Shown here piece by piece: positions 1 through 64,000 of a stretch of 64,000 bases of DNA (within the stretch, counting starts at the first letter, position 1; each line of letters opens with the position of its first letter). The translations under genes were made by a program, and so were the position numbers. The notes under the pieces are model-generated. The model was given only the letters and a program-made list of their open reading frames with translations, made no database searches and had not been told where the DNA came from. Source of the stretch: Paenibacillus sp. URB8-2 (GTDB lineage: Bacteria; Bacillota; Bacilli; Paenibacillales; Paenibacillaceae); the NCBI RefSeq assembly GCF_013393385.1, contig NZ_AP023239.1, positions 5,332,001 through 5,396,000 of the forward strand. The letters run 5' to 3'.

Positions 1-1
1 G

Positions 2-1369
2 GCGCTGGAGCTGTATCCCTGGCTCAAGGTGATCCTGATCAGCCACTACAGCGATTTCGAATATGTCAAAGAAGGGCTTAAGGTGGGGGCCGCCGATTAT
101 TTGTTGAAACTGACCTTGAACCGGGATGAACTTCTTGCCGTTCTTCGAAGATGTGTCTCTCTGCTGGAGGAAGAAAGGAAGAGAGCTCTCGAACTGAATT
201 ATTTTCGGCAAAGCGCGGCTTACCGGAAACGAAAAGGTCTCGAACAGGAGATTAAAAGGCGGATCGTGCAAAAAAGGCCCTCCTCCCTGGCAACCGGTTG
301 GGCGCCGGCATGGATGGACAGAAGATATGCCTGCGTCTATCTCACACTGGATAAGGCCGAGGAATGGATTGAAAATTACGGTTATTTGTACGTCCATTTT
401 CTGCTGGAAGAAATACAGGAAGCGTTCTATGAACATATTGCGGAAGGAGCAGCCATGCTTGCGGCAGACAGTAGCCTGTTTCTGGTCGTTCCCGATAATG
501 AGGGAGATTCCGAAAAGCTAATCCTGGAGTGGAAGAGCACGCTGGAAGCCGGAAGAGGAATCTCGACTTCAGCGGGTACCGCGGTCAAGCAAGGCATACA
601 TCATCTTCTTAAGGGATTTGCCGACTGCCGTTCCGCCTGCCAAAGACGTTTTTTTGAGGGGCTTGGCGGTTTGTATCCAATGAAGGTCGTTGAAACTGGG
701 GTTAAAGCCTATGAAAATACATATATCCCCAATGATTGGACGCTTTTTTCCGAAATGATCCGCAGCGGTGATCCGGTCTCATCAGCAATCGAGTTAGCCT
801 TGGAGCGCTGGAAGAACGGGACTTTGAACCCGGAACAAGTACGGCAGGAGGCTTGCGAGTTGCTTGCAGGCGTCCATCACTTACATCCGGATTCCAGATG
901 GCTGCTTCCCCACAGGCAAGATATGCTCCTCCGGACAGAGACACTGGAGCAGCTCTCGTCTTATTTAACGGGTCAGTTGGAGGAAATCCGCCAGTCTCTG
1001 ATGCCTGCACTGGCCGATAACGGTTACGGGGGCCAGTTAATTACGAAGGCGCTGGAGTACATCTCCGCCCATTACACGGGGAATTTGACGCTTCAGAGCG
1101 CAGCGGATAGCGTGCATCTCAGCAAAAGCTATTTCAGTCTATATTTCAAAAAACAGACCGGGCGCAATTTTATTGATTATCTAATTGAACTGCGAATCAG
1201 GGAGGCGAAGCGGCTGCTCGCCCAAAACGATATCCGGATTTACGATGTAGCCGAGGCCGCCGGTTTTAAAGATGTGAAATATTTCTGCAAAGCATTCAAG
1301 AAAGTGACCGGACTGACACCGCTCGAATACAGGGAGAAGCACCAGGTGACCGGATCGTATGTCAATTAA
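2..1369 (+). CDS. Response regulator, YesN/AraC type (5' truncated by window edge)
   Basis: The reading frame is open from base 2, so the true start lies outside the window; the GTG at 29 is internal. The first 35 residues are the end of a CheY-like receiver domain (ILISHYSDFEY, then GAADYLLK with the conserved lysine); the phosphorylated aspartate lies upstream of the window. A long middle region of about 300 residues matches the linker of YesN-type regulators. The last 100 residues are an AraC double helix-turn-helix (LTLQSAADSVHLSKSYFSLYF, then IYDVAEAAGFKDVKYFCKAFK). Family knowledge: such proteins pair with a YesM-type sensor kinase and activate carbohydrate-uptake genes. The kinase would be expected just left of the window. 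Its stop overlaps the convergent oxidoreductase gene by 8 bp. Confidence 0.93.
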   Translation, partial: ALELYPWLKVILISHYSDFEYVKEGLKVGAADYLLKLTLNRDELLAVLRRCVSLLEEERKRALELNYFRQSAAYRKRKGLEQEIKRRIVQKRPSSLATGWAPAWMDRRYACVYLTLDKAEEWIENYGYLYVHFLLEEIQEAFYEHIAEGAAMLAADSSLFLVVPDNEGDSEKLILEWKSTLEAGRGISTSAGTAVKQGIHHLLKGFADCRSACQRRFFEGLGGLYPMKVVETGVKAYENTYIPNDWTLFSEMIRSGDPVSSAIELALERWKNGTLNPEQVRQEACELLAGVHHLHPDSRWLLPHRQDMLLRTETLEQLSSYLTGQLEEIRQSLMPALADNGYGGQLITKALEYISAHYTGNLTLQSAADSVHLSKSYFSLYFKKQTGRNFIDYLIELRIREAKRLLAQNDIRIYDVAEAAGFKDVKYFCKAFKKVTGLTPLEYREKHQVTGSYVN

Positions 1370-2363
1370 GAAGCGTTACTCTTCTCCGTCCGGCAGCGGA
1401 AGCCAGGCAGGCTTCCAGCAGCTTCATATTCAGTACGGCATCTTCCGGTTCAAACAGCGGCGGAGCCTGGCCGAAAACGGCGGAGGCGAAATTGTCCACC
1501 TGACAGGTAAAAGGATTTGCGCCGGGGGCATCCACCCGCCTTACGCCGCCTCCGGCATAAATAAAGAATTCGGCATCGTCCGTCCGGGCGTTGAAAGGCA
1601 TCGGGATTTCAATGCGGCCTTCCGTGCCGATGATCTCCAGAAGCTGGCGCTCATAGGCCCACATTCCGCATTCGAAGATAAGGCTGTGTCCGCCGGGAAA
1701 CTCCACAAGGCCCGAGGCCATCATATCGACGTTATCATGCTCCGTCGAGAACAGTGCATGAACGGTCGCCGCTTCCGGTTCCGTGCCGAACAGAAGCCGC
1801 GCGGCGCTAAGGGGATAACAGCCGATATCGTACAGCGACCCCCCGCCCCATTTCGACTTGAACCGGACATTGGAGCTGTCCGAAGCGTTGTTATAGGTAA
1901 ACGAACCCCGTATGGCGCGGAGGCCGCCGATTTCGCCCGACTGCAAAATAGCCTTCAGCAGCGGATACCGCGGATGATGCCGGTACATGAACGCCTCGGC
2001 CAGATGAACCCCGGCCTTCCGGCAGGCTGCCGCCATCTCGGCGGCTTCCCCGGCGCTTAAGCCGATCGGCTTCTCGCACAGCACATGCTTCCCGGCTTCC
2101 GCCGCCCGGATCACCCACTCCCGGTGCAAATGATTGGGCAGCGGAATATAGACCGCGTCCACCTCCGGGTCCCTCAGAAGCTCCTCATAGCTTCCGTAAG
2201 CCTTTTCTATCCCAAACTCCTGAGCGATGCGCGAGCTCTTCGACATTCCACGGCTGGCCACCGCCTCAAGGACGGCCAATTTCGATTCGGCAATGGCCGG
2301 CATCATCGTGCCTGTCGCGATTTGCGCGCAGCCCATAACTCCAAAACGAAGCGGACGTTGCAT
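1362..2363 (-). CDS. Gfo/Idh/MocA family oxidoreductase
   Basis: 333 residues, usual length for the family. The N-terminus has the Rossmann nucleotide loop (FGVMGCAQIATG) and the family EKP motif (HVLCEKPIG), followed by a C-terminal alpha/beta substrate domain with the YRHHPRY segment. It is an NAD(P)-dependent dehydrogenase of a sugar, inositol or related polyol; the substrate cannot be told from sequence. The ATG at 2363 is preceded by AAGGGGTG. It is convergent with the response regulator, with an 8-bp overlap of the stops. It may belong to a carbohydrate locus controlled by that regulator, which is inference. Confidence 0.9.
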   Translation of the reverse strand: MQRPLRFGVMGCAQIATGTMMPAIAESKLAVLEAVASRGMSKSSRIAQEFGIEKAYGSYEELLRDPEVDAVYIPLPNHLHREWVIRAAEAGKHVLCEKPIGLSAGEAAEMAAACRKAGVHLAEAFMYRHHPRYPLLKAILQSGEIGGLRAIRGSFTYNNASDSSNVRFKSKWGGGSLYDIGCYPLSAARLLFGTEPEAATVHALFSTEHDNVDMMASGLVEFPGGHSLIFECGMWAYERQLLEIIGTEGRIEIPMPFNARTDDAEFFIYAGGGVRRVDAPGANPFTCQVDNFASAVFGQAPPLFEPEDAVLNMKLLEACLASAAGRRRVTLLN

Positions 2364-2445
2364 TTCCTGGCACCCCTTCTTGTCTTAGGCTTGTCTTTAA
2401 CTCATAATGCCATAATGCGGCTGCTAAGGCCAAGCAAGCTATGCC

Positions 2446-3387
2446 CTAAAGAAGCAGGGCCACAACGAGTACGGCAATGCGCGCCGCATTCAGCAAAAGG
2501 AAGTTTTTCACGGAGAGAACAAAGGTCGTGGCTTTTTCCTGCCTTTCGTCAAACTTGGTCAGATTTCGGCGCAGCGGGATCAGTGTCGGCAGCAGAAGCA
2601 GCACAAGCAGCGGGTGTACGCCCAGAATCAGCAAAAGGGCCAGATCCACGTAAGACACATAATAGAGCAGCTTGAACAGCGTGAGCGCATTTGCTTTGCC
2701 GATGTAGACCGGCAGCGTGTAACGGCGGTTATCGCCATCCTCATCAATGTCGCAGATGTTGTTCGCCAGCATGATATTCGCAATGCCGAGAATCGCCGGA
2801 ACCGAGAACCAGAACAGGTAGATCGTTTCCACAAGATTCAGCTGAAAATGAACCCACCCCCGCTCCAGGGTCAGCACTGCCAGCATATCGTCCGTATGGA
2901 TGTAAGCAGAGATAAAGATGATGATAAAGCCCATAAACAGCCCCGAGAACAGCTCCCCAAGCGGCATCCGCGATATGGGAACCGGCCCGAATGAGTAGAG
3001 AATGCCGATCAAAAAGGACAGGCCGCCCAGCAAAAAGACGAGCAATCCGGTCTCCGCCACAAGCAGCAGCCCGCAGCCTGCCGCCAGCAGCAGGAGCAAG
3101 ACGATGACGCCGACCACGACACTTTCCTTTAATTTGTGCGCAACGATGGCATTATGCGTTTCATAGCCGTAGCCGTGCGTTCTTGACGCCTTTTTAAAGT
3201 CGTAATAATTGTTGACCGCCGTTGTCGCCATGTCAAAGCTGAGCAGCGACACCAGCATCAGTGCAAAGCGCCATGTGTAAAAATGCTCAAACCGGTAAAG
3301 GGCATAGAGCGTTCCCATTGTCAAAGGAATCACGCTCGCCACTTTGGTCTGAATTTCAACCAATTTCAAAAAGCTTTTAACGTTCAC
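2446..3387 (-). CDS. UbiA-family prenyltransferase (MenA-like)
   Basis: 313 residues with about eight or nine hydrophobic membrane segments. The two Asp-rich motifs of the UbiA superfamily are present: NNYYDFKKA near residue 60 and NNICDIDEDGDNRR near residue 210. These bind the Mg-prenyl diphosphate. The closest functional class is 1,4-dihydroxy-2-naphthoate polyprenyltransferase (menaquinone or demethylmenaquinone synthesis), but no other men gene is nearby, so the acceptor is uncertain. The start is a GTG preceded by GGGGTGAG. That GTG overlaps the stop of a small upstream ORF (3384-3452), which may couple its translation. Confidence 0.85.
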   Translation of the reverse strand: MNVKSFLKLVEIQTKVASVIPLTMGTLYALYRFEHFYTWRFALMLVSLLSFDMATTAVNNYYDFKKASRTHGYGYETHNAIVAHKLKESVVVGVIVLLLLLAAGCGLLLVAETGLLVFLLGGLSFLIGILYSFGPVPISRMPLGELFSGLFMGFIIIFISAYIHTDDMLAVLTLERGWVHFQLNLVETIYLFWFSVPAILGIANIMLANNICDIDEDGDNRRYTLPVYIGKANALTLFKLLYYVSYVDLALLLILGVHPLLVLLLLPTLIPLRRNLTKFDERQEKATTFVLSVKNFLLLNAARIAVLVVALLL

Positions 3388-3452
3388 CGGCTCACCCCGA
3401 AACGGGAAGCCTTCTTAATAAATGTCTTATTCTTCAATGTCTTATTCTTCAT
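3384..3452 (-). CDS. Possible 22-residue upstream ORF of the prenyltransferase
   Basis: On the minus strand an ATG at 3452 follows GAGAGG with 7-nt spacing and opens a 22-residue Lys-rich frame containing KNKTL KNKTF. Its TGA overlaps the GTG start of the prenyltransferase in the arrangement GTGA, in a different frame. The frame contains a 15-bp perfect tandem duplication, which keeps it in frame. The good ribosome site and stop/start overlap suggest a coupled leader peptide. No homology is recognised, and it may be chance. Confidence 0.35.
   Translation of the reverse strand: MKNKTLKNKTFIKKASRFGVSR
3421..3450. repeat. 15-bp perfect tandem duplication
   Basis: AATGTCTTATTCTTC occurs twice in direct succession (3421-3435 and 3436-3450) in the leader of the prenyltransferase gene, inside the possible upstream ORF. 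Confidence 0.9.
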
Positions 3453-3607
3453 GCCGCAGCCTCTCGCCCCCAGTTAATAATAATTCTCATTTATTATACA
3501 TCAAGCATGCAAATGAATGTCACAAGTTCCTCCAAATTTCGACCGGATAATCCTATGTTCGTTATAGGCAAGCCCTAAGCGATATGGTATGATAGGCTGA
3601 CTTGTAC

Positions 3608-3621
3608 TGGAATCGATTCCA
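3608..3621. promoter_or_regulatory. cre-like palindrome (CcpA) upstream of the acetate transporter
   Basis: TGGAATCGATTCCA is a perfect 14-bp palindrome that fits the catabolite-responsive element pattern TGNAANCGNWNNCA at every position. It lies about 60 bp before the start of the YaaH-type transporter. Carbon-catabolite control of an acetate carrier would make sense, but binding is inferred from sequence only. Another LacI/GalR-family protein is the main alternative. Confidence 0.6.
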
Positions 3622-3672
3622 TTCGTCCTTACTAAGTCAACCATTTTAACCGTATTGGAGGCTTTATTGTTT

Positions 3673-4296
3673 ATGTCAGCGCATCCGTCTTCTTCCCAGT
3701 CCGTCCAAATCGTTACCGCCGATCCAAGCGCGATTGGCCTGTTTGGACTGGCCATCGTCACCCTGGTGGCATCTTCGCAAAAGCTTGAGATCACAGAAGG
3801 CCTAAGCTATGTAATTCCATGGGCTGTCTTTCTCGGCGCATTCGCCCAGCTGTTTGCCTGTATTCAGGATGCCAAGCACAACAACACCTTTGGCATGACC
3901 GCTTTCGGAGCCTATGCCTTTTTCTGGTTCGGCATGGCCGGAAGCTGGCTGATCAAGCTTGGCGTATTCGGTACCGTGCTTGCCGAAGCCGTCGATCCGA
4001 AGCAGCTCGGCTTCGCGTTTCTCGGCTATCTGATTTTCACACTGTTTATGACTATCGGCGCTACCGAAACCAATAAAGTGCTGCTGATTATTTTCGCGCT
4101 GATCGATCTGCTGTTTCTTGGCCTGACCTTCAATTCTTTCGGAATCGCCGCGGAAGCCTTTCACAAACTGGCGGCCTTCTCAGAGCTCGGCATCGGCATC
4201 GTCTCCCTTTACGGCTGCGGCGCTTCCGTCCTGAACGCCCATTTCGGACGCACCTTCCTGCCGCTCGGCGCTCCGCTTCGCATCTTCAAAAAATAA
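3673..4296 (+). CDS. Acetate uptake transporter, GPR1/FUN34/YaaH (AceTr) family
   Basis: 207 residues with six predicted membrane helices. The N-terminal family signature is present in the variant form DPSAIGLFGLA (classical form NPAPLGL), followed by FGMTAFGAYAFFWF. The family carries acetate or succinate with protons across the plasma membrane. GGAGG at 3657-3661 lies 11 nt before the ATG at 3673 and 5 nt before an in-frame TTG at 3667, so the start could be 3667. A cre-like palindrome lies upstream and a strong terminator downstream, so it is probably monocistronic. Confidence 0.88.
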   Translation: MSAHPSSSQSVQIVTADPSAIGLFGLAIVTLVASSQKLEITEGLSYVIPWAVFLGAFAQLFACIQDAKHNNTFGMTAFGAYAFFWFGMAGSWLIKLGVFGTVLAEAVDPKQLGFAFLGYLIFTLFMTIGATETNKVLLIIFALIDLLFLGLTFNSFGIAAEAFHKLAAFSELGIGIVSLYGCGASVLNAHFGRTFLPLGAPLRIFKK

Positions 4297-4320
4297 CAAT
4301 AAACCTAATGCAAATCAGTC

Positions 4321-4376
4321 AAACGGATATACGCGTCGTTCAATACAGGGCAGACGCGCGCATCCGTTTCTTTTTT
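4321..4376 (+). terminator. Rho-independent terminator after the acetate transporter
   Basis: AAACGGAT and ATCCGTTT arms, with ACGCGTC/GACGCG pairing inside, followed by CTTTTTT. Confidence 0.85.
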
Positions 4377-4452
4377 GCTGTTTGACTGCTTAAAGGCTAT
4401 TGACGAGGCGGCTCTACTAATGACATGCTATACAAGAATGATAAGCGCCCGG

Positions 4453-4477
4453 CTTATAAATTCTTATATTTTAAAAA
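4453..4477. repeat. 25-bp AT-rich motif, copy 1
   Basis: A 25-bp AT-rich stretch beginning CTTATAAATTCTTATATTTT, in the leader of the GGDEF/EAL gene. It matches 23 of 25 positions with 26932-26956. A shorter 13-bp match starts at 36283. Confidence 0.6.
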
Positions 4478-4534
4478 TACTTTGACGAATGATGTTGCCA
4501 TGCCTGCACACTTATTCGTTACCGGAGGCAGATT

Positions 4535-6739
4535 ATGGCTTTCTTTAGGAAAAAGCCTTTAACGATCATCCTCGTCTTCATCGCAATTCTTCAAATATTA
4601 TTATTCTATTACTATTCCATATCGGTTGACCGGGAGTACCGTGCCGCCAAAGCCGATTTGTCTTCTCAAGCCTTCATGCTGACATCGAATATCGAAGAGA
4701 GAGCCTCGATTGTCAAAGGCGTCAGCTCCTTTGTGCAAACCGTCGGCTTCGACGCAAGCCCGAGTGTGATTAACAGTTACCTGTCCACCGCCTACCACAG
4801 CACCAACCACCTGATGAATATGGCCATTGCGCCGGATGGCATCATCCGCTATCTTTATCCGATTGAAGGCAATACTGCCATTCTCAATAAGAGCCTCCTG
4901 CTCGAACCCAAGCTGTCCACGCCGGGCATGATTCAGGAAACGATCCGCTCCCGCACCATCACGGTGGACGGTCCGCGGCTGCTTGCCCAAGGCGAGTACG
5001 GGATGGTGATCAGACAGGCGCTGTTTAAAAATAATTCGTTCGAGGGCATCGTCTCCGTCACGCTTCGCATCAACGATATTATCAGCCATTTTCTGGGCAG
5101 CAATTCCGAGGCGTACATCACAGGGAAGGATCATGCCTATTTGTTCGGCTCCCATACGGAGAACAAGGGCACCTTGATCAGTATTCCGATTCGTTTCTAT
5201 AACCAAAGCTGGCTGATCAACACCCACCTCGACCCCAGAGCGAAATGGAACGCGCTCATCAGCGTACTGCTGGTCGATTGTGCCTTTTTGTCAATCATTG
5301 CTTCCGTCTTATATTTCTTAACCCGGCAACGACGGTTCAACCGCGAGCTGGAACAGGTGGTCAATAGCCGCACACGCGATCTTCGCATATCCGAAAGGCT
5401 GTACGAAAAGCTGGCCTACTACGACAGTCTGACCGAGATCCCGAACCGCCGTTTTTTTATGGATGAATTTGACCGCTTGCTCAAGGCGGCGGCCCCTGCG
5501 CAGACCTTTACTCTGTTCTTTTTCGACCTCAACCGGTTCAAGGAGATTAACGATACGCTGGGACACTCGGCAGGCGACCGGGTCATCCGCACCCTTGCCA
5601 GACGAATACATAATGCCAATCTTCCCTGCAGGCTGTTCGCGCGAACCGGAGGGGACGAATTCGTCATGCTGTTTCAGGATCTGCCACGGGATCGAATCCC
5701 GGAAATGGCCGAACAACTCAGCGCGGTCGCTTCAAAGCCGCTTATCATAGCCGGAACACATCTCAACCTGTCCACCAGCATCGGCATTTCACTGTATCCG
5801 GAGCATTCCACGACTAAAGAGGATTTGCTTAAATATGCGGACATGTCCATGTATCAGGCCAAATCGACGGATGGGCAAGGTTATTACCTGTTTGACAACC
5901 AGCTCCGGGAGAAGCTGCAGCAAAAAACGATGATTGCCAAATATCTGCATTCCGCTCTGGAAAACCATGAATTTGTACTGCACTATCAGCCTCAGGTCAA
6001 TGCCGCCACCGGCGATGTCATCGGTTTGGAAGCGCTGATCCGCTGGAACCATCCCGAGAAGGGGCTGCTCCTGCCGGGCTATTTCATTTCGGCTGTCGAG
6101 GAAGCCGGACTCATGACCCAGCTGACCGATTGGGTGATCCATGAAGTATGCCGGCAGCTGGCCGCATGGAAGCGGGAAGGGCTGGAGATTCTGCGCACTT
6201 CCGTTAATATTTCCAACAGCTGGTTTTATAACCGCAATCTGATCCCGATGCTTATGTCCATCTTCGGACATTACGGACTTGCACCCGACTGCCTTGAGTT
6301 CGAGATTACGGAGAGCACCGCCCTGCTGGAGGAGCACTACCCGCTGCTGCAGCAAATGCGCGACCGTGGAATTATCGTGTCCGTCGACGATTTCGGCACC
6401 AAATATTCTTCTCTGAATTACCTGAAGCATTTCCCCGTCAACAAAATCAAAATTGACCGCACCTTCATCATTGGCATCGGCCAGAGCTCCATCGACGAGA
6501 CGATCATCAAATCCATCGCTTATGTCGCTTCGCAGCTTGGCTACCATCTGATTGCCGAAGGCGTAGAGAATCGGGAGCAGGCTAATTTCCTGTTGGCGCA
6601 CGGCTGTAAGCATGTGCAGGGCTTTCTTTTTTACCGTCCTCTTCCCGCAGGGGAAATCGGACCTCTGCTGAAACACCTAGAGCCGGCAATGAAGGCAGGG
6701 ACCGCGATAATAGATGAGTGCAAGCATGCAAACGAATAA
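4535..6739 (+). CDS. Membrane GGDEF/EAL protein with CHASE-like sensor domain
   Basis: 734 residues. A membrane helix at about 8-25 is followed by an extracytoplasmic domain (about 35-225) that resembles CHASE sensors (GIIRYLYPIEGN), and a second helix at about 242-264. The GGDEF domain has an intact GGDEF at 372-376 but no RxxD inhibitory site five residues before it (LPCR instead). The EAL domain has EALIRW at 499-504, DDFGTKYSSL and IAEGVEN, so the metal ligands appear intact. It could both make and degrade cyclic-di-GMP; proteins of this layout often act mainly as phosphodiesterases. The ATG follows GGAGG with 8-nt spacing. Confidence 0.93.
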   Translation: MAFFRKKPLTIILVFIAILQILLFYYYSISVDREYRAAKADLSSQAFMLTSNIEERASIVKGVSSFVQTVGFDASPSVINSYLSTAYHSTNHLMNMAIAPDGIIRYLYPIEGNTAILNKSLLLEPKLSTPGMIQETIRSRTITVDGPRLLAQGEYGMVIRQALFKNNSFEGIVSVTLRINDIISHFLGSNSEAYITGKDHAYLFGSHTENKGTLISIPIRFYNQSWLINTHLDPRAKWNALISVLLVDCAFLSIIASVLYFLTRQRRFNRELEQVVNSRTRDLRISERLYEKLAYYDSLTEIPNRRFFMDEFDRLLKAAAPAQTFTLFFFDLNRFKEINDTLGHSAGDRVIRTLARRIHNANLPCRLFARTGGDEFVMLFQDLPRDRIPEMAEQLSAVASKPLIIAGTHLNLSTSIGISLYPEHSTTKEDLLKYADMSMYQAKSTDGQGYYLFDNQLREKLQQKTMIAKYLHSALENHEFVLHYQPQVNAATGDVIGLEALIRWNHPEKGLLLPGYFISAVEEAGLMTQLTDWVIHEVCRQLAAWKREGLEILRTSVNISNSWFYNRNLIPMLMSIFGHYGLAPDCLEFEITESTALLEEHYPLLQQMRDRGIIVSVDDFGTKYSSLNYLKHFPVNKIKIDRTFIIGIGQSSIDETIIKSIAYVASQLGYHLIAEGVENREQANFLLAHGCKHVQGFLFYRPLPAGEIGPLLKHLEPAMKAGTAIIDECKHANE

Positions 6740-6771
6740 GGACAATCACAGGCAGAAAGGAATTTGAAAAT

Positions 6772-7101
6772 ATGAACTCTTTTTCCTCATCGGAGCTTTT
6801 TGGAACCGCTGTCTTTACCTTGATTCTGGGTGCTATCGCCTTTATCGTGATCCGTGGAATGCCCAAGATGAACGGAGCGATTGCGGCACTTCGCAAACGA
6901 ACGCTGATATGGACCCAGGTCGCTCTGGTGCTGACCGTGCTGCAGCTGAACTTCAAGGCGGGAGACTGGCGGTTTTCGATTATTTTGGGGCTGATCGTGC
7001 TGTTCACCGGAAGCATCTGGCTGGCCGCGCGCCACTACGACCTTCGCCTCTCCGCCGCCGAACGGGCGGGCGATTCCGCGCAGGGGGGTCCTAAGGAATA
7101 G
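6772..7101 (+). CDS. Small membrane protein of unknown function
   Basis: 109 residues with three hydrophobic segments (about 8-28, 48-65 and 70-90) and a charged, Gly-rich tail. No family is recognised. The ATG at 6772 was chosen because the longer frame starts inside the preceding gene without a ribosome site; AAAGGA lies 10 nt upstream of this ATG. It follows the GGDEF/EAL gene by 32 bp and could be co-transcribed with it. Confidence 0.6.
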   Translation: MNSFSSSELFGTAVFTLILGAIAFIVIRGMPKMNGAIAALRKRTLIWTQVALVLTVLQLNFKAGDWRFSIILGLIVLFTGSIWLAARHYDLRLSAAERAGDSAQGGPKE

Positions 7102-7194
7102 AGCTGCACATTTCTTGGTGAAATTGTGAAAAATGGATACCCTCGCCCTGCCGGCCCATACTAAGGTCATTCCCATACGGAGGTGGCCAAGGCA

Positions 7195-7671
7195 GTGAGC
7201 AAAAAAATGAATCTGCTGATGTTCAGCGGTGAATATGACAAGGCGATGGCCGGTCTGATTCTGGCTAACAGCGCGCGCGATATCGAGGTGGATGTCACCA
7301 TGTTCTTCTCGTTCTGGGGATTGTTCCTGGTCCGTGATCCCGAAAAAATGACGCTGGAAGACAAAACGATCTATGAAAAGCTTATGGATGTCGTAACCCC
7401 GAAAGGGCCGGAGCAGCTTCCGCTGTCGCGCATGAATTTCAGCGGGCTTGGCCGGATGATGCTGGAGGAAATGATCGAGGACCAAGGGGCGCCGAAGCTG
7501 ATTCACTTTCTAAAGGGCGCGCGCAAAAAGAACATCAAATTCTACGCCTGCAAGCTGTCCGTGGAAATTATGGGCTTCAAACCCGAGGAGCTGCTGCCGG
7601 AAGTGGAGATTATCGACGCCGCCTCTTATTTAAAGGATGCGCTGGAAAGCGACCTGCAGCTGTTTATTTAG
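7195..7671 (+). CDS. DsrE/DsrF/DrsH-like family protein
   Basis: 158 residues. The N-terminal NLLMFSGEYDKAMAGLILAN segment, the FFSFWGLFLVR segment and a single conserved cysteine in KFYACKLSVEIMGF match the DsrE-like sulfur-relay fold (sometimes annotated as peroxiredoxin-family). A role in persulfide or thiol handling is inferred from the family only. GGAGG at 7179-7183 overlaps the GTG at 7183, so the GTG at 7195 (11-nt spacing) is preferred; the ATG at 7207 is an alternative. The neighbouring class V PLP enzyme is cysteine-desulfurase-like, so a functional link is possible. Confidence 0.8.
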   Translation: MSKKMNLLMFSGEYDKAMAGLILANSARDIEVDVTMFFSFWGLFLVRDPEKMTLEDKTIYEKLMDVVTPKGPEQLPLSRMNFSGLGRMMLEEMIEDQGAPKLIHFLKGARKKNIKFYACKLSVEIMGFKPEELLPEVEIIDAASYLKDALESDLQLFI

Positions 7672-7814
7672 AAAGCAGGGCGGCCTCTCGGCCGTCTTGG
7701 TACATACTTGGTTTCGCCCCGGCAAGCCGACGGCTGTCCTTGCTGGGCATTAACCTATTTTGGGCGCGGGCATATACTAAGGCCAAAGACACTACCCGTC
7801 TGGAGGGACTGCCC

Positions 7815-9317
7815 GTGCTTAGATCCACCCTCGCCTCTTCCGCGGAAGCGGCTGAATCTTTGGAGGCGTATTTTGGCCCATTTCGCGAACAAACAATCGG
7901 ACTGAGACATACGATAACGACCCCATACGGCAAAAAAACGCTGCTGTACGCCGATTGGACCGCCAGCGGCCGCCTGTACGAACCGATCGAGCGCAGAATG
8001 CAGGAGCAGTTCGGCCCCCTGATCGGCAATCCGCATACCGAGGCAAACGCCACGGGGATGACCATGACCCGGGCTTATGAAGAAGCCAGGCGTCTCATCA
8101 AGCGCCACGTGAACGCCGGCCCGCGCGACATTCTACTGACCTGCGGAAACGGCACGACGGCGGCTGTGAATAAACTTCAGCGCCTGCTCGGACTCCGTCT
8201 GCCCGAATGGATGGCGGAACGGTCGGTGGTGCCGCCGGAGGAACGGCCGGTCATCTTCGTCACCCATATGGAGCATCACTCCAACCTTCTTCCGTGGCAG
8301 GAAAGCATCGGCGAGCTTGTCGTTCTCCCCCCGGGACCGGACGGAAACGTCGATCCGCGCAGGCTCGAAGCTGTGCTGAAGCTTTACCGGGACCGCAGGC
8401 TGAAGATCGGCTCGTTCACCGCCTGCTCAAATGTGACCGGCATCGAAACGCCGTACAGACAGCTGGCGGCCGTCATGCACCGCCATGGCGGCTTGTGCTT
8501 TGTCGATTTCGCGGCCAGCGCCCCTTATACGGACATCGACATGCATCCGCCGTCCCCGCTGGAGAGGCTGGACGCCATCTTCTTCTCGCCGCATAAATTT
8601 CTCGGCGGGCCGGGCACTGGCGGCGTCCTGGTATTTGCTGCGGAGCTCTACGGCAACCGGCGGCCCGACGAACCGGGCGGCGGCACGGTTTCCTGGGTAA
8701 GCCCGTGGGAGGGCCCGAGCTACTTCCGGGGAATCGAGGCCCGGGAAGACGGCGGAACCCCCGGCTTTCTTCAGACGATCCGGACCGCGTTATGCCTCCG
8801 GCTGAAGGAGCGAATGACGACAGAACGCATTTTGCGCCATGAACGCGAGCTGTGCCTCCAGCTGCTGGACGGACTTCAGGCGATCCCGGATATAACGGTG
8901 CTGGAGGGCGGCGTCCGCCGCCGCCTCGGCATCGTCTCCTTTACGGTCCGCGATATGCACTACAACCTCGTCGTGAGACTGCTGAACGACCGCTTCGGCA
9001 TTCAGGCGCGCGGCGGCTGCTCCTGCGCCGGCCCTTACGGCCACTACCTGCTATCGATCGACAGGGAAGCCTCCGCCCTCATGGGCACAGCCATCCGCGC
9101 CGGCGATCAATCCCTTCGGCCGGGCTGGGTCCGCCTGTCGCTGCATCCCGTTATGACCTCCGGCGACGTCGCCTACATCCTCCTGGCTCTGAAGGCGATC
9201 GTAAGCCAACGGGAGATCTGGCAGGCCGACTACCGCTACAACCCAGCGACGAACTGCTGGTGCCACCGCTCGGAAGGCGAAGAAGAACCGGATATGGAGC
9301 AGCTGTTTGCTCTGTAG
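7815..9317 (+). CDS. Class V aminotransferase-fold PLP enzyme (cysteine desulfurase-like)
   Basis: 500 residues from the GTG at 7815, chosen because GGAGGG (7802-7807) lies 7 nt upstream. SufS-like motifs are in order: THMEHHSNLLPWQ, CSNVTGIETPY, DFAASAPYTDID, the PLP lysine in FFSPHKFLGGPGTGG, and a Cys-rich RGGCSCAGPYGHYL at the position of the catalytic Cys loop. It is about 90 residues longer than SufS and has an Arg/Trp-rich C-terminal extension. Reactions possible for the fold are cysteine desulfuration or beta-elimination; the substrate is not certain. It is followed by a long hairpin at 9546-9592. Confidence 0.85.
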   Translation: MLRSTLASSAEAAESLEAYFGPFREQTIGLRHTITTPYGKKTLLYADWTASGRLYEPIERRMQEQFGPLIGNPHTEANATGMTMTRAYEEARRLIKRHVNAGPRDILLTCGNGTTAAVNKLQRLLGLRLPEWMAERSVVPPEERPVIFVTHMEHHSNLLPWQESIGELVVLPPGPDGNVDPRRLEAVLKLYRDRRLKIGSFTACSNVTGIETPYRQLAAVMHRHGGLCFVDFAASAPYTDIDMHPPSPLERLDAIFFSPHKFLGGPGTGGVLVFAAELYGNRRPDEPGGGTVSWVSPWEGPSYFRGIEAREDGGTPGFLQTIRTALCLRLKERMTTERILRHERELCLQLLDGLQAIPDITVLEGGVRRRLGIVSFTVRDMHYNLVVRLLNDRFGIQARGGCSCAGPYGHYLLSIDREASALMGTAIRAGDQSLRPGWVRLSLHPVMTSGDVAYILLALKAIVSQREIWQADYRYNPATNCWCHRSEGEEEPDMEQLFAL

Positions 9318-9545
9318 CGAGCCGCTTGGGCAGATCGCAGGGAGCGGTCGGTGGGAAAGTGCGGACGGGGCCGGAGCGGGAAGCTTGGGCAGGGACACGG
9401 CCAGGCTGCCCCGATTGGGCGGGGGCACTGGCCGGAGCCAGGCCCGCTGGGGCGGGATGCGGACGGGGGCCCGGGACCCGGACGAATGCCGCCGGCGCTG
9501 ACGCTACCATCGGGAGTGCGGCCTCCCCCCTAGCCCCACGAAGCA

Positions 9546-9592
9546 ACGAGCCGCAGAGGATGGCGTATTTCGCTCCATTCTCTGCGGCTCGT
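9546..9592. terminator. Long inverted repeat, probable terminator
   Basis: Perfect 13-bp arms ACGAGCCGCAGAG and CTCTGCGGCTCGT, extended inward by GATGG/CCATT. No strong T run follows on either strand, so it may be a weak bidirectional terminator or an RNA-stabilising hairpin between the PLP-enzyme gene and the aldo-keto reductase gene. Confidence 0.55.
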
Positions 9593-10103
9593 CTCTTGCT
9601 CTTGCTGTATAGAAATCTTGCCCAAGACCGCAGGCAAGCCTCTCCATGAAGCGGAAATCCTCCCGCTTATTCACAAATTACAGCGCACTTTTACTAGCTG
9701 AACAGGAAAAACTCCAGCTTATTTCCCGCTTCCCCGTCCATTCCGGCATAAACGCGGAATTAAGAGGGAGCTTTTCCCGGCCAACCCTGGAAAATCCCGG
9801 TTTCAGCCAGAATAAAGGGGAACTATTCCGCTTTATCCGTCCCCCTACATTCTGCTCAGTTCTGCTCCATTTTGCTCAGTCCTGCTCCGTTCCCCTCTAG
9901 CCCTCCACAGTCCAGCCCACTATCGTGCCCACCGTCCAGTCCAGCCCTAGTCCCATCGTTACCGCCCCACTCTTCATTTATAGCTCAGTACAGCACGCGG
10001 CATGGGAGCGGACGTTTCCATCTCTCTTGGAGCGGGCGTTGCCAGCGGCATTGTCACTGGCATTATTTTTGCCATCAGTTGCTCCGTTCCACTCTATCCC
10101 ACC

Positions 10104-10135
10104 CCAGTCCGGCCTCCAGTCCGGCCTCCAGTCCC
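10104..10135. repeat. 12-bp tandem repeat
   Basis: CCAGTCCGGCCT occurs twice in tandem (10104-10115, 10116-10127), followed by a partial third copy CCAGTCC. Confidence 0.85.
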
Positions 10136-10151
10136 TTCTTACCGCCTCAGG

Positions 10152-11060
10152 CTATCCCTTCGCCACAATGTCGAGATCCGCGGCTTGAGCGTTCGAGACT
10201 ACCTGCTGCACGTTCTTGCAGCCGGGGATCACGCTCGTCACCGCGGGATGCTGCAGGCACCAGCCCAGCGCCCACTGCGCCATGTTCAGGCCTGCCGGCA
10301 CTTCGTTGGCCGCGATTTCGGCAACGATACGCAGCTGCTCCTCCCGCTTCTTCGCATCATGGTTCGCCCGCACATCGCCGGCCTGGAACACCGCATCGGC
10401 CTTGTATTTGCCGCTAAGGTATCCGCTCGCCAGCGGAACCCGGGCCAACACCCCAAGGTTATGCTCCTTGCACAGCGGGAACAGTTTCTCTTCCGGCTGC
10501 CGCTCCAGCCGGTTGTATACCACCTGAATCGCCTCGGCGCCGATCTCCGGAGCGGAGGACGTCTGATGAACGCCGTCATTGGCGGTGCTGATGGAAACAC
10601 CCAAGTGACGGATTTTTCCGGCCCGCTTCTGCGCGTCCAGCATATTCCACAGCTTGTCGTTGTCGAAATCGGCATCGGTACCGGAATGGAACTGATACAG
10701 GTCGATATACTCCGTCTGAAGCGCGCGCAGCGAGTCGTCCAACTGCTTCAGCACATCGTCCGCGCTCCACAGCTGCTCCCGCTTGAGATGACCACTGAAA
10801 TGATGGCCGAACTTCGTGGCGACGATCCAGTCCTCGCGTTTACGGCGGTTCAGGTAGCTGCCGATGAACTTCTCAGAGAGATGGTCCCCGTAGCATTCAG
10901 CCGTATCGATCAGATTGATGCCGAGCTCGCCCGCCTTGTCCAGCATTTCATCGACTTCATCCTGGGTGAAATCCTTCCCCCATTCGCCTCCGAACTGCCA
11001 GGTTCCCACTCCGATTACCGATACGTTAAGACCCGTGCTTCCAAGCTTGCGGTATTTCAT
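10152..11060 (-). CDS. Aldo/keto reductase
   Basis: 302 residues. The catalytic tetrad of the AKR superfamily can be placed: Asp in LIDTAECYGDH, Tyr in the same motif, Lys in VATKFGHHF and His in YQFHSGTD. The C-terminal NADPH-binding loop (SVIPGCKNVQQV) is present. It is an NADPH-dependent reductase of aldehydes or ketones; the substrate is unknown. The ATG at 11060 has AGAGGAA upstream. It stands alone on the minus strand, 35 bp after the TVP38-type gene, so co-transcription is possible. Confidence 0.93.
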   Translation of the reverse strand: MKYRKLGSTGLNVSVIGVGTWQFGGEWGKDFTQDEVDEMLDKAGELGINLIDTAECYGDHLSEKFIGSYLNRRKREDWIVATKFGHHFSGHLKREQLWSADDVLKQLDDSLRALQTEYIDLYQFHSGTDADFDNDKLWNMLDAQKRAGKIRHLGVSISTANDGVHQTSSAPEIGAEAIQVVYNRLERQPEEKLFPLCKEHNLGVLARVPLASGYLSGKYKADAVFQAGDVRANHDAKKREEQLRIVAEIAANEVPAGLNMAQWALGWCLQHPAVTSVIPGCKNVQQVVSNAQAADLDIVAKG

Positions 11061-11095
11061 GCGTCACATTCCTCTTTTCTTAAAAGTATTTGGAC

Positions 11096-11740
11096 TTATG
11101 AGCTTCCGCCGTCTCCGCCGCTTCGTGAGATTCTGGAAAAATAAGCCTCTATCGACTTGACGCCCCACAGCGACAGCAGAACGAACAGCAGCACATAGAG
11201 AACTTCCACTGGATGTTGGATAAATCGTCCGACATCATTGCCGATATACGATACAGCAAATACCATAACCGCCTTGCCTGCGGCCAGAGCCAGCAGGTAG
11301 GAGCGCAGCCGCATTCCGACAAGCCCGGCGGCCACATTGATAACAACGAAAGGTCCAACCGGGAACAGGCTCAGCAGGAACACATAGCTGAAACCGCTGC
11401 GCCGCACCCACTCCATCGCTCTGGCCACCTTCGGCCGCTCCGCCCATTTGCGAAAGAAGCGCTGGGAGGCGATTTTGCGGATCATTAGAAAAGTCGCCAG
11501 ACAGCCGGCAACAAGTCCGATCCAGGAGTACAAAAAACCGAGCCACAGCCCGTACACCGCAGCATTCAGGCCCACAATAAGTATCGTTGGCAGCGGCGGA
11601 ACAAATGATTTCATAAAGGTCAGCACAATCCCCGGAAAAGGACCGAGAGACCGGTAACGCTCCAGCATACCGCGCAGATTCTCTTCGGTGAGCCAGGAAA
11701 TGACATCTAGTACATACATAACGGTCTTAAGAACCCTCAT
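11096..11740 (-). CDS. TVP38/TMEM64 (DedA-like, SNARE-associated fold) membrane protein
   Basis: 214 residues with five or six hydrophobic segments. The family core is visible: F..PLPTILIVGLNAAVYG, then GCLATFLMIRK, and SLFPVGPFVVINVAAGL. These proteins are integral membrane proteins of the VTT/DedA fold, linked in general to lipid scrambling or transport. The start is uncertain: the ATG at 11740 was taken, but a TTG at 11758 with AAGG three nt upstream is in frame. A TATAAT at about 11765-11770 would place the transcript start near 11758, which favours the ATG. Confidence 0.85.
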   Translation of the reverse strand: MRVLKTVMYVLDVISWLTEENLRGMLERYRSLGPFPGIVLTFMKSFVPPLPTILIVGLNAAVYGLWLGFLYSWIGLVAGCLATFLMIRKIASQRFFRKWAERPKVARAMEWVRRSGFSYVFLLSLFPVGPFVVINVAAGLVGMRLRSYLLALAAGKAVMVFAVSYIGNDVGRFIQHPVEVLYVLLFVLLSLWGVKSIEAYFSRISRSGGDGGSS

Positions 11741-11894
11741 CTTTCCAATAATTTTCAACAGCCTTATTATACATGATAACCGTGCGGATTGCCCTTACCG
11801 AATCTCCCCACCCCTATATGCAAATTTGTTTTCCGGCTATCGACAAAGTTCCCTTACAAAGTTCCCTTACAAGGTAACCATTAATTAATTTCTG

Positions 11895-11946
11895 AAAAAA
11901 AAAGGCTGGCCCCTCGTCCGCTTACACATGACGGTGGGCCAACCTT
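11895..11946 (-). terminator. Terminator of the sugar-acid operon
   Basis: Read on the minus strand, AAGGTTGGCCC pairs with GGGCCAGCCTT (one mismatch) and is followed by nine T. It lies just after the KDPG aldolase stop. Confidence 0.85.
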
Positions 11947-11964
11947 ATTTAATGAATCGCAGTC

Positions 11965-12630
11965 TTATTTAATCGCTGCTTTGAACGCATCAATGTATTG
12001 GGCCGATTTCTTGGCAACCAGGCTGTAGTCCTTTTGGCGTACTGCTTCGGCCGTAAGGTCGGAGCCGATGCCAACGGCAAATGCCCCGGCTTTGATCCAA
12101 TCCTTCAGGTTGTCCAGATTGACGCCGCCCGTCGGCATGATGTTCGTCTGCGGCAGCGGGCCCTTGAAGGCCTTGATCATTGCTGGCGAGTACAGATTCC
12201 CCGGGAACAGCTTCACAACGTCGACGCCCAGGTCGAGTGCTTCCTGGATTTCCATCGCCGTCATGACGCCCGGCATGATCGGAACGCGGTATCTGTTACA
12301 CAGCTTGACCGTTTCCGGATTCAGCGAAGGTCCAACCACAAATTCCGATCCGCTCAGGATGGCGGCGCGGGCAGTCTCAGGATCAAGCACGGTTCCTGCG
12401 CCGATCACCGCATATTTATCGGAGTCGGCAGGCGCGCTCGAAGAGTATTCGGCGGCCAGCTTCTCGATGGCTCTCAGAGCAAACGGCACGGTCAGCGTAA
12501 CTTCGATAATCTTGATGCCGCCGGCGATCGATTGCTTCGCCATTTCCACTACTTCTTCAGGGGAGTCTCCGCGGAGAACCGCGACGACGCCTCCCTCATG
12601 TATCTGATTGACAATACGCAGTTTTTTCAT
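11965..12630 (-). CDS. eda: KHG/KDPG aldolase
   Basis: 221 residues, normal for the class I aldolase trimer. Motifs: GGVVAVLRGDSPEEV, the catalytic Glu in KIIEVTLTVP, the Schiff-base Lys in DVVKLFPGN, and the phosphate loop MPTGGVNLDN. It cleaves 2-keto-3-deoxy-6-phosphogluconate to pyruvate and glyceraldehyde 3-phosphate. It is the last gene of a minus-strand operon with a sugar kinase and an IlvD/Edd-type dehydratase, and would be the final step of an Entner-Doudoroff-like route for a sugar acid. Confidence 0.93.
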   Translation of the reverse strand: MKKLRIVNQIHEGGVVAVLRGDSPEEVVEMAKQSIAGGIKIIEVTLTVPFALRAIEKLAAEYSSSAPADSDKYAVIGAGTVLDPETARAAILSGSEFVVGPSLNPETVKLCNRYRVPIMPGVMTAMEIQEALDLGVDVVKLFPGNLYSPAMIKAFKGPLPQTNIMPTGGVNLDNLKDWIKAGAFAVGIGSDLTAEAVRQKDYSLVAKKSAQYIDAFKAAIK

Positions 12631-12697
12631 TTCCAGTTCCCCTTTGTTTAAAAATAACGTGATCTATCCGATTTACTTGCTTCGGTTATTTTTTCGG

Positions 12698-13663
12698 TTA
12701 CTTGTTAACCGGGACCTTGACCGGGAATTTAGGCGCTTCTCCGTTCACCGCACGAATCGCTTCTTCCGCAGCCATTTTTGCCATCCGGTAACCGGCCTCT
12801 ACCGTGTTGGAACCGACATGCGGCGAAGTCACCACATTGGGCAGACCGACGATGTCCAGCGTTGCAGGCGGCTCTTGAACAAAGGTGTCCAGTCCAGCGC
12901 CTGCGATTTGTCCCGAAGACAGAGCCTCGTACAAATCCTGCTCAACGACCAGATCTCCGCGGGCCGTATTGATCAGAATCGCGGACTTCTTCATTTGAGC
13001 CAGAGATTCCTTGTTGATCATGCCGACCGTTTCCGGAAGCGCCGGAGCGTGCAGGGTAATGTAATCGGACTGCGCATACAGCTCTTCAAGCGTAACGTAC
13101 TGCACGCCATACTTGTCGATCATATCCTGACGGACAAAGGCATCATATGCAATGACCTTCATATCAAATGCAACTGCGCGCTTCACAACTTCGGCTCCGA
13201 TGGCTCCGAGACCAACGACGCCCAGCACTTTGTCTCCAAGCTCCGAACCGGTAGTCCGGTTCCAGCCCCCGTCTCTTACTCCCGCATTCATCTGCGGGAT
13301 GTGACGGGACACGCTCAGCATTAAAGTGAGCGCCAGCTCGGCTACCGAACGGGTAGGAGCGCCCGGCGTAATGGTCACCGGAATGCCCAGACGGTTTGCG
13401 GCTTCCACATCAATATTATCATAGCCGACGCCGTATTTCGCAACGACTTTCAAGGTCGGAGCGCCGGCTTCCAGCACCTTTGCTGTAACCTCGTCAATCC
13501 CGGTAATCAGCGCGTCAGCGCCCTTGATTACTTCGATAAGTTCCGCTTCCTTCAGCGGACGGCCTTCCGTATTCCAGATGACCTCGAATCCTGCCTGAAG
13601 CAGCATTTCTTTCGCTTCCTCCGAACGGGAGAAAGAACGCGGCAGTGCAACTACTTTTGGCAT
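12698..13663 (-). CDS. D-2-hydroxyacid dehydrogenase (SerA/2-ketogluconate reductase type)
   Basis: 321 residues. The NAD(P) fold has VVGLGAIGAEV, and the catalytic residues are in place: Arg in NTARGDLV, Glu in VQEPP and His in SPHVGS. No ACT domain is present, so it is not a typical biosynthetic SerA. In this operon it may interconvert a 2-keto sugar acid and the hydroxy form, for example as a 2-ketogluconate reductase; that is inference. Its ATG lies inside the 3' end of the dehydratase gene (13-bp overlap) with GAGGAGG 7 nt upstream, which indicates translational coupling. Confidence 0.9.
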   Translation of the reverse strand: MPKVVALPRSFSRSEEAKEMLLQAGFEVIWNTEGRPLKEAELIEVIKGADALITGIDEVTAKVLEAGAPTLKVVAKYGVGYDNIDVEAANRLGIPVTITPGAPTRSVAELALTLMLSVSRHIPQMNAGVRDGGWNRTTGSELGDKVLGVVGLGAIGAEVVKRAVAFDMKVIAYDAFVRQDMIDKYGVQYVTLEELYAQSDYITLHAPALPETVGMINKESLAQMKKSAILINTARGDLVVEQDLYEALSSGQIAGAGLDTFVQEPPATLDIVGLPNVVTSPHVGSNTVEAGYRMAKMAAEEAIRAVNGEAPKFPVKVPVNK

Positions 13664-15342
13664 GCTGTTACCTCCTCTTTCACGGCCTGCGCTTCATTAA
13701 TCCCCTCAGACACTACACGCACGCCGCCCTTGGCTGCCGAGGAAGCATGCTGCGCGTACAGACGAAGCAGCTTGCTGGCTTCGATTTTGAACTCTTCCAG
13801 ATGCTTCGCACGCTTCGCCAGCTCTTCTTCCGAGACATGCAGCTGCAGCTTGCGGGTTGCGATGTCGATCTCGATCATATCGCCGTCCTGCACCAGCGCA
13901 ATCGTTCCGCCTTCGGCGGCCTCTGGGCTCGCGTAACCAATCGACAGACCCGATGTTGCGCCCGAGAAACGGCCGTCCGTTACCAGCGCAGCGCGCTTGA
14001 ACTTGCCGAGGATCTCCGTACAACGATGCAGTTCGCGCATGCCCGGTCCGCCTTTCGGTCCTTCATAACGGATCACGACCGCGTCGCCTTCCTGAATCAG
14101 GCCCTCTTCATAAGCTTCCGAGAAAGCTTCCTCGGAGTTGAACACCTTCGCCGGTCCTGTGAAGCTTCTCAGCTCAGGAGCTACCGCCGACTGCTTGATC
14201 AGCGCGCCGTCCGCTGCCAGGTTGCCTACCAGTACGGCCACGCCGCCTTCCTTGTCCAGCGGCTCTGCCAACGTACGGATGACGTCGCGGTCCAGAACCT
14301 CTGCGTCCGCAATGTTGTTCTCCACAGAGTCGCCCGTAACAGTCAACGCTCCGGTATGCAGCAGTCCGCCGAGTTCCTTCATCAAAGCCTTCATGCCGCC
14401 TGCACGCTGCAGATCGTTCGTGGTATATTCTTGGTTATTCGGCGTTACACCCGCCAGGAACGGTACGCGGCGGCTGATGTCGTCGAACAGGGTCATCGGC
14501 AGGTCGATGCCGAGTTCATGCGCGATTGCCGGCAGATGCAGGCACGCGTTCAGCGAGCCGCCCATAGCCAGCAGCACGGAAATGGCGTTCTCGAACGCTT
14601 CGCGGGTCATGATTTGGCTTGGCGTAATGCCTTTTTTCACCAATTCGACCGCTTGACGGCCGGCGGCTTCCGCAGCATCCAACTGCTCGTCGGACAGAGC
14701 TTGCATCCAGGACGAATTCGGCAGAGCCATGCCGAGCGCTTCGGACAAACCTTGCATCGTGTTGGCTGTTCCAAGGAACGGGCACGCGCCAGGACCCGGG
14801 TAGTATTGGTTAGTCACTTCAACCAGGCCTTTTTCATCCAGCTTGCCGTCGAGGAATGCCCGTCTTGCCGCTTTGGATTCCTTCGGCTTGATGTGGTTCG
14901 GCATAACTCCGCCCAGCACAACCAGACCCGGCAGGTTCAAGCGCGCGGCTGCCATCAGCATGCCCGGTACGATTTTGTCACACGAGCTCAGGACAACCAT
15001 ACCGTCAAAAATACCATGCGCCTTGACCATCGTCTCTACACTGTCGGCTACGATTTCGCGGCTCGGCAGCGAGTATTTCATGCCTTCATGTCCCTGAGCG
15101 ATGCCGTCGCATACTGCGATAGTGTTGAACTCCAGCGCCAGACCGCCGGCGGCCTCGATGCCTTCTTTCACACGGTCGGCCAGTTGGCGCAAATGCACAT
15201 GTCCCGGCACGATTTCGTTCCAGGAGTTGGCGATGGCGATGACGGGTTTATCCATTTTGGAGTAGTCTACTCCGCAGGAGCACAGGTGAGCCTTCAGAAT
15301 CGCTCTTGTAAAAGGCGAAATAGTAGAAATTCGGTTACTCAT
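13651..15342 (-). CDS. IlvD/Edd-family dehydratase, probably for a sugar acid
   Basis: 563 residues. Cluster and metal ligands of the family are visible: the CDGIAQGHEGM segment, SSCDKIVPGML, and GACPFLGTANTMQ. The C-terminal TDGRFSGATSGLSIGY active-site loop is intact. The family includes dihydroxy-acid dehydratase (isoleucine/valine synthesis) and Fe-S sugar-acid dehydratases. The setting with KDPG aldolase, a KDG-type kinase, an ACS-family transporter and a LacI regulator argues for an aldonate dehydratase forming 2-keto-3-deoxy acid rather than IlvD proper. The ATG at 15342 was chosen over an upstream TTG because GGAGGG lies 9 nt before it. Confidence 0.85.
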   Translation of the reverse strand: MSNRISTISPFTRAILKAHLCSCGVDYSKMDKPVIAIANSWNEIVPGHVHLRQLADRVKEGIEAAGGLALEFNTIAVCDGIAQGHEGMKYSLPSREIVADSVETMVKAHGIFDGMVVLSSCDKIVPGMLMAAARLNLPGLVVLGGVMPNHIKPKESKAARRAFLDGKLDEKGLVEVTNQYYPGPGACPFLGTANTMQGLSEALGMALPNSSWMQALSDEQLDAAEAAGRQAVELVKKGITPSQIMTREAFENAISVLLAMGGSLNACLHLPAIAHELGIDLPMTLFDDISRRVPFLAGVTPNNQEYTTNDLQRAGGMKALMKELGGLLHTGALTVTGDSVENNIADAEVLDRDVIRTLAEPLDKEGGVAVLVGNLAADGALIKQSAVAPELRSFTGPAKVFNSEEAFSEAYEEGLIQEGDAVVIRYEGPKGGPGMRELHRCTEILGKFKRAALVTDGRFSGATSGLSIGYASPEAAEGGTIALVQDGDMIEIDIATRKLQLHVSEEELAKRAKHLEEFKIEASKLLRLYAQHASSAAKGGVRVVSEGINEAQAVKEEVTACQK

Positions 15343-15433
15343 TATGTTTCCCTCCAAGTTTTACTGCTTGATTTTGTCTACTTGATTTTTTCTGAACGAA
15401 TATGTCAATTGCACATTATTATAATACATAAAG

Positions 15434-15481
15434 GGAAGAGACGGCGCTGTGCCAAAATTGGCACTCTGCGCCGTGTCTTCC
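15434..15481 (-). other. Long intercistronic hairpin between MFS and dehydratase genes
   Basis: A 48-bp inverted repeat: GGAAGA and TCTTCC outer arms, ACGGCGC/GCGCCGT, then TGCCAA/TTGGCA around a 3-4 nt loop. No T run follows on the minus strand, so it looks like an RNA-processing or stabilising hairpin rather than a full terminator. Confidence 0.7.
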
Positions 15482-15491
15482 AAATCGGAAT

Positions 15492-16769
15492 TTATGCGGC
15501 CAATTTTTCGCCGTCAGGAGCGTTTCCCTTTGGCGTCTTTACTACAAGGGTCATTACAACGGATACGACAAGCGCCAGCGCCATGAATATAAAGGAAGCG
15601 TCAGGCGAACCGGTAGAGCCGTTCAGGTAACCTACAATGTAAGAGCCTGCGAAAGAACCAAGTGCGCCGAAGCTGTTGATCAGCGCCATCGCGCCGCCCG
15701 AAACGTTCTTTGGCAGAAGCTCTGGAATGATCGCGAAGAAAGGTCCGTAAGGCGCGTACATCGCTCCGCCGGCGATAACCAGCAGCGAGTAAGACAGCCA
15801 GAAGTTCGAAGCCCCGATCAAATAGGAACCATAGAACGCGATCGCGCCGACCAGCAGGCATACCCAAACGGCGCCTTTGCGGTTCATGGTGCGGTCTGCG
15901 TAGTAAGATACGCTAAGCATACCGATGATGGCAGCCAGGTACGGAACCGAGGACAACCAGCCTGCATTGACAATTCCCATACCGGACGACTCTTTAATAA
16001 TGGACGGAAGCCACATAACAAAACCGTAGACACCGATACTCCAGAAGAAATATTGGATAGACAGCATAATAACCTTCGGGTTCTTGAATGCTTCACGGTA
16101 ATTCTTGACTTCTTTCATACCTTTTTGTTCTTCAAGAAGCGCTTGTTCAAGATCTTTCTTTTCACTATCGGACATCCACTTGGCTTCGCTAGGTTTGTCC
16201 TTGACCAGCTTCCACCAGAAGAATGCCCAAATTACGGAAGGCAAGCCTTCAACGATGAACATGTGACGCCAGCCGAGGCCATGTACCAGATATCCGGACA
16301 CAATGGACATCCAAAGAACCGTAACGGGATTTCCGAGAATCAGGAAAGTATTCGCACGGGAGCGTTCGCTTTTGGTGAACCAGTTGCTCAGGAAGACGAG
16401 CATCGCCGGCATTACAGCGCTTTCTACCACCCCAAGTGTGAACCGGATGGCATAGAGCACTCGGATGTCATTTACGAGACCGGTTGCAGCAGCGCATGAT
16501 CCCCACAAGATTAGACAGACGAATACGAGTTTTTTGGCACTTCTCTTCGCGGCATAAGTAGCGCCGGGAATTTGACAGAAGAAATATCCCAGGAAGAACA
16601 GAGCGCCCAGCAGCGAGGAAGCGGACGGTGTGATATTCAGATCATCGGCCATGCCCGATGCAGACCCGAAACTATAGTTTGCGCGGTCCAGGTAGGCCAA
16701 GCTATACGTAATAAAAATAATAGGAATCAATTTTAACCATCGGCTTGGAGCCAGCTTTTTATTTTCCAT
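15492..16769 (-). CDS. MFS transporter, anion:cation symporter (ACS) type
   Basis: 425 residues with twelve predicted membrane helices. The start FITYSLAYLDRANYSFG and the later RFTLGVVESAVMPAMLVFLS are typical of ACS-family carriers of hexuronates, glucarate/galactarate, 2-ketogluconate and similar acids. It would import the substrate of the surrounding catabolic operon by proton symport. It follows the kinase gene by 17 bp with its ribosome site in the gap. A large hairpin after its stop may separate its expression from that of the dehydratase. Confidence 0.92.
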   Translation of the reverse strand: MENKKLAPSRWLKLIPIIFITYSLAYLDRANYSFGSASGMADDLNITPSASSLLGALFFLGYFFCQIPGATYAAKRSAKKLVFVCLILWGSCAAATGLVNDIRVLYAIRFTLGVVESAVMPAMLVFLSNWFTKSERSRANTFLILGNPVTVLWMSIVSGYLVHGLGWRHMFIVEGLPSVIWAFFWWKLVKDKPSEAKWMSDSEKKDLEQALLEEQKGMKEVKNYREAFKNPKVIMLSIQYFFWSIGVYGFVMWLPSIIKESSGMGIVNAGWLSSVPYLAAIIGMLSVSYYADRTMNRKGAVWVCLLVGAIAFYGSYLIGASNFWLSYSLLVIAGGAMYAPYGPFFAIIPELLPKNVSGGAMALINSFGALGSFAGSYIVGYLNGSTGSPDASFIFMALALVVSVVMTLVVKTPKGNAPDGEKLAA

Positions 16770-16786
16770 GTCGATTTTTTCTCTCC

Positions 16787-17740
16787 TTATTTAATAATAA
16801 CGGATGCATCCATAAAAGCTGACAGCTGTCCGCGGGTAGGAAGTCCTTCCGAATCGCCTTCCGCTGTTACGGCAAGAGCTCCGATCGCGTTTCCGCGCCG
16901 TACCGCTTCGCTCACCGGCAGGCCGTCAAGCAGACCACTGATTAAACCTACTGCAAATCCGTCTCCGGCACCGACCGTATCGACAGCCTGCACTTTGAAG
17001 CCTTCGACAATGCCTTCATCGGTCGGGGTGCGGTAATACGCGCCTTCCGGTCCAAGCTTCACAGCCACGAGCTGTACTCCGCGGTCCAGATAGTAGGCAG
17101 CAATATCTCTGTGATTGGAATAACCGGTAAGCAGCTTGCCTTCTCCCATACCCGGAAGAACCCAGTCCGCCTGAACAGCGAGCGCATTGACGGTTTCGAT
17201 CATTTCGGTCTCGCTGCTCCACAGCTTCGGACGCAGGTTAACGTCGAACGAAATGCTGCGGCCGGCTGCTCTCATCGCTTTGATCGCTTCAAAGGAGAGC
17301 TCGCGTGCGCATGCCGAGATGGCCGACGGAATTCCCGTCAAATGGAGATGCTTAGCAGCGGTAAAGTAGTTCATGTCGACATCTCCCGGGCAGATCGTGC
17401 TTGCGGCAGAGCCTTTGCGGAAATACTGAACCTGCGGATCTCCATCCAGGACCTTGGATTTCATTTGAAATCCCGTCGGATAACGATCATCTACAAATAC
17501 CGCATCCACATCGACATTCTCTTTGCGAAGAGCATCTACAATAAATTTTCCAAACGCGTCGTTTCCGACCTTGCTGATCCACCGCATGCCAAAGCCGAGC
17601 CGAGCCAGACCTATAGATACATTTGTTTCCGCTCCTGCAAGAGCTTTTGTGAATCTTTCGATTTGATGCAGTTCGCCCGGACGATCAGCAATGAACATAG
17701 CCATGGCTTCTCCGAATGTTACAACATCGCATGCTTTCAT
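16787..17740 (-). CDS. kdgK: PfkB-family sugar kinase (2-keto-3-deoxygluconate kinase type)
   Basis: 317 residues. Motifs: VTFGEAMAMFIAD at the start, GAETNVSIGLARLG, and the C-terminal signature DTVGAGDGFAVG with the catalytic Asp. Next to KDPG aldolase, phosphorylation of 2-keto-3-deoxygluconate is the best guess. Two ATGs compete: the one at 17746 lies a single base after AGGAGG, whereas the one at 17740 has 7-nt spacing and is preferred. Upstream lies a 30-bp direct repeat separating it from the epimerase gene. Confidence 0.88.
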   Translation of the reverse strand: MKACDVVTFGEAMAMFIADRPGELHQIERFTKALAGAETNVSIGLARLGFGMRWISKVGNDAFGKFIVDALRKENVDVDAVFVDDRYPTGFQMKSKVLDGDPQVQYFRKGSAASTICPGDVDMNYFTAAKHLHLTGIPSAISACARELSFEAIKAMRAAGRSISFDVNLRPKLWSSETEMIETVNALAVQADWVLPGMGEGKLLTGYSNHRDIAAYYLDRGVQLVAVKLGPEGAYYRTPTDEGIVEGFKVQAVDTVGAGDGFAVGLISGLLDGLPVSEAVRRGNAIGALAVTAEGDSEGLPTRGQLSAFMDASVIIK

Positions 17741-17754
17741 AACCATTCCTCCTA

Positions 17755-17848
17755 AAAGTTTTGACAGCTTCTGCTTTCAGTCTTCACTTCGCAAAACTTG
17801 CTTCGAAAGCATAGACTTAAAGTTTTGACAGCTTCTGCTTTCAGTCTT
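17755..17848. repeat. 30-bp perfect direct repeat, two copies
   Basis: Bases 17755-17784 and 17819-17848 are identical (each contains TTTGACAGCTTCTGCTTTCA). Between and after them are two copies of TGCTTCGAAAGC, and AAGCGTA/TACGCTT arms straddle the epimerase stop codon. The block fills the gap between the epimerase and kinase genes. Confidence 0.9.
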
Positions 17849-17899
17849 GACAGCGTTTTCTTTCGGATTGCGCTTGAACCTGCTTCGAAAGCGTAAAGC

Positions 17900-18664
17900 C
17901 TACGCTTCCGAAATCATTGATACATACTTCCGCAGAACCCCTTCAACATCTTCACCTTCAACCGGGAACTCAATCGTGCGCGGCACATCGCGCGGGAGCA
18001 GATCCAGAATGCTACGCCATAGGCTATCTTTTTCTTCCGGAAGTGCCAGAGTAACCAGTTTCCCATCGATTTTCTCTACATGTTTTAAATGAATATAGCC
18101 GACATATTTATTTAGTTCCGCCGCCGCTTTCATGGCTTCTTCTTCGGTAAAGTTCCAGTTGCCGACATCAAAGGTCATCTGGATAAACAGCCCCGCTTCT
18201 TGGGAATCTTCAAAAAATTTACGAAGCTTTGCTACATTACCACCATGAAGTGTCTGGTCATTCTCAACTGTCAATTCCAATGCGTCCGTATCGGATACAT
18301 GGCTCTTCCAGTACTTCTTGAGCCCTTCGAGATCCGATACTCCGGACTTGTAATGTCCAAGCGAAGTCTTGAGCCATACCGCTCCGACTGACAGCGCCTC
18401 CGGTATAACAACATCCAACTTCTCCACATTCAGCGAACCATCCGCGTTCCACAGCTCAATGGGTGCCGAATAAACGCTTACAAGCTGGCCCTTCTTGATC
18501 AAGTCGTTCAGATCGTCCAGGCGGGGAGTTTCCTCCCGGAACAGCTCTCTGCGAATTTCAATACCGGCACATCCTGCGGCTATGGCTACCGGGACACATA
18601 ATTCCTGTCCCCCGTCTGCGGCCAGCGGGCCGAGGGAAGCCGTCGTTGTAAATACCTGAGTCAT
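17900..18664 (-). CDS. Sugar phosphate isomerase/epimerase (xylose-isomerase-like TIM barrel)
   Basis: 254 residues. Four metal ligands of the family can be placed: Glu in IEIRRELF or LELTVEND, Asp in MTFDVGNWNF, His in IHLKHV and Glu in RTIEFPVEG. It would epimerise or isomerise a keto sugar or sugar acid before dehydration. It is the first gene of the operon, preceded by AAAGGAG and by two LacI-type palindromes in the 236 bp before it. Confidence 0.88.
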   Translation of the reverse strand: MTQVFTTTASLGPLAADGGQELCVPVAIAAGCAGIEIRRELFREETPRLDDLNDLIKKGQLVSVYSAPIELWNADGSLNVEKLDVVIPEALSVGAVWLKTSLGHYKSGVSDLEGLKKYWKSHVSDTDALELTVENDQTLHGGNVAKLRKFFEDSQEAGLFIQMTFDVGNWNFTEEEAMKAAAELNKYVGYIHLKHVEKIDGKLVTLALPEEKDSLWRSILDLLPRDVPRTIEFPVEGEDVEGVLRKYVSMISEA

Positions 18665-18718
18665 CCCAAATTCTCCTTTAGTTTAAAAATAACTCGCCGA
18701 CATCAGTAGAAACTTTCA

Positions 18719-18747
18719 ATGGTATCGATAAACGGTATCGGTTCCAT
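18719..18747. promoter_or_regulatory. Candidate LacI-family operator, proximal
   Basis: A 29-bp imperfect palindrome: left half ATGGTATCGATA, right half TATCGGTTCCAT, so half-sites of the form ATGGWAYCGATA around a 5-nt centre. It lies 55 bp before the epimerase start. It shares CGGTATCGGTTCCA exactly with the distal copy. Confidence 0.7.
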
Positions 18748-18828
18748 CAAGCTTCTAAAGATGAGCCGCTTTTCACTTCAAAGCGACCCTAAGTGACACT
18801 TTTCACAACCTACGCTAATCGATTAGGA

Positions 18829-18857
18829 ATGGAATCGGTTATCGGTATCGGTTCCAC
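18829..18857. promoter_or_regulatory. Candidate LacI-family operator, distal
   Basis: A second 29-bp imperfect palindrome of the same architecture (left half ATGGAATCGGTT, right half TATCGGTTCCAC). Its centre is 110 bp from the proximal one, close to a whole number of helical turns, which would suit looping. A TAATCGATTA palindrome lies next to it at 18816-18825. Confidence 0.7.
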
Positions 18858-18900
18858 TGGCATAAAGATACATGAGGGAAAGCTTCCCCGTCAATACAGT

Positions 18901-19959
18901 TCACAGGATCTTAGCATTTCTTGACGGAGTTGAGCCTCTTGTGATCAAATTCGCAGACAATGCAAAATGCTGCTGCGGGCCGTTATCGCCGGCAATCCGC
19001 TCCAGAATCCGCTCCATCGCCTTATAGCCGATCTCATAGGTCGGCTGCGCAATGGTTGTGAGTCCGGAACCGACCACGGGCGCCCACTCCGAATCGTCAA
19101 CACCGGCAAAGCCGACATCTTCGGGGATGCGGAGCCCCCGCTTCTGCAGAGCGTTGATCAATTTCAGTTGGGTCACTACGTTGACCGCAAAAATCATGCG
19201 GTATTGACCCTGGGTCTTGGCGATAAACCGGTCCAGTTGTTCGTCGAACTGCCCCTGGATCCGGGGCTCATATTCGTATATATCATCGACGCTGGGATGT
19301 CCGGCCGCGGCCAGAATCTGGACAAAGGTTCGAGCCCGCTCAATCCGGGAGCTGACATGCTGAATCGGCTGCGAGAAGAAACCGATCCGCTCGAATCCCT
19401 GGTCAAGAAAATAGCCCGTCGCTTCGGTCATGGCCTTGTCATTATCGGTTCCGACCGTATCGACTTTAAGTCCCGGGATGCTGCGGTCGATCAATACGAT
19501 CGGAATTTGGTCCTCCGAGAGTTCCCGCAGATTCTCCAGGTTCTGTCCGGTCGGGTGGATGATCAGCCCGTCAACGCGCTGGGCATGCAACATCGCGATA
19601 TAATTTTTTTCCTTCTCGGGATCGTTATCCGTATTGCACACAATCATGCTGTACCCCTGTTTCGTGCACACGTCCTCGGCCCCCTTAAGAACGGAGGTGG
19701 AGAAGGGGTTGGAGATGTCGGCAAAAATCATGCCGATGGAATAGCTGCGGTCCTGGCGCAGGCCCCTGGCCAACCGGCTTGGGCGGTAGCGAAGCTCTTT
19801 CACGCTTTGTTTAATTCTTATCAGTGTGGCTTCGGAAATCGATTTATAGTCTCCGCTCAAATAGCGGGAAATGGTCGTTTTTGAAACGCCCGCGGCCTTG
19901 GCTACATCGGCGATTGTCGCCTTCTGCGGCGGCCTGGGGGGCTGGTTAATGGAATCCAT
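18901..19959 (-). CDS. LacI/GalR-family transcriptional regulator
   Basis: 352 residues. The N-terminal helix-turn-helix and hinge are clear (ATIADVAKAAGVSKTTISRYL, then LRYRPSRLARGLR), followed by a periplasmic-binding-protein-like effector domain with GMIFADISNPF and VDGLIIHPTG. The C-terminal core matches the KdgR/CcpA-like group. It lies directly upstream of the sugar-acid operon on the same strand, with two matching palindromes between. It probably represses the operon until a sugar-acid intermediate binds; the effector is unknown. The ATG at 19959 is preceded by GAGGG. Confidence 0.93.
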   Translation of the reverse strand: MDSINQPPRPPQKATIADVAKAAGVSKTTISRYLSGDYKSISEATLIRIKQSVKELRYRPSRLARGLRQDRSYSIGMIFADISNPFSTSVLKGAEDVCTKQGYSMIVCNTDNDPEKEKNYIAMLHAQRVDGLIIHPTGQNLENLRELSEDQIPIVLIDRSIPGLKVDTVGTDNDKAMTEATGYFLDQGFERIGFFSQPIQHVSSRIERARTFVQILAAAGHPSVDDIYEYEPRIQGQFDEQLDRFIAKTQGQYRMIFAVNVVTQLKLINALQKRGLRIPEDVGFAGVDDSEWAPVVGSGLTTIAQPTYEIGYKAMERILERIAGDNGPQQHFALSANLITRGSTPSRNAKIL

Positions 19960-20073
19960 GGCTTGCCCTCATTCTTATTCAAATTATGGAGATTCTTTAT
20001 TATATCATACGAAGATTTACAGTTAATAGTTTTGTTAATATGCTATATTTTTATCAAAAAAGGAGGGAGACTC

Positions 20074-20577
20074 ATGCAGATTCATTCGAATATCCTCTCG
20101 CTGAGGAAGACCGAAGAGAAGGATCTGGAATTCGTGCTGGCCGCTGAAAGAAGTGAGGACAACCGGCCGTTTATCGGCCAGTGGACAGCGGATCAGCACC
20201 TCGCTGCGCTGGATGATGCCGGGATGCTGCATCTGATCATCGAGACGGACACGGGGGAGCTGGCGGGGTACATGATCGTAACCGGCCTTGATAACCCTAA
20301 TCTTTCCGTTTGCATCCAGCGCATTGTCATCGAGCGCAAGGGCCGCGGATACGGAAAAGAAATGCTGCCGCTGCTTATCAGCTGGCTTTTTCGCAGCACC
20401 CCGGTTCATCGGCTGTGGCTCGATGTCCGGGAGCATAATGTTCGAGCGCGGCATCTTTATGAAACCGTCGGCTTTGTGTATGAGGGCACACTACGGGACT
20501 GCGTTATGACGGAAAACGGGTTCGAGTCGGAACATATCCTGTCGATCTTACGGCCGGAATACGAGGCGGGACGTTAG
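20074..20577 (+). CDS. GNAT-family N-acetyltransferase
   Basis: 167 residues. The acetyl-CoA loop is present as RKGRGYGKEML, followed by WLDVREHNVRARHLYETVGF, which is typical of RimJ/RimL-like acetyltransferases. The acceptor is unknown. The ATG at 20074 follows AGGAGGG with 8-nt spacing; longer upstream frames have no ribosome site. It is divergent from the LacI regulator. Confidence 0.9.
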   Translation: MQIHSNILSLRKTEEKDLEFVLAAERSEDNRPFIGQWTADQHLAALDDAGMLHLIIETDTGELAGYMIVTGLDNPNLSVCIQRIVIERKGRGYGKEMLPLLISWLFRSTPVHRLWLDVREHNVRARHLYETVGFVYEGTLRDCVMTENGFESEHILSILRPEYEAGR

Positions 20578-20714
20578 CCCGATTGTTCGCGCCCGCGGTG
20601 CCAATCGACTGCCGTATTCTCCCCCGCCGGGGAGATGGGACGGCGTCCGGGCAGGGACAGCGGCGGCCTGCTCCGGCTGCACCGCAGCTGCATTCGCCCG
20701 CGCCGCTTCCGGCG

Positions 20715-21575
20715 TCATTCCCCCGGATGCTCCAGCAGCGTCACGGACACGCCGACGTCCAGCGTGCTGCTGCCTCCGCGATAAACGCCCTGCAGCGGGC
20801 TGACATCGGCGTAATCGCGGCCCGTTCCGACGCGGATGTGATTGTCCAGCGTCTCCACATTATTGGTCGGGTCCAGGCCGACCCAGCCGATGCCAGGCAC
20901 CATCACCTCGACCCAGGCGTGAGTGGCCGCATCGCCCTTAAGCGCCGAATCTTCGCCGACGTATAAATACCCGCTTACATACCGGGCCGGGATGCGCCCT
21001 GCGCGCAGGATGCCGATCATGACATGGGCCAGATCCTGGCACACCCCTTTTTTCAGATCAAAAGCCTGCCGGGCCAACGTATTCACGCTTGTCGCCTCCC
21101 CGCAATAGGTGAACGTTTCGTATACATACTTCATCACCCGTAAAGCGTACTGCACGGGATTGTCCATCTCGCCCAGCCCGCGCTTCACTTCCGACAACTG
21201 CTCCGGGTACAGCAGGGTATAGTCGGTCTCGTTCAGAAAGGACAGATAATGCTGCCGGAATTGCTGGGAATGAAAAATATCCTGCATCCGCTTCGAATAC
21301 TGGATTTCATAGATAAAGGAGCCTCGCTGAATGCTCACGACCGACGTGGTCTTCACTTCCAGCAGATTATGCTTCTCGGGTATAAAAAAAGTCTCCACCT
21401 GATTGCCCCACAGATCGGTATATTCTTGGGTCAGGGAAGCCGGCGTGATCTCCGCCCGGTACATCAGCAGCCGCTGTACTTCATCCGTCAAGGGTTTAAG
21501 CCGGATCGTATTCAAGCTTTGATCGACTTGCGTTTCATAGGTGAACGTATTCGTATGCACAATTTCATAGTTCAT
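20715..21575 (-). CDS. Transglutaminase-like cysteine peptidase family protein
   Basis: 286 residues. An N-terminal bacterial transglutaminase-associated beta domain (about 1-90) precedes the catalytic core. The triad is visible: Cys in KKGVCQDLAHVM, His in ATHAWVEV and Asp in GLDPTNN. No signal peptide, so it is cytoplasmic. Proteins of this type are predicted peptidases or amidases; in other bacteria they are often found with alpha-E and circularly permuted ATP-grasp proteins, which are not in this window. It is followed by 137 bp of GC-rich noncoding DNA. Confidence 0.9.
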   Translation of the reverse strand: MNYEIVHTNTFTYETQVDQSLNTIRLKPLTDEVQRLLMYRAEITPASLTQEYTDLWGNQVETFFIPEKHNLLEVKTTSVVSIQRGSFIYEIQYSKRMQDIFHSQQFRQHYLSFLNETDYTLLYPEQLSEVKRGLGEMDNPVQYALRVMKYVYETFTYCGEATSVNTLARQAFDLKKGVCQDLAHVMIGILRAGRIPARYVSGYLYVGEDSALKGDAATHAWVEVMVPGIGWVGLDPTNNVETLDNHIRVGTGRDYADVSPLQGVYRGGSSTLDVGVSVTLLEHPGE

Positions 21576-21606
21576 CGGACATAACGTCTCCTTTGAGGCA
21601 TTCTGT

Positions 21607-22228
21607 TTAGTTGATCGTAGAATTATTAGAATTCCTTAGTTTTAGGTAATCTAAATGTACATGTCCATCTGTCCATAGTCTCAATCCATCTGAAGACAAA
21701 TCATTTAATATTAAATTACTCAGCACGTATTCCCCGTCATTGATAAATACTTCGACGGCACCCCTGTCCACTAATATTTCTAACTTTATTTTCCCCTCTT
21801 TCGGGTGTACAATCACTCTTTGCGGTCTGTTGAACTCCTCAGCATCAACCTTTATCCTTGAACTTACCCTATTAAACACAAATTCATTAATTGATTTATC
21901 ATAGGTCAGATCTGCATGCTGCCCGTCCCCATCTCTAACAGCAAACCCAAACTTTCCTTCCGTTAAATCTGCGACATCAATTTCGGCCTCAATAGAATAA
22001 GAAAGTCCATGAAAATCTTTAAAAATATTCTCTTGACCCGTGTATATATCTTCCCCTCTTATATCCATTATTGTAAGAAAATTATCAAGAAGATTCCATA
22101 CCGGTTTTTGCACCAGCTTTAATCCGTCAGGTGTTGTTTTTAACCGTATTTCTCTTACAATACTCGCATTTCCATTAAACGTATCCCACGGGAGCTTGCC
22201 TGCGTAATTCCAATTATTCATCCACGAA
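21607..22228 (-). pseudogene. GH32 fructan hydrolase, 3' part (split by IS insertion)
   Basis: Reading on the minus strand from the IS end, the frame encodes SWMNNWNYAGKLPWDTFNG, the conserved GH32 segment after the propeller, followed by the C-terminal beta-sandwich ending DYLKLRNSNNSTIN. It is the continuation of the fragment at 23656-24135. A GTG inside the IS end opens the frame artificially, and no active site is contained here. The DNA is much more AT-rich than its neighbours, which suggests acquired DNA. Confidence 0.88.
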
Positions 22229-22446
22229 TTGAACACTCCCCCACTTAGCTAACACTTGAAGTGGGGGATTCTTGGGTAATCCCTTCTACTGAAGGGAATT
22301 CATATCGATATTTTCTTTCGAAAAATCGTATACCAAGCGATCCCTGCGGTTCCCGCAGTTCTCCTATGGAAAATCTGTACTGATCTTCCCAGAGTTTTAA
22401 GATTATTGCCTTAGCAACATATCTAAAGGAAAGGTAGGATTGATGT
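22229..22446 (-). ncRNA. Predicted omega RNA (reRNA) of the TnpB element
   Basis: The region between the tnpB stop and the right end, read on the minus strand, has the two stable hairpins typical of right-end guide RNA scaffolds and ends exactly at the element boundary. By analogy with ISDra2-type systems the RNA would continue into the flank, taking TTCGTGGATGAATAATTGGA (complement of 22209-22228) as guide. The scaffold probably also overlaps the 3' end of tnpB. Expression is inferred. Confidence 0.6.
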
Positions 22447-23535
22447 TTAAACAGCAAGGCTTTTGATGTTCTGTGCTGCATTATCATCTCGATCATGAAG
22501 GGTATGGCACGATGGACATGTCCATTGCCGCACAGACAATTGCTTTACTTCGGAATGGATATAGCCGCATACATGACACCTTTGGCTCGTTGGGGCGAAT
22601 GTGTCAGCCACCTTAACCGTACGTCCATACCATTCCGCTTTATACGAAAGCTGACGTGCAAATTCACCCCAGGACACATCGGCGATGGATTTGGCCAGCC
22701 GGTGATTTTTGAGCATGTTCGCCACGCTCAGATTTTCGATGCTGATCGTTTGGTTTTCACGAATCAGCTCCGTGGTGAGTTGATGCAAAAAATCATGGCG
22801 GCTGCCCACGATCTTTTCATGGATCCGGGCAACCTTCTGTTTGGCTTTCTGCCAATTGGAGCCCCCTTGGTTACGACGAGCCATGCGGCGTTGCCAAAAT
22901 GCAAGTTTTTGTTCATATTTGCGAAACACTTTGGGATTGGCAACCCGCAACCCATCCGAGCAGACTGCTATTTCCTTGAGTCCAAGGTCAATGCCGATCT
23001 CCTTATCGGTCTGCGGCAGAGGTTTTATTTCCACTTCACAAAGGATGGATACAAAATACTTGCCTGCCGCATTTCGCCGCAGGGTAGCCGAAAGAATGCG
23101 TCCTTCACATGCTCTGGAGTTGGCAAAGCGAAGCCAGCCAAGCTTCGGAAGCTTAAGCCGGTTTCCATCGATTGCAATGTTGTCATTGGTGTATTTGGTG
23201 GTGTAGCTTTGCACAGGATGCTTTCGGCTTTTGAAGCGTGGAGACTGATTTTGTTTCTTGAAGAAACGTTCAAAGCTGTCTGCCACGTTTCGCACCGCCG
23301 ATTGCAAAGCAATGCTATCTACCGATTTCAACCATTCAAATTGCTGTTTGAGTGCAGGAAGCTGTGTGGCACAGGTGTTATAGGACAGCCCTTTGCCTGT
23401 TGCCGCATAGGTTTCGTTCCATTTGACTAAGAAATGATTGAAGACAAAGCGACAACAGCCAAACATTTGATGGATGAGTTGCCGTTGCTTTGGATTGGGA
23501 TAGATACGATATTTATAAGCTTTATGTACCAACAT
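22447..23535 (-). CDS. tnpB: RNA-guided endonuclease TnpB (IS605 OrfB)
   Basis: 362 residues from the ATG at 23535, which has AAAGGAG upstream and a TATAAT in the left end. The RuvC catalytic residues appear intact: Asp183 in GIDLG, Glu267 in ISIENLSV and Asp350 in [11 protein letters not shown]. The zinc ribbon has C320-x2-C323 and C340-x2-C343. The N-terminus ([18 protein letters not shown]) is the usual OrfB start. The family cuts DNA next to a short target-adjacent motif under guidance of an RNA from the element's right end, which helps keep the element after excision. All features suggest an active nuclease. Confidence 0.95.
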
Positions 23536-23655
23536 GCCACACAATCTCCTTTCTTGTAGGATACTTCTATTATAGCACATATGTTCGATTTGGAGCGAAA
23601 AAACCGCCGATTCATCTCCTCCCTATAGAGGAAGGAGTCTTCTTGGCTTTATAAG

Positions 23656-24135
23656 ATAAAGTACCGGAAGTTCCCATTTGTATACGGAGCATCCCAAGTA
23701 ACCCCTGTATAAGAGTCTGCGCCCTATTCCAGCCATTTGACAGGAGTTTCAGCATGAAACTCCCTTCCGTCAAAGTCACCTACAAAGTAACTGGAGCCGG
23801 TTGTTAAACCATAATTAAACCCGTTTCCCCCAATCATCAATACCCATTTTTTATTATCGCTATTGTCATCGACGTTCAGCTGAAAAAGATCAGGACATTC
23901 GATAATTCCAATATCCTGTCTTACAAAAGAAGAAGTATACTCCCAGTCTTTTAAGTTGGAAGATGTATAAAATCCCACTTTATCTCTTTCTGCCAATAGC
24001 ATGACCCACTTTTTGGTTTGTTCATGCCAAATGATTTTGGGATCTCTAAAGTCGGCACTTCCTGTCGGGTTATGCTGGACGATACTATTATATTTAAAGG
24101 AATTTCCGCCATCTGTACTATACCAAAGGTTGTGC
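23656..24135 (-). pseudogene. GH32 fructan hydrolase, middle part (5' truncated, nonsense codon, IS-interrupted)
   Basis: On the minus strand the frame shows NLWYSTDGGNSFKY, the GH32 SADFRDPKIIWHEQ (RDP motif) and GIIECPDLFQL with the acid/base Glu. The WMNDPNG nucleophile region is missing because homology stops near 24135, where unrelated sequence begins. A TAG at 23724-23726 replaces the expected Tyr in WLEYGAD-like sequence; after it the frame continues as GADSYTGVTWDAPY up to the IS. There are thus three separate lesions: lost 5' end, stop codon and IS insertion. Confidence 0.85.
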
Positions 24136-24218
24136 GGGAAAACCGAAGTAAAACGGATAGCCGCTATGAAGTGGAAGTGAAGCTTCTTTCTGAGGAAATA
24201 TGCGATGGGCCAAAATGA
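24135..24218 (+). pseudogene. Possible 3' remnant of another gene
   Basis: On the plus strand a frame ending SRYEVEVKLLSEEICDGPK and a TGA at 24216-24218 stands immediately before a strong terminator. The upstream part of the frame is GH32 antisense. It looks like the tail of a lost plus-strand gene joined to the GH32 fragment. No family is recognised. Confidence 0.35.
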
Positions 24219-24220
24219 AA

Positions 24221-24268
24221 CCGGCCGGCCAAGGATGAACCCCTTGACCGACCGGTTTGTTTGTTTTT
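24221..24268 (+). terminator. Rho-independent terminator
   Basis: CCGGCCGGCCAAGG and CCTTGACCGACCGG arms with a 7-nt loop, followed by TTTGTTTGTTTTT. Confidence 0.85.
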
Positions 24269-24356
24269 GCATATGTGAGGAGCCCCGTAAGATTGTAGAA
24301 ACCTACTTTTAGGACAGCCTCAAAAATGGATCGTACTAAGGTTTCATTAGCGATCT

Positions 24357-25211
24357 CTAGAACGCCGGCACGACAGCAACGCCGTATTTATCCTCGATAA
24401 ACTTTTTGACCTCCGGACTGGTCAGCGCTTCATCCAGCTTCTTGATTTCCTCGCGGTTCTCGTCCCCTTTGCGGACCACCACTATGTTGGCGTAAGGGGA
24501 GTTCGCGTCTTCGCGGAACAGCGCCGTCTTGGGATCGATTTTGGCCTCGAGGACAAGGTTGGTATTGATGATCGCTCCGTCCAGATCGGGCAGCGAACGC
24601 GGCAGCGTGGCGGCATCCGCTTCGACAAACTCCAGGTTATGCGGGTTATCCACGATATCTTTGGGAGTCGCCTCGTAAGTCGTAATACCGTCCTTCAGCT
24701 TGATCAGCCCCTGCTGCTGAAGCAGGACAAGCGCCCGGTATTCGTTGGAAGGATTGTTCGGAATGCCGATTTTCGCGCCGTGCGGGATTTCATCCTTGCT
24801 CTTCAGCTTCTCCGAGTAGAAGCCGATCGGTTCCACATGCACTTTAGCCGTAACTACGAAATCATAGCCCTTCTCCCCTTTAACGGAATCGAGATAAGGA
24901 ACGTGCTGGAAGTAGTTCGCGTCGATCTGCTTCTCTTGCAGCGCAGGGTTAAGCTGTCCGTCATCATCCAGCGTAACGACCTCCAGATTGACGCCTTCTT
25001 CCTTCAGCTTCGGTTTGATGAATTCCAGAATCTCGGCATGCGGCACAGCCGACGCCCCTACCTTGATTGTTACTTCCTTGGGCGCTTCGCTTGCAGCCGT
25101 GCTGGCTTGCGGAGCCGCCGCTTCCCCGTTACCGTTCTGCGATCCGCAGCCGGCCAGAATTCCTGTCGCCACAATGACCGCCGCAAACCATAAGCTTCTT
25201 TTTCTCGCCAT
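24357..25211 (-). CDS. metQ: Methionine ABC transporter, substrate-binding lipoprotein
   Basis: 284 residues. A lipoprotein signal peptide ends with the lipobox LAGC near residue 22, followed by an Ala/Gly-rich linker and an NlpA/MetQ domain (EILEFIKPKLKEEG, QEKQIDANYFQHVPYL, KIGIPNNPSNEYRAL). It would bind D/L-methionine or a related compound outside the cell and pass it to MetI. It is the last gene of metN-metI-metQ. Confidence 0.92.
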   Translation of the reverse strand: MARKRSLWFAAVIVATGILAGCGSQNGNGEAAAPQASTAASEAPKEVTIKVGASAVPHAEILEFIKPKLKEEGVNLEVVTLDDDGQLNPALQEKQIDANYFQHVPYLDSVKGEKGYDFVVTAKVHVEPIGFYSEKLKSKDEIPHGAKIGIPNNPSNEYRALVLLQQQGLIKLKDGITTYEATPKDIVDNPHNLEFVEADAATLPRSLPDLDGAIINTNLVLEAKIDPKTALFREDANSPYANIVVVRKGDENREEIKKLDEALTSPEVKKFIEDKYGVAVVPAF

Positions 25212-25262
25212 CCCAATCCCTGCTTTCTCTGAAATATGTATGTAAAAAAGTATTACTACGCT

Positions 25263-25931
25263 TTAACCGTTCTTGCAGCGTCTCCGGTCAATGGAGCGGG
25301 CGATATAGTCACCGGACCATTGGATAAGCTGCACAATCAAGATGATAAGAAGGACCGTCCCGAGCAGTATGTCGGTGCGGAACCGTTGATAGCCGAAGCG
25401 GATGGCCAGGCTCCCGAGTCCTCCCGCGCCGATGGCTCCTGCCACCGCCGTAAATTCGGTGATGGATATTACAGCGATCGTCATCCCCCGGATCAGAGCG
25501 GGCAGCGCTTCGGGTATAAGCACCTGCAGGATGATGGTGAACGGTCCCGCGCCCACCGATTTGGCTGCTTCGATCTTGCCGTCCTCCACTTCGCGCAGGG
25601 CATTCTCGATAATTCGCCCCAGAAACGGGGCCGCACCGATGGATAAAGACACGATTGCCGCCGTCGGGCCCAGCGATGTGCCCACAATCAGCCGGGATAA
25701 AGGCAGCAGAATCACAATCAGGATGATAAACGGGATCGAGCGCACACCGTTAATTGCGGTGCCGATTACCCGGTTGACTCCGGGAGCGGCGAGGATTCCT
25801 CCCTTCTCCGTAACCACCAGCGTGATCCCGAGCAGCGTGCCCAGAAACAGCGCGAAGACCGACGACCACGCCACCATATACAGCGTCTCCCGCAATCCTT
25901 CCCACAACAATTCGGCCAGATCGTCTCTCAT
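25263..25931 (-). CDS. metI: Methionine ABC transporter, permease
   Basis: 222 residues with five membrane helices, the usual MetI length. The EAA-type loop that contacts the ATPase is at [21 protein letters not shown]. Its ATG overlaps the metN stop in ATGA, so translation is coupled. Exports no substrate itself; it forms the membrane channel of the importer. Confidence 0.92.
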
Positions 25932-26728
25932 CGCAGCACCGCCTCCTTTTCCGCCGGTTCCGGAATGTGTCCATTATGTCCGCTCTTGTAGAAGTCGAAA
26001 ATTCCGGCGAACCGCTTGGCCGTATCGCTCTGCGGGTCTTGAAACAACTGGCGGACGGGAGCGCTCTCGACGATGCGTCCTCCCTCAATTACGGCGGCGC
26101 CGCTGCAAATGTGGCGAAGAACATCCATTTCATGCGTAATCAGCACGATGGTAAGGCCCAGGTTGCGGTTAATATCCCCGAGCAGCTCCAGAATGGAATA
26201 GGTCGTCTGCGGATCGAGCGCCGAGGTCGCTTCGTCCGACAGCAGCACATCCGGCTCTCCGGCCAGCGCCCTGGCTATGCCTACCCGCTGCTTCTGCCCT
26301 CCGCTCAGCTGGGAAGGATAGCTGCCCGCCTTGCCCGTAAGCTTCACCAGCTCCAGAATGTCCCCGACACGCCGCTTCACCTCCGCCTTGGGATACCCTG
26401 CCACCTTCAGCGGAAACGCGACATTTTCAAAGACTGTCTTGGAATCGAACAGATTAAACTGCTGAAAAATCATCCCGATCTTGCGGCGGGCCAGCCGCAG
26501 TTCACGCTCCTTCAGGTCGGTAATAACCGTCTCGCCGATCACAATCTGGCCCGAATCCGGCTCCTCCAGCCGGTTCAGACAGCGGATCAGCGTGGATTTC
26601 CCTGCGCCGCTGAAGCCGATAATGCCGAATATTTCTCCTTTTTCGATATGCAGATTAATATCCCGAAGCGCCGGAACCGTTCCGCTGCGAGTGAAGTAAC
26701 TCTTGTTCAGATTAGTCACGGTGATCAT
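25928..26728 (-). CDS. metN: Methionine ABC transporter, ATP-binding protein (short form)
   Basis: 266 residues from the ATG at 26728. Walker [10 protein letters not shown], signature [15 protein letters not shown] and Walker [14 protein letters not shown] are intact. Classical MetN has about 340 residues with a C-terminal NIL (ACT-like) domain that senses methionine; here only a short tail follows the ATPase, so substrate inhibition through that domain is probably absent. The start was moved in from 26791 because the longer frame runs through the leader terminator. Confidence 0.9.
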
Positions 26729-26756
26729 GCCCGAACCGACCTTCTTTCCAGAAAAT

Positions 26757-26802
26757 AAAAAAATCAAGCCTCTTCGCCTGGACGGCGTCACTCGGCTTGA
26801 TT
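26757..26802 (-). terminator. Leader terminator/attenuator upstream of metN
   Basis: On the minus strand AATCAAGCC and GGCTTGATT arms, with an inner CGCC/GGCG stem, followed by seven T, placed between the metN promoter and the metN start. No S-box or T-box sequence is visible in the roughly 60 nt before it. Confidence 0.7.
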
Positions 26803-26865
26803 TCCAGACAACTGGTCAATCAATCATAATTCCTATTAATTCAATGCGTTTAATTGATAATCATT

Positions 26866-26894
26866 AATATAGAGTACCCGCTATTTGATGTCAA
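26866..26894 (-). promoter_or_regulatory. SigmaA-type promoter of metNIQ
   Basis: On the minus strand TTGACA (26889-26894), a 17-bp spacer and TATATT (26866-26871). Confidence 0.75.
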
Positions 26895-26931
26895 TCCCCA
26901 TTTTCAGCTAGACCAAACGATAGGTGCGAAG

Positions 26932-26956
26932 CTTATAAAGTCTTATATTTCAAAAA
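26932..26956. repeat. 25-bp AT-rich motif, copy 2
   Basis: Begins CTTATAAAGTCTTATATTTC; 23 of 25 positions match 4453-4477. It overlaps the terminator of the small ORF downstream of hydA. Confidence 0.6.
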
Positions 26957-26989
26957 AGCGCACCCCCTGACTTTCGGGAGTACGCTTTT
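26952..26989 (-). terminator. Terminator of the preT-preA-hydA operon
   Basis: On the minus strand AAAAGCGTACTCCC pairs with GGGGGTGCGCTTTT (few mismatches), followed by T. Confidence 0.8.
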
Positions 26990-27007
26990 CATGTGTAAGA
27001 GGGACGG

Positions 27008-27229
27008 CTATTGCGCCTTCTGTAATCCGGCAAAAACCAGCGTCGTCACATACTTGCGGGCGTCCGCTGTCAGCAGCAGCAGTTCAACGCTTCCTTTGGC
27101 GGGTTCCCCGCTGCCAAATTTCACTTTGGCTCCATCCAGGGTTTCCAGCATACCGGTAACGGTATAGCCTTGATCTAGCAGAGCGTCGATTTCCTGCTTC
27201 TCTTTGGCGAATTCATCGTATGCGGACAT
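27008..27229 (-). CDS. Small 73-residue protein coupled to hydA, unknown function
   Basis: 73 residues with an acidic helix (YDEFAKEKQEIDALLDQG) and a short beta-like part. No family is recognised. Its ATG shares a base with the hydA stop (TAATG), the classical arrangement for coupled translation, and a terminator follows, so it is the last gene of the operon. Position suggests an accessory role in pyrimidine degradation; no function is claimed. Confidence 0.7.
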   Translation of the reverse strand: MSAYDEFAKEKQEIDALLDQGYTVTGMLETLDGAKVKFGSGEPAKGSVELLLLTADARKYVTTLVFAGLQKAQ

Positions 27230-28656
27230 TAAACCACCCCTCCACTGATCTCGGCTTTGGCCGGCACCACCGGAGCGGTTCCGAACCGTTTGCGCTGCAG
27301 ATACTTGCCGGCGCCTGCCTTGCCCACAAACTGCTTGTCGCGGATAACGAACTCGCCGCGGCTCAGCACGGATACCGGCTCTCCCTTCACCTCAAAGCCT
27401 TCAAAGGCATTATAGTCGACATTCATATGATGAGTTTCGGCAGAAAGGGTCCGCTGCACCGCCGGATCGAAAATGACGATATCGGCGTCGCTGCCGACGG
27501 CGATCGTCCCTTTTTGCGGGAACAGGCCGAACAGCTTCGCGCTGGTAGTTGAGATAATATCCACGAACTTGTTCAGCGAGATGCGTCCTTTTTCCACGCC
27601 TTCCGAGTACAAAATGGTGAACCGGTCTTCAATCGTCGGCCCCCCGTTCGGAATTTTCGAGAAATCACCAAGGCCCAGCTCCTTCTGGCCCTTGAAGTTA
27701 AAGGAACATTGGTCGGAGCCGATGGTCTGCAGACTGCCGTTCCAGAGGGATTTCCACAGCACGTCCTGGTTCCACTGCTCACGCAGCGGCGGTGACCAGA
27801 CGTATTTGGCTCCTTCGAAGTCCGGCTTCTCCAACGCGGTCTGGTCAAGCACAAGATACTGCGGGCAGGTCTCGCCATAGACGCGCAGCCCTTTCTTGCG
27901 GGCCTCCTCGATCTTCCACGCCGCTTCGGCGCAGGTTACATGCACGACATAGAGCTGCGAGTCGGTCAGCTCGGTCAGATAGGCGGCGCGGCCCGTGGCC
28001 TCGCCCTCAAGTTCCGGCGGCCGGGTCAGCGCATGGTAGATCGGATCGGTATTGCCCTCGGCTAGCGCCGTGCTCACGAGATAGTCGATGACATCACCGT
28101 TCTCGGCGTGGACCATGACGAGCGCGCCTTCTTTTTTGGCGGCCTGGAGCGTCTTGAAGAGTGTGCCGTCGTCGGCCTGGAGCACATTTTTGTAAGCCAT
28201 GAACACTTTAAGGGAAGTGATGCCTTCGTTCTCGATGATTTGCGGCAGCTCGGCGAGCACCGTGTCGTTCAGCTCGGACACCATCAAGTGGAAGCTGTAG
28301 TCGATCACGGCTTTGTCCTGCGACTTCTCATGCCAGGTGTTCACCGCCTGCTGGAGAGGCAGCCCCTTGCTCGTCAGGCAGAAGTCGATCACCGTCGTCG
28401 TGCCGCCATAGGCAGCGGCGATGGTGCCCGTCTCGAAGTCGTCAGCCGTCACGGTGCCCCCAAACGGCATATCCAGATGCGTATGCGGATCGACCCCGCC
28501 CGGGAAGACATAACAGCCGGAAGCGTCAACGATCTCGGCGCCTTCCCCTTGAAGGTTAAGCCCGATTTCCGTAATGATGCCGTTCTCGATGGCGACATCC
28601 CCGGCAAACGTGTCCGCCGCCGTCACAATCGTTCCGTTCTTGATGATCTTCTTCAT
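27229..28656 (-). CDS. hydA: Dihydropyrimidinase / D-hydantoinase
   Basis: 475 residues. All binuclear zinc ligands can be placed: HxH in DPHTHLDMP, the carboxylated Lys in SLKVFMAYK, His in VMVHAENG and YVVHVTCAEA, and Asp in TIGSDQCSF. The Tyr of the VFMAYK loop is present. It opens the ring of dihydrouracil or dihydrothymine to the N-carbamoyl-beta-amino acid and often accepts 5-substituted hydantoins. It follows preA by 3 nt. The enzyme for the next step (N-carbamoyl-beta-alanine amidohydrolase) is not in the window. Confidence 0.93.
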   Translation of the reverse strand: MKKIIKNGTIVTAADTFAGDVAIENGIITEIGLNLQGEGAEIVDASGCYVFPGGVDPHTHLDMPFGGTVTADDFETGTIAAAYGGTTTVIDFCLTSKGLPLQQAVNTWHEKSQDKAVIDYSFHLMVSELNDTVLAELPQIIENEGITSLKVFMAYKNVLQADDGTLFKTLQAAKKEGALVMVHAENGDVIDYLVSTALAEGNTDPIYHALTRPPELEGEATGRAAYLTELTDSQLYVVHVTCAEAAWKIEEARKKGLRVYGETCPQYLVLDQTALEKPDFEGAKYVWSPPLREQWNQDVLWKSLWNGSLQTIGSDQCSFNFKGQKELGLGDFSKIPNGGPTIEDRFTILYSEGVEKGRISLNKFVDIISTTSAKLFGLFPQKGTIAVGSDADIVIFDPAVQRTLSAETHHMNVDYNAFEGFEVKGEPVSVLSRGEFVIRDKQFVGKAGAGKYLQRKRFGTAPVVPAKAEISGGVV

Positions 28657-28659
28657 CCC

Positions 28660-29949
28660 TCAAACCACCTCCGCTTTGGAATACGAACCGCTTAAGCTGC
28701 CGACGACGCGCTGACGCTCGTTCCACGTCATCGGCGGCAGGCCGCTGTCCACCTCCACCATGTCGATAGCGCCCTCCGCCGGGCAGACGATGGAGCACAG
28801 GTTGCAGCCGACACAATCCTCCTCGCGCACCTTCAGAATCGCCTTGCCTTCCGCATTGGTCAGCATGTCGATGCATTGATGCGAAGTGTCTTCGCAGGCA
28901 ATATGGCATTTGTTGCAGTTGATGCAGTTGTCCTCGTTGATCCGGGCCACTACTTTATAGTTGAGGTTAAGGTCGCCCCAGTTCGAATATTTGGACACCG
29001 ACTTACCGGTCAGCTCGGTCACGGATGCGAGGCCCTTCTCATCCAGGTAGTTGTTCAATCCGTCGATCATTTCCTCGACGATGCGGAAGCCGTGATGCAT
29101 GGCCGCCGTACACACCTGGATCGCGGTGGAACCCATCAGCATGAACTCGACAACGTCCTGCCAGGTGGAAATGCCGCCGATGCCCGAGATCGGAACGGTG
29201 ACCTCGGGATGCCGGGCGCATTCGGCAACCATGTTCAGCGCGATCGGCTTGACGGCCGGGCCGCAGTAACCGCCATGAGCTCCCTTACCGCCGATATGGG
29301 GGATCGTGTTCCACGAATGAATGTCCACTCCCGCGAGACTGTTAATCGTATTGATCAGGCTGATCGCGTCGGCGCCTCCCTTGACGGCATGGCGGGCCGT
29401 CACCGTAATATCGGTAATGTTCGGCGTCAGCTTGACGATGACGGGTGTTGTCGCCACTTCTTTTACCCAATACGTCTGCGCCTCCACCAGATCGGGCTGC
29501 TGGCCGGAAGCGGCGCCCATGCCGCGCTCGGCCATCCCGTGCGGACAGCCAAAGTTCAGCTCCAGGCCGTCCACGCCGACATCCTCGACTCTTTTGACGA
29601 TTTCATGCCACTTCTCCTGCGTGGGTTCTACCATCAGGGAGGCGACCACGGCGTGATTCGGGAATCGCTTCTTGGTCTCGTAGATTTCCTTCAGATTGAC
29701 ATCAAGCGGACGGTCCGTAATCAGCTCGATATTGTTGAAGCCCGCCACGCGCTGCCCGTTAAAATTAACGGCGGCAAAGCGCGAGGACGTGTTGATGATC
29801 GGATCGCCAAGCGTCTTCCATACGGCTCCTCCCCAGCCCGCTTCGAAAGCGCGCTGCACCTGATAGCCTGTATTGGTAGGCGGGGCCGAGGCCAGCCAGA
29901 ACGGATTGGGGGACTTGATTCCTGCGAGATCGATGCTCAAATCTGCCAT
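28660..29949 (-). CDS. preA: NAD-dependent dihydropyrimidine dehydrogenase, catalytic subunit
   Basis: 429 residues. A dihydroorotate-dehydrogenase-like FMN barrel carries the active-site Cys in LELNFGCPHGM. The C-terminal part has two 4Fe-4S motifs, CINCNKCHIACED and CVGCNLCSIVCPAEG. Together with PreT it reduces uracil and thymine with NADH, the first step of reductive pyrimidine catabolism (reversible). The ATG has GGGAGG upstream. Confidence 0.95.
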   Translation of the reverse strand: MADLSIDLAGIKSPNPFWLASAPPTNTGYQVQRAFEAGWGGAVWKTLGDPIINTSSRFAAVNFNGQRVAGFNNIELITDRPLDVNLKEIYETKKRFPNHAVVASLMVEPTQEKWHEIVKRVEDVGVDGLELNFGCPHGMAERGMGAASGQQPDLVEAQTYWVKEVATTPVIVKLTPNITDITVTARHAVKGGADAISLINTINSLAGVDIHSWNTIPHIGGKGAHGGYCGPAVKPIALNMVAECARHPEVTVPISGIGGISTWQDVVEFMLMGSTAIQVCTAAMHHGFRIVEEMIDGLNNYLDEKGLASVTELTGKSVSKYSNWGDLNLNYKVVARINEDNCINCNKCHIACEDTSHQCIDMLTNAEGKAILKVREEDCVGCNLCSIVCPAEGAIDMVEVDSGLPPMTWNERQRVVGSLSGSYSKAEVV

Positions 29950-29976
29950 TGATAATTCCCTCCCTGGAAAAATATT

Positions 29977-31368
29977 TTATACTGCAGAGCCGACAACGCT
30001 GTCCTGCTGCGGCGAGAACTGCTTAATGATGGCGTGGGCGGCTGTTTTGCCCTGCTGGGCCGCGGATACCACCATGGCTTCGCCTTTGCCGAAGCCGAAG
30101 ACGATATCGCCCGCCGCATAAATTTGCGGATCGGAGGTCCGGTGGGTCGCCTCGTCGATTGTGACGACGCCCCACTCGTGCTCAAGACCGAGATGCTCGA
30201 TCAGGCCGGTATGGCGCATCTGGCCAATCGCCAGCACGACGGCATCCACCGGCATGATGAATTCGGAGCCTTCCACCGGCATCGGTTTCAGCCTGCCGTC
30301 GCCGCCGGTCTCGCCGGTCAGCTTCATGCTGACGCATTCCAGGCCAGTCACCTTGCCTAGCCCGTCGCCGATAATGCGCTTCGGCAGCGTCAGCCAGCTG
30401 AACTCAACGCCTTCCTGCTTGGCGAATTCGTATTCGAAATCATAGGCGGTCATCTCCTCCCGGGTACGGCGGTAGACCATCTTCACATTGGCGGCTCCGA
30501 GCCGCACGGAGCAGGTTGCGGCGTCGATTGCCGTGTTTCCGGCGCCGATTACAGCAACGCGCTGACCGGTCAGCTGCAGGTTGGAGACGCCCGTCTTGGT
30601 CGATTCCACCAGCTTGATGGCGTCATATACGCCGTCCAGCTCCTCGCCCGGGATGCCGAGCCCAGGAACGTAGCCCATACCGGCGGCAAGCACGATGGCG
30701 TCGTATTCGGCTTTCAGCTCATCCACCGTTACATCCGTCCCTACCTTGACGCCCGTGCGGATCTCCACGCCGAGCTTCTCGACCTGCTCCACTTCCCACA
30801 GGGAGACGGACTGCGGCAGACGGAAGGAAACGATGCCGTGCGTGTCGAGGCCTCCGGCCAGTTCTCTCGCTTCATAAATCACGACGGAGAAGCCTTCGCG
30901 AGCCAGTTCTCTGGCGGCCGACAGTCCGGCCGGACCGCCGCCGATCACGGCAACCTTCTTCCCGCTCAGAGAACCGGCCTTGAACAGCGTCACATCATTA
31001 TTCATCGCCCAATCCGTCGCATAACGCTGGAGCAGACCGATCTGAATCGGCTCGGAAGCGTCGTTCAGCACGCAGGCTCCTTCGCACAGCTCTTCGGTAG
31101 GGCAGACGCGAGCGCAGCTTGCGCCTACCGGGTTGGACTCCATAATCGTGTGCGCGGCGCCTTTCAGGTTGTCCGTGGCGATGCGTTTAATGAAAGAAGG
31201 AATGTTGATTCCCGTCGGGCAGGCCTTGATACAAGGAGCGTCGTAGCAGTAGAGACATCGGTTGGACTCTTCGGCGGCACCTTTGCGGGTAAGCCCCGGC
31301 TCGGACTCGGCGAAATTCCGCATGAACATGTCGGGTGAAAAAGCGGTCAACGGAGAAGTGGGTTCCAT
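29977..31368 (-). CDS. preT: NAD-dependent dihydropyrimidine dehydrogenase, electron-transfer subunit
   Basis: 463 residues. The N-terminal Fe-S region has CLYCYDAPCIKACPTG and CARVCPTEELCEGAC, followed by two dinucleotide-binding folds (VIGGGPAGLSAARE for FAD and VIGAGNTAIDAA for NAD). It feeds electrons from NADH to PreA and resembles the small-subunit module of glutamate synthase. It is the first gene of the operon; GGGAGG lies 7 nt before the ATG, and a perfect GlnR/TnrA box lies 22-38 bp upstream. Confidence 0.94.
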   Translation of the reverse strand: MEPTSPLTAFSPDMFMRNFAESEPGLTRKGAAEESNRCLYCYDAPCIKACPTGINIPSFIKRIATDNLKGAAHTIMESNPVGASCARVCPTEELCEGACVLNDASEPIQIGLLQRYATDWAMNNDVTLFKAGSLSGKKVAVIGGGPAGLSAARELAREGFSVVIYEARELAGGLDTHGIVSFRLPQSVSLWEVEQVEKLGVEIRTGVKVGTDVTVDELKAEYDAIVLAAGMGYVPGLGIPGEELDGVYDAIKLVESTKTGVSNLQLTGQRVAVIGAGNTAIDAATCSVRLGAANVKMVYRRTREEMTAYDFEYEFAKQEGVEFSWLTLPKRIIGDGLGKVTGLECVSMKLTGETGGDGRLKPMPVEGSEFIMPVDAVVLAIGQMRHTGLIEHLGLEHEWGVVTIDEATHRTSDPQIYAAGDIVFGFGKGEAMVVSAAQQGKTAAHAIIKQFSPQQDSVVGSAV

Positions 31369-31389
31369 CGGTTATCCCTCCCAGGTTTA

Positions 31390-31406
31390 TGTTATATAAT
31401 ATAACA
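31390..31406. promoter_or_regulatory. GlnR/TnrA box upstream of preT
   Basis: TGTTATATAATATAACA matches the 17-bp TnrA consensus TGTNANAWWWTMTNACA at every defined position. It overlaps the likely -10 region of preT. Nitrogen control by GlnR or TnrA is inferred. Confidence 0.75.
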
Positions 31407-31505
31407 CAATTACGATTTTTGCCTTAAAATTCTACTTACTTTGGCAGATTTATATAGTAAAATAAGCTGTATCACTAAAAAAACGGGCTTATTTCTGCCT
31501 AGTTA

Positions 31506-31522
31506 GGTTAGTTATCCTAACA
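31506..31522. promoter_or_regulatory. Second GlnR/TnrA-like box, one mismatch
   Basis: GGTTAGTTATCCTAACA; on the minus strand TGTTA-N7-TAACC, one base away from TGTNA-N7-TNACA. It lies between preT and pucR. Confidence 0.4.
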
Positions 31523-31561
31523 TTCTATATTCAAACTATAGTCAATTCATTTTTTCGATAC

Positions 31562-31580
31562 ATTAGACATAATGTCTAAT
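31562..31580. promoter_or_regulatory. Perfect 19-bp palindrome in the preT-pucR intergenic region
   Basis: ATTAGACATAATGTCTAAT: 9-bp perfect arms around one base, 92 bp before the pucR start. A likely operator for PucR itself or another dimeric regulator. Confidence 0.65.
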
Positions 31581-31672
31581 TTCAAAAGTGTTTTTTTTAC
31601 GCGTGAGAAACGTCTGAAAATGGCTGCGGGAATACAAGCAATGCGGCATCGTCATAGAGAAGGAGGATGAGT

Positions 31673-33364
31673 ATGGACTGGGAACTAGTATTTACCATTC
31701 GGGAAGCGCTGAAAAGACCGCTGTTCGCCGATGCGATCGTCGTCGGAGGAGCCACGGGGCTGGACCGGGCGATCCGCTGGGTGCATGTGCTGGAAAGCTC
31801 CAGCTTCGAGAGCCTGATTCACGGCCAGGAAATGATACTTACAACGGGCATCGGGATGAGTGTCGATCTCCCTTCCTCCCTGGAATTTCTGGAATACCTG
31901 ATCCAAAAGAACGCCGCCTGTCTGTGCATCGAGCTGGGCACGTACTTCAGCTCCGTACCGGAGGAACTGATCGCGCTGGCGGACCAGCATGATTTTCCGC
32001 TCATCGTCTTTAAACGCACGGTACGGTTCGTCGATATTACGCTCGACCTGCATTCGCTGATCATCAACCGCCACCACCGCATGCTGGAGGAACTGGAGAG
32101 AATCTCCCGCGAATTCCACCGGCTGACGCTGACCTCGCAGGGGACGGTTAAGGTGCTTCAATTGCTGACCAAAAGCACGCGCACGCAAATTCTCTACATG
32201 CAGCTGCAAGGCAAGCCGCAATTCTTCCCCGCGCTGTCGCCGGAGGAGCAGGGGCCGCTGCTGCGCTTCTTCTCGGCCTTTTACGAGGAGATGGAGGGAG
32301 TGCACCAGCCGGACGCGGCCCCCATCTTCCGTGAACTCAGCGGCAAGACGGTCGTGCTCAAGCCGGTCGGCGCTCTCGACCAGACCTGGGCCTACCTGCT
32401 GATGGTCTGCCCCCACAAGCCGCAGGAGTTCGACTGTCTGCTGCTCGACTCCGCCTCGCTGTCCATCGCGCAGGAGCTGCTGCGCACGCGCTACATGGAG
32501 GAGCGCAAGCTTTTTTCCGAAAATCTGTGGGTCGACGAATTGATCAACGGGCGCATCGACGACGATAACAGGCTTAAGAGCCTGATCGGACCGGATTTCG
32601 GCGTCGTCAACGAGCTGCCTTACCGCGTGTGCCTGATCGAGATCGAGAATCCCCGAAACGTAAAATGGAACAGCTCGGAGAACGAATGGGAATCAATTAC
32701 GTTTCACCTTTCGCTCGTCCTGCGTTCCATTTTTGAAAAATATTCGTTCCGGCCGCTGATTACGCTGAAAAACAACCGTCTGACCGTCATCGCATTGGAC
32801 ATTCAGTCCAAACTGCCCGGCCGGACCCGGCTGCAGCAGGCGCTGGAAGCCCTGCAGAACATCCGCTCCGACGAGAAGCTGAAGGATCTTAAGTTAATGA
32901 TCGGCGTCGGCAAATCACACACCCAGCTGAAGAAGGCCCCTACGGGCTACCGCGAAGCAGTGCAGGCGCTCTCCCTCTATCCCTGTCACCAGAAGCCGAT
33001 TCTGTTCTACGAAGAGCTTGGCGTCTTCCAGCTTCTGCTGAACTTGAACGACGGCACGACGCTGCAGAACTTTATCCGCACCTATCTCGGCCCGCTGATC
33101 GACCACGACCAGCAGAAGGGCAGCGAGCTGCTGCTGACGCTCCGGGTCTACCTGGATCATGACGGGTCCAAGCAGATCGCGGCGCGCAAGCTGTTCATCG
33201 TCAGACAATCACTGTACTACCGGCTCGACAAAATAACCGAACTGCTCGGCGAGGACTTCATGTCGCCGGAGAACCGCATATCGATTCAGGTCGCGCTGCG
33301 GGCCTATCAGTTCCTGTACCCGGAGAAACTTACTCCGCCCAGCTCCCGTTCATTACCTCTTTAA
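31673..33364 (+). CDS. pucR: PucR-family transcriptional regulator
   Basis: 563 residues. The N-terminal PucR domain (about 1-130) begins REALKRPLFADAIVVGGATG and includes the WVHVLESSSFESLIHGQEMI segment. A GGDEF-like middle and a C-terminal PucR helix-turn-helix follow (LRVYLDHDGSKQIAARKLF, VRQSLYYRLDKI). PucR of B. subtilis controls purine degradation; here the divergent preT operon suggests control of pyrimidine degradation. The ATG at 31667 directly abuts AGGAGG, so the ATG at 31673 (6-nt spacing) is preferred. Its 3' end overlaps the convergent aminotransferase gene by 35 bp. Confidence 0.92.
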   Translation: MDWELVFTIREALKRPLFADAIVVGGATGLDRAIRWVHVLESSSFESLIHGQEMILTTGIGMSVDLPSSLEFLEYLIQKNAACLCIELGTYFSSVPEELIALADQHDFPLIVFKRTVRFVDITLDLHSLIINRHHRMLEELERISREFHRLTLTSQGTVKVLQLLTKSTRTQILYMQLQGKPQFFPALSPEEQGPLLRFFSAFYEEMEGVHQPDAAPIFRELSGKTVVLKPVGALDQTWAYLLMVCPHKPQEFDCLLLDSASLSIAQELLRTRYMEERKLFSENLWVDELINGRIDDDNRLKSLIGPDFGVVNELPYRVCLIEIENPRNVKWNSSENEWESITFHLSLVLRSIFEKYSFRPLITLKNNRLTVIALDIQSKLPGRTRLQQALEALQNIRSDEKLKDLKLMIGVGKSHTQLKKAPTGYREAVQALSLYPCHQKPILFYEELGVFQLLLNLNDGTTLQNFIRTYLGPLIDHDQQKGSELLLTLRVYLDHDGSKQIAARKLFIVRQSLYYRLDKITELLGEDFMSPENRISIQVALRAYQFLYPEKLTPPSSRSLPL

Positions 33365-34697
33365 ATGTATCCAGGATAAACTGGATATCGTCATCGGTCG
33401 AGGCGAGCGGAGGGGCGAAAGTCAGCACGTTATTGAATCCCGCGACCGTATCGCCGTTCTTGCCGATAATCAGGCCTTTGGCCTTGCATTCGGCAATAAT
33501 GCCCTTCACCGTATCAAGCGGAGCCGGCTCTTTCGTATTCTTATCCGCCACCAGTTCAATGCCGGTGATCAGGCCGAAGCTGCGGACGTCGCCGACCAAC
33601 TTGTGATCCAGCAGCTCGGACAGCCCGGCGCTCAGCCGCTTGCCGAGAAGATCGCCGCGTTCGACGAGATTTTCCTGCTCCATGATTTCCAGGTTGCGGA
33701 GTCCCAGCGCGCAGGCGGCGGGATTGCCGCCGAACGTATTGATATGGCGGAAATAGCCGTAGTCGTCGCTGTTATCCTTGAAGACTTCGTAAATCTCTTT
33801 GCGGACGGCGGTCGCCGACAGCGGAAGATAGGCGCTGGTCAGCCCTTTGGCCATCGTCACGATATCCGGCTTCACGCCGAAGTTATGATGCCCGAACCGG
33901 CGCCCCGACCGTCCGAAGCCGCAGATGACTTCGTCGATAATGAGCAGCACGCCGTGTTTCTTGCAGATTTCCTGCACACGGTCCATGTAGACCTGATGAG
34001 GCACAAGGACGCCGCCGCCGGTAATGACCGGCTCCATGATGACCGCCCCTACCGTCTCAGCGCCTTCCCAGACGATGGTATCCTCGATCTGCTGGGCCAT
34101 CTGCAGATTGAATTCCTCCACGGACTGCCCTGCGGGACGGCGGTAGCTGTCCGGCGGAGCTACGTGCAGGAAGCCGCCGCTTAGCGGCTCGTATTTGTAT
34201 TTGCGCTGGGCCTGCCCCGTCGCGGACAGGGCGCCGAATGAATTGCCGTGATACCCCCGGTAGCGGGCAATGAACTTGTGCCGGTAATGCTGGCCGATCT
34301 GCTGCTGGTACTGCCGCACCATTTTAAAGGCCGCTTCATTCGCTTCCGAGCCGCTGTTGGAGAAGAAGATGACATATTCGTCTCCCAGCCATTCATTCAG
34401 CTTCTCCGCCAGCAGAATAGCCGGCATATGGCTCTGCGTCAGCGGAAAATAAGGCAGGCTGAGGAGCTGGTTATACGCGGCTTCGGCCAACTCCTTGCGG
34501 CCGTAGCCTACATTGACGCACCAAAGGCCTGACATGCCGTCCAGATATTTTTTTCCATCAATATCGGTAATCCACGAACCGCTCGCGGAAGCGGCGATCA
34601 TCGGCGGATTGGCCTCGCTGTAAGGCGAAATGTGATGCCACAGGTATTTCCGGTCTTTGCTGATTGCAAGCTCGCTCTCTATCCCCGTGTTGAGCAT
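33330..34697 (-). CDS. Class III aminotransferase, probably beta-alanine/omega-amino acid type
   Basis: 455 residues. Motifs: GLWCVNVGYGRKELAEAAY, SNSGSEANEAAFKM, DEVICGFGRSG and the PLP Lys in TMAKGLTSAYLPL. The sequence matches the group that uses beta-alanine or other omega-amino acids with pyruvate as acceptor. With the adjacent semialdehyde dehydrogenase it would turn beta-alanine or 3-aminoisobutyrate from uracil or thymine into a semialdehyde. The ATG has GAGGGG upstream. It is the last gene of the ABC-transporter operon, with a 35-bp antisense overlap with pucR. Confidence 0.9.
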   Translation of the reverse strand: MLNTGIESELAISKDRKYLWHHISPYSEANPPMIAASASGSWITDIDGKKYLDGMSGLWCVNVGYGRKELAEAAYNQLLSLPYFPLTQSHMPAILLAEKLNEWLGDEYVIFFSNSGSEANEAAFKMVRQYQQQIGQHYRHKFIARYRGYHGNSFGALSATGQAQRKYKYEPLSGGFLHVAPPDSYRRPAGQSVEEFNLQMAQQIEDTIVWEGAETVGAVIMEPVITGGGVLVPHQVYMDRVQEICKKHGVLLIIDEVICGFGRSGRRFGHHNFGVKPDIVTMAKGLTSAYLPLSATAVRKEIYEVFKDNSDDYGYFRHINTFGGNPAACALGLRNLEIMEQENLVERGDLLGKRLSAGLSELLDHKLVGDVRSFGLITGIELVADKNTKEPAPLDTVKGIIAECKAKGLIIGKNGDTVAGFNNVLTFAPPLASTDDDIQFILDTFKEVMNGSWAE

Positions 34698-34740
34698 TGG
34701 CGTTTATCCCCTCTCAAGCCCCGCGGCCGTTTTCTTGCGG

Positions 34741-36204
34741 TCAGTAGCGGGCTGTGATCATTTTTTTGCGTGTATAAAACTCTACGCCGTCGCGTCCGTT
34801 GGCATGCAGGTCCCCGTAGAACGACTTCTTGTAGCCCGAGAATGGGAAGAAAGCCATCGGTGCGGGCACGCCTAGATTGACTCCCAGCATGCCGGCGTCG
34901 ATCTCTTCCCGGAACTCGCGGATCGCCTTGGCGCTGTCGGTGTAGATGCAGGCGCCGTTGGCGAACGGCGAACGATTGGTGACTCCAATCGCTTCCGCCA
35001 GATCCTTGACGCGAATAACGGCCAGCACCGGGGCGAAAATCTCGTCCTGCCAGATCGTCATTCCCGGCTTCACATGATCGAATATCGTCGGGCCGATGAA
35101 GTATCCGGCTCCTTCGGCGGCGGCGTCCTTCCTGCCGTCCCGGACAAGCGACGCCTGCTCGCGCACTCCAGCTTCGATATACGAGACTGTCCGTTCCTTA
35201 TTCGACTGGCGGATGACCGGTCCGAGGAACACCCCGGCTTCCAGGCCGCTGCCGATTTTGAGATTGTCGGCGGCAGCCTGGAGGCGCGCGACCAGATCGT
35301 CGGCTATCGCCTCATGAGCAACCACGACCGAGCAGGCCATGCAGCGCTCGCCCGCGGAGCCGAAGGCAGCGGCGATAATGTTCTTGACCGCGTTATCCAT
35401 ATCCGCGTCGGGCAGTACGATGGAATGGTTCTTGGCGCCGGCCAGCGCCTGGACCCGTTTGCCGTGCGCGGTTCCGTTCTTGTAGACGTACTCCGCGACC
35501 GGCTGGGAACCGACGAAGGATATGGCCTTGATGTCCTCATGCTCCAGCATTCCGTTCACGACCTCATGCGCACCGTGCACCACATTCAGCACGCCCGGCG
35601 GAAAGCCCGCCTCCGCGAACAGTTCGGCCAGCCGGCCGACGAGAAGCGGCGTCCGCTCCGACGGCTTCAGCACAAAGGTGTTGCCGCAGGCAATCGCCAG
35701 CGGGAACATCCAGCACGGCACCATCATCGGGAAGTTGAACGGCGCGATCCCGCCGACGACGCCGAGCGGATAGCGGTACATCCCCGATTCGATGCCCGTG
35801 GCGATGTCCGGCAGCTGGCTGCCCATCATCAGGGTAGGAGCGCCTGCGGCAAACTCCACGCATTCGACGCCGCGCTGCACCTCGCCGCGCGCTTCTTCCA
35901 GGCTTTTACCGTTCTCCAGCGTAATCAGCTCCGCCAGCTCCTCCGCATGCTTCAGCAGCAGCCGCTGATATTCGAAGAAATAGCGGGCGCGGCGGGGGAC
36001 GGCCACCTTTTTCCAGCTTGCAAAAGACGATTTCGCCGCAGCAACCGCCGCATCTAGTTCTTCACGGCTGGACAGCGGCACGTAAGCGATCACTTCGCCC
36101 GTTGCGGGATCGAACACCTCCTCCTCCCGTCCGGAAGTCGACTCTACCCATTGCCCGTTGATAAAATTTCTCACTTTTTCGGTCCGTTTGACCAATAAAG
36201 ACAT
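34741..36204 (-). CDS. mmsA: CoA-acylating methylmalonate-semialdehyde dehydrogenase
   Basis: 487 residues. The N-terminus [21 protein letters not shown], the NAPFNFP-type segment [14 protein letters not shown] and the catalytic Cys in [14 protein letters not shown] are characteristic of MmsA/IolA, which forms acyl-CoA and CO2 from malonate or methylmalonate semialdehyde without activated water. Expected products here are acetyl-CoA (from beta-alanine) or propionyl-CoA (from 3-aminoisobutyrate). The ATG at 36204 has GAGG 8 nt upstream; a GTG at 36213 is less well placed. Confidence 0.92.
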
Positions 36205-36420
36205 GCAAGTCACCTCTTCTCCTGTAAAGTACCCCTCGCAAAGCGGAGTATCTGTCTCTAAGCTGCCTGGAATGAACGAAAACTTATAAATTCTTCCATT
36301 CTTTTGAGAAAAAGCCGCCCCCGCAAAATCAGATCCGCACAGGTTAGGGTGGGTTGTCAGGGATTTCGCGGAGGCCGCAGGATTCGCAAATACGTTAATA
36401 CATTGACCGGATCGGTCGGA

Positions 36421-37518
36421 TTATTTAGAAGCCATGTCCATAATTTCGTTCGTGTACGCCTCGGACAGATTGGCCTCTTTCTTGATTACGCCGAACTTAA
36501 AGGCAATGTCTGCGGTTTGCTTGAATGCGGCTTCGTCCGTGTAGCCCAGCTTGGAGATGTCGAAGCCTTCCGGCTGAATCAATTTGGCGACTTCTTCCAT
36601 CATTTTCAGCTGATGCTCTTTCGTCGTGCTGCCCGCTTCCGCCTGCTCCATCACAATGTCCACTGCCGCCGCCGGATCGGCGATGGCGTCCTTCCAGCCT
36701 TTAAGCGAAGCGCGGACGAATTTCGCCGCCGTCTCTTTATTAGCTTCCAGCCATTCCTTGTTGGCGAACAGATTGTCTTCCAGCATAGCGACGCCTTCGT
36801 CGTTCATGTCGATGACATTCAGGTCTTCGGCTTTGACGCCCGACTCCAGCACAACTTGGTACTCGTTGTAAGTCATAGCAGATGCCGCATCCAGCTCGCC
36901 GCCGAGGAATTGGTCCATCGTAAAGCCTTGTTTCGTAAATTTGACATCTTTATTCGAATCGATCTTGTACTTATCGAACAGCGCCAGCAGCTCGAACTCG
37001 TTGCCGCCCATCCAGTTGCCGACACGTTTGCCTTTCAAATCAGCCGGACTGTTGATGTTCGCCGATTTCTTGGAGACCAGCACGAGACCGCTCTTTTGGT
37101 AAATTTGGGCGATTTGCACCAGCGGCATTTCCTGCTCTTGGCTCGTCAGCAGACTCGCTACCCAATCGACGCCGATATCGGCCGATCCGCCCGCCACCTG
37201 CTGCTCGGGCACGATATCCGGTCCGCCGGGCAGGATTTGAACGTCCAGACCTTCATCCTTGAAGTATCCTTTGCTGAGCGCGACATAGTACCCGGCAAAT
37301 TGAGCCTGTGGCACCCATTTCAGCTGAAGCTTGACTGGAATCGGATCTGCCGCCGGCGCCATGCTTGCTTCCGGAGCTGCCGAGCTTCCCGTTGAAGCGG
37401 CCGGCGCGTTTCCGGAAGAAGCATTATTGTTCCCTCCGCAACCTGCAAGCATCGACAGCACCAACGCCATTACCGCCATTAACAGCACACCGCGAAATTT
37501 TCTGTTTTTTACGCTCAT
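36421..37518 (-). CDS. ABC transporter substrate-binding lipoprotein (NMT1/THI5-like)
   Basis: 365 residues. The signal peptide ends in the lipobox LAGC near residue 27, followed by a Ser/Ala-rich linker. The NMT1/THI5 domain begins VKLQLKWVPQAQFAGYYVA and continues with GYFKDEGLDVQILPGG and SADIGVDWVAS. Relatives bind thiamine-pyrimidine precursors, pyrimidines, nitrate or sulfonates. The clustered pyrimidine-degradation genes make a pyrimidine, hydantoin or ureido compound the best guess. The ATG at 37518 follows GGGGGG by 10 nt; a GTG at 37536 is an alternative. Confidence 0.9.
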   Translation of the reverse strand: MSVKNRKFRGVLLMAVMALVLSMLAGCGGNNNASSGNAPAASTGSSAAPEASMAPAADPIPVKLQLKWVPQAQFAGYYVALSKGYFKDEGLDVQILPGGPDIVPEQQVAGGSADIGVDWVASLLTSQEQEMPLVQIAQIYQKSGLVLVSKKSANINSPADLKGKRVGNWMGGNEFELLALFDKYKIDSNKDVKFTKQGFTMDQFLGGELDAASAMTYNEYQVVLESGVKAEDLNVIDMNDEGVAMLEDNLFANKEWLEANKETAAKFVRASLKGWKDAIADPAAAVDIVMEQAEAGSTTKEHQLKMMEEVAKLIQPEGFDISKLGYTDEAAFKQTADIAFKFGVIKKEANLSEAYTNEIMDMASK

Positions 37519-37670
37519 CAATCCAATTCCCCCCACCGAAAATTTTTAAAAATCAATAAGAAAACGACTCCTGAAACAGTATGGTTACCGTCATGATGAC
37601 CTGTATGCAAACGGCCTGGCCTGATTCCTCAGGGGTAGCCTACCGGCCGGTTGTACCGAAACCTTAATTG

Positions 37671-38588
37671 CTATGAAGCCCGGCGCGAAGGATGCCAGCG
37701 GATAAACACCTTCTCCAGCCTTTCCACCACCAGGTAAAAAATCACGCCGGCGATCGCCGCAAGCACGATGCACGACCAGCCCAGAGGCATTTTAGCGACC
37801 TTGATGGAATTGGACAGCAGGTAGCCCAGCCCTCTCGACGAGAAGAAAAATTCACCGACGATCGCCCCGATCATGCTTGCCGTCGCGTTGATTTTCAGCG
37901 CGGTGAAGACGTAGGGCAGGCTGTTCTTGATCCGCAGATGGCGGAACACCGCCGATTTGGGCGCGGCGTAGGAATGCATAAGGTCCAGCGCCAGCGGATC
38001 GATGGCGGCCATCCCTTTATAGGCGTTGATCGCCATCGCCGCCATCGTCGTCGCCGTCACAATGGCGATGCGGGAGCCCAGCCCGTCGCCGAACCACAGG
38101 TTCATGATCGGCGCTAGCGCCACGATCGGAACGGCGTTGAGCGCGGCGACCAGCGTCAAGCTTCCGCCGCCCCATCTCGGCCAAGCCGTGGCGGCCAGGG
38201 CAATGATAAAGCCGATCAGCGAACCGGCGAGCATGCCCAGCACCGCTTCAGCGAGGGTGTAGCCCGTATAGGACAGCAGCAGGCTCATGTTTTCGCCCAT
38301 CGCCTTCGCAATGGCCGACGGCAGCGGAAGCTGGTATTTCTTCAGATCGAAAATCTTATGAATCACCTGCAGCTCCCACAGCGCCAGAAACAGAACGCCT
38401 GCAAGTACAGGAAGTATGACGCGAAAGATGCCAGTCTTGCGCGAACGCCTCCGCGGCTTGCGCTCTTGCCCAGGAGCTGCGGCAGGCTCAGAAGCCGGCG
38501 CGGCTTCCGAAGCGGCTTGCGGACGGCTTCCGCCCTCCTGGCCGTGGGGTGATACGAACGATGCTTCGCGAACCGTATTGCCTTCCAT
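37671..38588 (-). CDS. ABC transporter permease (second)
   Basis: 305 residues. A cytoplasmic N-terminal stretch of about 50 residues rich in Ala, Glu and Arg is followed by six membrane helices and the EAA loop (HSYAAPKSAVFRHLRIKNSLPYVF). SsuC/ThiX-type permease. Its ATG overlaps the stop of the previous permease gene as TGATG. Two different permease genes suggest a heterodimeric channel. Confidence 0.9.
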   Translation of the reverse strand: MEGNTVREASFVSPHGQEGGSRPQAASEAAPASEPAAAPGQERKPRRRSRKTGIFRVILPVLAGVLFLALWELQVIHKIFDLKKYQLPLPSAIAKAMGENMSLLLSYTGYTLAEAVLGMLAGSLIGFIIALAATAWPRWGGGSLTLVAALNAVPIVALAPIMNLWFGDGLGSRIAIVTATTMAAMAINAYKGMAAIDPLALDLMHSYAAPKSAVFRHLRIKNSLPYVFTALKINATASMIGAIVGEFFFSSRGLGYLLSNSIKVAKMPLGWSCIVLAAIAGVIFYLVVERLEKVFIRWHPSRRAS

Positions 38589-39400
38589 CAGCGGCCACCT
38601 CCTTTCGGACGGAATTCAGGCTGCCAGGGAGCCACAAGGCGCTCAATGAGGCTCATAAGCCCATAGCTGGCCATGCCGAGCAACGCGCCGACGATAATGG
38701 TCGACCAGAACATATAAGTGTGGGAAGGGCCGTAATACAGGTTGCGCAGCATGATAACGCCGATGCCGTGCTGCGCGCCCATAAGCTCGACCAGAATCGC
38801 GCCGGTAACCGCAAGCGGAGCGGCGATCTTCAGGCCGCTGAACAAGCCGGGAAGAGCGGCGGGAAGCCGCAGCTTCCAGTAAACGGCCCAAGGTTTGGCC
38901 GCGTAGGAATGCATCAGCTCCAGCGCCGAGAGATCGACGCTCCGCAGCCCCCGCAGCATGTTGAGCGATACGGGAAAGAACGTAATATAACCCGAGATAA
39001 TAATCCGCGAAATCTGTTCATCGCGGACAATGCCGTAAATGATTGGGGCGAGGCCCAGAATCGGAATCATCTGTGAGGCGACGGCATAAGGGAAGGTTAG
39101 CTGCTCGATCGTCTTCGACACGCTCATCAGCACCGCGAGCAGCACGCCCGCAGCGGCGCCGAGCAGAAAGCCGACAGCGGCGTTTCCGAAGGTCGCGGCC
39201 CCCTCTTTAAGCAGCGTCCCTCCGTACTTAAAGAGCGTCGAGATCAGTTCATGCACATAGGGCAGCTTCGATTGGGCCAGCGGCGTATGCGCCACATTCA
39301 GCAGCACCCACGAAAGAGCCTCCCAGACAATCAGCAGCCCCGCCACCCAGACGAGCAGAGGCAGAAACCGCCCCTTGACCAGCATGCTGTTTCCTTTCAT
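38588..39400 (-). CDS. ABC transporter permease (first)
   Basis: 270 residues with six membrane helices and the EAA loop (HSYAAKPWAVYWKLRLPAALPGLF). Same family as its neighbour, which it precedes with overlapping stop and start; it follows the ATPase gene by 2 nt. An ATG five codons downstream is an alternative start. Confidence 0.9.
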   Translation of the reverse strand: MKGNSMLVKGRFLPLLVWVAGLLIVWEALSWVLLNVAHTPLAQSKLPYVHELISTLFKYGGTLLKEGAATFGNAAVGFLLGAAAGVLLAVLMSVSKTIEQLTFPYAVASQMIPILGLAPIIYGIVRDEQISRIIISGYITFFPVSLNMLRGLRSVDLSALELMHSYAAKPWAVYWKLRLPAALPGLFSGLKIAAPLAVTGAILVELMGAQHGIGVIMLRNLYYGPSHTYMFWSTIIVGALLGMASYGLMSLIERLVAPWQPEFRPKGGGR

Positions 39401-39402
39401 GG

Positions 39403-40185
39403 TTACACTCCCTCGAAGCTGTCGCGGATGCCTGCGATCAGATCAAAAAATTCCGGGCTGTTGCGCATTTCCGCCGTCCGCGGGCGCGGCAGAGGAATAT
39501 CGACTACAGCAGACAGACGTCCCGGATGCGGAGACAGCACGAAGACCCGGTCGGACAGGAAGATCGATTCGGGGATGCTGTGGGTAACGAACACGACCGT
39601 GTTGCCCACCTTGCTCCATACGGACAGCAGTTCTTCATTCAGACGCTCGCGCGTGAACTCGTCAAGGGCCGAGAACGGCTCATCCATCAGCAGGATTTCC
39701 GGTTCCATGGACAGCGCCCGGGCAATGGCCACCCGCTGCTGCATCCCCCCGCTCAACTGCCAAGGATACTTGTCGGCAAAGCCCTGCAGACCTACAAGCT
39801 CCAGCAGCTCAAGCGCCTTCTCGTCGCGGCGGGCCTTCTTGACGCCCATCAGCTCGAGCGGCAGCGTGATGTTGTCCTTCACCTTGCGCCAGTCGTACAG
39901 CACGGGGCTTTGAAACACGATGCCGTATTTCTGGGCGAGACGCGCCTCCTTGGCGCTTTTGCCCGCTACCGTTACCCGGCCTCTCGTCGGCTCGATCAAA
40001 TCGGCCATGAGCCGAAGCAGCGTCGTTTTTCCGCACCCGGACGGCCCAAGAAGCGAGACGAACTCCCCCTTGGCAATATCCAGGCTCACTTGATGCAGCG
40101 CCAACACATCCGCCGTGTCCGTCTGATAGCGCATCTCCACATTTTCCAATTGAATTTCAGGAACTTTTGTCGCAATAAGTGACAT
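39403..40185 (-). CDS. ABC transporter ATP-binding protein (SsuB/TauB type)
   Basis: 260 residues. Walker A LLGPSGCGKTT, signature LSGGMQQRVAIARAL and Walker B ILLMDEPFSALDE are intact. It drives the NMT1/THI5-type importer encoded by the next three genes. It is the first gene of the operon, with GGGGGA before the ATG. Upstream, 40225-40290 contains several TGTTAAC-type half-sites that could be regulatory. Confidence 0.93.
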   Translation of the reverse strand: MSLIATKVPEIQLENVEMRYQTDTADVLALHQVSLDIAKGEFVSLLGPSGCGKTTLLRLMADLIEPTRGRVTVAGKSAKEARLAQKYGIVFQSPVLYDWRKVKDNITLPLELMGVKKARRDEKALELLELVGLQGFADKYPWQLSGGMQQRVAIARALSMEPEILLMDEPFSALDEFTRERLNEELLSVWSKVGNTVVFVTHSIPESIFLSDRVFVLSPHPGRLSAVVDIPLPRPRTAEMRNSPEFFDLIAGIRDSFEGV

Positions 40186-40447
40186 CGATATTCCCCCTAT
40201 CCCTGAATTATTTATTAAATGTGATGTTTGTTAACACCAATATTAACATTTTAAGCAAAATTGCATGACTGATGTAGCTTTAACTAACATGTTACACCGC
40301 TCCCTTCCCATCGACACTAGACAAAAAGTAAAATAGCTTTGGTGAAATTCCGTCATTTTGTCCAGCCTGCCGGTTTGATTGTCAAAAATCCGCCCATTTA
40401 CCGATATATTCGAATAAGGATTTTATCTTTTGAAAGGAGACGCTTGA

Positions 40448-42070
40448 GTGGGGTCATTTATCTCGAATTATATAGTCATCGTCGCGTTATCCGGCGTACT
40501 GAGCGTACTGCTCGCCCTCTTCGCCTATTTCAAGGATACCAATTTCGCGGGAGTCAACGCGTTTATCGTCAGCTCATGCGCTTCCGCCATATATACCTTC
40601 GGATTCGCTCTGGAACTGTCGGGCCATTCGATGCGGGAAATCAATCTGTGGCTCAAAATCGAATACCTGGGCATGCCGTTCATTGCGCCCGCCAGCCTGC
40701 TTATGGTCATCCATTTTCTGGGGATGGAACGCCTGATTACGAGAGCCCGGCTGATCGGTTTCGGCTTCATTCCCTGCCTGACAACGGTAATGGTCTGGAC
40801 CAATGACTATCACCATTTGTTCTACCGCTCGCTGTATTTAAGACCGTTTTCGCCTGCGCCGCTCGTTGATTTCGTCATGGGCCCCGGCTATATCGTTCAC
40901 GGCAGCTTTACCTTCGGCTGTCTGCTGGCCGCCACTTGCCTCATGCTGTCGCAGTGGAACAAGATGAAGCGGGTATACCGCCGGCAGTTCCTGACCATCC
41001 TGCTTGGGCTCGCGCTGCCTACGATAGGCTCCTTTATATACTTGATGGGCAAGACGCCTTACGGCATGGACCCGGTGCCGGTCATTATGAGTCTGACCTC
41101 CGCGCTGTACATCTGGGCCATCCTCTCCAGAGGCATGCTGACCGCCGCGCCAATCGCACGAAGCAATCTGTTTGAAAGCATGCGCGACGGCGTGCTCGTG
41201 ATGGACTTTTCCGACCGGCTCATCGACTTCAACCGGGCCGCGGCGGGAATGATACAGGGGCTGGATGCCGCCTCCATCGGCCATCCATTGGCCCGGATCT
41301 TTCTCCCTGGAGGCAAGGAAGCGGTCGCCTATGTTATGGAAGCCGATCCCCTGCATCAGGAAGAGCGGGAATTGCAATGGTCGAACGGGGACGACATTTG
41401 CTATTACGAAATCCGCTCTTCGCCCGTTATCAAGCGCGGCGGGCAAGTGGCGGGGCGGATGATCATGCTGATCGATGTGACCGAGCGGAAGCTGCTCCAG
41501 GACAAGCTGCGGCAGCTTGCCACCATTGACAGCCTGACGGGAATTTGCAACCGTACCTACTTTATGGAGCAAAGCAGCGAGGTGCTGAAGAACTGCTCGC
41601 CGGAGAACGGCAGCATGTCAATCGCGCTGTTTGACGTCGATCACTTCAAGAACATTAACGACCGTTACGGCCATGGGTTCGGCGATTCGGCGCTGTGTCA
41701 TATTACGGATATTTGCCGCAGCCATCTTCGTCAAGGCGATGTGTTCGGACGCTACGGGGGCGAGGAATTCGTGCTGTGCCTGCCGGACACTTCGCTGGAT
41801 CAGGCGGCGCGGCTGGCCGACCGTATCCGCAGGGCGATCGAGGCCGAAAGCCTGCAGACGCCTAACGGCCGCATCAGCGTCACCGTCAGCTTCGGCGTGA
41901 CGGAGGCTGTGCCCGGCTGTACGCTGGAGGAGCTGCTTACGGAAGCCGACCATGCCCTGTACGCCTCCAAACGCGGCGGGCGCAATGCCGTGCATCTGTC
42001 GGACGGCTCCGGAATTACCCGCTTTTCGGAGGGTTCGCCTTCTTACATCCGGGCCTCCTGCAATGGATAG
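40448..42070 (+). CDS. 7TM-PAS-GGDEF diguanylate cyclase
   Basis: 540 residues. Seven hydrophobic segments in the first 230 residues match the N-terminal 7TM region found in some histidine kinases. A PAS domain (about 240-365) follows, starting NLFESMRDGVLVMDF. The GGDEF domain has GGEEF at 437-441 and an RxxD product-inhibition site (RQGD, 428-431) five residues before it, so it probably makes cyclic-di-GMP with feedback. The GTG start has AGGAG 8 nt upstream. It is followed by a terminator. Confidence 0.92.
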   Translation: MGSFISNYIVIVALSGVLSVLLALFAYFKDTNFAGVNAFIVSSCASAIYTFGFALELSGHSMREINLWLKIEYLGMPFIAPASLLMVIHFLGMERLITRARLIGFGFIPCLTTVMVWTNDYHHLFYRSLYLRPFSPAPLVDFVMGPGYIVHGSFTFGCLLAATCLMLSQWNKMKRVYRRQFLTILLGLALPTIGSFIYLMGKTPYGMDPVPVIMSLTSALYIWAILSRGMLTAAPIARSNLFESMRDGVLVMDFSDRLIDFNRAAAGMIQGLDAASIGHPLARIFLPGGKEAVAYVMEADPLHQEERELQWSNGDDICYYEIRSSPVIKRGGQVAGRMIMLIDVTERKLLQDKLRQLATIDSLTGICNRTYFMEQSSEVLKNCSPENGSMSIALFDVDHFKNINDRYGHGFGDSALCHITDICRSHLRQGDVFGRYGGEEFVLCLPDTSLDQAARLADRIRRAIEAESLQTPNGRISVTVSFGVTEAVPGCTLEELLTEADHALYASKRGGRNAVHLSDGSGITRFSEGSPSYIRASCNG

Positions 42071-42078
42071 GCATCGGC

Positions 42079-42119
42079 AAAAGGGACCGTCTTCCTGTTA
42101 TGGGAATCGGTTCCTTTTT
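42079..42119 (+). terminator. Terminator after the diguanylate cyclase gene
   Basis: AAAAGGGACCG and CGGTTCCTTTT arms, followed by T. Confidence 0.75.
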
Positions 42120-42265
42120 CTGTATTTCGCATTAATTATAAGGTCCGGCGGTACTTTAATCTTTCTTTCTTGTTTTTCATCAGTCCTTTTCAGTTTAAAT
42201 AGAAGATATCCGGTACTGGCCGGACAGATTTATGCTAAGAATGGGAAGAATAGGAGGAGATCCTT

Positions 42266-43123
42266 GTGATCAAGATCGGTTTGACGGGATTCGGCGACCA
42301 TGAAGAACTGTACGGCAAAATCAAGCCCGCCGACCGGTTGCCCGCGTACAGCGCGCATTTTTCCATCGTGGAAATCGACAGCTCCTTCTATGCCGTTCAG
42401 CCGGTTAAAAATTACGTCAAATGGGTGAGCCAGACGCCGGGCGATTTCGGTTTCATTGTCAAAGCCTATCAGGGAATGACTGGACATCTGCGGGGCAAAA
42501 AAAATTATTTCGATACCGCCGAAGAAATGTTTCAGGCGTTTCATACTTCCATAGAGCCCGTCATTGAGGCGGGCAAGCTGACCATGACGCTCTTTCAGTT
42601 CCCCCCGTGGTTCGACTGTACGAAGGAGAACGTGGATGTGCTGCGCGAAACCAGGGAGCGGATGAAGGATGTGCCCTGCGCGCTTGAATTCCGCAACTCC
42701 ACCTGGTACAGCCCTGAATACCGGGAACGGACGCTGGCGTTTATGAAAAAAGAAGGCTGGATTCACACGGTGGTCGATGAGCCGCAGGCCGGAATCGGAT
42801 CTATTCCGATCGTGTCCGTGGCGACTTCGCCGGAGGCAACTTATGTGCGGATGCATGGACGAAACGCCAAGGGCTGGCATCAGAGCAGTCATCCCGATTG
42901 GCGCAAGCTGCGGTATCTGTACCGTTACAGTACGGAAGAGCTGGCGGAATGGCAGCTCCGGCTGAAAGAACTGGAGAAGGACTCACGGAACGCGTATGTG
43001 GTCTTTAACAATAATTCGGCGGGTGACGCCACCCCTAATGCCAAGGAGCTGCAGGTTCTTCTCGGCGGAGACGACAGCGGCCTTGCACCGCTGCAATTGG
43101 ATTTGTTCAACAACCCATCATGA
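42266..43123 (+). CDS. DUF72 family protein (YecE-like TIM barrel)
   Basis: 285 residues. KIGLTGFGDHEELY, EIDSSFYAVQPVKNYVKW, the FQFPPWF segment and LEFRNSTWY are the family hallmarks, and the C-terminal YVVFNNNSAGDATPNAKEL is the conserved Asn-rich segment. The function of the family is unknown; a nuclease- or isomerase-like TIM barrel has been suggested. The GTG start has AGGAGG 9 nt upstream. It precedes the alpha-amylase gene by 63 bp on the same strand. Confidence 0.92.
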   Translation: MIKIGLTGFGDHEELYGKIKPADRLPAYSAHFSIVEIDSSFYAVQPVKNYVKWVSQTPGDFGFIVKAYQGMTGHLRGKKNYFDTAEEMFQAFHTSIEPVIEAGKLTMTLFQFPPWFDCTKENVDVLRETRERMKDVPCALEFRNSTWYSPEYRERTLAFMKKEGWIHTVVDEPQAGIGSIPIVSVATSPEATYVRMHGRNAKGWHQSSHPDWRKLRYLYRYSTEELAEWQLRLKELEKDSRNAYVVFNNNSAGDATPNAKELQVLLGGDDSGLAPLQLDLFNNPS

Positions 43124-43186
43124 TTTACATATAATGGATTTGTTCTGTGCGCCGCTGGATATGAAGCAATAATAGGGAGGCAAATC

Positions 43187-44728
43187 ATGATGAAGCGCAA
43201 TCATACAATGATGCAGTTCTTCGAGTGGCATGTGGCTGCCGACGGCGAGCATTGGAAGCGACTGGCGAAGCTTGCGCCGGAGCTGAAAGCAGCGGGAATC
43301 GACGCCGTCTGGATTCCTCCGGTGACGAAAGGCCAATCCCCCGAAGATACCGGGTACGGCGTATATGATCTGTACGATCTTGGGGAGTTCGATCAAAAGG
43401 GCAGCGTCCGGACAAAATACGGGACGAAGCAGGATCTGATCGACGCGATTGCGGAATGTGTAAGGAACGGGATTGCGGTCTATGTCGATCTGGTCATGAA
43501 CCACAAAGCCGGCGCGGATGAAACGGAGGCGTTCCAGGTCGTCGAAGTCGATCCGGAGAACCGCCTGGAGGTCATATCCGAGCCGTTCGAAATTGAAGGC
43601 TGGACGAAATTCACGTTTCCCGGACGCGGCGACCAGTACTCTTCCTTCAAATGGAACTTCCAGCATTTCAACGGCACGGACTATGACGCCAAGGAAGAGC
43701 GGACCGGCATCTTTAAGATCATCGGGGAAAACAAGGACTGGAGCCGCAATGTCGACGACGAGTTCGGAAACTACGACTACCTGATGTTCGCCAATATTGA
43801 TTACGGCAATCCCGTCGTACGCGCCGAAATGCTGGAGTGGGGAAAATGGCTCGTCGATACGCTCCAATGCAGCGGCTACCGGCTGGACGCCATCAAGCAT
43901 ATCAATTATGAATTTATCGGCGAATTCGCGGCGGAAATGACCCGCAAGCGCGGGGAGGATTTCTATATTGTCGGCGAATTCTGGAATCCGGATGTTGAAG
44001 CCTGCCGCCAGTTTCTGGACACGGTTGACTATCAGATCGACCTGTTCGATGTGGCGCTCCACTATAAATTCCATGCCGCTTCGCTGAGCGGCCGGGACTT
44101 CGATCTGACCACCCTTTTCGATGATACGCTGGTGCAGACGCACCCCACCCATGCTGTCACTTTTATCGACAATCACGATTCTCAGCCCCATGAGTCGCTG
44201 GAATCTTGGGTCGGCGACTGGTTCAAGCTGAGCGCGTATGCGCTGATCCTGCTTCGCCAAGATGGGTATCCCGTTGTATTTTACGGCGATTATTACGGCA
44301 TCGGCGGACCGACGAAGGTTGAAGGCAAGCGCGAAGACATCGACCGTCTGCTGTGCGCCCGCTACCATAAATCCTACGGCGAACAGAATGATTACTTCGA
44401 TCATCCGAATACGATCGGCTGGGTGCGACGGGGAGTCGAGGAAATTCCAGAGTCGGGCTGCGCGGTCGTGGTATCGAACGGAGACGACGGCGAGAAGAGC
44501 ATGTTCATCGGTGAGGAGCGCGCCGGGGAGGTCTGGGTCGATCTGACGCTGAGCCGGGAAGATACGGTAGAGATTGGTGAAGACGGATGGGCCGTCTTTC
44601 CCGTAAACGGCGGCGACGTGTCCGTGTGGGCGCTGCCGCTCGAGCAGCCGGACGGCGAAGAGGACAGCTCTAAAGCCGCCATTGAAACAGAAGATGCCGC
44701 GAAGGAAGGTAAACCGGAGAAGAAATAG
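43187..44728 (+). CDS. Cytoplasmic alpha-amylase (GH13)
   Basis: 513 residues, no signal peptide. GH13 regions are in order: VDLVMNHKAG, the nucleophile Asp in GYRLDAIKHI, the acid/base Glu in IVGEFW and the stabilising Asp in FIDNHDSQ. It matches the glucan 1,4-alpha-maltohexaosidase/AmyS-like cytoplasmic group. The C-terminal 25 residues are an acidic, low-complexity tail (EEDSSKAAIETEDAAKEG) not expected in the family. The ATG follows GGGAGG. A strong terminator follows. Confidence 0.93.
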   Translation: MMKRNHTMMQFFEWHVAADGEHWKRLAKLAPELKAAGIDAVWIPPVTKGQSPEDTGYGVYDLYDLGEFDQKGSVRTKYGTKQDLIDAIAECVRNGIAVYVDLVMNHKAGADETEAFQVVEVDPENRLEVISEPFEIEGWTKFTFPGRGDQYSSFKWNFQHFNGTDYDAKEERTGIFKIIGENKDWSRNVDDEFGNYDYLMFANIDYGNPVVRAEMLEWGKWLVDTLQCSGYRLDAIKHINYEFIGEFAAEMTRKRGEDFYIVGEFWNPDVEACRQFLDTVDYQIDLFDVALHYKFHAASLSGRDFDLTTLFDDTLVQTHPTHAVTFIDNHDSQPHESLESWVGDWFKLSAYALILLRQDGYPVVFYGDYYGIGGPTKVEGKREDIDRLLCARYHKSYGEQNDYFDHPNTIGWVRRGVEEIPESGCAVVVSNGDDGEKSMFIGEERAGEVWVDLTLSREDTVEIGEDGWAVFPVNGGDVSVWALPLEQPDGEEDSSKAAIETEDAAKEGKPEKK

Positions 44729-44781
44729 ACGGAGGGGCAGTGCCGGGTTTCCGGAAACGGAGTCCTTCCCAAGACACGGCA

Positions 44782-44832
44782 AGCCCCGCTGTCCGCGATA
44801 ATGCATGCGGACGGCGGGGCTGCTGTTGTTTT
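44782..44832 (+). terminator. Terminator after the alpha-amylase gene
   Basis: AGCCCCGC-GTCCGC pairs with GCGGAC-GCGGGGCT, followed by a T-rich tract. Confidence 0.85.
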
Positions 44833-44873
44833 GATGCTAAAAAGTTTATATATTAATAGTTTGACGCTTCAGG

Positions 44874-45485
44874 CTAAGCCTTTTCTTCATATGCGTTCTT
44901 ACCAAGCCAAACGCCGTTCGTTCCGCCCACAATCCGTTCGATCGGATACACCTTCCATACGGCGGTCACAACCGATGCGCACAGCGCGGCCTTTAGGAAG
45001 TCCCCCGGAAGGAACGGCAGCATGCCCGCGGTCAGCGCTTTGGGCAGCGTATCGAGGCTAGGAATCGAGTGAACCAGCCAGGCGACGCCGCTCGGGTAGA
45101 CCAGCAGGGAGCCGAACAGAAAGTTCACCAGGAGCAGCTTGCCGACGGTGAACTTGCCCTTCGACATCCGCTGGGCGAACCATCCAATCAGGAAGGCTGA
45201 AACCGGCCAGGCGAAAATATAACCGGCGGTCGGGCCGACCAGGACGGATATGCCTCCCCTTCCCGCCAATACGGGAAAGCCCGCGGCAGCAAGGCCAATG
45301 ACGATCAGGACGGCGATTGTTCCATATCTGGCACCCAGCACGGAACCGGCGAGCATAACAGCCAGCGTCTGCAGGGTAATAGGCACCGTTGAAAAAGGAA
45401 GCGACACTTTCATTGAGCTTAACGCGATCATCACGCCCGCAAAGAGCGCGCTGAAAATAAGCCCGCGCAAGGACCATCTGTTCAT
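44874..45485 (-). CDS. bioY: Biotin transporter BioY (ECF S component)
   Basis: 203 residues with six membrane helices. VPITLQTLAVMLAGSVLG and GPTAGYIFAWPVSAFLIG are BioY signatures. It binds biotin and uses a shared EcfA-EcfA'-EcfT module, which is encoded divergently just to the right. The ATG at 45485 is followed upstream by AT-rich DNA; no clear BirA operator was found. Confidence 0.93.
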   Translation of the reverse strand: MNRWSLRGLIFSALFAGVMIALSSMKVSLPFSTVPITLQTLAVMLAGSVLGARYGTIAVLIVIGLAAAGFPVLAGRGGISVLVGPTAGYIFAWPVSAFLIGWFAQRMSKGKFTVGKLLLVNFLFGSLLVYPSGVAWLVHSIPSLDTLPKALTAGMLPFLPGDFLKAALCASVVTAVWKVYPIERIVGGTNGVWLGKNAYEEKA

Positions 45486-45611
45486 GAGTTAAACATTCCT
45501 CCAATTTTTTTAGATCAATATACCATCTTCCCCCGAATACATCAACGCGTTAATTTGATATAATCGTTATCGCAAGCGAGTGTCAGTCTTATAGGAAAGA
45601 GAGCGGTCATC

Positions 45612-46436
45612 ATGATTAATGTCAGTCACTTGAACCTGACACTGCTGGACGGCCAGCAGAGCCTGACGGTGCTTCAGGATATTAACATACATATCGAAAA
45701 AGGGGAATGGGTCGCACTGACGGGCGCCAACGGCAGCGGCAAATCCAGCCTCGTCCGGACCTTCAACGGGCTGCTTGTTCCTTCCGGCGGCAGTCTTACG
45801 GCGGCCGGGCTTGATTTGCGGTCACCCGAAAACCGCAGCGCCGTCAAACGGAGCATCCAGCTCGTCTTTCAGAGCCCGGAAGCTCAGACCATCGGCTCAA
45901 CACCGGAGGAGGATGTCGCCTTTGGTCTTGAGAACCGGGGAATTTCCCGGGAGGAGATGAAGACGCGGACGCTGAACGCGCTGCGGCGGGCGGGCCTTGG
46001 GCACAAAGCCGGTGCGCCCGTATCGGAGCTGTCGGGAGGAGAGCGGCAGCGCCTGGCCATCGCCTGCTGCCTGGCGCTGGAAGCGGAGATGATCATTTTT
46101 GACGAAGCAACTTCCATGCTGGACCCGGTCTCCCGCAAAGAGATCTTCGCGTTCAGCCGGGAATTGTGGCGGCGGGGAGTTACCGTGCTGTGGGTGACGC
46201 AGCGGATGGAGGAGCTGGCAGCGGCGGAGCGCGTAGCCGTTATGGACTTTGGACGGCTGGTGTACGACGGCGATCCGCGGACGCTCTTTTATGACTCCGG
46301 GCTGCCTGCCGCGCTTCGCTGGGAAGATTCCCCCGTCATCGGCATCGGCCGGATGATGCGGGACAGCGGCTGGCCGGCCGAGCTGCTGCCGCTGACGGAA
46401 CAGCAGTTGGAGGAGACGCTATGCCGATACAGCTGA
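45612..46436 (+). CDS. ecfA1: ECF transporter ATPase EcfA1
   Basis: 274 residues. Walker A TGANGSGKSS, signature ELSGGERQRLAIACCLA and Walker B MIIFDEATSMLDP are intact. It supplies energy for BioY or other S components. A TATAAT at 45559-45564 and AGGAAAG upstream of the ATG support expression. Its stop overlaps the ecfA2 start by 16 bp. Confidence 0.92.
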   Translation: MINVSHLNLTLLDGQQSLTVLQDINIHIEKGEWVALTGANGSGKSSLVRTFNGLLVPSGGSLTAAGLDLRSPENRSAVKRSIQLVFQSPEAQTIGSTPEEDVAFGLENRGISREEMKTRTLNALRRAGLGHKAGAPVSELSGGERQRLAIACCLALEAEMIIFDEATSMLDPVSRKEIFAFSRELWRRGVTVLWVTQRMEELAAAERVAVMDFGRLVYDGDPRTLFYDSGLPAALRWEDSPVIGIGRMMRDSGWPAELLPLTEQQLEETLCRYS

Positions 46437-46945
46437 CCGGCGTGTCCTACCGTTACGGCCACTCCCCCGCCCTGCGCGATATCAATCTGCTGATTCCGGA
46501 AGGCGGTCTTACGGTCCTGTGCGGCGTAACGGGCAGCGGCAAATCTACGCTGCTTCGGCTGCTTTCCGGGCTTGAGAAGCCTTCCTCGGGCAGCATTGAC
46601 TATTCGCACGCGGACTCCTCCGCTTCCGTCTCTATCGTCTTCCAGCAGCCGGAGAGCCAGCTCTTCGCCGGAAGCGTCAGGAAGGATGTCGAGTATGGAT
46701 TGGAGCAGCGGGACGTCCCTGAGCCTCGGCGGAGCGAGGCGGCAGACCGGGCGATGCGGCAGGCGGGACTCGCCCCCGAACAATACGGCCAGCGCTCGCC
46801 GTTCCTGCTGAGCGGCGGCGAGAAGCGCCGCGTCTGCATCGCCGGGGCCATCGCCCCCTGCCGCGGCTGCTTTTGCTGGACGAGCCGACAGCCGGGCTCG
46901 ACCCGCCCGCCGCCCGCGCGCTGCTGGAGACCGCCGCGGAGCTGA
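46421..46945 (+). CDS. ecfA2: ECF transporter ATPase EcfA2, N-terminal part (frameshifted)
   Basis: The frame encodes an EcfA2 start, Walker A GVTGSGKSTLLR, Q-loop FQQPESQLF and signature LLSGGEKRRVCIAGAIA, then runs into nonsense (PCRGCFCWTSRQPGS) and stops at 46945. Walker B continues in the next frame from about 46859 (LPRLLLLDEPTAGLDPP). Adding one C to the C5 run at 46854-46858 restores GAIAPLPRLLLLDEP. The break is either a true mutation, a slippage site or a sequence error. As written, this product lacks Walker B and is inactive. Confidence 0.85.
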   Translation: MPIQLTGVSYRYGHSPALRDINLLIPEGGLTVLCGVTGSGKSTLLRLLSGLEKPSSGSIDYSHADSSASVSIVFQQPESQLFAGSVRKDVEYGLEQRDVPEPRRSEAADRAMRQAGLAPEQYGQRSPFLLSGGEKRRVCIAGAIAPCRGCFCWTSRQPGSTRPPPARCWRPPRS

Positions 46946-48129
46946 AACGCGGCGGCTATACGATCGTGGTCGCCACGCACGATCTGGACTGCTTCTTCCC
47001 GCTGGCCGATCAGGTCGCGGTGCTGGCGCAAGGAGCCTTGCGCTATAGCGGGCCGCCGGACGGCCTGTGGAAGGGTGCCCGCGTGCTGGAAGACGCGGGC
47101 CTCGAACCTCCGGCCTATATAAGGATCGGCCGGATGCTCATGCGCCAAGGCGGGCTGGACGTGCTGCCCGCCGGCGCAGGGGATTTGCTGGCGAAGCTGG
47201 ACCCGCTTCGCCTTGCTTACCCCGGAGGCGGAGCCTGTCCGGGGGCGGGCAACGGAGAGCGGCCTGCTGCGGCCTGCCTTTCCTTTACCGCTGGAGGCGC
47301 AGCTTCAGACGCAATCACCGCCTCCGATACCGATACGGACTTGGCGGATGGCAGCGGCAGCGCCAAACGACAGGGCGGAACGGTCTTGCGGACGCTCGAC
47401 CCGCGGGTAAAATGGCTGGCGATGGCGCTGTGGTCGCTCGTGCTTCTGGGAATGAAGAGCATTCTTCCCCTCGCGCTCGCCACTGTGCTAGTTGCCGTGC
47501 TCTTGGCCTGCGGGGGCATAACACGGAAACGGGCGGTCTGGTTCTACCGGCCGTTCCTGCCGATGTTTCTGTTTCTATGGCTTCTGTCAGCCTTTTCATG
47601 GAGCGGATCCGACGGAGCGGCCTCCTTTGCCTTTTCACCCGAAGGGGCCTTAACCGGCGGCCTCGCCGTCCTCCGGCTGGGGCTGCTCGTTTCGCTCGGG
47701 TTCCTGTTCACCGAGACCACCTCGGGAGGGCCGCTGCGCGAGGGGCTGGAGTGGGCGATTGCGCCGCTGGGAAGGCTGGGCGTCAGAACGCGGAATTGGT
47801 CGCTCGCCGTATCCGTCACCTTGCAGTTTATCCCCTGGATTCTGGGCAAAATCTCCGCGCTTCAGCTGGCGCTCGCTTCCCGGGGCAGCCGAAAACGGGG
47901 GCTGGCGCGCTGGACGCCGCGGCAGATTTCACTGATGGCGGTCCCCCTGCTTCTGCAGGTCATCGGAATGGGAGACGAGCTGTCCACCGCCATCGAAGCC
48001 CGCGGCTATGACCCTTCGAAGCCGCGTACGCCCTGGCTTGTTCTGAGCTGGCGGCGGAAGGACACGGCGGCGCTGCTGCTCATCCTGCTCGCGGCGGCGC
48101 TGCTGTGGTGGCTCTCCCGCAGCGGATAG
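46873..48129 (+). CDS. ecfT: EcfA2 C-terminal part fused to EcfT transmembrane protein
   Basis: The frame contains Walker B and switch of EcfA2 (LDEPTAGLDPP, VVATHDLDCF), a Gly/Ala/Asp-rich linker of about 60 residues (about 110-165), then EcfT from RTLDPRVKWLAMALWSLV onward with five or six membrane helices. The two EcfT coupling motifs appear as ASRGSRKRG and EARGYDPS. No stop separates the two parts, so ATPase and transmembrane subunit are one polypeptide, which is unusual because EcfA2 and EcfT are normally separate genes. Frame restored, the fusion would span 46421-48129, about 569 residues. The ATG here is internal and not a real start. Confidence 0.85.
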   Translation: MLDEPTAGLDPPAARALLETAAELKRGGYTIVVATHDLDCFFPLADQVAVLAQGALRYSGPPDGLWKGARVLEDAGLEPPAYIRIGRMLMRQGGLDVLPAGAGDLLAKLDPLRLAYPGGGACPGAGNGERPAAACLSFTAGGAASDAITASDTDTDLADGSGSAKRQGGTVLRTLDPRVKWLAMALWSLVLLGMKSILPLALATVLVAVLLACGGITRKRAVWFYRPFLPMFLFLWLLSAFSWSGSDGAASFAFSPEGALTGGLAVLRLGLLVSLGFLFTETTSGGPLREGLEWAIAPLGRLGVRTRNWSLAVSVTLQFIPWILGKISALQLALASRGSRKRGLARWTPRQISLMAVPLLLQVIGMGDELSTAIEARGYDPSKPRTPWLVLSWRRKDTAALLLILLAAALLWWLSRSG

Positions 48130-48232
48130 CCCCGCCGATCAGCCGCCTCCGGCCAGCTGGAAGGAAGCTGCTGCCTGCGGAGTCTTCATCTTCCCGTTTC
48201 GCCAGGAGACCCAGACCGCGATATACCGCATA

Positions 48233-48274
48233 AATAAGCCTGCCAGAGCCCATGAGGGCCACAGCAGGCTTATT
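48233..48274. terminator. Inverted repeat between ecfT and the FMN-binding lipoprotein gene
   Basis: AATAAGCCTGC and GCAGGCTTATT, 11-bp perfect arms with a 20-nt loop. It lies between convergent genes and may end both transcripts. T runs are short. Confidence 0.55.
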
Positions 48275-48296
48275 GGCGTTATGCTATAATGACGCC

Positions 48297-49196
48297 TTAT
48301 TCTTCAATCTTGATTGCGGCCGGCTTCGTATCGCCGATTTCCGCCAGATCGTCCAGCGCGTATTCCACAAGCGCCTTAAAGTTGTTCGAGGAGGTCGTCG
48401 CACCGCTTACCGCGTCCACTGAACCGATAGACTGTTTCTCAACAAGCTGCTTCTCCAGCTCTTCCGTATATTTGGCCGGATAGGTCTTGTTCTTGGCTTC
48501 CATCGCCGTCTTGTAATCGGCGTCTTCCGTCTTCAGCTTGCCGGCTTCGTTCACGTAATCGAACTGTACGCTTGCGATCTTGTGGTCCTTAATCTCCAGA
48601 TCGATCTGTGGCTTCCAGCCGTGGTCGTCGAACGTGTCGGCGGCTACTTTGTACGTACCGTCCTCATACAGCGGAACGATGGCCGTCGCCGTGTCTCCGG
48701 CTTCCGCTTTGATCAGAGCAGCGGCGGCAAGCTCATTGAAGTTTCTGGACGAATGCGTTGCTCCGGAAACCGCATCGACCTTGGCTGCGTCCTGTGAGGT
48801 TACCAGCTCTTGCCCCAGCTTGTCGAAGGCTTCGCGGGGCGTGAATTTATTGGCTTCCGAGAATCCTTTGATATAGGCTTCGTTCTTGCTTCTGAGCTCG
48901 CCTGCTTCATTGATGTAATCATAATAAGCCTTCTCGATCTTGCCTCCGGTTACAGTCACTTCCACATAAGCCTTCCAGTTTCTCACATCGTTGCGGTCAT
49001 ACTCGGCTTTGTAGACTCCATCTTTAAAAACACCCGCAGCCGGCGCTGCGGAAGTTTCCGCCGTACTAGTCGCCGCTGTCGTCGGCTCGCTGCTTGGGCT
49101 TGCTGTCGCAGCCGAGTTGTTATTCGAATTTCCGCAAGCCGTCAGAATAAGCGTCAACATCAGAAGAAGCACGGATAAGTTCTTTGTGTTTTTCAT
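48297..49196 (-). CDS. Lipoprotein with two FMN-binding domains (PplA-like)
   Basis: 299 residues. The signal peptide ends in the lipobox LTAC near residue 21, followed by a Ser/Thr/Ala-rich linker. Two homologous FMN-binding domains (about 60-165 and 175-290) each carry the flavinylation motif: DAVSGATHSS and DAVSGATTSS. Each starts with a DGVYK/DGTYK segment. Family knowledge: an ApbE-type transferase attaches FMN to the Thr of SGAT; PplA of Listeria has this layout and serves extracellular electron transfer. No apbE, ndh2 or eet gene is in the window, so that role is inference. Confidence 0.9.
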   Translation of the reverse strand: MKNTKNLSVLLLMLTLILTACGNSNNNSAATASPSSEPTTAATSTAETSAAPAAGVFKDGVYKAEYDRNDVRNWKAYVEVTVTGGKIEKAYYDYINEAGELRSKNEAYIKGFSEANKFTPREAFDKLGQELVTSQDAAKVDAVSGATHSSRNFNELAAAALIKAEAGDTATAIVPLYEDGTYKVAADTFDDHGWKPQIDLEIKDHKIASVQFDYVNEAGKLKTEDADYKTAMEAKNKTYPAKYTEELEKQLVEKQSIGSVDAVSGATTSSNNFKALVEYALDDLAEIGDTKPAAIKIEE

Positions 49197-49348
49197 TCCA
49201 TAACCCCCAGTTATGTTATTTTTTTCACATCCTTATTTTAACATTTTAGGTCCGTGTCGTACATTTATTTACATCTTCCAGCGCAAAAAATCAGCCGACA
49301 CGTTTGGAATGAAGACAAAATTGCAAATTCCTGCACATTCCATGAAAC

Positions 49349-49402
49349 AAAAAAGCTGTCCCCCAGCCGCTCATGGCGGCTTCATCAGAGGACAGCCTTT
49401 TG
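49349..49402 (-). terminator. Terminator of mprF
   Basis: On the minus strand AAAAGGCTGTCC pairs with GGACAGCTTTTTT, directly after the mprF stop; an inner GCCGCC/GGCGGC-like stem is possible. Confidence 0.85.
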
Positions 49403-52048
49403 CTATTTCCGCGCTTTCGGATGGCGGGAGACGAGCCTCACCAGATCCAGCGTCAGCACGGGCAGGGACAGGGAGACGGGATAAGCCAGGTAACGGGGCT
49501 CCCATTCCGGCGAAAATTTCTCCTTGTAGCGGCGGAGGCCCAAGAATCCGTACCAATGCCCTCCGCGCTTGAAGACCAGATGGGCGATTTTCTCTTCACG
49601 GAGCGAGCCCGCGTTCCGGCCTACGCTGGACAGAGGCGCGTTGCCGAGATTGAACCTTGCGTACCCCTCGGCCTTGGCCCATTCCAGCAGAGAGATAAAC
49701 AGGAAGTCCATCGTTCCGTTCGGACTTTTCAGGCGATGGCGCATCAGGTCGATGGAAACGGCAGCTCCGCCGTCGTAGCCCGGCGCAAGCGAGGCGAAGG
49801 CGATAACGGCGTCTTCGGCATCCCGCAGCAGGGCAAGCGGCGCAAGCTGCAGATACGATTCGTCAAACCATCCGAGCGAATAGCCTTTTTCCGCCCGGCC
49901 TCTCAGCCATTCCTCCGAAATCTGCCGAAGCTCTTGCAGCAGCTCCGCCCCGTGCGGAGGCTTTGCCAATTCGAACGTGCAGCCTTCGCGTTCAAAGCGG
50001 TGGGCTACACTCCGCAAATCGCTGTTTCTTTTGCCGCCGAGGGTGAACCGGTCCAGCGGCACCAGCGCCTCTTCGCCAAGTTTAAAGAAGCGGTAGCCCT
50101 GCTCATGATAGATCGGCAGATAGGCGGGCGTCGCCTGGTAGAAGACCACGGTAAGACCGTACCTGTCAGCCTCCGTCCGAAACTCGCTGATCGCGTCGTT
50201 CACAAGATTTCGAGGGCCGAGCGGGTCGCCGAGCACGACAAGCTTGTCCCGCACTCTGGCAAAAGGAAACATGACCTTCCCGTCCTGCGCCCAGTAGAAG
50301 CTCTTGTCGCCCGTGAAGAGCACATGGGTCAGGGCGTTGCCGGGTTCCGTCTCCAGATACCGCCGCAGCCGGTCCATGTCCGGCGGCGCGGTCAGCGCCT
50401 CCGCCCGCCGGTTGGGCCGAAGCGCCACAACCATGGAGAGCAGCAGCCAGGCCGCCGCCAATCCGCCCACAGCCGTATAGGCGAAATGGCCGTGCTGCTG
50501 CAGCCATTCGGGCTGCGCTCCGGGCCGCAGGGCTTTGAAGAAGCCGCGGTGCGAGTAGCTTGCCAGCAGATCATAGCTCAAGGCGATGAAGGATGTCAGC
50601 AGCAGCCACCCCAGCAGGCTTTGCCGCGAAATCGGCGCGCTGATCCGGTAGAAACGCGCCCTTGAAATCCACAGAAGAAAGGCGACTAGCAGCAGAAAGA
50701 TCGCCTCTTCGTAATCAAAACCTTTGGTAAAGGCGAACACTGCTCCAAGACCCAGCAGAACGCCCGACCAGATATAGGCTCTGCGGATGTGCAGCGAAAT
50801 GCCCCTGGATAGCAGCACCAGCATAAAGCCGATTACCACCGATAAATGATGCGAGAGCCGCATGATCGGAAGCGACAGAAGATTCTCCGTGAAGCGCAGC
50901 CGGTACAGCAGCTCGGGAGTGGCCGCCGACAGCAGCAGAATCAGGCCGGCCACAAGGACAAGCTTGCCGAGCGCCCATCCGCCAAGATCGCTCAGAAAGG
51001 TGTACTGGCCGGGCCACCCCCAAATCTTTTGCCAAGTGTTAAGGGACGTCTCCATGGCCGAACCGCGCAGCAGCCGTATGCCCTGTTGTCCGATTTCGAG
51101 CGCCGCCAGCACAAGTCCGATCAGCCATGGAACGACATAATAGAACAGACGGAAAATGACGAGTACCGCCATCGCCCGTTCGCTTGCATATCCCATCTGC
51201 TGCATTCCAAGCAGCGCGATCAGATCAAATGCGCCGATGCCTCCAGGGGCCATGCTGAGTATGCCCGCAATCGCCGCAATGACGTACAGACTCATCACCG
51301 GCTGGAAATGAACGCCGCCCAAAATGTATCCCGCGATCACCGAAAAGGTAATTCCCGCGCTGAGCCATTCCAGCAATGAGGAGCCCACCGAGGCGTATAC
51401 CGTCATCCACGGCGTTCTCCCTTCTCCCCGGTTGATCCATTTGGCGAACAGAGAGGAACGCTGGACGATGATAAAAAAGGGCAGATAGAGCGCCATGCCC
51501 CAAACGGCGAACACAAGCCACCGATGCTCGCGGAGGAGCTCCTCCCCCGGCAGAATGCCGAAGAGGTTGGCCCAGGACAGCAGCGACAGGCCCGTAATCA
51601 TGAGCGGCGACAAAAAGACGATCGCCGGCGTCAGGACCGCTGTGGGCACTCCGCTTTTTTTATAGAGCAGCGTACGCAGACCGACTCCCGCCAGACCGGC
51701 AAATCCAATCAAATTGTTGAAGGTATTGGCGATCCACGAATAGCGGAAGGTGCTCCATACCCCGATCTTCATCCGGAAGTGGGCGCGGATCAGAAAATCG
51801 TAGGCGCTCATGGCCGCAACCGCCGCCAGCGCCGTCGCCATCATCCGCAGAATATCCGGCACCGGAACGTGTCTTAGTTCATGCAGCGTTTGGGCAAGCC
51901 TGACCCCCTTCAGTTCATGCTGCCCCTCTAAGTATACAAGCACGATAATAATCAGCGGAAACAACACCCGAACCGCCTTGATGCGATAAATCGACACCAG
52001 CAGCCTTACCAGCTTAATTTGTTCCAGCCTTTGTTTGTTTGTATGCAT
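49403..52048 (-). CDS. mprF: Phosphatidylglycerol lysyltransferase (MprF)
   Basis: 881 residues from the ATG at 52048, near the usual 840-870. The N-terminal half has about 14 membrane helices, including the flippase segment FNNLIGFAGLAGVGLRTLLY and APGGIGAFDL. The C-terminal soluble half is the GNAT-like aminoacyl-PG synthase (HVLFTGDKSFYWAQDGKVM, VVLGDPLGP, YGFLGLRRYKEKFSPEWEPRYL). It transfers lysine from Lys-tRNA to phosphatidylglycerol and flips the lipid, giving resistance to cationic peptides. Longer upstream frames lack a good ribosome site. Confidence 0.93.
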   Translation of the reverse strand: MHTNKQRLEQIKLVRLLVSIYRIKAVRVLFPLIIIVLVYLEGQHELKGVRLAQTLHELRHVPVPDILRMMATALAAVAAMSAYDFLIRAHFRMKIGVWSTFRYSWIANTFNNLIGFAGLAGVGLRTLLYKKSGVPTAVLTPAIVFLSPLMITGLSLLSWANLFGILPGEELLREHRWLVFAVWGMALYLPFFIIVQRSSLFAKWINRGEGRTPWMTVYASVGSSLLEWLSAGITFSVIAGYILGGVHFQPVMSLYVIAAIAGILSMAPGGIGAFDLIALLGMQQMGYASERAMAVLVIFRLFYYVVPWLIGLVLAALEIGQQGIRLLRGSAMETSLNTWQKIWGWPGQYTFLSDLGGWALGKLVLVAGLILLLSAATPELLYRLRFTENLLSLPIMRLSHHLSVVIGFMLVLLSRGISLHIRRAYIWSGVLLGLGAVFAFTKGFDYEEAIFLLLVAFLLWISRARFYRISAPISRQSLLGWLLLTSFIALSYDLLASYSHRGFFKALRPGAQPEWLQQHGHFAYTAVGGLAAAWLLLSMVVALRPNRRAEALTAPPDMDRLRRYLETEPGNALTHVLFTGDKSFYWAQDGKVMFPFARVRDKLVVLGDPLGPRNLVNDAISEFRTEADRYGLTVVFYQATPAYLPIYHEQGYRFFKLGEEALVPLDRFTLGGKRNSDLRSVAHRFEREGCTFELAKPPHGAELLQELRQISEEWLRGRAEKGYSLGWFDESYLQLAPLALLRDAEDAVIAFASLAPGYDGGAAVSIDLMRHRLKSPNGTMDFLFISLLEWAKAEGYARFNLGNAPLSSVGRNAGSLREEKIAHLVFKRGGHWYGFLGLRRYKEKFSPEWEPRYLAYPVSLSLPVLTLDLVRLVSRHPKARK

Positions 52049-52262
52049 TTCCGTACCTGCCTTTAGTTGCATTAGCGTCTTTCGTCCTGTCCGGGCCGGA
52101 ATACGCGTTTTGTGATGAATGAGTGCTGTACCGTTAGACGACAGCCACTTCCACATCCCTGAATCCTTTAAAATCCTACCCCTAACAAGCCCCTTATGCA
52201 ACAAACAGCGAAGAAATCTTGTCAAAACTACGACCCGGCCTTTTTGTACCGTTCAAGTTTTG

Positions 52263-52811
52263 TTATAAGCCCCGCCCCTTGTACCATTGCCCGTCAAAAG
52301 AAAGGTTCAGCGCCTGTCCCAATAAAGTGCCGAATTGTATGAATTCTCTTCCCCTTGCGGTGATCAGATTTCCGTCCTGGACCAAAGGTTCCTCGGAATA
52401 ATTCTCCGGTTCAAAAACGCCCGTCTTCTGTCGATTTTCCTCCGTCATACCGACCGTATATTTCTTTCCTTGCAGAAGTCCCGCCTTCGCCAGCAGAAAC
52501 GGTGAACTGGAAATACTCGCAATGAGAGAAGCTTTGCTCCCTGTTCTCCGTATAAACTCAATTAAATCCGCCTCATTCTGCAATGCCAGTATATCCATAC
52601 ATCCCGTTAGCAAAAGGCTGTCTATTTCCGCTTGGTTGAATTGGGCAATTGTCGTATCAGGAATACATATTAGTCCCGCCTCTCCCCTGACCGGCTGATC
52701 ATTCAAACCTACGGTTACTACGGGCTTCTTCCCTTGCATAAGAATGGACAATGCGACAGTCATTTCGTACTCGCTAAATTGGGGATACAATAATACTGCC
52801 GTTTTTTTCAT
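52263..52811 (-). CDS. DJ-1/PfpI-fold protein lacking the catalytic cysteine
   Basis: 182 residues. TAVLLYPQFSEYEMTVALSIL and the central SLLLTGCMD and SLIASISSSPFLLAKAGLLQGKK segments match the DJ-1/ThiJ fold. The nucleophile-elbow Cys (usually AICHGP) is replaced by Ser (SISSSP), so classical hydrolase or glyoxalase activity is unlikely. It may bind a ligand or act as a chaperone, which is speculation. The ATG has GGGGGA upstream. Confidence 0.85.
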   Translation of the reverse strand: MKKTAVLLYPQFSEYEMTVALSILMQGKKPVVTVGLNDQPVRGEAGLICIPDTTIAQFNQAEIDSLLLTGCMDILALQNEADLIEFIRRTGSKASLIASISSSPFLLAKAGLLQGKKYTVGMTEENRQKTGVFEPENYSEEPLVQDGNLITARGREFIQFGTLLGQALNLSFDGQWYKGRGL

Positions 52812-52956
52812 AGACTTCCCCCGCCCGCCTCGATATAAATTTCAGTAATTATATGGTAAATCAGACTTGTTCAAGTGTATCACATGCTGCCTTCGCTAGA
52901 AACAGACATCCTCGCCCTCTCACAATCTCTTCAAACGGCATTAAGGCTTTAGACAC

Positions 52957-53005
52957 AAAAATATAAGCCCTTCTCTTCCCGCCTGTTCAGTGGGATGAGG
53001 GGCTT
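52957..53005 (-). terminator. Terminator of the small ORF at 53017-53148
   Basis: On the minus strand AAGCCCCTCATCCC pairs with GGGAAGAGAAGGGCTT (with mismatches), followed by TATATTTTT. It lies 11 nt after the small ORF's stop. Confidence 0.7.
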
Positions 53006-53016
53006 AGCGGAACGAA

Positions 53017-53148
53017 TTATATCCGGACGTCGAACCGTCCTTCGCTGTCCGTCGTTGCCATACTGGCCGCGGCGCTGGAAGTTCCGCCGGAACTGGCCGC
53101 CGATGTGTACAATTTGCTGGTGGCGCCGGATACGGAAGATATATTCAT
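53017..53148 (-). CDS. 43-residue Ser/Ala-rich small protein, unknown function
   Basis: A minus-strand ATG at 53148 follows GGGAG with 5-nt spacing and opens a 43-codon frame starting MNISSVSGATSKLYTSAASS and ending EGRFDVRI, with a terminator 11 nt after the stop. Start signal, stop and terminator in order make a real gene likely. No family is recognised; the composition (Ser, Ala, Gly, Thr) suggests a surface, spore or disordered protein, which is speculation. Confidence 0.55.
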   Translation of the reverse strand: MNISSVSGATSKLYTSAASSGGTSSAAASMATTDSEGRFDVRI

Positions 53149-53288
53149 AGGTACTCCCGACGGTCTGAATGTTTCCTGAAAGCAAGCGGCCCGGCGAAGC
53201 GTTTAATCCGGAATGCGCGAAACTTTATCTGCCATTCGACCGTCTTTATCATTGGATTTATTTTCCATAATAAGGAGTGGTAAGCAGG

Positions 53289-54332
53289 ATGAGAAAACGT
53301 TGGGCATTAATGGTTCTATGTACTGCAATCCTCATTTCGGGTACAGGGTTTGCAGATTCATCCGTAAAGCGGATGGAGTTGTCAAAAACACCGATAGATT
53401 ATAGCCCCGTACGGCCCGCAAGTGACGGACAATTCCATGATGGCTTACTTTTCGCCGAACAATCGGATGGCACTCTTGCCTACTACAACACCAAAGGGCA
53501 AGAAGCCTTTATTCTGCCTGACAACATTAAACCATTGAGCGATTTCTTCGAGCAGCGGGCACTGGTGATAAACAAGACGACCAAGCGAATAGGATACATC
53601 AACACAAAAGGCGCATTAGCGGTTCCTTGCAAGTATGCGGACGGGGGATATTTCTCGGAGGGTGTGGCTCATGTGTCCATTCCCGATTCGGATAAACAGC
53701 TTATAATCGACCGGTCGGGAAAAATGGGGCATGTCTTCCTAAAGAAATACGACTCCGACTTTTATTTCACCGGCGAATTGGCCATTCCTTATCAATACAC
53801 CCGTGGACGCGGGTTTTCCGAAGGATTAGCCCTTGTCCAAAACAGTAAAGGGAAATACGGGTATATTGATGCAGCAGGCAAAACGGTTATTCCTTTTAAG
53901 TACGAAGACGGGGGCGATTTCTCCGAAGGGATGGCGGCTGTGAAGAACACCGAGGGGAGATGGGGATATATCCATACAAGCGGGAAGACTGCTATTCCTT
54001 TTAAATATAAGAGTGCCGGCAACTTCAGTGAGGGATTAGCCATTACGTATAATCGAAGTGGAAAGGTTGGATTTATCGATAAAAATGGCAAATTAATTAT
54101 TGCTTATCAGCAATACAATAGAGCATTTGATTTTAAAGAAGGCTTGGCCTTGGTTGGAATTACATCCGATTCCAATTCGGGCGGCAAATTTGGCTTTATG
54201 GACCGCCAAGGCAAATTGCTTACCGCGCTTGTATATCAGGTGGAATCTTCTTCTTTTAATGGCGGAGCAGCAGTCGGCTTTAAGGGTTTTGGCAAGGGTG
54301 ACATCCTAACCAAGCGTTCTACTTCAAAGTAG
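53289..54332 (+). CDS. Secreted WG-repeat protein
   Basis: 347 residues. A signal peptide at about 1-22 (LMVLCTAILISGTGFA) is followed by at least five WG-type repeats with the cores RIGYINTKG, KYGYIDAAGK, RWGYIHTSGK, KVGFIDKNGK and KFGFMDRQGK, each followed by IPFKY-like and FSEG-LA segments. The repeats form beta structures used for binding; the partner is unknown. The ATG at 53289 has GGAG 11 nt upstream (a GTG at 53277 overlaps the site and is rejected). The gene is more AT-rich than its neighbours. Confidence 0.9.
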   Translation: MRKRWALMVLCTAILISGTGFADSSVKRMELSKTPIDYSPVRPASDGQFHDGLLFAEQSDGTLAYYNTKGQEAFILPDNIKPLSDFFEQRALVINKTTKRIGYINTKGALAVPCKYADGGYFSEGVAHVSIPDSDKQLIIDRSGKMGHVFLKKYDSDFYFTGELAIPYQYTRGRGFSEGLALVQNSKGKYGYIDAAGKTVIPFKYEDGGDFSEGMAAVKNTEGRWGYIHTSGKTAIPFKYKSAGNFSEGLAITYNRSGKVGFIDKNGKLIIAYQQYNRAFDFKEGLALVGITSDSNSGGKFGFMDRQGKLLTALVYQVESSSFNGGAAVGFKGFGKGDILTKRSTSK

Positions 54333-54380
54333 AAGGTTCACCCGGCAGAAAGGAATAGCTGATTAGTAATCTTTAAAAAT

Positions 54381-54415
54381 AGCCGCGGCATCACGCCGCG
54401 GCTTAACGCATTTTT
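54381..54415. terminator. Terminator between convergent WG-repeat and EamA genes
   Basis: AGCCGCGGC and GCCGCGGCT arms with a 5-nt loop, with T runs on the plus side. Confidence 0.75.
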
Positions 54416-54429
54416 ATGAGCTTCAGTTC

Positions 54430-55359
54430 TTATAACTCCGCATTTTCACTTTCGGCTTTTGCAAGATGACGCGCCGAGGTCCCTTTTTGCTCCACCGCTT
54501 TCCTTACCCGCCCGCTAATCAGCGTAATGCTCAGCAGAATGACCGCCAAACCGGCCACCGTATTCAGATAGACCGATTCATGCAGAAAAATCACTCCCCA
54601 CAGCAATCCGAACACCGGGACGAGAAAGGTTACGCTCACTGTTTTGACCGCGCCGACACTTGCGATCAGCCGAAAATAAAGAAGGTAGGCAAAGGCGGTG
54701 CATAACAGCGAAAGGCCGAGCACCGACAGCACCGCCGCCATAGTGGGCCGCTCCGGCGGCGGAAATACTGCGGCGAGCGGCAGCAGCAAGACTGCCGCAC
54801 CGAGCTGCTGGCCGATAGCGAGCGTCAGCGGCGGCACTCCCTTGCCGACCCGGGCCGCGTACAATCCCCCGAATCCATAGGCCAGTGCGGCGCCAAGCGA
54901 GAACAATACGGAGGTCAGCATCGTCTTGTCCATCGGCTCCGGGCTCCAGCCGACCAGAACTCCAACGCCGCCCAGCCCCAAAATAAGTCCCGCCGCCCGG
55001 GTCAAGCCGGGCCTCTCCCCGCCGGTGCCCCAAGCCGCCAGGGCGGCAAAGATCGGCGTGGTCGCATTCAGGATGGCGGCCAGGGAAGCGCTCAGATGCA
55101 GCTCCGCCGCGCAGATGAGCGAGAACGGCAGCGCGGCGTTCAGCCCGCCCAGCAGGAGAAACGGCTTCCAGTGCCTGAGGAGCCCGATTGTGCTGCGCGT
55201 AAGTGCGGCGTACAGCAGCAGGGCGCCGGCCGCGACGGCGACTCTAAGCTCGGTCGTAACGACCGGGCCGAAGATCGGCGAGGCGATGCGCATAAACAGA
55301 AAAGAGGCTCCCCAGATGAGGGCCAGAAGCAGCAGCGCGGACAAATCTTTTCTGCTCAT
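54430..55359 (-). CDS. EamA-family transporter (DMT superfamily)
   Basis: 309 residues from the ATG at 55359, with ten membrane helices in two EamA repeats; the first starts LLALIWGASFLFMRIA, the second LGLSLLCTAFAYLLYFRLI. It exports amino acids, metabolites or drugs; the substrate is unknown. Its ATG overlaps the stop of the MFS gene as ATGA, so the two are translated together. A longer frame running upstream is the MFS gene in another frame. Confidence 0.92.
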   Translation of the reverse strand: MSRKDLSALLLLALIWGASFLFMRIASPIFGPVVTTELRVAVAAGALLLYAALTRSTIGLLRHWKPFLLLGGLNAALPFSLICAAELHLSASLAAILNATTPIFAALAAWGTGGERPGLTRAAGLILGLGGVGVLVGWSPEPMDKTMLTSVLFSLGAALAYGFGGLYAARVGKGVPPLTLAIGQQLGAAVLLLPLAAVFPPPERPTMAAVLSVLGLSLLCTAFAYLLYFRLIASVGAVKTVSVTFLVPVFGLLWGVIFLHESVYLNTVAGLAVILLSITLISGRVRKAVEQKGTSARHLAKAESENAEL

Positions 55360-56594
55360 TCCATCCGCCCCTCTCTTCTCGCCAGCAGGCTGTACGACAG
55401 AACGGAGCAGATGCCTGCGCCCGCGATCACCATTCCCATCGGCAGCGCCGTTTCTCCACCTCCCAAGCCGACAAGCGGGGACACCAGCCCGCCCATCAGC
55501 AGCGGAAGCAGTCCAAGCATCGCGGAGGCGCTCCCCGCATTCTCTCCCTGATCCTGCATCGCCAGCGAAAAGGTGGTCGTCCCCACGAGCCCCACGCTGG
55601 ATACGACAGCGAACAGCGCAATCAGCAGCAGCGCGAGCCCACCTTCGGTCAAGATCGAATACAGCAGGAGCAGGCCGCCCAGTGAGCTTTGAAAGAGCCC
55701 CCATACAAGCACGCCTCTCTCCCCCAGCCGGCCCGATAAACGTCCGGCGACTTGCCCGGTAATGATGATGCCGAGGCCGTTGACGGCAAAGATGAGACTG
55801 TACATTTGCGGAGATACGCCGAAAATATTTTGCAGTACGAAAGATGATCCCGAAATATAGGCGAACATCGCCCCGAAGACAAAGCTTTGCGACAGGACAT
55901 AACCCATAAACCCAGGATTGCGCAGCAGCTTCCTAAAGGTCGTCAGTGTTTCCTTAAGTCCTCCCTTGGAACGGCGCTCCGGCGGCAGGGTCTCCGGCAG
56001 ACGCAGCCAGATGGTCAGGCAAAAAATAACGCCAGCCGCGAACAGCACGAAAAAAACGCCCTGCCAAGTCGTAAACCGCAGCAGCTGGCCGCCGATCACC
56101 GGCGCCGCGATCGGCCCGAGGCCGTTGACGATCATTAAAAGGGCAAAAAAACGGGTCAGCTCGGAACCCGAATAGAGATCGCGGACGGCGGCGCGCGATA
56201 TGACGACTCCCACCGAGCCGGACAGTCCCTGGATCAGGCGCATCACCACCAAAAAACCGATGGATGGGCTGAATGCGCAGAGCAGCGAGGACAGAGCGTA
56301 TACGGACATGCCGATCATCAGCGGGCGGCGGCGTCCGTAAACATCGCTCAGCGGCCCCGCAAGCAGCTGCCCGAGCGCCAGTCCGATCAGGAAGCAGCTC
56401 AGGCTGAGCTGAACGAGCGCGGGCGAAGTGTTAAACGATCTTCCCAGTCCGGGAAGTGCGGGCAGATACATGTCAATCGACAGCGGGCCGATGGTGGCGA
56501 CTGCGCCCAGAATAGCAGCCAACTGAAGTCTCAGCTTCCGGGAAGACCGGATGTCGGCCGGTTCAAGCCTGCTTACTTTAGAGGTTATATCCAT
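55356..56594 (-). CDS. Bcr/CflA-type multidrug efflux MFS transporter
   Basis: 412 residues, twelve membrane helices. The N-terminus LGAVATIGPLSIDMYLPALPGL and loop GPLSDVYGRRRPLMIG are the Bcr/CflA signature; RLIQGLSGSVGVVISRAAVRD is motif C-like. It exports drugs or small metabolites by proton antiport. The ATG at 56594 has GGAAAGG upstream. It forms a two-gene operon with the EamA gene, an unusual pairing of two exporter types. Confidence 0.92.
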   Translation of the reverse strand: MDITSKVSRLEPADIRSSRKLRLQLAAILGAVATIGPLSIDMYLPALPGLGRSFNTSPALVQLSLSCFLIGLALGQLLAGPLSDVYGRRRPLMIGMSVYALSSLLCAFSPSIGFLVVMRLIQGLSGSVGVVISRAAVRDLYSGSELTRFFALLMIVNGLGPIAAPVIGGQLLRFTTWQGVFFVLFAAGVIFCLTIWLRLPETLPPERRSKGGLKETLTTFRKLLRNPGFMGYVLSQSFVFGAMFAYISGSSFVLQNIFGVSPQMYSLIFAVNGLGIIITGQVAGRLSGRLGERGVLVWGLFQSSLGGLLLLYSILTEGGLALLLIALFAVVSSVGLVGTTTFSLAMQDQGENAGSASAMLGLLPLLMGGLVSPLVGLGGGETALPMGMVIAGAGICSVLSYSLLARREGRME

Positions 56595-56797
56595 TGTTCT
56601 ACCTTTCCGTTGCAACCGCATGCTGCTGTTTTTTGTGTCTCTTCATAGTAAACGAAGGAGGCTGAAAAGTTCAATGCCAAGTATCATTCTTAAGCCCGGG
56701 CTGCTTCGCATCCGCCGAGATGATCCCCGGCCATTCAGCATATCTTAAGGTCCTGCTTTTATAATGAGGCCAGCATTCGAATGAGAGGAGAGAAGCA

Positions 56798-58639
56798 ATG
56801 AACTTGCTCAAAAATCATAAATGGATCGCCGGCCTGACCCTGGCGCTGCTGATATCTCTGGGCGTCTGCATATATTCTCTGGCAAAAGTGAGCGGCAGCG
56901 GAGCCTCCGCCGATACCAGTTCCGGCATGCAGTGGCGCGGCGGCGAAGGAGCCCCATTCCGCAGCGGCGAGAGAGGCGCGTTCCCGGGGAGCCGGAACGG
57001 GACGCTGCCCCTCGGGCGGCAGAACGCGACGGACGGCGGTTCTGCGGGGGCAGGCGCAGGCGGCGCAACGGACGGCAGCAGCGGGGCCAGTGCAGCCGCA
57101 GGTTCCGGGAGCGATGCGGCGGGCGAGGCACAGAGCGCCGCAGACGGCAGTAGCGGGGCCAGTGCGGCCGCAGGCTCCGGGAGCGATGCGGCGGGCGCTG
57201 CGCAGAACGCGCCGGGCGGAACCGCGCCCGGCTTCGGCCAAGGCGCAGCTGCCGGTTCCAGATTCGCACGCCCTTCCGGAATGAACGGCGGCGGTGGATT
57301 CGGCGGAGGCGGATTCGGAAGCGACGGCCAGTACGGAACGGCGCTGGCCGTATACGCTGCGCTGTTCGCAGGGCTGCTGGCGGCGGCCTTCTATTATGCG
57401 AAGGCCGGCAAGCTGCGCATTAACGAGAGCCGCAGAGGGCTCGTCGTCGGCCTGCTACTTGCTGCGGGCCTGTGCCTGAAGCTTGCCGCCGCCCCCTGGA
57501 TTTCCGGATACCGGGGCGACATCCGCTTTTTTACAACCTGGGCGCAGGCTGCGGCAAAAGGCCTCGGCACTTTTTACGACACCAGCTCCAGCGATTATCC
57601 GCCGCTGTACATGTACATCCTGTACGCCACCGGCAAAATCGTGACGCTGCCCCAGATCGAGCCCTATTTCCTGACGCTGATCAAGCTTCCTTCCATTATC
57701 GCCGATGCGGTTACCGCAGGTCTGCTGTATAAGGCGGCAAGCCGCTATCTCAGATTCGAGACGGCCTTCTTGATCGCCGGATTTTACATGTTCAACCCGG
57801 CAGTGCTCATCAACGCCACGTTCTGGGGGCAGGTCGATTCCTTTTTCACGATGATCGTAGTCGCGTCCGTGTTGGCGATGACCCGTCAGAAGCTCGGCTG
57901 GGCGGCCTTTTTCCTGACCCTCTCGATTCTGATGAAGCCGCAGGGCATCATCTATACGCCGGTGCTGCTGATCGCGCTTCTCCGGACGGGCAAGCCGTGG
58001 CCTTGGCTGAAAGCGGCGGTGATTGCCGCCGTGACAACCGTTATTGCCGCGCTGCCCTTCTCTTCGGGCAAGAGTCCGCTGTGGCTCTATCAGCTGTACA
58101 GCGGCACAGTGAACGAGTACCCTTACGCTTCGGTGAACGCCTTTAACCTGTTCGGGCTGCTCGGGGCCAATTACGAGGATTCTTCGTCTACGCTCCTGCT
58201 CTTCAGCTACCATATTTGGGGCCTGATCTTTATATTCGCCGCTACGCTGCTGTCGGGCTGGTATTACTTGCGCAGCCGCAGCGCCCCATTCGCTTCCCTG
58301 TCCGCCCTGCTCCTGATATCGGGTGTATTCACCTTCTCATCAAGCATGCATGAGCGATACCTGTTCCCGGCGGCAGCGCTGGCGCTATTGGCCTACGTCT
58401 ATTTCAAAGACAGACGCCTTCTTTGGATGTCCTTCGGCTACAGCGCCACCATCTTCCTCAATACGTATGCCGTCTACTACGGCTACGCGAGCCGCGACGG
58501 CCATGTCGGCTTCCTGCTGTTCTTCTCGGCGCTGCTCAACATTGCCATGTGCATCCTGCTCGTCAAAGTGATGCAGGACCGGTCGCGGCGGCAGACCCAG
58601 GCGAATCAAGCGCAGGCCCTCCTTCAGGAGCCGCTGTAA
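56798..58639 (+). CDS. GT-C-type membrane glycosyltransferase with low-complexity insert
   Basis: 613 residues. A first membrane helix (about 10-30) is followed by a 150-residue Gly/Ala/Ser/Asp-rich stretch, which contains a 24-residue tandem repeat (92-115 and 116-139) and a GGGGFGGGGFG run. From about residue 180 there are about ten helices. GYRGDIRFFTTWA with the Asp in the first loop, DYPPLYMYIL and FNPAVLINATFWGQVDSFF resemble lipid-linked-sugar mannosyl- and glucosyltransferases. The acceptor is unknown. The ATG has AGAGGAG upstream and a TATAAT lies near 56758. Confidence 0.85.
   Translation: MNLLKNHKWIAGLTLALLISLGVCIYSLAKVSGSGASADTSSGMQWRGGEGAPFRSGERGAFPGSRNGTLPLGRQNATDGGSAGAGAGGATDGSSGASAAAGSGSDAAGEAQSAADGSSGASAAAGSGSDAAGAAQNAPGGTAPGFGQGAAAGSRFARPSGMNGGGGFGGGGFGSDGQYGTALAVYAALFAGLLAAAFYYAKAGKLRINESRRGLVVGLLLAAGLCLKLAAAPWISGYRGDIRFFTTWAQAAAKGLGTFYDTSSSDYPPLYMYILYATGKIVTLPQIEPYFLTLIKLPSIIADAVTAGLLYKAASRYLRFETAFLIAGFYMFNPAVLINATFWGQVDSFFTMIVVASVLAMTRQKLGWAAFFLTLSILMKPQGIIYTPVLLIALLRTGKPWPWLKAAVIAAVTTVIAALPFSSGKSPLWLYQLYSGTVNEYPYASVNAFNLFGLLGANYEDSSSTLLLFSYHIWGLIFIFAATLLSGWYYLRSRSAPFASLSALLLISGVFTFSSSMHERYLFPAAALALLAYVYFKDRRLLWMSFGYSATIFLNTYAVYYGYASRDGHVGFLLFFSALLNIAMCILLVKVMQDRSRRQTQANQAQALLQEPL
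57071..57214. repeat. 72-bp tandem duplication within the glycosyltransferase gene
   Basis: Two near-identical 72-bp units (57071-57142, 57143-57214), each starting GACGGCAG and encoding DGSSGASAAAGSGSDAAG. The length is a multiple of three, so the frame is kept. Confidence 0.88.
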
Positions 58640-58668
58640 CCTCGCCCCCGGCCGGGTCCTGCTAACGC

Positions 58669-58727
58669 AAAGCAGCGGCGCTCCCCGAGACGAATATTTG
58701 ACGTCCCGGGACCGCCGCTGCTTTTTT
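58669..58727 (+). terminator. Terminator after the glycosyltransferase gene
   Basis: AAAGCAGCGGCG and CGCCGCTGCTTT arms, followed by T6. Confidence 0.85.
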
Positions 58728-58778
58728 GTGCTGAAATCATTCCGCCGCGCCCGTGCCGTTGTCCCGCTCTCCGTCCGG

Positions 58779-59522
58779 TTAAATAAATCCGCCGTTCACG
58801 CGCACGGTCTGTCCCGTCACCCATTGGGATTCCGGACCGGCCAGGAACATTACAACCTTCGAAATATCCTCCGGCTCAGCCAAGCGTCCGAATGAATTGG
58901 CACTGCCCACCGCCTTGATCTGTTCCTCCGTCTTTCCTACAGTAAAGAGCTCCGTGTTCACCGGACCGGGCGCAACCGCATTAATGGTAATCCCTTTCGG
59001 TCCGAGCTCTTTAGCGAGCTGACGGGTAAACTGCTCCACGGCTCCCTTCGTTCCGGCATAGGTGCTGTAAGCCGGGAACATCTGGCCCGTCACCGATGTA
59101 GAGAAGTTAATAATGCGTCCGTTCTCCTTCATGTGCAGCGCGGCCTGTTGGATAGCAAAAAACGTCCCTTTGACATTAATCGCAAACTGCTTGTCGAAGT
59201 CTTCTTCCGTAGTACTCAAGAGAGGTTTGGTGATCATGACGCCCGCGTTGTTAACGAGGATGTCCACCTGCCCGTAGACGTCCAGCGTCTTCTTGAACAA
59301 GCTCTCAACCTCGGCAACCTTGCTGATGTCCGCTTGAATCGCCACCGCTTCCCCGCCACTTTGCTTGATTCCGGCTACCACTTCCTCGGCCTTTGCAGGG
59401 CTGCTCGCGTAATTGACGACAACCTTTGCCCCGTGCGATGCCAGCTCCTCCGCGATTTTTTGTCCTATTCCGCGCGATGCGCCCGTTACCAAAGCTACTT
59501 TGCCTGCAAGATTCTTTTCCAT
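58779..59522 (-). CDS. SDR-family oxidoreductase (classical)
   Basis: 247 residues from the ATG at 59522, which has GGATGGG 5 nt upstream (an ATG at 59534 abuts AAAGG and is less likely). TGASRGIG binds the cofactor, VDILVNNAGVM and the Ser/Tyr/Lys triad (FSTSVTG, YSTYAGTKGA) are in place. The C-terminus WVTGQTVRVNGGFI is typical of FabG-like 3-oxoacyl reductases or glucose dehydrogenase-like SDRs. NADPH-dependent reduction of a ketone is expected; the substrate is unknown. Confidence 0.92.
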   Translation of the reverse strand: MEKNLAGKVALVTGASRGIGQKIAEELASHGAKVVVNYASSPAKAEEVVAGIKQSGGEAVAIQADISKVAEVESLFKKTLDVYGQVDILVNNAGVMITKPLLSTTEEDFDKQFAINVKGTFFAIQQAALHMKENGRIINFSTSVTGQMFPAYSTYAGTKGAVEQFTRQLAKELGPKGITINAVAPGPVNTELFTVGKTEEQIKAVGSANSFGRLAEPEDISKVVMFLAGPESQWVTGQTVRVNGGFI

Positions 59523-59585
59523 TATATATCCCATCCTTTTTTGTAATGTTTATTAACTTCCTTGCTTCATCCAAAAATCAATCGA

Positions 59586-60491
59586 TTACTGCAAAACGGC
59601 CGGTTTCAACAGCTCCTCCAAACCAATGCGATGCACGAATTCAATGCGCAGCTTCTCCGACAGCTCCGTCACTTCGGCCGCGCCGTCATTCACGAAATCG
59701 ATGACCGAACGTGCAGGGCGGGTTCCAGCCGGCAGGCTGACGATTCGGGCCACTTCGTCCGCGACCGCTTGCGGATCCGCGTCAGGCGGAGTCAAGGCAC
59801 TCAAGCGATCCCCCACCTCGTCAAGCAGGTAGTTAATGCGGTCATAAGCTGCCGAGGTCTTCTCGTCCTGAGGATGGCCCGCGCTTGGAAAATGGGACGT
59901 CCCTTGCGTAAAGGCGCCGGGTACGACAAATGACGTTTCGATGCCGAACTTAGCAACTTCGTAAGCCATGGTCTGGGCCAGGGAGTCCATAGCGGCTTTG
60001 GCGGCTACATAAGGTCCGAGGAACGGAGGGAAGCCGCCGCGTACGGTCGTGCTGCTGATCCAGAGCAGCAGGCCGGATTGCTGCGCCCTCATGTACGGCA
60101 GCGCCGCCCGGTTAACCCTCTGCGTACCCAGGACATTCGTATCGAACACCTTGACCATTTCCTCCGGCGAGAAAGCTTCGGCAACTCCGACGACCAAGTG
60201 GCCGGCATTGTGCATCACAACGTCCAGTTGTCCGTGCTCCTCAATGATTGTCTGCACCGCGCGATCCGCGGATTCCTGCGAAAGCACGTCCAGCTCCACG
60301 GCCTTAATCTTGTAGCCGTTCACTGCGGCGTATTCATGAAGGGCTGTCGCTTTCGAAGCATTGCGCCCCTCTACGTCGCGCATGCTGGCGTATACGGTAT
60401 GACCGGCTACGGCGAGCGTACGAGCGGATAAGTTTCCGATTCCGGTACCTGCGCCCGTTACGAGCACAACGCTCTTTTTGCTTTGATTCAT
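59586..60491 (-). CDS. SDR-family oxidoreductase (second)
   Basis: 301 residues. TGAGTGIG, LDVVMHNAGHL and the YVAAKAAMD active site are intact, and a 50-residue C-terminal extension makes it longer than classical SDRs. An ATG at 60500 abuts AGGAG, so the one at 60491 is preferred. It lies behind a consensus promoter that carries a palindrome and is probably controlled by the upstream TetR protein. The 63-bp gap to the next SDR gene suggests a shared transcript. Confidence 0.92.
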   Translation of the reverse strand: MNQSKKSVVLVTGAGTGIGNLSARTLAVAGHTVYASMRDVEGRNASKATALHEYAAVNGYKIKAVELDVLSQESADRAVQTIIEEHGQLDVVMHNAGHLVVGVAEAFSPEEMVKVFDTNVLGTQRVNRAALPYMRAQQSGLLLWISSTTVRGGFPPFLGPYVAAKAAMDSLAQTMAYEVAKFGIETSFVVPGAFTQGTSHFPSAGHPQDEKTSAAYDRINYLLDEVGDRLSALTPPDADPQAVADEVARIVSLPAGTRPARSVIDFVNDGAAEVTELSEKLRIEFVHRIGLEELLKPAVLQ

Positions 60492-60579
60492 ATTTAACAT
60501 CTCCTTTTGGGGGTTGGCTCGGGTTGTGCCTTATCGTCCAAAATCTCGTTTGCGTGTTCTTGTTGTTCTTGATGACTCG

Positions 60580-60608
60580 ATTATAGAATGACACAAAACA
60601 GATGTCAA
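60580..60608 (-). promoter_or_regulatory. Consensus sigmaA promoter with palindrome in the spacer
   Basis: On the minus strand TTGACA (60603-60608), a 17-bp spacer and TATAAT (60580-60585), a perfect consensus. TGACA and TGTCA half-sites (60589-60607) lie between -35 and -10, where TetR repressors often bind. A second ACAAA/TTTGT pair lies upstream. Confidence 0.8.
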
Positions 60609-60766
60609 CTAACAAAATTGTATATTTGTCATTTATTTATCCAGATGCCGTCTGAAGCCTCTCACAGCCACAAATCCCGGTATTGGTGTAACCCTTGGAG
60701 TGGATCGTCTTTAAGCTGCCCAAAGCTCGGCATCCGTTGCCAAACGCCTTCCTCACCCCAATAACG

Positions 60767-60824
60767 AAAAAATACGCCTCTTAGAAACTAACATCAGGAT
60801 AACCTGACCTGTTTCTAAAAGGCG
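60767..60824 (-). terminator. Terminator of the tetR gene
   Basis: On the minus strand CGCCTTTTAGAAAC pairs with GTTTCTAAGAGGCG, followed by TATTTTTT. Confidence 0.8.
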
Positions 60825-60828
60825 CATT

Positions 60829-61434
60829 CTACTTAAGCCCGGAAAGAAGCAATTGCCATACCGTATTGAAGTCTTCGTCGATTCTCTCCGATGCCCACTC
60901 ATGGGCATGGGAAGGATGATGGAATATCAATGTTGCCAGAAATACGGCCCTTGAAACGGAATCGGCCGAACCCGGCTTGAACTCGCCCGTCCGCATGCCG
61001 CGTTCGATGATTAATGCAATTTGCTTCATCAGACGATCGATATGCATCGTGATCATGTCGCCTGATGCCAGCGTAACATCTCCATACATGACAAACATTT
61101 CGGCATCATCTACCGCAAACATCCGCTTCTTCTTTATGAGCGTCTCCAGCCACAGTCGCAATTGCTCCTCAGCGCTCCCTTCGGATGTGTTTGCAACCTT
61201 CTCCAAAGGCTCGGCAATGCTCTTGTCCAGCCATCTCTCCGTAACGCTCTCCCGCAGAGCGGCTTTACTCGCGAAATGCCGATACAGCGTTCCGTGACTG
61301 ACCTGGAGAAATTTAGCTATATCCGTAACGGAGGTTTTATCCGGTCCATACCGACGCAGCACCTGTTCAGCGGCATCCAAAATCATGTCTTTCGTCAATG
61401 GCAAATCATTTGTCATAGTGTGTAAAAAGAGCAA
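60829..61434 (-). CDS. TetR-family transcriptional regulator
   Basis: 201 residues. The N-terminal helix-turn-helix is clear (ILDAAEQVLRRYGPDKTSVTDIAKFLQVSHGTLYRHFASKA split across the usual three helices), followed by an all-helical ligand domain. GGAG lies 5 nt before a TTG at 61434; the ATG at 61416 has no ribosome site, so the TTG start is accepted. It probably represses the two SDR genes downstream on the same strand. Confidence 0.92.
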   Translation of the reverse strand: MLFLHTMTNDLPLTKDMILDAAEQVLRRYGPDKTSVTDIAKFLQVSHGTLYRHFASKAALRESVTERWLDKSIAEPLEKVANTSEGSAEEQLRLWLETLIKKKRMFAVDDAEMFVMYGDVTLASGDMITMHIDRLMKQIALIIERGMRTGEFKPGSADSVSRAVFLATLIFHHPSHAHEWASERIDEDFNTVWQLLLSGLK

Positions 61435-61557
61435 TCGTTCTCCGTATTTGTAGGCTCATAGATTGACCGCTCATTATTCCCCCCTTATGTTACCCCATCA
61501 TAGCATAAGGAATAGATAAAACAAATATCAATACATCGATTTTGTCATTGATATCGC

Positions 61558-61604
61558 AAAAGAACGCAGGAACGGCATTGCAGCCCGTGATCCTGCGTTC
61601 TTTT
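61558..61604. terminator. Bidirectional terminator after the mhq-like operon
   Basis: AAAAGAACGCAGGA and TCCTGCGTTCTTTT, perfect 14-bp arms. Confidence 0.85.
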
Positions 61605-61674
61605 ATATTATTAACGGGACGGAGCGGCGCCGGATTCGTCCCGGAGTTGTCTAAGGCAATTGCCCGGCGCATCC

Positions 61675-62283
61675 TTAGCAGCTTTGGCGGTCCAGCCAAT
61701 CCTTCGCCGCCTCCGCTTCGGCGGCGCTCAGCCGGTGTCCCTGGTTGCCCCATTGCACGGTCACGTCCGCACCTGCGCCGGACAGCAGTTCCTCAAGCTC
61801 CTCGGTCTCCGCTTTCGAAATGAGCGGATCGTTAACCCCTGCACCGATGAAGACGGATACGCCGCTTAAGGATGGCGGGGTAAGCCCGCGCAGCGGAACC
61901 ATCGGATGCAGCAGCACCGCGGAAGAAAAAAGGTTTCCGTAATGCAGCAGCAGACTTCCCGCGATATTGGCTCCATTGGAATAGCCGACGGCCGTAAGCC
62001 GGGCCGGATCGAAACCGTATTTTGCCGCCGCCTCATCCAGAAAGGCTTTCACCTCATGTGTACGAGCGATCAGATCGGCTTCGTCGAATACCCCTTCCGA
62101 CAAGCGCCGGAAGAAACGGGGCATCCCGTTCTCCAGCACATTGCCGCGTATTCCGAGCAGGGAAGAGCCCGGTGAGAGCATTTCGGCGAGCGGCAGCAGA
62201 TCATGCTCGTTGCCGCCCGTCCCGTGAAACAGTACCAGCGTCGGCTTGTTCGGGTCGGAACCTTGCCGGAAAATATGAATCAT
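61675..62283 (-). CDS. mhqD: Alpha/beta hydrolase, MhqD-like carboxylesterase
   Basis: 202 residues. LVLFHGTGGNEHDLLPLA (oxyanion), the nucleophile Ser in AVGYSNGANIAG, Asp in GVNDPLI and His in GNQGHRLS make a complete triad. It matches the phospholipase/carboxylesterase group that includes MhqD of B. subtilis. Its ATG overlaps the dioxygenase stop as ATGA. In the mhq system it is thought to process the product of the ring-cleaving dioxygenase; that role here is inferred from gene order. Confidence 0.85.
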   Translation of the reverse strand: MIHIFRQGSDPNKPTLVLFHGTGGNEHDLLPLAEMLSPGSSLLGIRGNVLENGMPRFFRRLSEGVFDEADLIARTHEVKAFLDEAAAKYGFDPARLTAVGYSNGANIAGSLLLHYGNLFSSAVLLHPMVPLRGLTPPSLSGVSVFIGAGVNDPLISKAETEELEELLSGAGADVTVQWGNQGHRLSAAEAEAAKDWLDRQSC

Positions 62284-63230
62284 TTCGTCTTCACCTCAAT
62301 TTCCCGTACTTGAAATGGAGCCAGATTGCTCTCAATCTCCGCCCGGTGCGGCTCATACCATGCCGGGAGCATCAGCTTTTCGCCCAGGTGATCCTGATCT
62401 TCATCGTTCGCAAAGCCTGGAGGATCAGTTGCAATCTCGAACAGGATGCCGCCCTCTTCACGGAAGTAGATGGCGTTGAAGTAATTCCGGTCCTGCACCG
62501 GAGTCACATGAAAGCCCCGGCTCTGTACGAATTCTCTCCACTCCAGCTGCTCCGCATCGTCCTTGGCGCGCCATGCGATATGATGCACCGTACCGCTTCC
62601 CCCCGCGCCAAAAGGCAGCGGGTCGGTCTTGATATCGATAATGTTGCCGTACGGTCCCTCCGCTCTGAAGCGCACATAACCGTCTCCCTCGGCTACTCTT
62701 TCAAAGCCGAGCGTATGGACCAGCGTATCTTCCGTGCTCGCCGGATTTATGCTGTACAGCACTGCTCCGCCAAATCCCTTAATGGCATGCTCTACCGGAA
62801 TTCCGCCGAACGACCAAGCACTTAAAGGCCCTTCTTCCCGCTCAACCAGTTCGACCCGCAGGCCGTCATAATCAGCCAGGGAAAGATAGGTCTCCCCGAT
62901 GCGATGAACGGTGGTATAGGAGATGCCGTAGGTGTTCAGCCGTTCTTCCCAGAATCCAAGCGAACCGGCAGGCACTGCATAGGTCGTCACGCCGACCATG
63001 CCGCTGCCGATTCTACCTTTCCGCCCTATAGGCGAAGGAAAGAACGTGATGATCGTGCCCGGTGTGCCGCTTTCATTGCCAAAGTACAGGTGATAGACCT
63101 CCGGCGCGTCGAAATTGACTGTTTTTTTCACAAGCCGCAAACCAAGAATGCCTGCATAAAAGTCCGCGTTCCGCTGAGCGTCCTGAACGAACGCTGTAAT
63201 ATGGTGAATACCTGCAGTTTGAAGTGTCAT
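62280..63230 (-). CDS. mhqO: Ring-cleaving dioxygenase (VOC superfamily, MhqO/MhqE-like)
   Basis: 316 residues. Two vicinal-oxygen-chelate halves: GIHHITAFVQDAQRNADFYAG and GTVHHIAWRAKDDAEQLEW, with the metal His residues in IHHIT and VHHIA, and Glu near GILFEIATDP. It would cleave hydroquinone-type rings. The ATG at 63230 was chosen; an ATG at 63239 is only 1 nt from GAGGAG. Length and context fit the MhqO/MhqE group. Confidence 0.88.
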   Translation of the reverse strand: MTLQTAGIHHITAFVQDAQRNADFYAGILGLRLVKKTVNFDAPEVYHLYFGNESGTPGTIITFFPSPIGRKGRIGSGMVGVTTYAVPAGSLGFWEERLNTYGISYTTVHRIGETYLSLADYDGLRVELVEREEGPLSAWSFGGIPVEHAIKGFGGAVLYSINPASTEDTLVHTLGFERVAEGDGYVRFRAEGPYGNIIDIKTDPLPFGAGGSGTVHHIAWRAKDDAEQLEWREFVQSRGFHVTPVQDRNYFNAIYFREEGGILFEIATDPPGFANDEDQDHLGEKLMLPAWYEPHRAEIESNLAPFQVREIEVKTK

Positions 63231-63276
63231 AATAATCATTCTCCTCTCGGTATTAGAAATTAGAAGGTCAATCGGA

Positions 63277-63672
63277 TTAGAACAACAGATGATCCAGTGA
63301 AATGGAGCCTGGTCCCGCCAGCGCGACACCCGCCGCCACAACAAGCAACGTCAATGGATATTCATAACCGTTTGCAGTTGCCCAGAAACCATTGGACAAA
63401 TGTACCTTCATCGCTCCGGCCATGGCCAATATCAGCATCACGGCCCCAACCGGTGTGAACAGCCCTGCCGCGAATAACAATCCGCCTCCAAGCTCAAGAA
63501 TTCCAGCCAGCACCGCCATTGCCACACCCGGCTTAATGCCTACCGACTCCATCCAGCCGCCTGTTCCCTTCGGGCCGTAGCCCCCGAACCATCCGAACAG
63601 CTTCTGCGCTCCATGACCGATAAAAGCAACACCGATAAACAAACGAATCAACAACAATCCTACACTAATCAT
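63277..63672 (-). CDS. mhqP: DoxX-family membrane protein (MhqP-like)
   Basis: 131 residues with four membrane helices. LLLIRLFIGVAFIGHGAQKLFGWFGG is the DoxX signature. The third mhq-type gene, first in its operon, with GGAGAGG before the ATG. In B. subtilis a DoxX protein (MhqP) is cotranscribed with the dioxygenase MhqO. Confidence 0.88.
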   Translation of the reverse strand: MISVGLLLIRLFIGVAFIGHGAQKLFGWFGGYGPKGTGGWMESVGIKPGVAMAVLAGILELGGGLLFAAGLFTPVGAVMLILAMAGAMKVHLSNGFWATANGYEYPLTLLVVAAGVALAGPGSISLDHLLF

Positions 63673-63703
63673 TTTTAAACCTCTCCATTCTCTTGTGTTT
63701 AAT

Positions 63704-63721
63704 AATCTTTACTTTAAGATT
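63704..63721. promoter_or_regulatory. Candidate MarR/MhqR operator
   Basis: AATCTT-N6-AAGATT palindrome (18 bp) in the leader of the DoxX gene, 32 bp before its start. The B. subtilis MhqR box also has ATCT and AGAT ends, so it is a plausible operator. Confidence 0.5.
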
Positions 63722-63727
63722 TTAGGC

Positions 63728-63752
63728 AAAAAATTGCGGGCCTCCCGGCAAT
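63728..63752 (-). terminator. Terminator of the marR gene
   Basis: On the minus strand ATTGCCGGG and CCCGCAAT arms with one bulge and a 3-nt loop, followed by TTTTTT. Confidence 0.75.
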
Positions 63753-63756
63753 CATG

Positions 63757-63999
63757 CTAGGAACCGGCCCCTTTTCCCAGCAGCTTCAACCATTCGGTCG
63801 CCTGCTCCTTCTCCTCCGTGTTCAGTCCGCCCATCATCCCGTGAAGCATCGATACATGCTTCGGAAAAATTTCGTCGAACAGCTTCCGGCCCTCTTCGGT
63901 AATCTCCGCGTACGTCACGCGGCGGTCCTCGCTGCAGGGAACGCGCTTCAGCAGCCCCTTCTTCTCCAGCTTGTCGATGTTATAGGTGATGCTTCCGCT
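63757..63999 (-). CDS. MarR-family regulator, C-terminal part (cut by window edge)
   Basis: The minus-strand frame is open from 63999 to a TAG at 63757-63759. It encodes the recognition helix end (SITYNIDKLEKKGLLKRV), the MarR wing (CSEDRRVTYAEITEEG) and the C-terminal dimer helices (LNTEEKEQATEWLKLLGKG). The start lies outside the window. Beside mhq-like genes it is a good candidate for an MhqR-type repressor sensing quinones; the residue that would confirm this is not in view. Confidence 0.88.
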   Translation of the reverse strand, partial: SGSITYNIDKLEKKGLLKRVPCSEDRRVTYAEITEEGRKLFDEIFPKHVSMLHGMMGGLNTEEKEQATEWLKLLGKGAGS

Positions 64000-64000
64000 C

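Follow-up and report, generated by a model that had tools for sequence, protein, structure and literature searches.

How did a transposable element that carries no transposase gene come to sit inside a host gene, and what would its RNA-guided nuclease do to copies of that gene that lack it? Both questions are raised by a GH32 gene of Paenibacillus sp. URB8-2 that is interrupted by a TnpB element. The window that we analysed is the whole stretch of 64,000 nucleotides around this gene (positions 5332001-5396000 of one 5.58 Mb contig), and all features of the locus described here are read on the minus strand.

The insertion in GH32, its empty sites and its copies

The element spans 22229-23655 (1,427 bp), limits that are fixed by the ends it shares with its copies and with related loci. 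It lies directly 3′ of TTTAT (23656-23660), which is both the insertion target, or left cleavage site (CL), and the predicted TnpB target-adjacent motif. From there it runs through a left end conserved among copies (LE, 23581-23655, up to the first tnpB ATG), a tnpB gene encoding 377 amino acids (22447-23580; an alternative start at residue 16 would give 362) and a right end (RE, 22229-22446) that closes with TCAA (22229-22232), the right cleavage site (CR). Pfam recognizes GH32 domains in both flanking pieces of the host gene, the 3′ part (21607-22228) covering the end of the N domain and the C-terminal domain (PF08244 and PF00251) and the 5′ remnant lying at 23656-24131. Excision of the element restores the GH32 frame, as a preliminary description of this DNA had proposed, and locally the restoration is exact, but the gene is damaged at two further places, by an in-frame stop (23724-23726) and by loss of its N-terminal part upstream of ~24131. 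The insertion is thus one of three lesions.

A search of 100 same-genus genomes (this one included) with the GH32 3′ part as query identified a homologue in six other genomes at 84-92% identity, the other matches among those listed being at most 35% identical. All six relatives are uninterrupted at the insertion site and have the predicted joint, none a different one, and comparison with these empty sites demonstrates that the element was inserted without target-site duplication or base loss. Over 180 nucleotides around the joint the relatives differ from the joined window flanks at 6-18 bases and at none within the 20-nucleotide flank past the right end (22209-22228; TTCGTGGATGAATAATTGGA). 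Read as a guide, as the preliminary description had suggested, this flank would match its predicted target at 20/20 positions in each of the six genes. Five of these sites have TTTAT as the motif; the sixth, that of G049, whose GH32 homologue is truncated too, has TTCAT. Unusual conservation of the target was also considered, and the case for it is weak: across seven GH32 sequences, 35 of 1071 20-nucleotide windows show no variation, the guide window among them, in an alignment where L108, whose GH32 is truncated as well, fits poorly for that reason (224 mismatches of 1090).

The insertion sites of other copies vary in how well they are preserved. The L012 site is uninterrupted in all six relatives, with TTTAT in only two and a 20-nucleotide flank that differs in every one. 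For L010, a contiguous site was found in G049 only, with TTTAT present and 3 of 20 positions mismatched, and in G018 its two flanks lie apart; the L011 site has a near-contiguous match in G049 only, with a joint that is not clear-cut. Given the mismatches at the L012 and L010 sites, full conservation of the target across species holds for the GH32 site but not for the site of every copy. Within the host genome, a search for the motif followed by the first 19 guide bases, allowing up to three mismatches, identified a single occurrence, the right junction of the element itself, where the guide is preceded by TTCAA.

Protein and right-end searches revealed that this genome has three more near-full-length copies (~93% DNA identity; at 1.63, 3.08 and 4.49 Mb) together with one 53% relative, and the right end has 15 whole or partial DNA matches there, the window element counted. 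All four copies in this genome follow directly after TTTAT and end in TTCAA, and their flanks are unrelated. Four same-genus genomes hold 15 near-full-length copies (four here, four in G049, six in G019 and one in G018), a count that leaves a seventh, truncated G019 copy aside (residues 1-340, ~950.4 kb). The element aligns nearly end to end among its copies. TTTAT precedes 14 of the 15, the exception being L137, which is without its first 26 bases, and TTCAA ends all 15. Together with five of the six empty sites, these copies confirm the earlier reading that the left flank ends in TTTAT and the expectation that further copies would share it. The nearest named tnpB relatives are from Paenibacillus; among them is a 92% identical tnpB of P. 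rhizophilus, a genome outside these four, whose copy (L042) has CCTAT in place of TTTAT. Among 31 related loci examined of 64 fetched, P. rhizophilus included, a TTTAT left end is present in 25 and not clear in L042, L046, L053, L067, L091 and L097; the TTCAA end is present in 29, and none was found for L086 and L091.

Further elements were observed alongside these. The 3.08 Mb copy L012 (C1:3083053-3084475) lies right at the beginning of a frame that by eye resembles an acetyltransferase. Eleven left-end pieces (E below 1e-4) occur in the draft genome G099, several of them at contig starts, which suggests that the assembly has collapsed additional and perhaps recent copies. The host genome also carries a second TnpB family with seven near-full-length copies (L033-L038 and L040; ~95%), frames of up to ~470-490 codons (that of L033 is shortened) and a right end in ...AGAGTTCAC. 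One locus, L032, is a solo 64 bp right end of this second family with no tnpB match, and L031 (C1:2753211-2753344) is a right end of the first type without tnpB, lying beside L040 in the opposite orientation.

The code in the ends and candidate transposases

Subterminal imperfect palindromes occur on one strand at both ends of the element, CTCCTTCC...GGGAGGAG in the left end (23616-23637) and the terminal hairpin TCCCCCACTT...AAGTGGGGGA in the right end (22237-22268), the latter supported by folding and by consensus pairs. In IS608 of Helicobacter pylori, tetranucleotides at the foot of such hairpins are described as reading the cleavage sites, with CL TTAC read by the left guide (GL) AAAG and CR TCAA by the right guide (GR) GAAT; the pairs include A+16:T-3 and A+17:T-4, and a changed GL resets the target (PMC5934647). 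We used a pairing rule drawn from the IS608 pairs (C1-G2, C2-G1, C4-G4, the fourth base by inference), which predicts AANA for a TTAT site. The window element has AAGA at the foot of the LE hairpin (23638-23641), a predicted GL that matches TTAT by this rule at the same base-pairing positions as AAAG and TTAC in IS608, and its right pair, GAAT (22268-22271) with TCAA, is identical to that of IS608 in its letters (PMC5934647).

AANA stands before a pyrimidine-rich stem in 38/38 TTTAT left ends, which had been picked by TTTATC and not by AANA, although many of them are near-copies of one another and they are thus not 38 independent cases. The variable position is G in 25, C in 8 and T in 5, so several lineages are represented. 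AANA ranks first of 64 patterns in these left ends, the next pattern reaching 28/38. All 23 right ends tested, themselves found through their GTTCAA end, have GAAT and TCAA. Among elements with other targets, type A (TTTAA) has AAGT one base over in 3/4 and type B (TTGAT) has CAAA two bases over in 3/3. A crude automatic stem finder placed the tetranucleotide within one base in 29/45 ends; it often chose another stem, which accounts for misses and also for a few hits. The fit of the ends to the IS608 code argues that the element is built as a substrate of a Y1 TnpA, with TTTAT set by its own DNA, and judged from these letters it looks like a Y1-TnpA substrate without a TnpA of its own.

No Y1_Tnp match was found in or beside the element. 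The preliminary description had reported no TnpA, and this holds for the element itself but not for the genome, which has 12 Y1_Tnp matches elsewhere: seven IS200-type, four partial or divergent and one of type A. The last belongs to the IS605-type element L016 (C1:2084664-2086141; 2.08 Mb), with a TTTAA target and a TTCAT end; its tnpB is open and its tnpA has an in-frame stop. A transposase that might act in trans, for which a search had been proposed, is thus represented by existing Y1 genes, but the one with a similar left end is broken in this genome. In G019 and G049 the one complete stop-free Y1 match is of type A, the second in each being partial or with a stop. G018 has a stop-free type A, two matches of type B and one fragment, the type B element having a TTGAT target and a TnpB that is a 55-56% relative. 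A Y1 match is present in 9 of the 64 related loci, none of the nine from Paenibacillus.

The left end of the element aligns to the type-A left end with a score of 44, whereas 1000 single-base shuffles of the type-A end reach at most 26. Type-A left ends were not listed in a left-end DNA search with E up to 10, so the evidence for this similarity is the pairwise alignment score. A TnpA that binds a similar hairpin could move the element in trans. Two other candidates were set aside. The IS200-type TnpA, present here in seven near-identical copies, has ends that by eye look unlike those of the element. Shared ancestry with type B agrees with the right end, which is closer to type B (score 35, versus 20 for type A), but not with the left end (14 versus 44). 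The seven IS200-type elements (L018-L024, for example at C1:1514497) each follow immediately on a hairpin with a T-rich stretch after it, an arrangement that would suit insertion at intrinsic terminators (7/7 by eye; the T run is weaker in L021 and L022).

TnpB, its predicted guide RNA and known relatives

Pfam assigns the protein the domains HTH_OrfB_IS605, OrfB_IS605 and Cas12f1-like_TNB. Its RuvC residues D198, E282 and D365, counted from the first ATG, are the D183, E267 and D350 that had earlier been counted from M16, and the window copy keeps them intact, as does each of the 13 aligned copies. The window copy also has its zinc-ribbon cysteines (CHVC from 335 and CPSC from 355), again in agreement with the preliminary description. 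Among solved structures the top match is 9yyg (E 4.1e-110), a nuclease designed by AI; the natural proteins are led by chains 8h1j (E 4.4e-106) and 8bf8 (E 8.9e-106), which we take to be ISDra2 TnpB and which align over residues 16-374.

The last 162 nucleotides of the right end (22229-22390), folded as the predicted omega RNA (reRNA) scaffold, reach -61.6 kcal/mol with a z score of -7.07 against 200 shuffles. A consensus of 20 related right ends has 21 pairs, three of them with two-sided changes, and the fold with this little covariation lends modest support to an omega RNA made from the right end. Rfam reported no omega RNA family above threshold in the region 20000-26000. A sub-threshold match to Ref70, an Enterococcus sRNA, was observed at 22284-22364 (E 0.65; 24.3 bits, the gathering score being 115) and covers the conserved core of the predicted omega RNA; perhaps Ref70 is a TnpB guide RNA in its own right.

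By its sequence features the element is classified as tnpB-only (IS1341-type) within the IS200/IS605 family, an ordinary example of a kind already known. Palindromes at the ends, insertion 3′ of a fixed target and GL/GR-CL/CR pairing are those of the family; a Y1 TnpA within the element is absent, which sets the tnpB-only branch apart, and tnpB stands alone between LE and RE with no remnant of a Y1 transposase at the locus. Elements of Geobacillus are reportedly the subject of a 2023 paper in Nature. The IS1341 group likewise has a single tnpB between LE and RE, encoding 362-489 amino acids (here 362 or 377), and the autonomy of such elements has been called unclear; with 1,427 bp, the window element falls between the lengths given for that group in six other species, 1,252-1,393 bp (10 elements) or 1,512-2,382 bp (8 elements) (PMC9956272). 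ISDra2 of Deinococcus radiodurans is similar in its TnpB, which is alignable over residues 16-374 with RuvC and zinc-ribbon motifs that line up; its guide is drawn from the 3′ flank and its motif equals the insertion target, but unlike the window element it has its own tnpA and a TTGAT target (PMC8612924). IS608 also differs in having its own tnpA, and in its TTAC target (PMC5934647). Solo tnpB elements of Sulfolobus islandicus, an archaeal host, have 5′-TTTAT at the left end as well, whereas SisTnpB1 was tested for cutting with TTTAA (PMC10640517). TTTAT is also given as the TAM in work on ISYmu1 and ISDra2, which were tested there as editing tools, whereas the element described here is a natural insertion (PMC12908284). 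A literature search combining TnpB and Paenibacillus returned no report on such elements, going by titles and the opening lines of abstracts.

Models of movement and persistence

The locus is very probably a tnpB-only element that a Y1 transposase moved in trans and whose TnpB would recut empty GH32 sites. According to this model, a Y1 transposase acting in trans, perhaps of type A, would once have pasted the single-stranded element 3′ of TTTAT in GH32, the foot sequences choosing the sites, with TTAT read by AAGA at the left end and TCAA by GAAT at the right. Transcription and processing of the right end together with the 3′ end of tnpB would yield an omega RNA that terminates in nucleotides taken from the GH32 flank. 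Guided by this RNA, TnpB would cut any site without the element (TTTAT followed by TTCGTGGATGAATAATTGGA), whether the element had been lost there or had never been present, and repair from an occupied copy would restore it. TnpB would spare its own copy because the guide there is preceded by TTCAA, not TTTAT. The predicted recutting of the empty GH32 site, which the preliminary description had already put forward, draws on ISDra2, for which it has been proposed that TnpA excision leaves the TAM beside the flank, TnpB cuts this joint and repair restores the element (PMC8612924); a gene-drive effect on plasmids has also been reported (PMC11870625).

A stranded fossil is an overlapping explanation that differs on present activity: after an old transposition the source of TnpA died, TnpB is unexpressed or useless and the guide match is an insertion scar. 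We regard it as possible but doubtful. Copy-to-copy identity is 91.7-97.3% with nearly star-like relationships, and no near-identical pairs were found among the sampled copies, so no recent movement is visible in them. The stop in the type-A tnpA of this genome and the decay of GH32 itself fit a fossil too, as do the broken tnpB genes among the 15 copies, split in L012 and with a stop in L150, and the stop that L139 has ahead of the second start. Against it, 12/15 copies have tnpB open over all 377 codons and a 13th has it open from the second start, and the gene is constrained.

This constraint was estimated from open copies only, which biases the estimates against stops. Pairwise dN/dS has a median of 0.21 (range 0.12-0.61; 78 pairs among 13 copies kept of 16 considered, window included); L149, L150 and L012 were left out for having no matching frame over 300 amino acids, although L149 is actually open. 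Changes private to one copy, which need not be younger than the insertion, number 41 nonsynonymous and 46 synonymous against an expected 2.49:1 (ratio 0.36, p 2e-6). That count covers 13 copies (L149 in, L139 out) and 372 codons at a transition weight of 4, with four frameless outgroups and eight multi-base codon changes left out. The P. rhizophilus copy taken alone goes the opposite way, with 5 nonsynonymous private changes to 0. Overall, these substitution patterns indicate that TnpB is under purifying selection, single-copy private changes included.

Constraint on private changes (omega-like ratio 0.36) in spite of the missing recent copies led us to consider that TnpA-less TnpB copies are kept functional singly and in place, and the identity of the 20-nucleotide target in six related species led us to consider homing on GH32 alleles. 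The nuclease would then convert empty GH32 alleles arriving by DNA exchange, and movement would occur through the TnpA of another IS605 element with a look-alike left end, TTTAT being set by the passenger's AAGA. We hold this combination to be rather unlikely, and slightly more so since the L012 site retains TTTAT in two of six relatives and the whole target in none.

It is very unlikely that the insertion is ancestral and was precisely lost in six relatives, so that their sites are repaired and not naive. Precise excision does belong to TnpA chemistry (PMC5934647), but this history needs several losses in place of a single gain, unless the host lineage was the first to diverge, and G049, G019 and G018 carry their near-full-length copies at other places. 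Less likely still is a repurposed TnpB that binds without cutting and regulates a gene. TldR-like regulators have lost the RuvC catalytic residues, whereas the D, E and D persist in the window copy and all 13 aligned copies, next to the zinc-ribbon cysteines of the window copy. TldR proteins do exist (PMC13418256) and the solo TnpB of an element without TnpA would suit one, but the flank past the right end differs among copies, as fits a mobile element and not a fixed regulator. Finally, although TTTAT is short and AT-rich, a chance reading of boundaries and motif from a single insertion is refuted by ends that are identical in 14-15 copies with different flanks and by the six empty sites.

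For an ordinary kind of element, the comparative support is unusually good. The natural set of guide, target and motif, with six cross-species empty sites, makes self-site cutting by TnpB directly testable. If functional copies were kept singly and in place, this would bear on both the movement and the persistence of tnpB-only elements. As for mobility, ends that carry the full TnpA base-pairing code suggest a possible answer to how tnpB-only elements move, and the finding that the sole complete stop-free Y1 gene in G049 and G019 belongs to a different IS605 element with a similar left end suggests where that mobility may come from.
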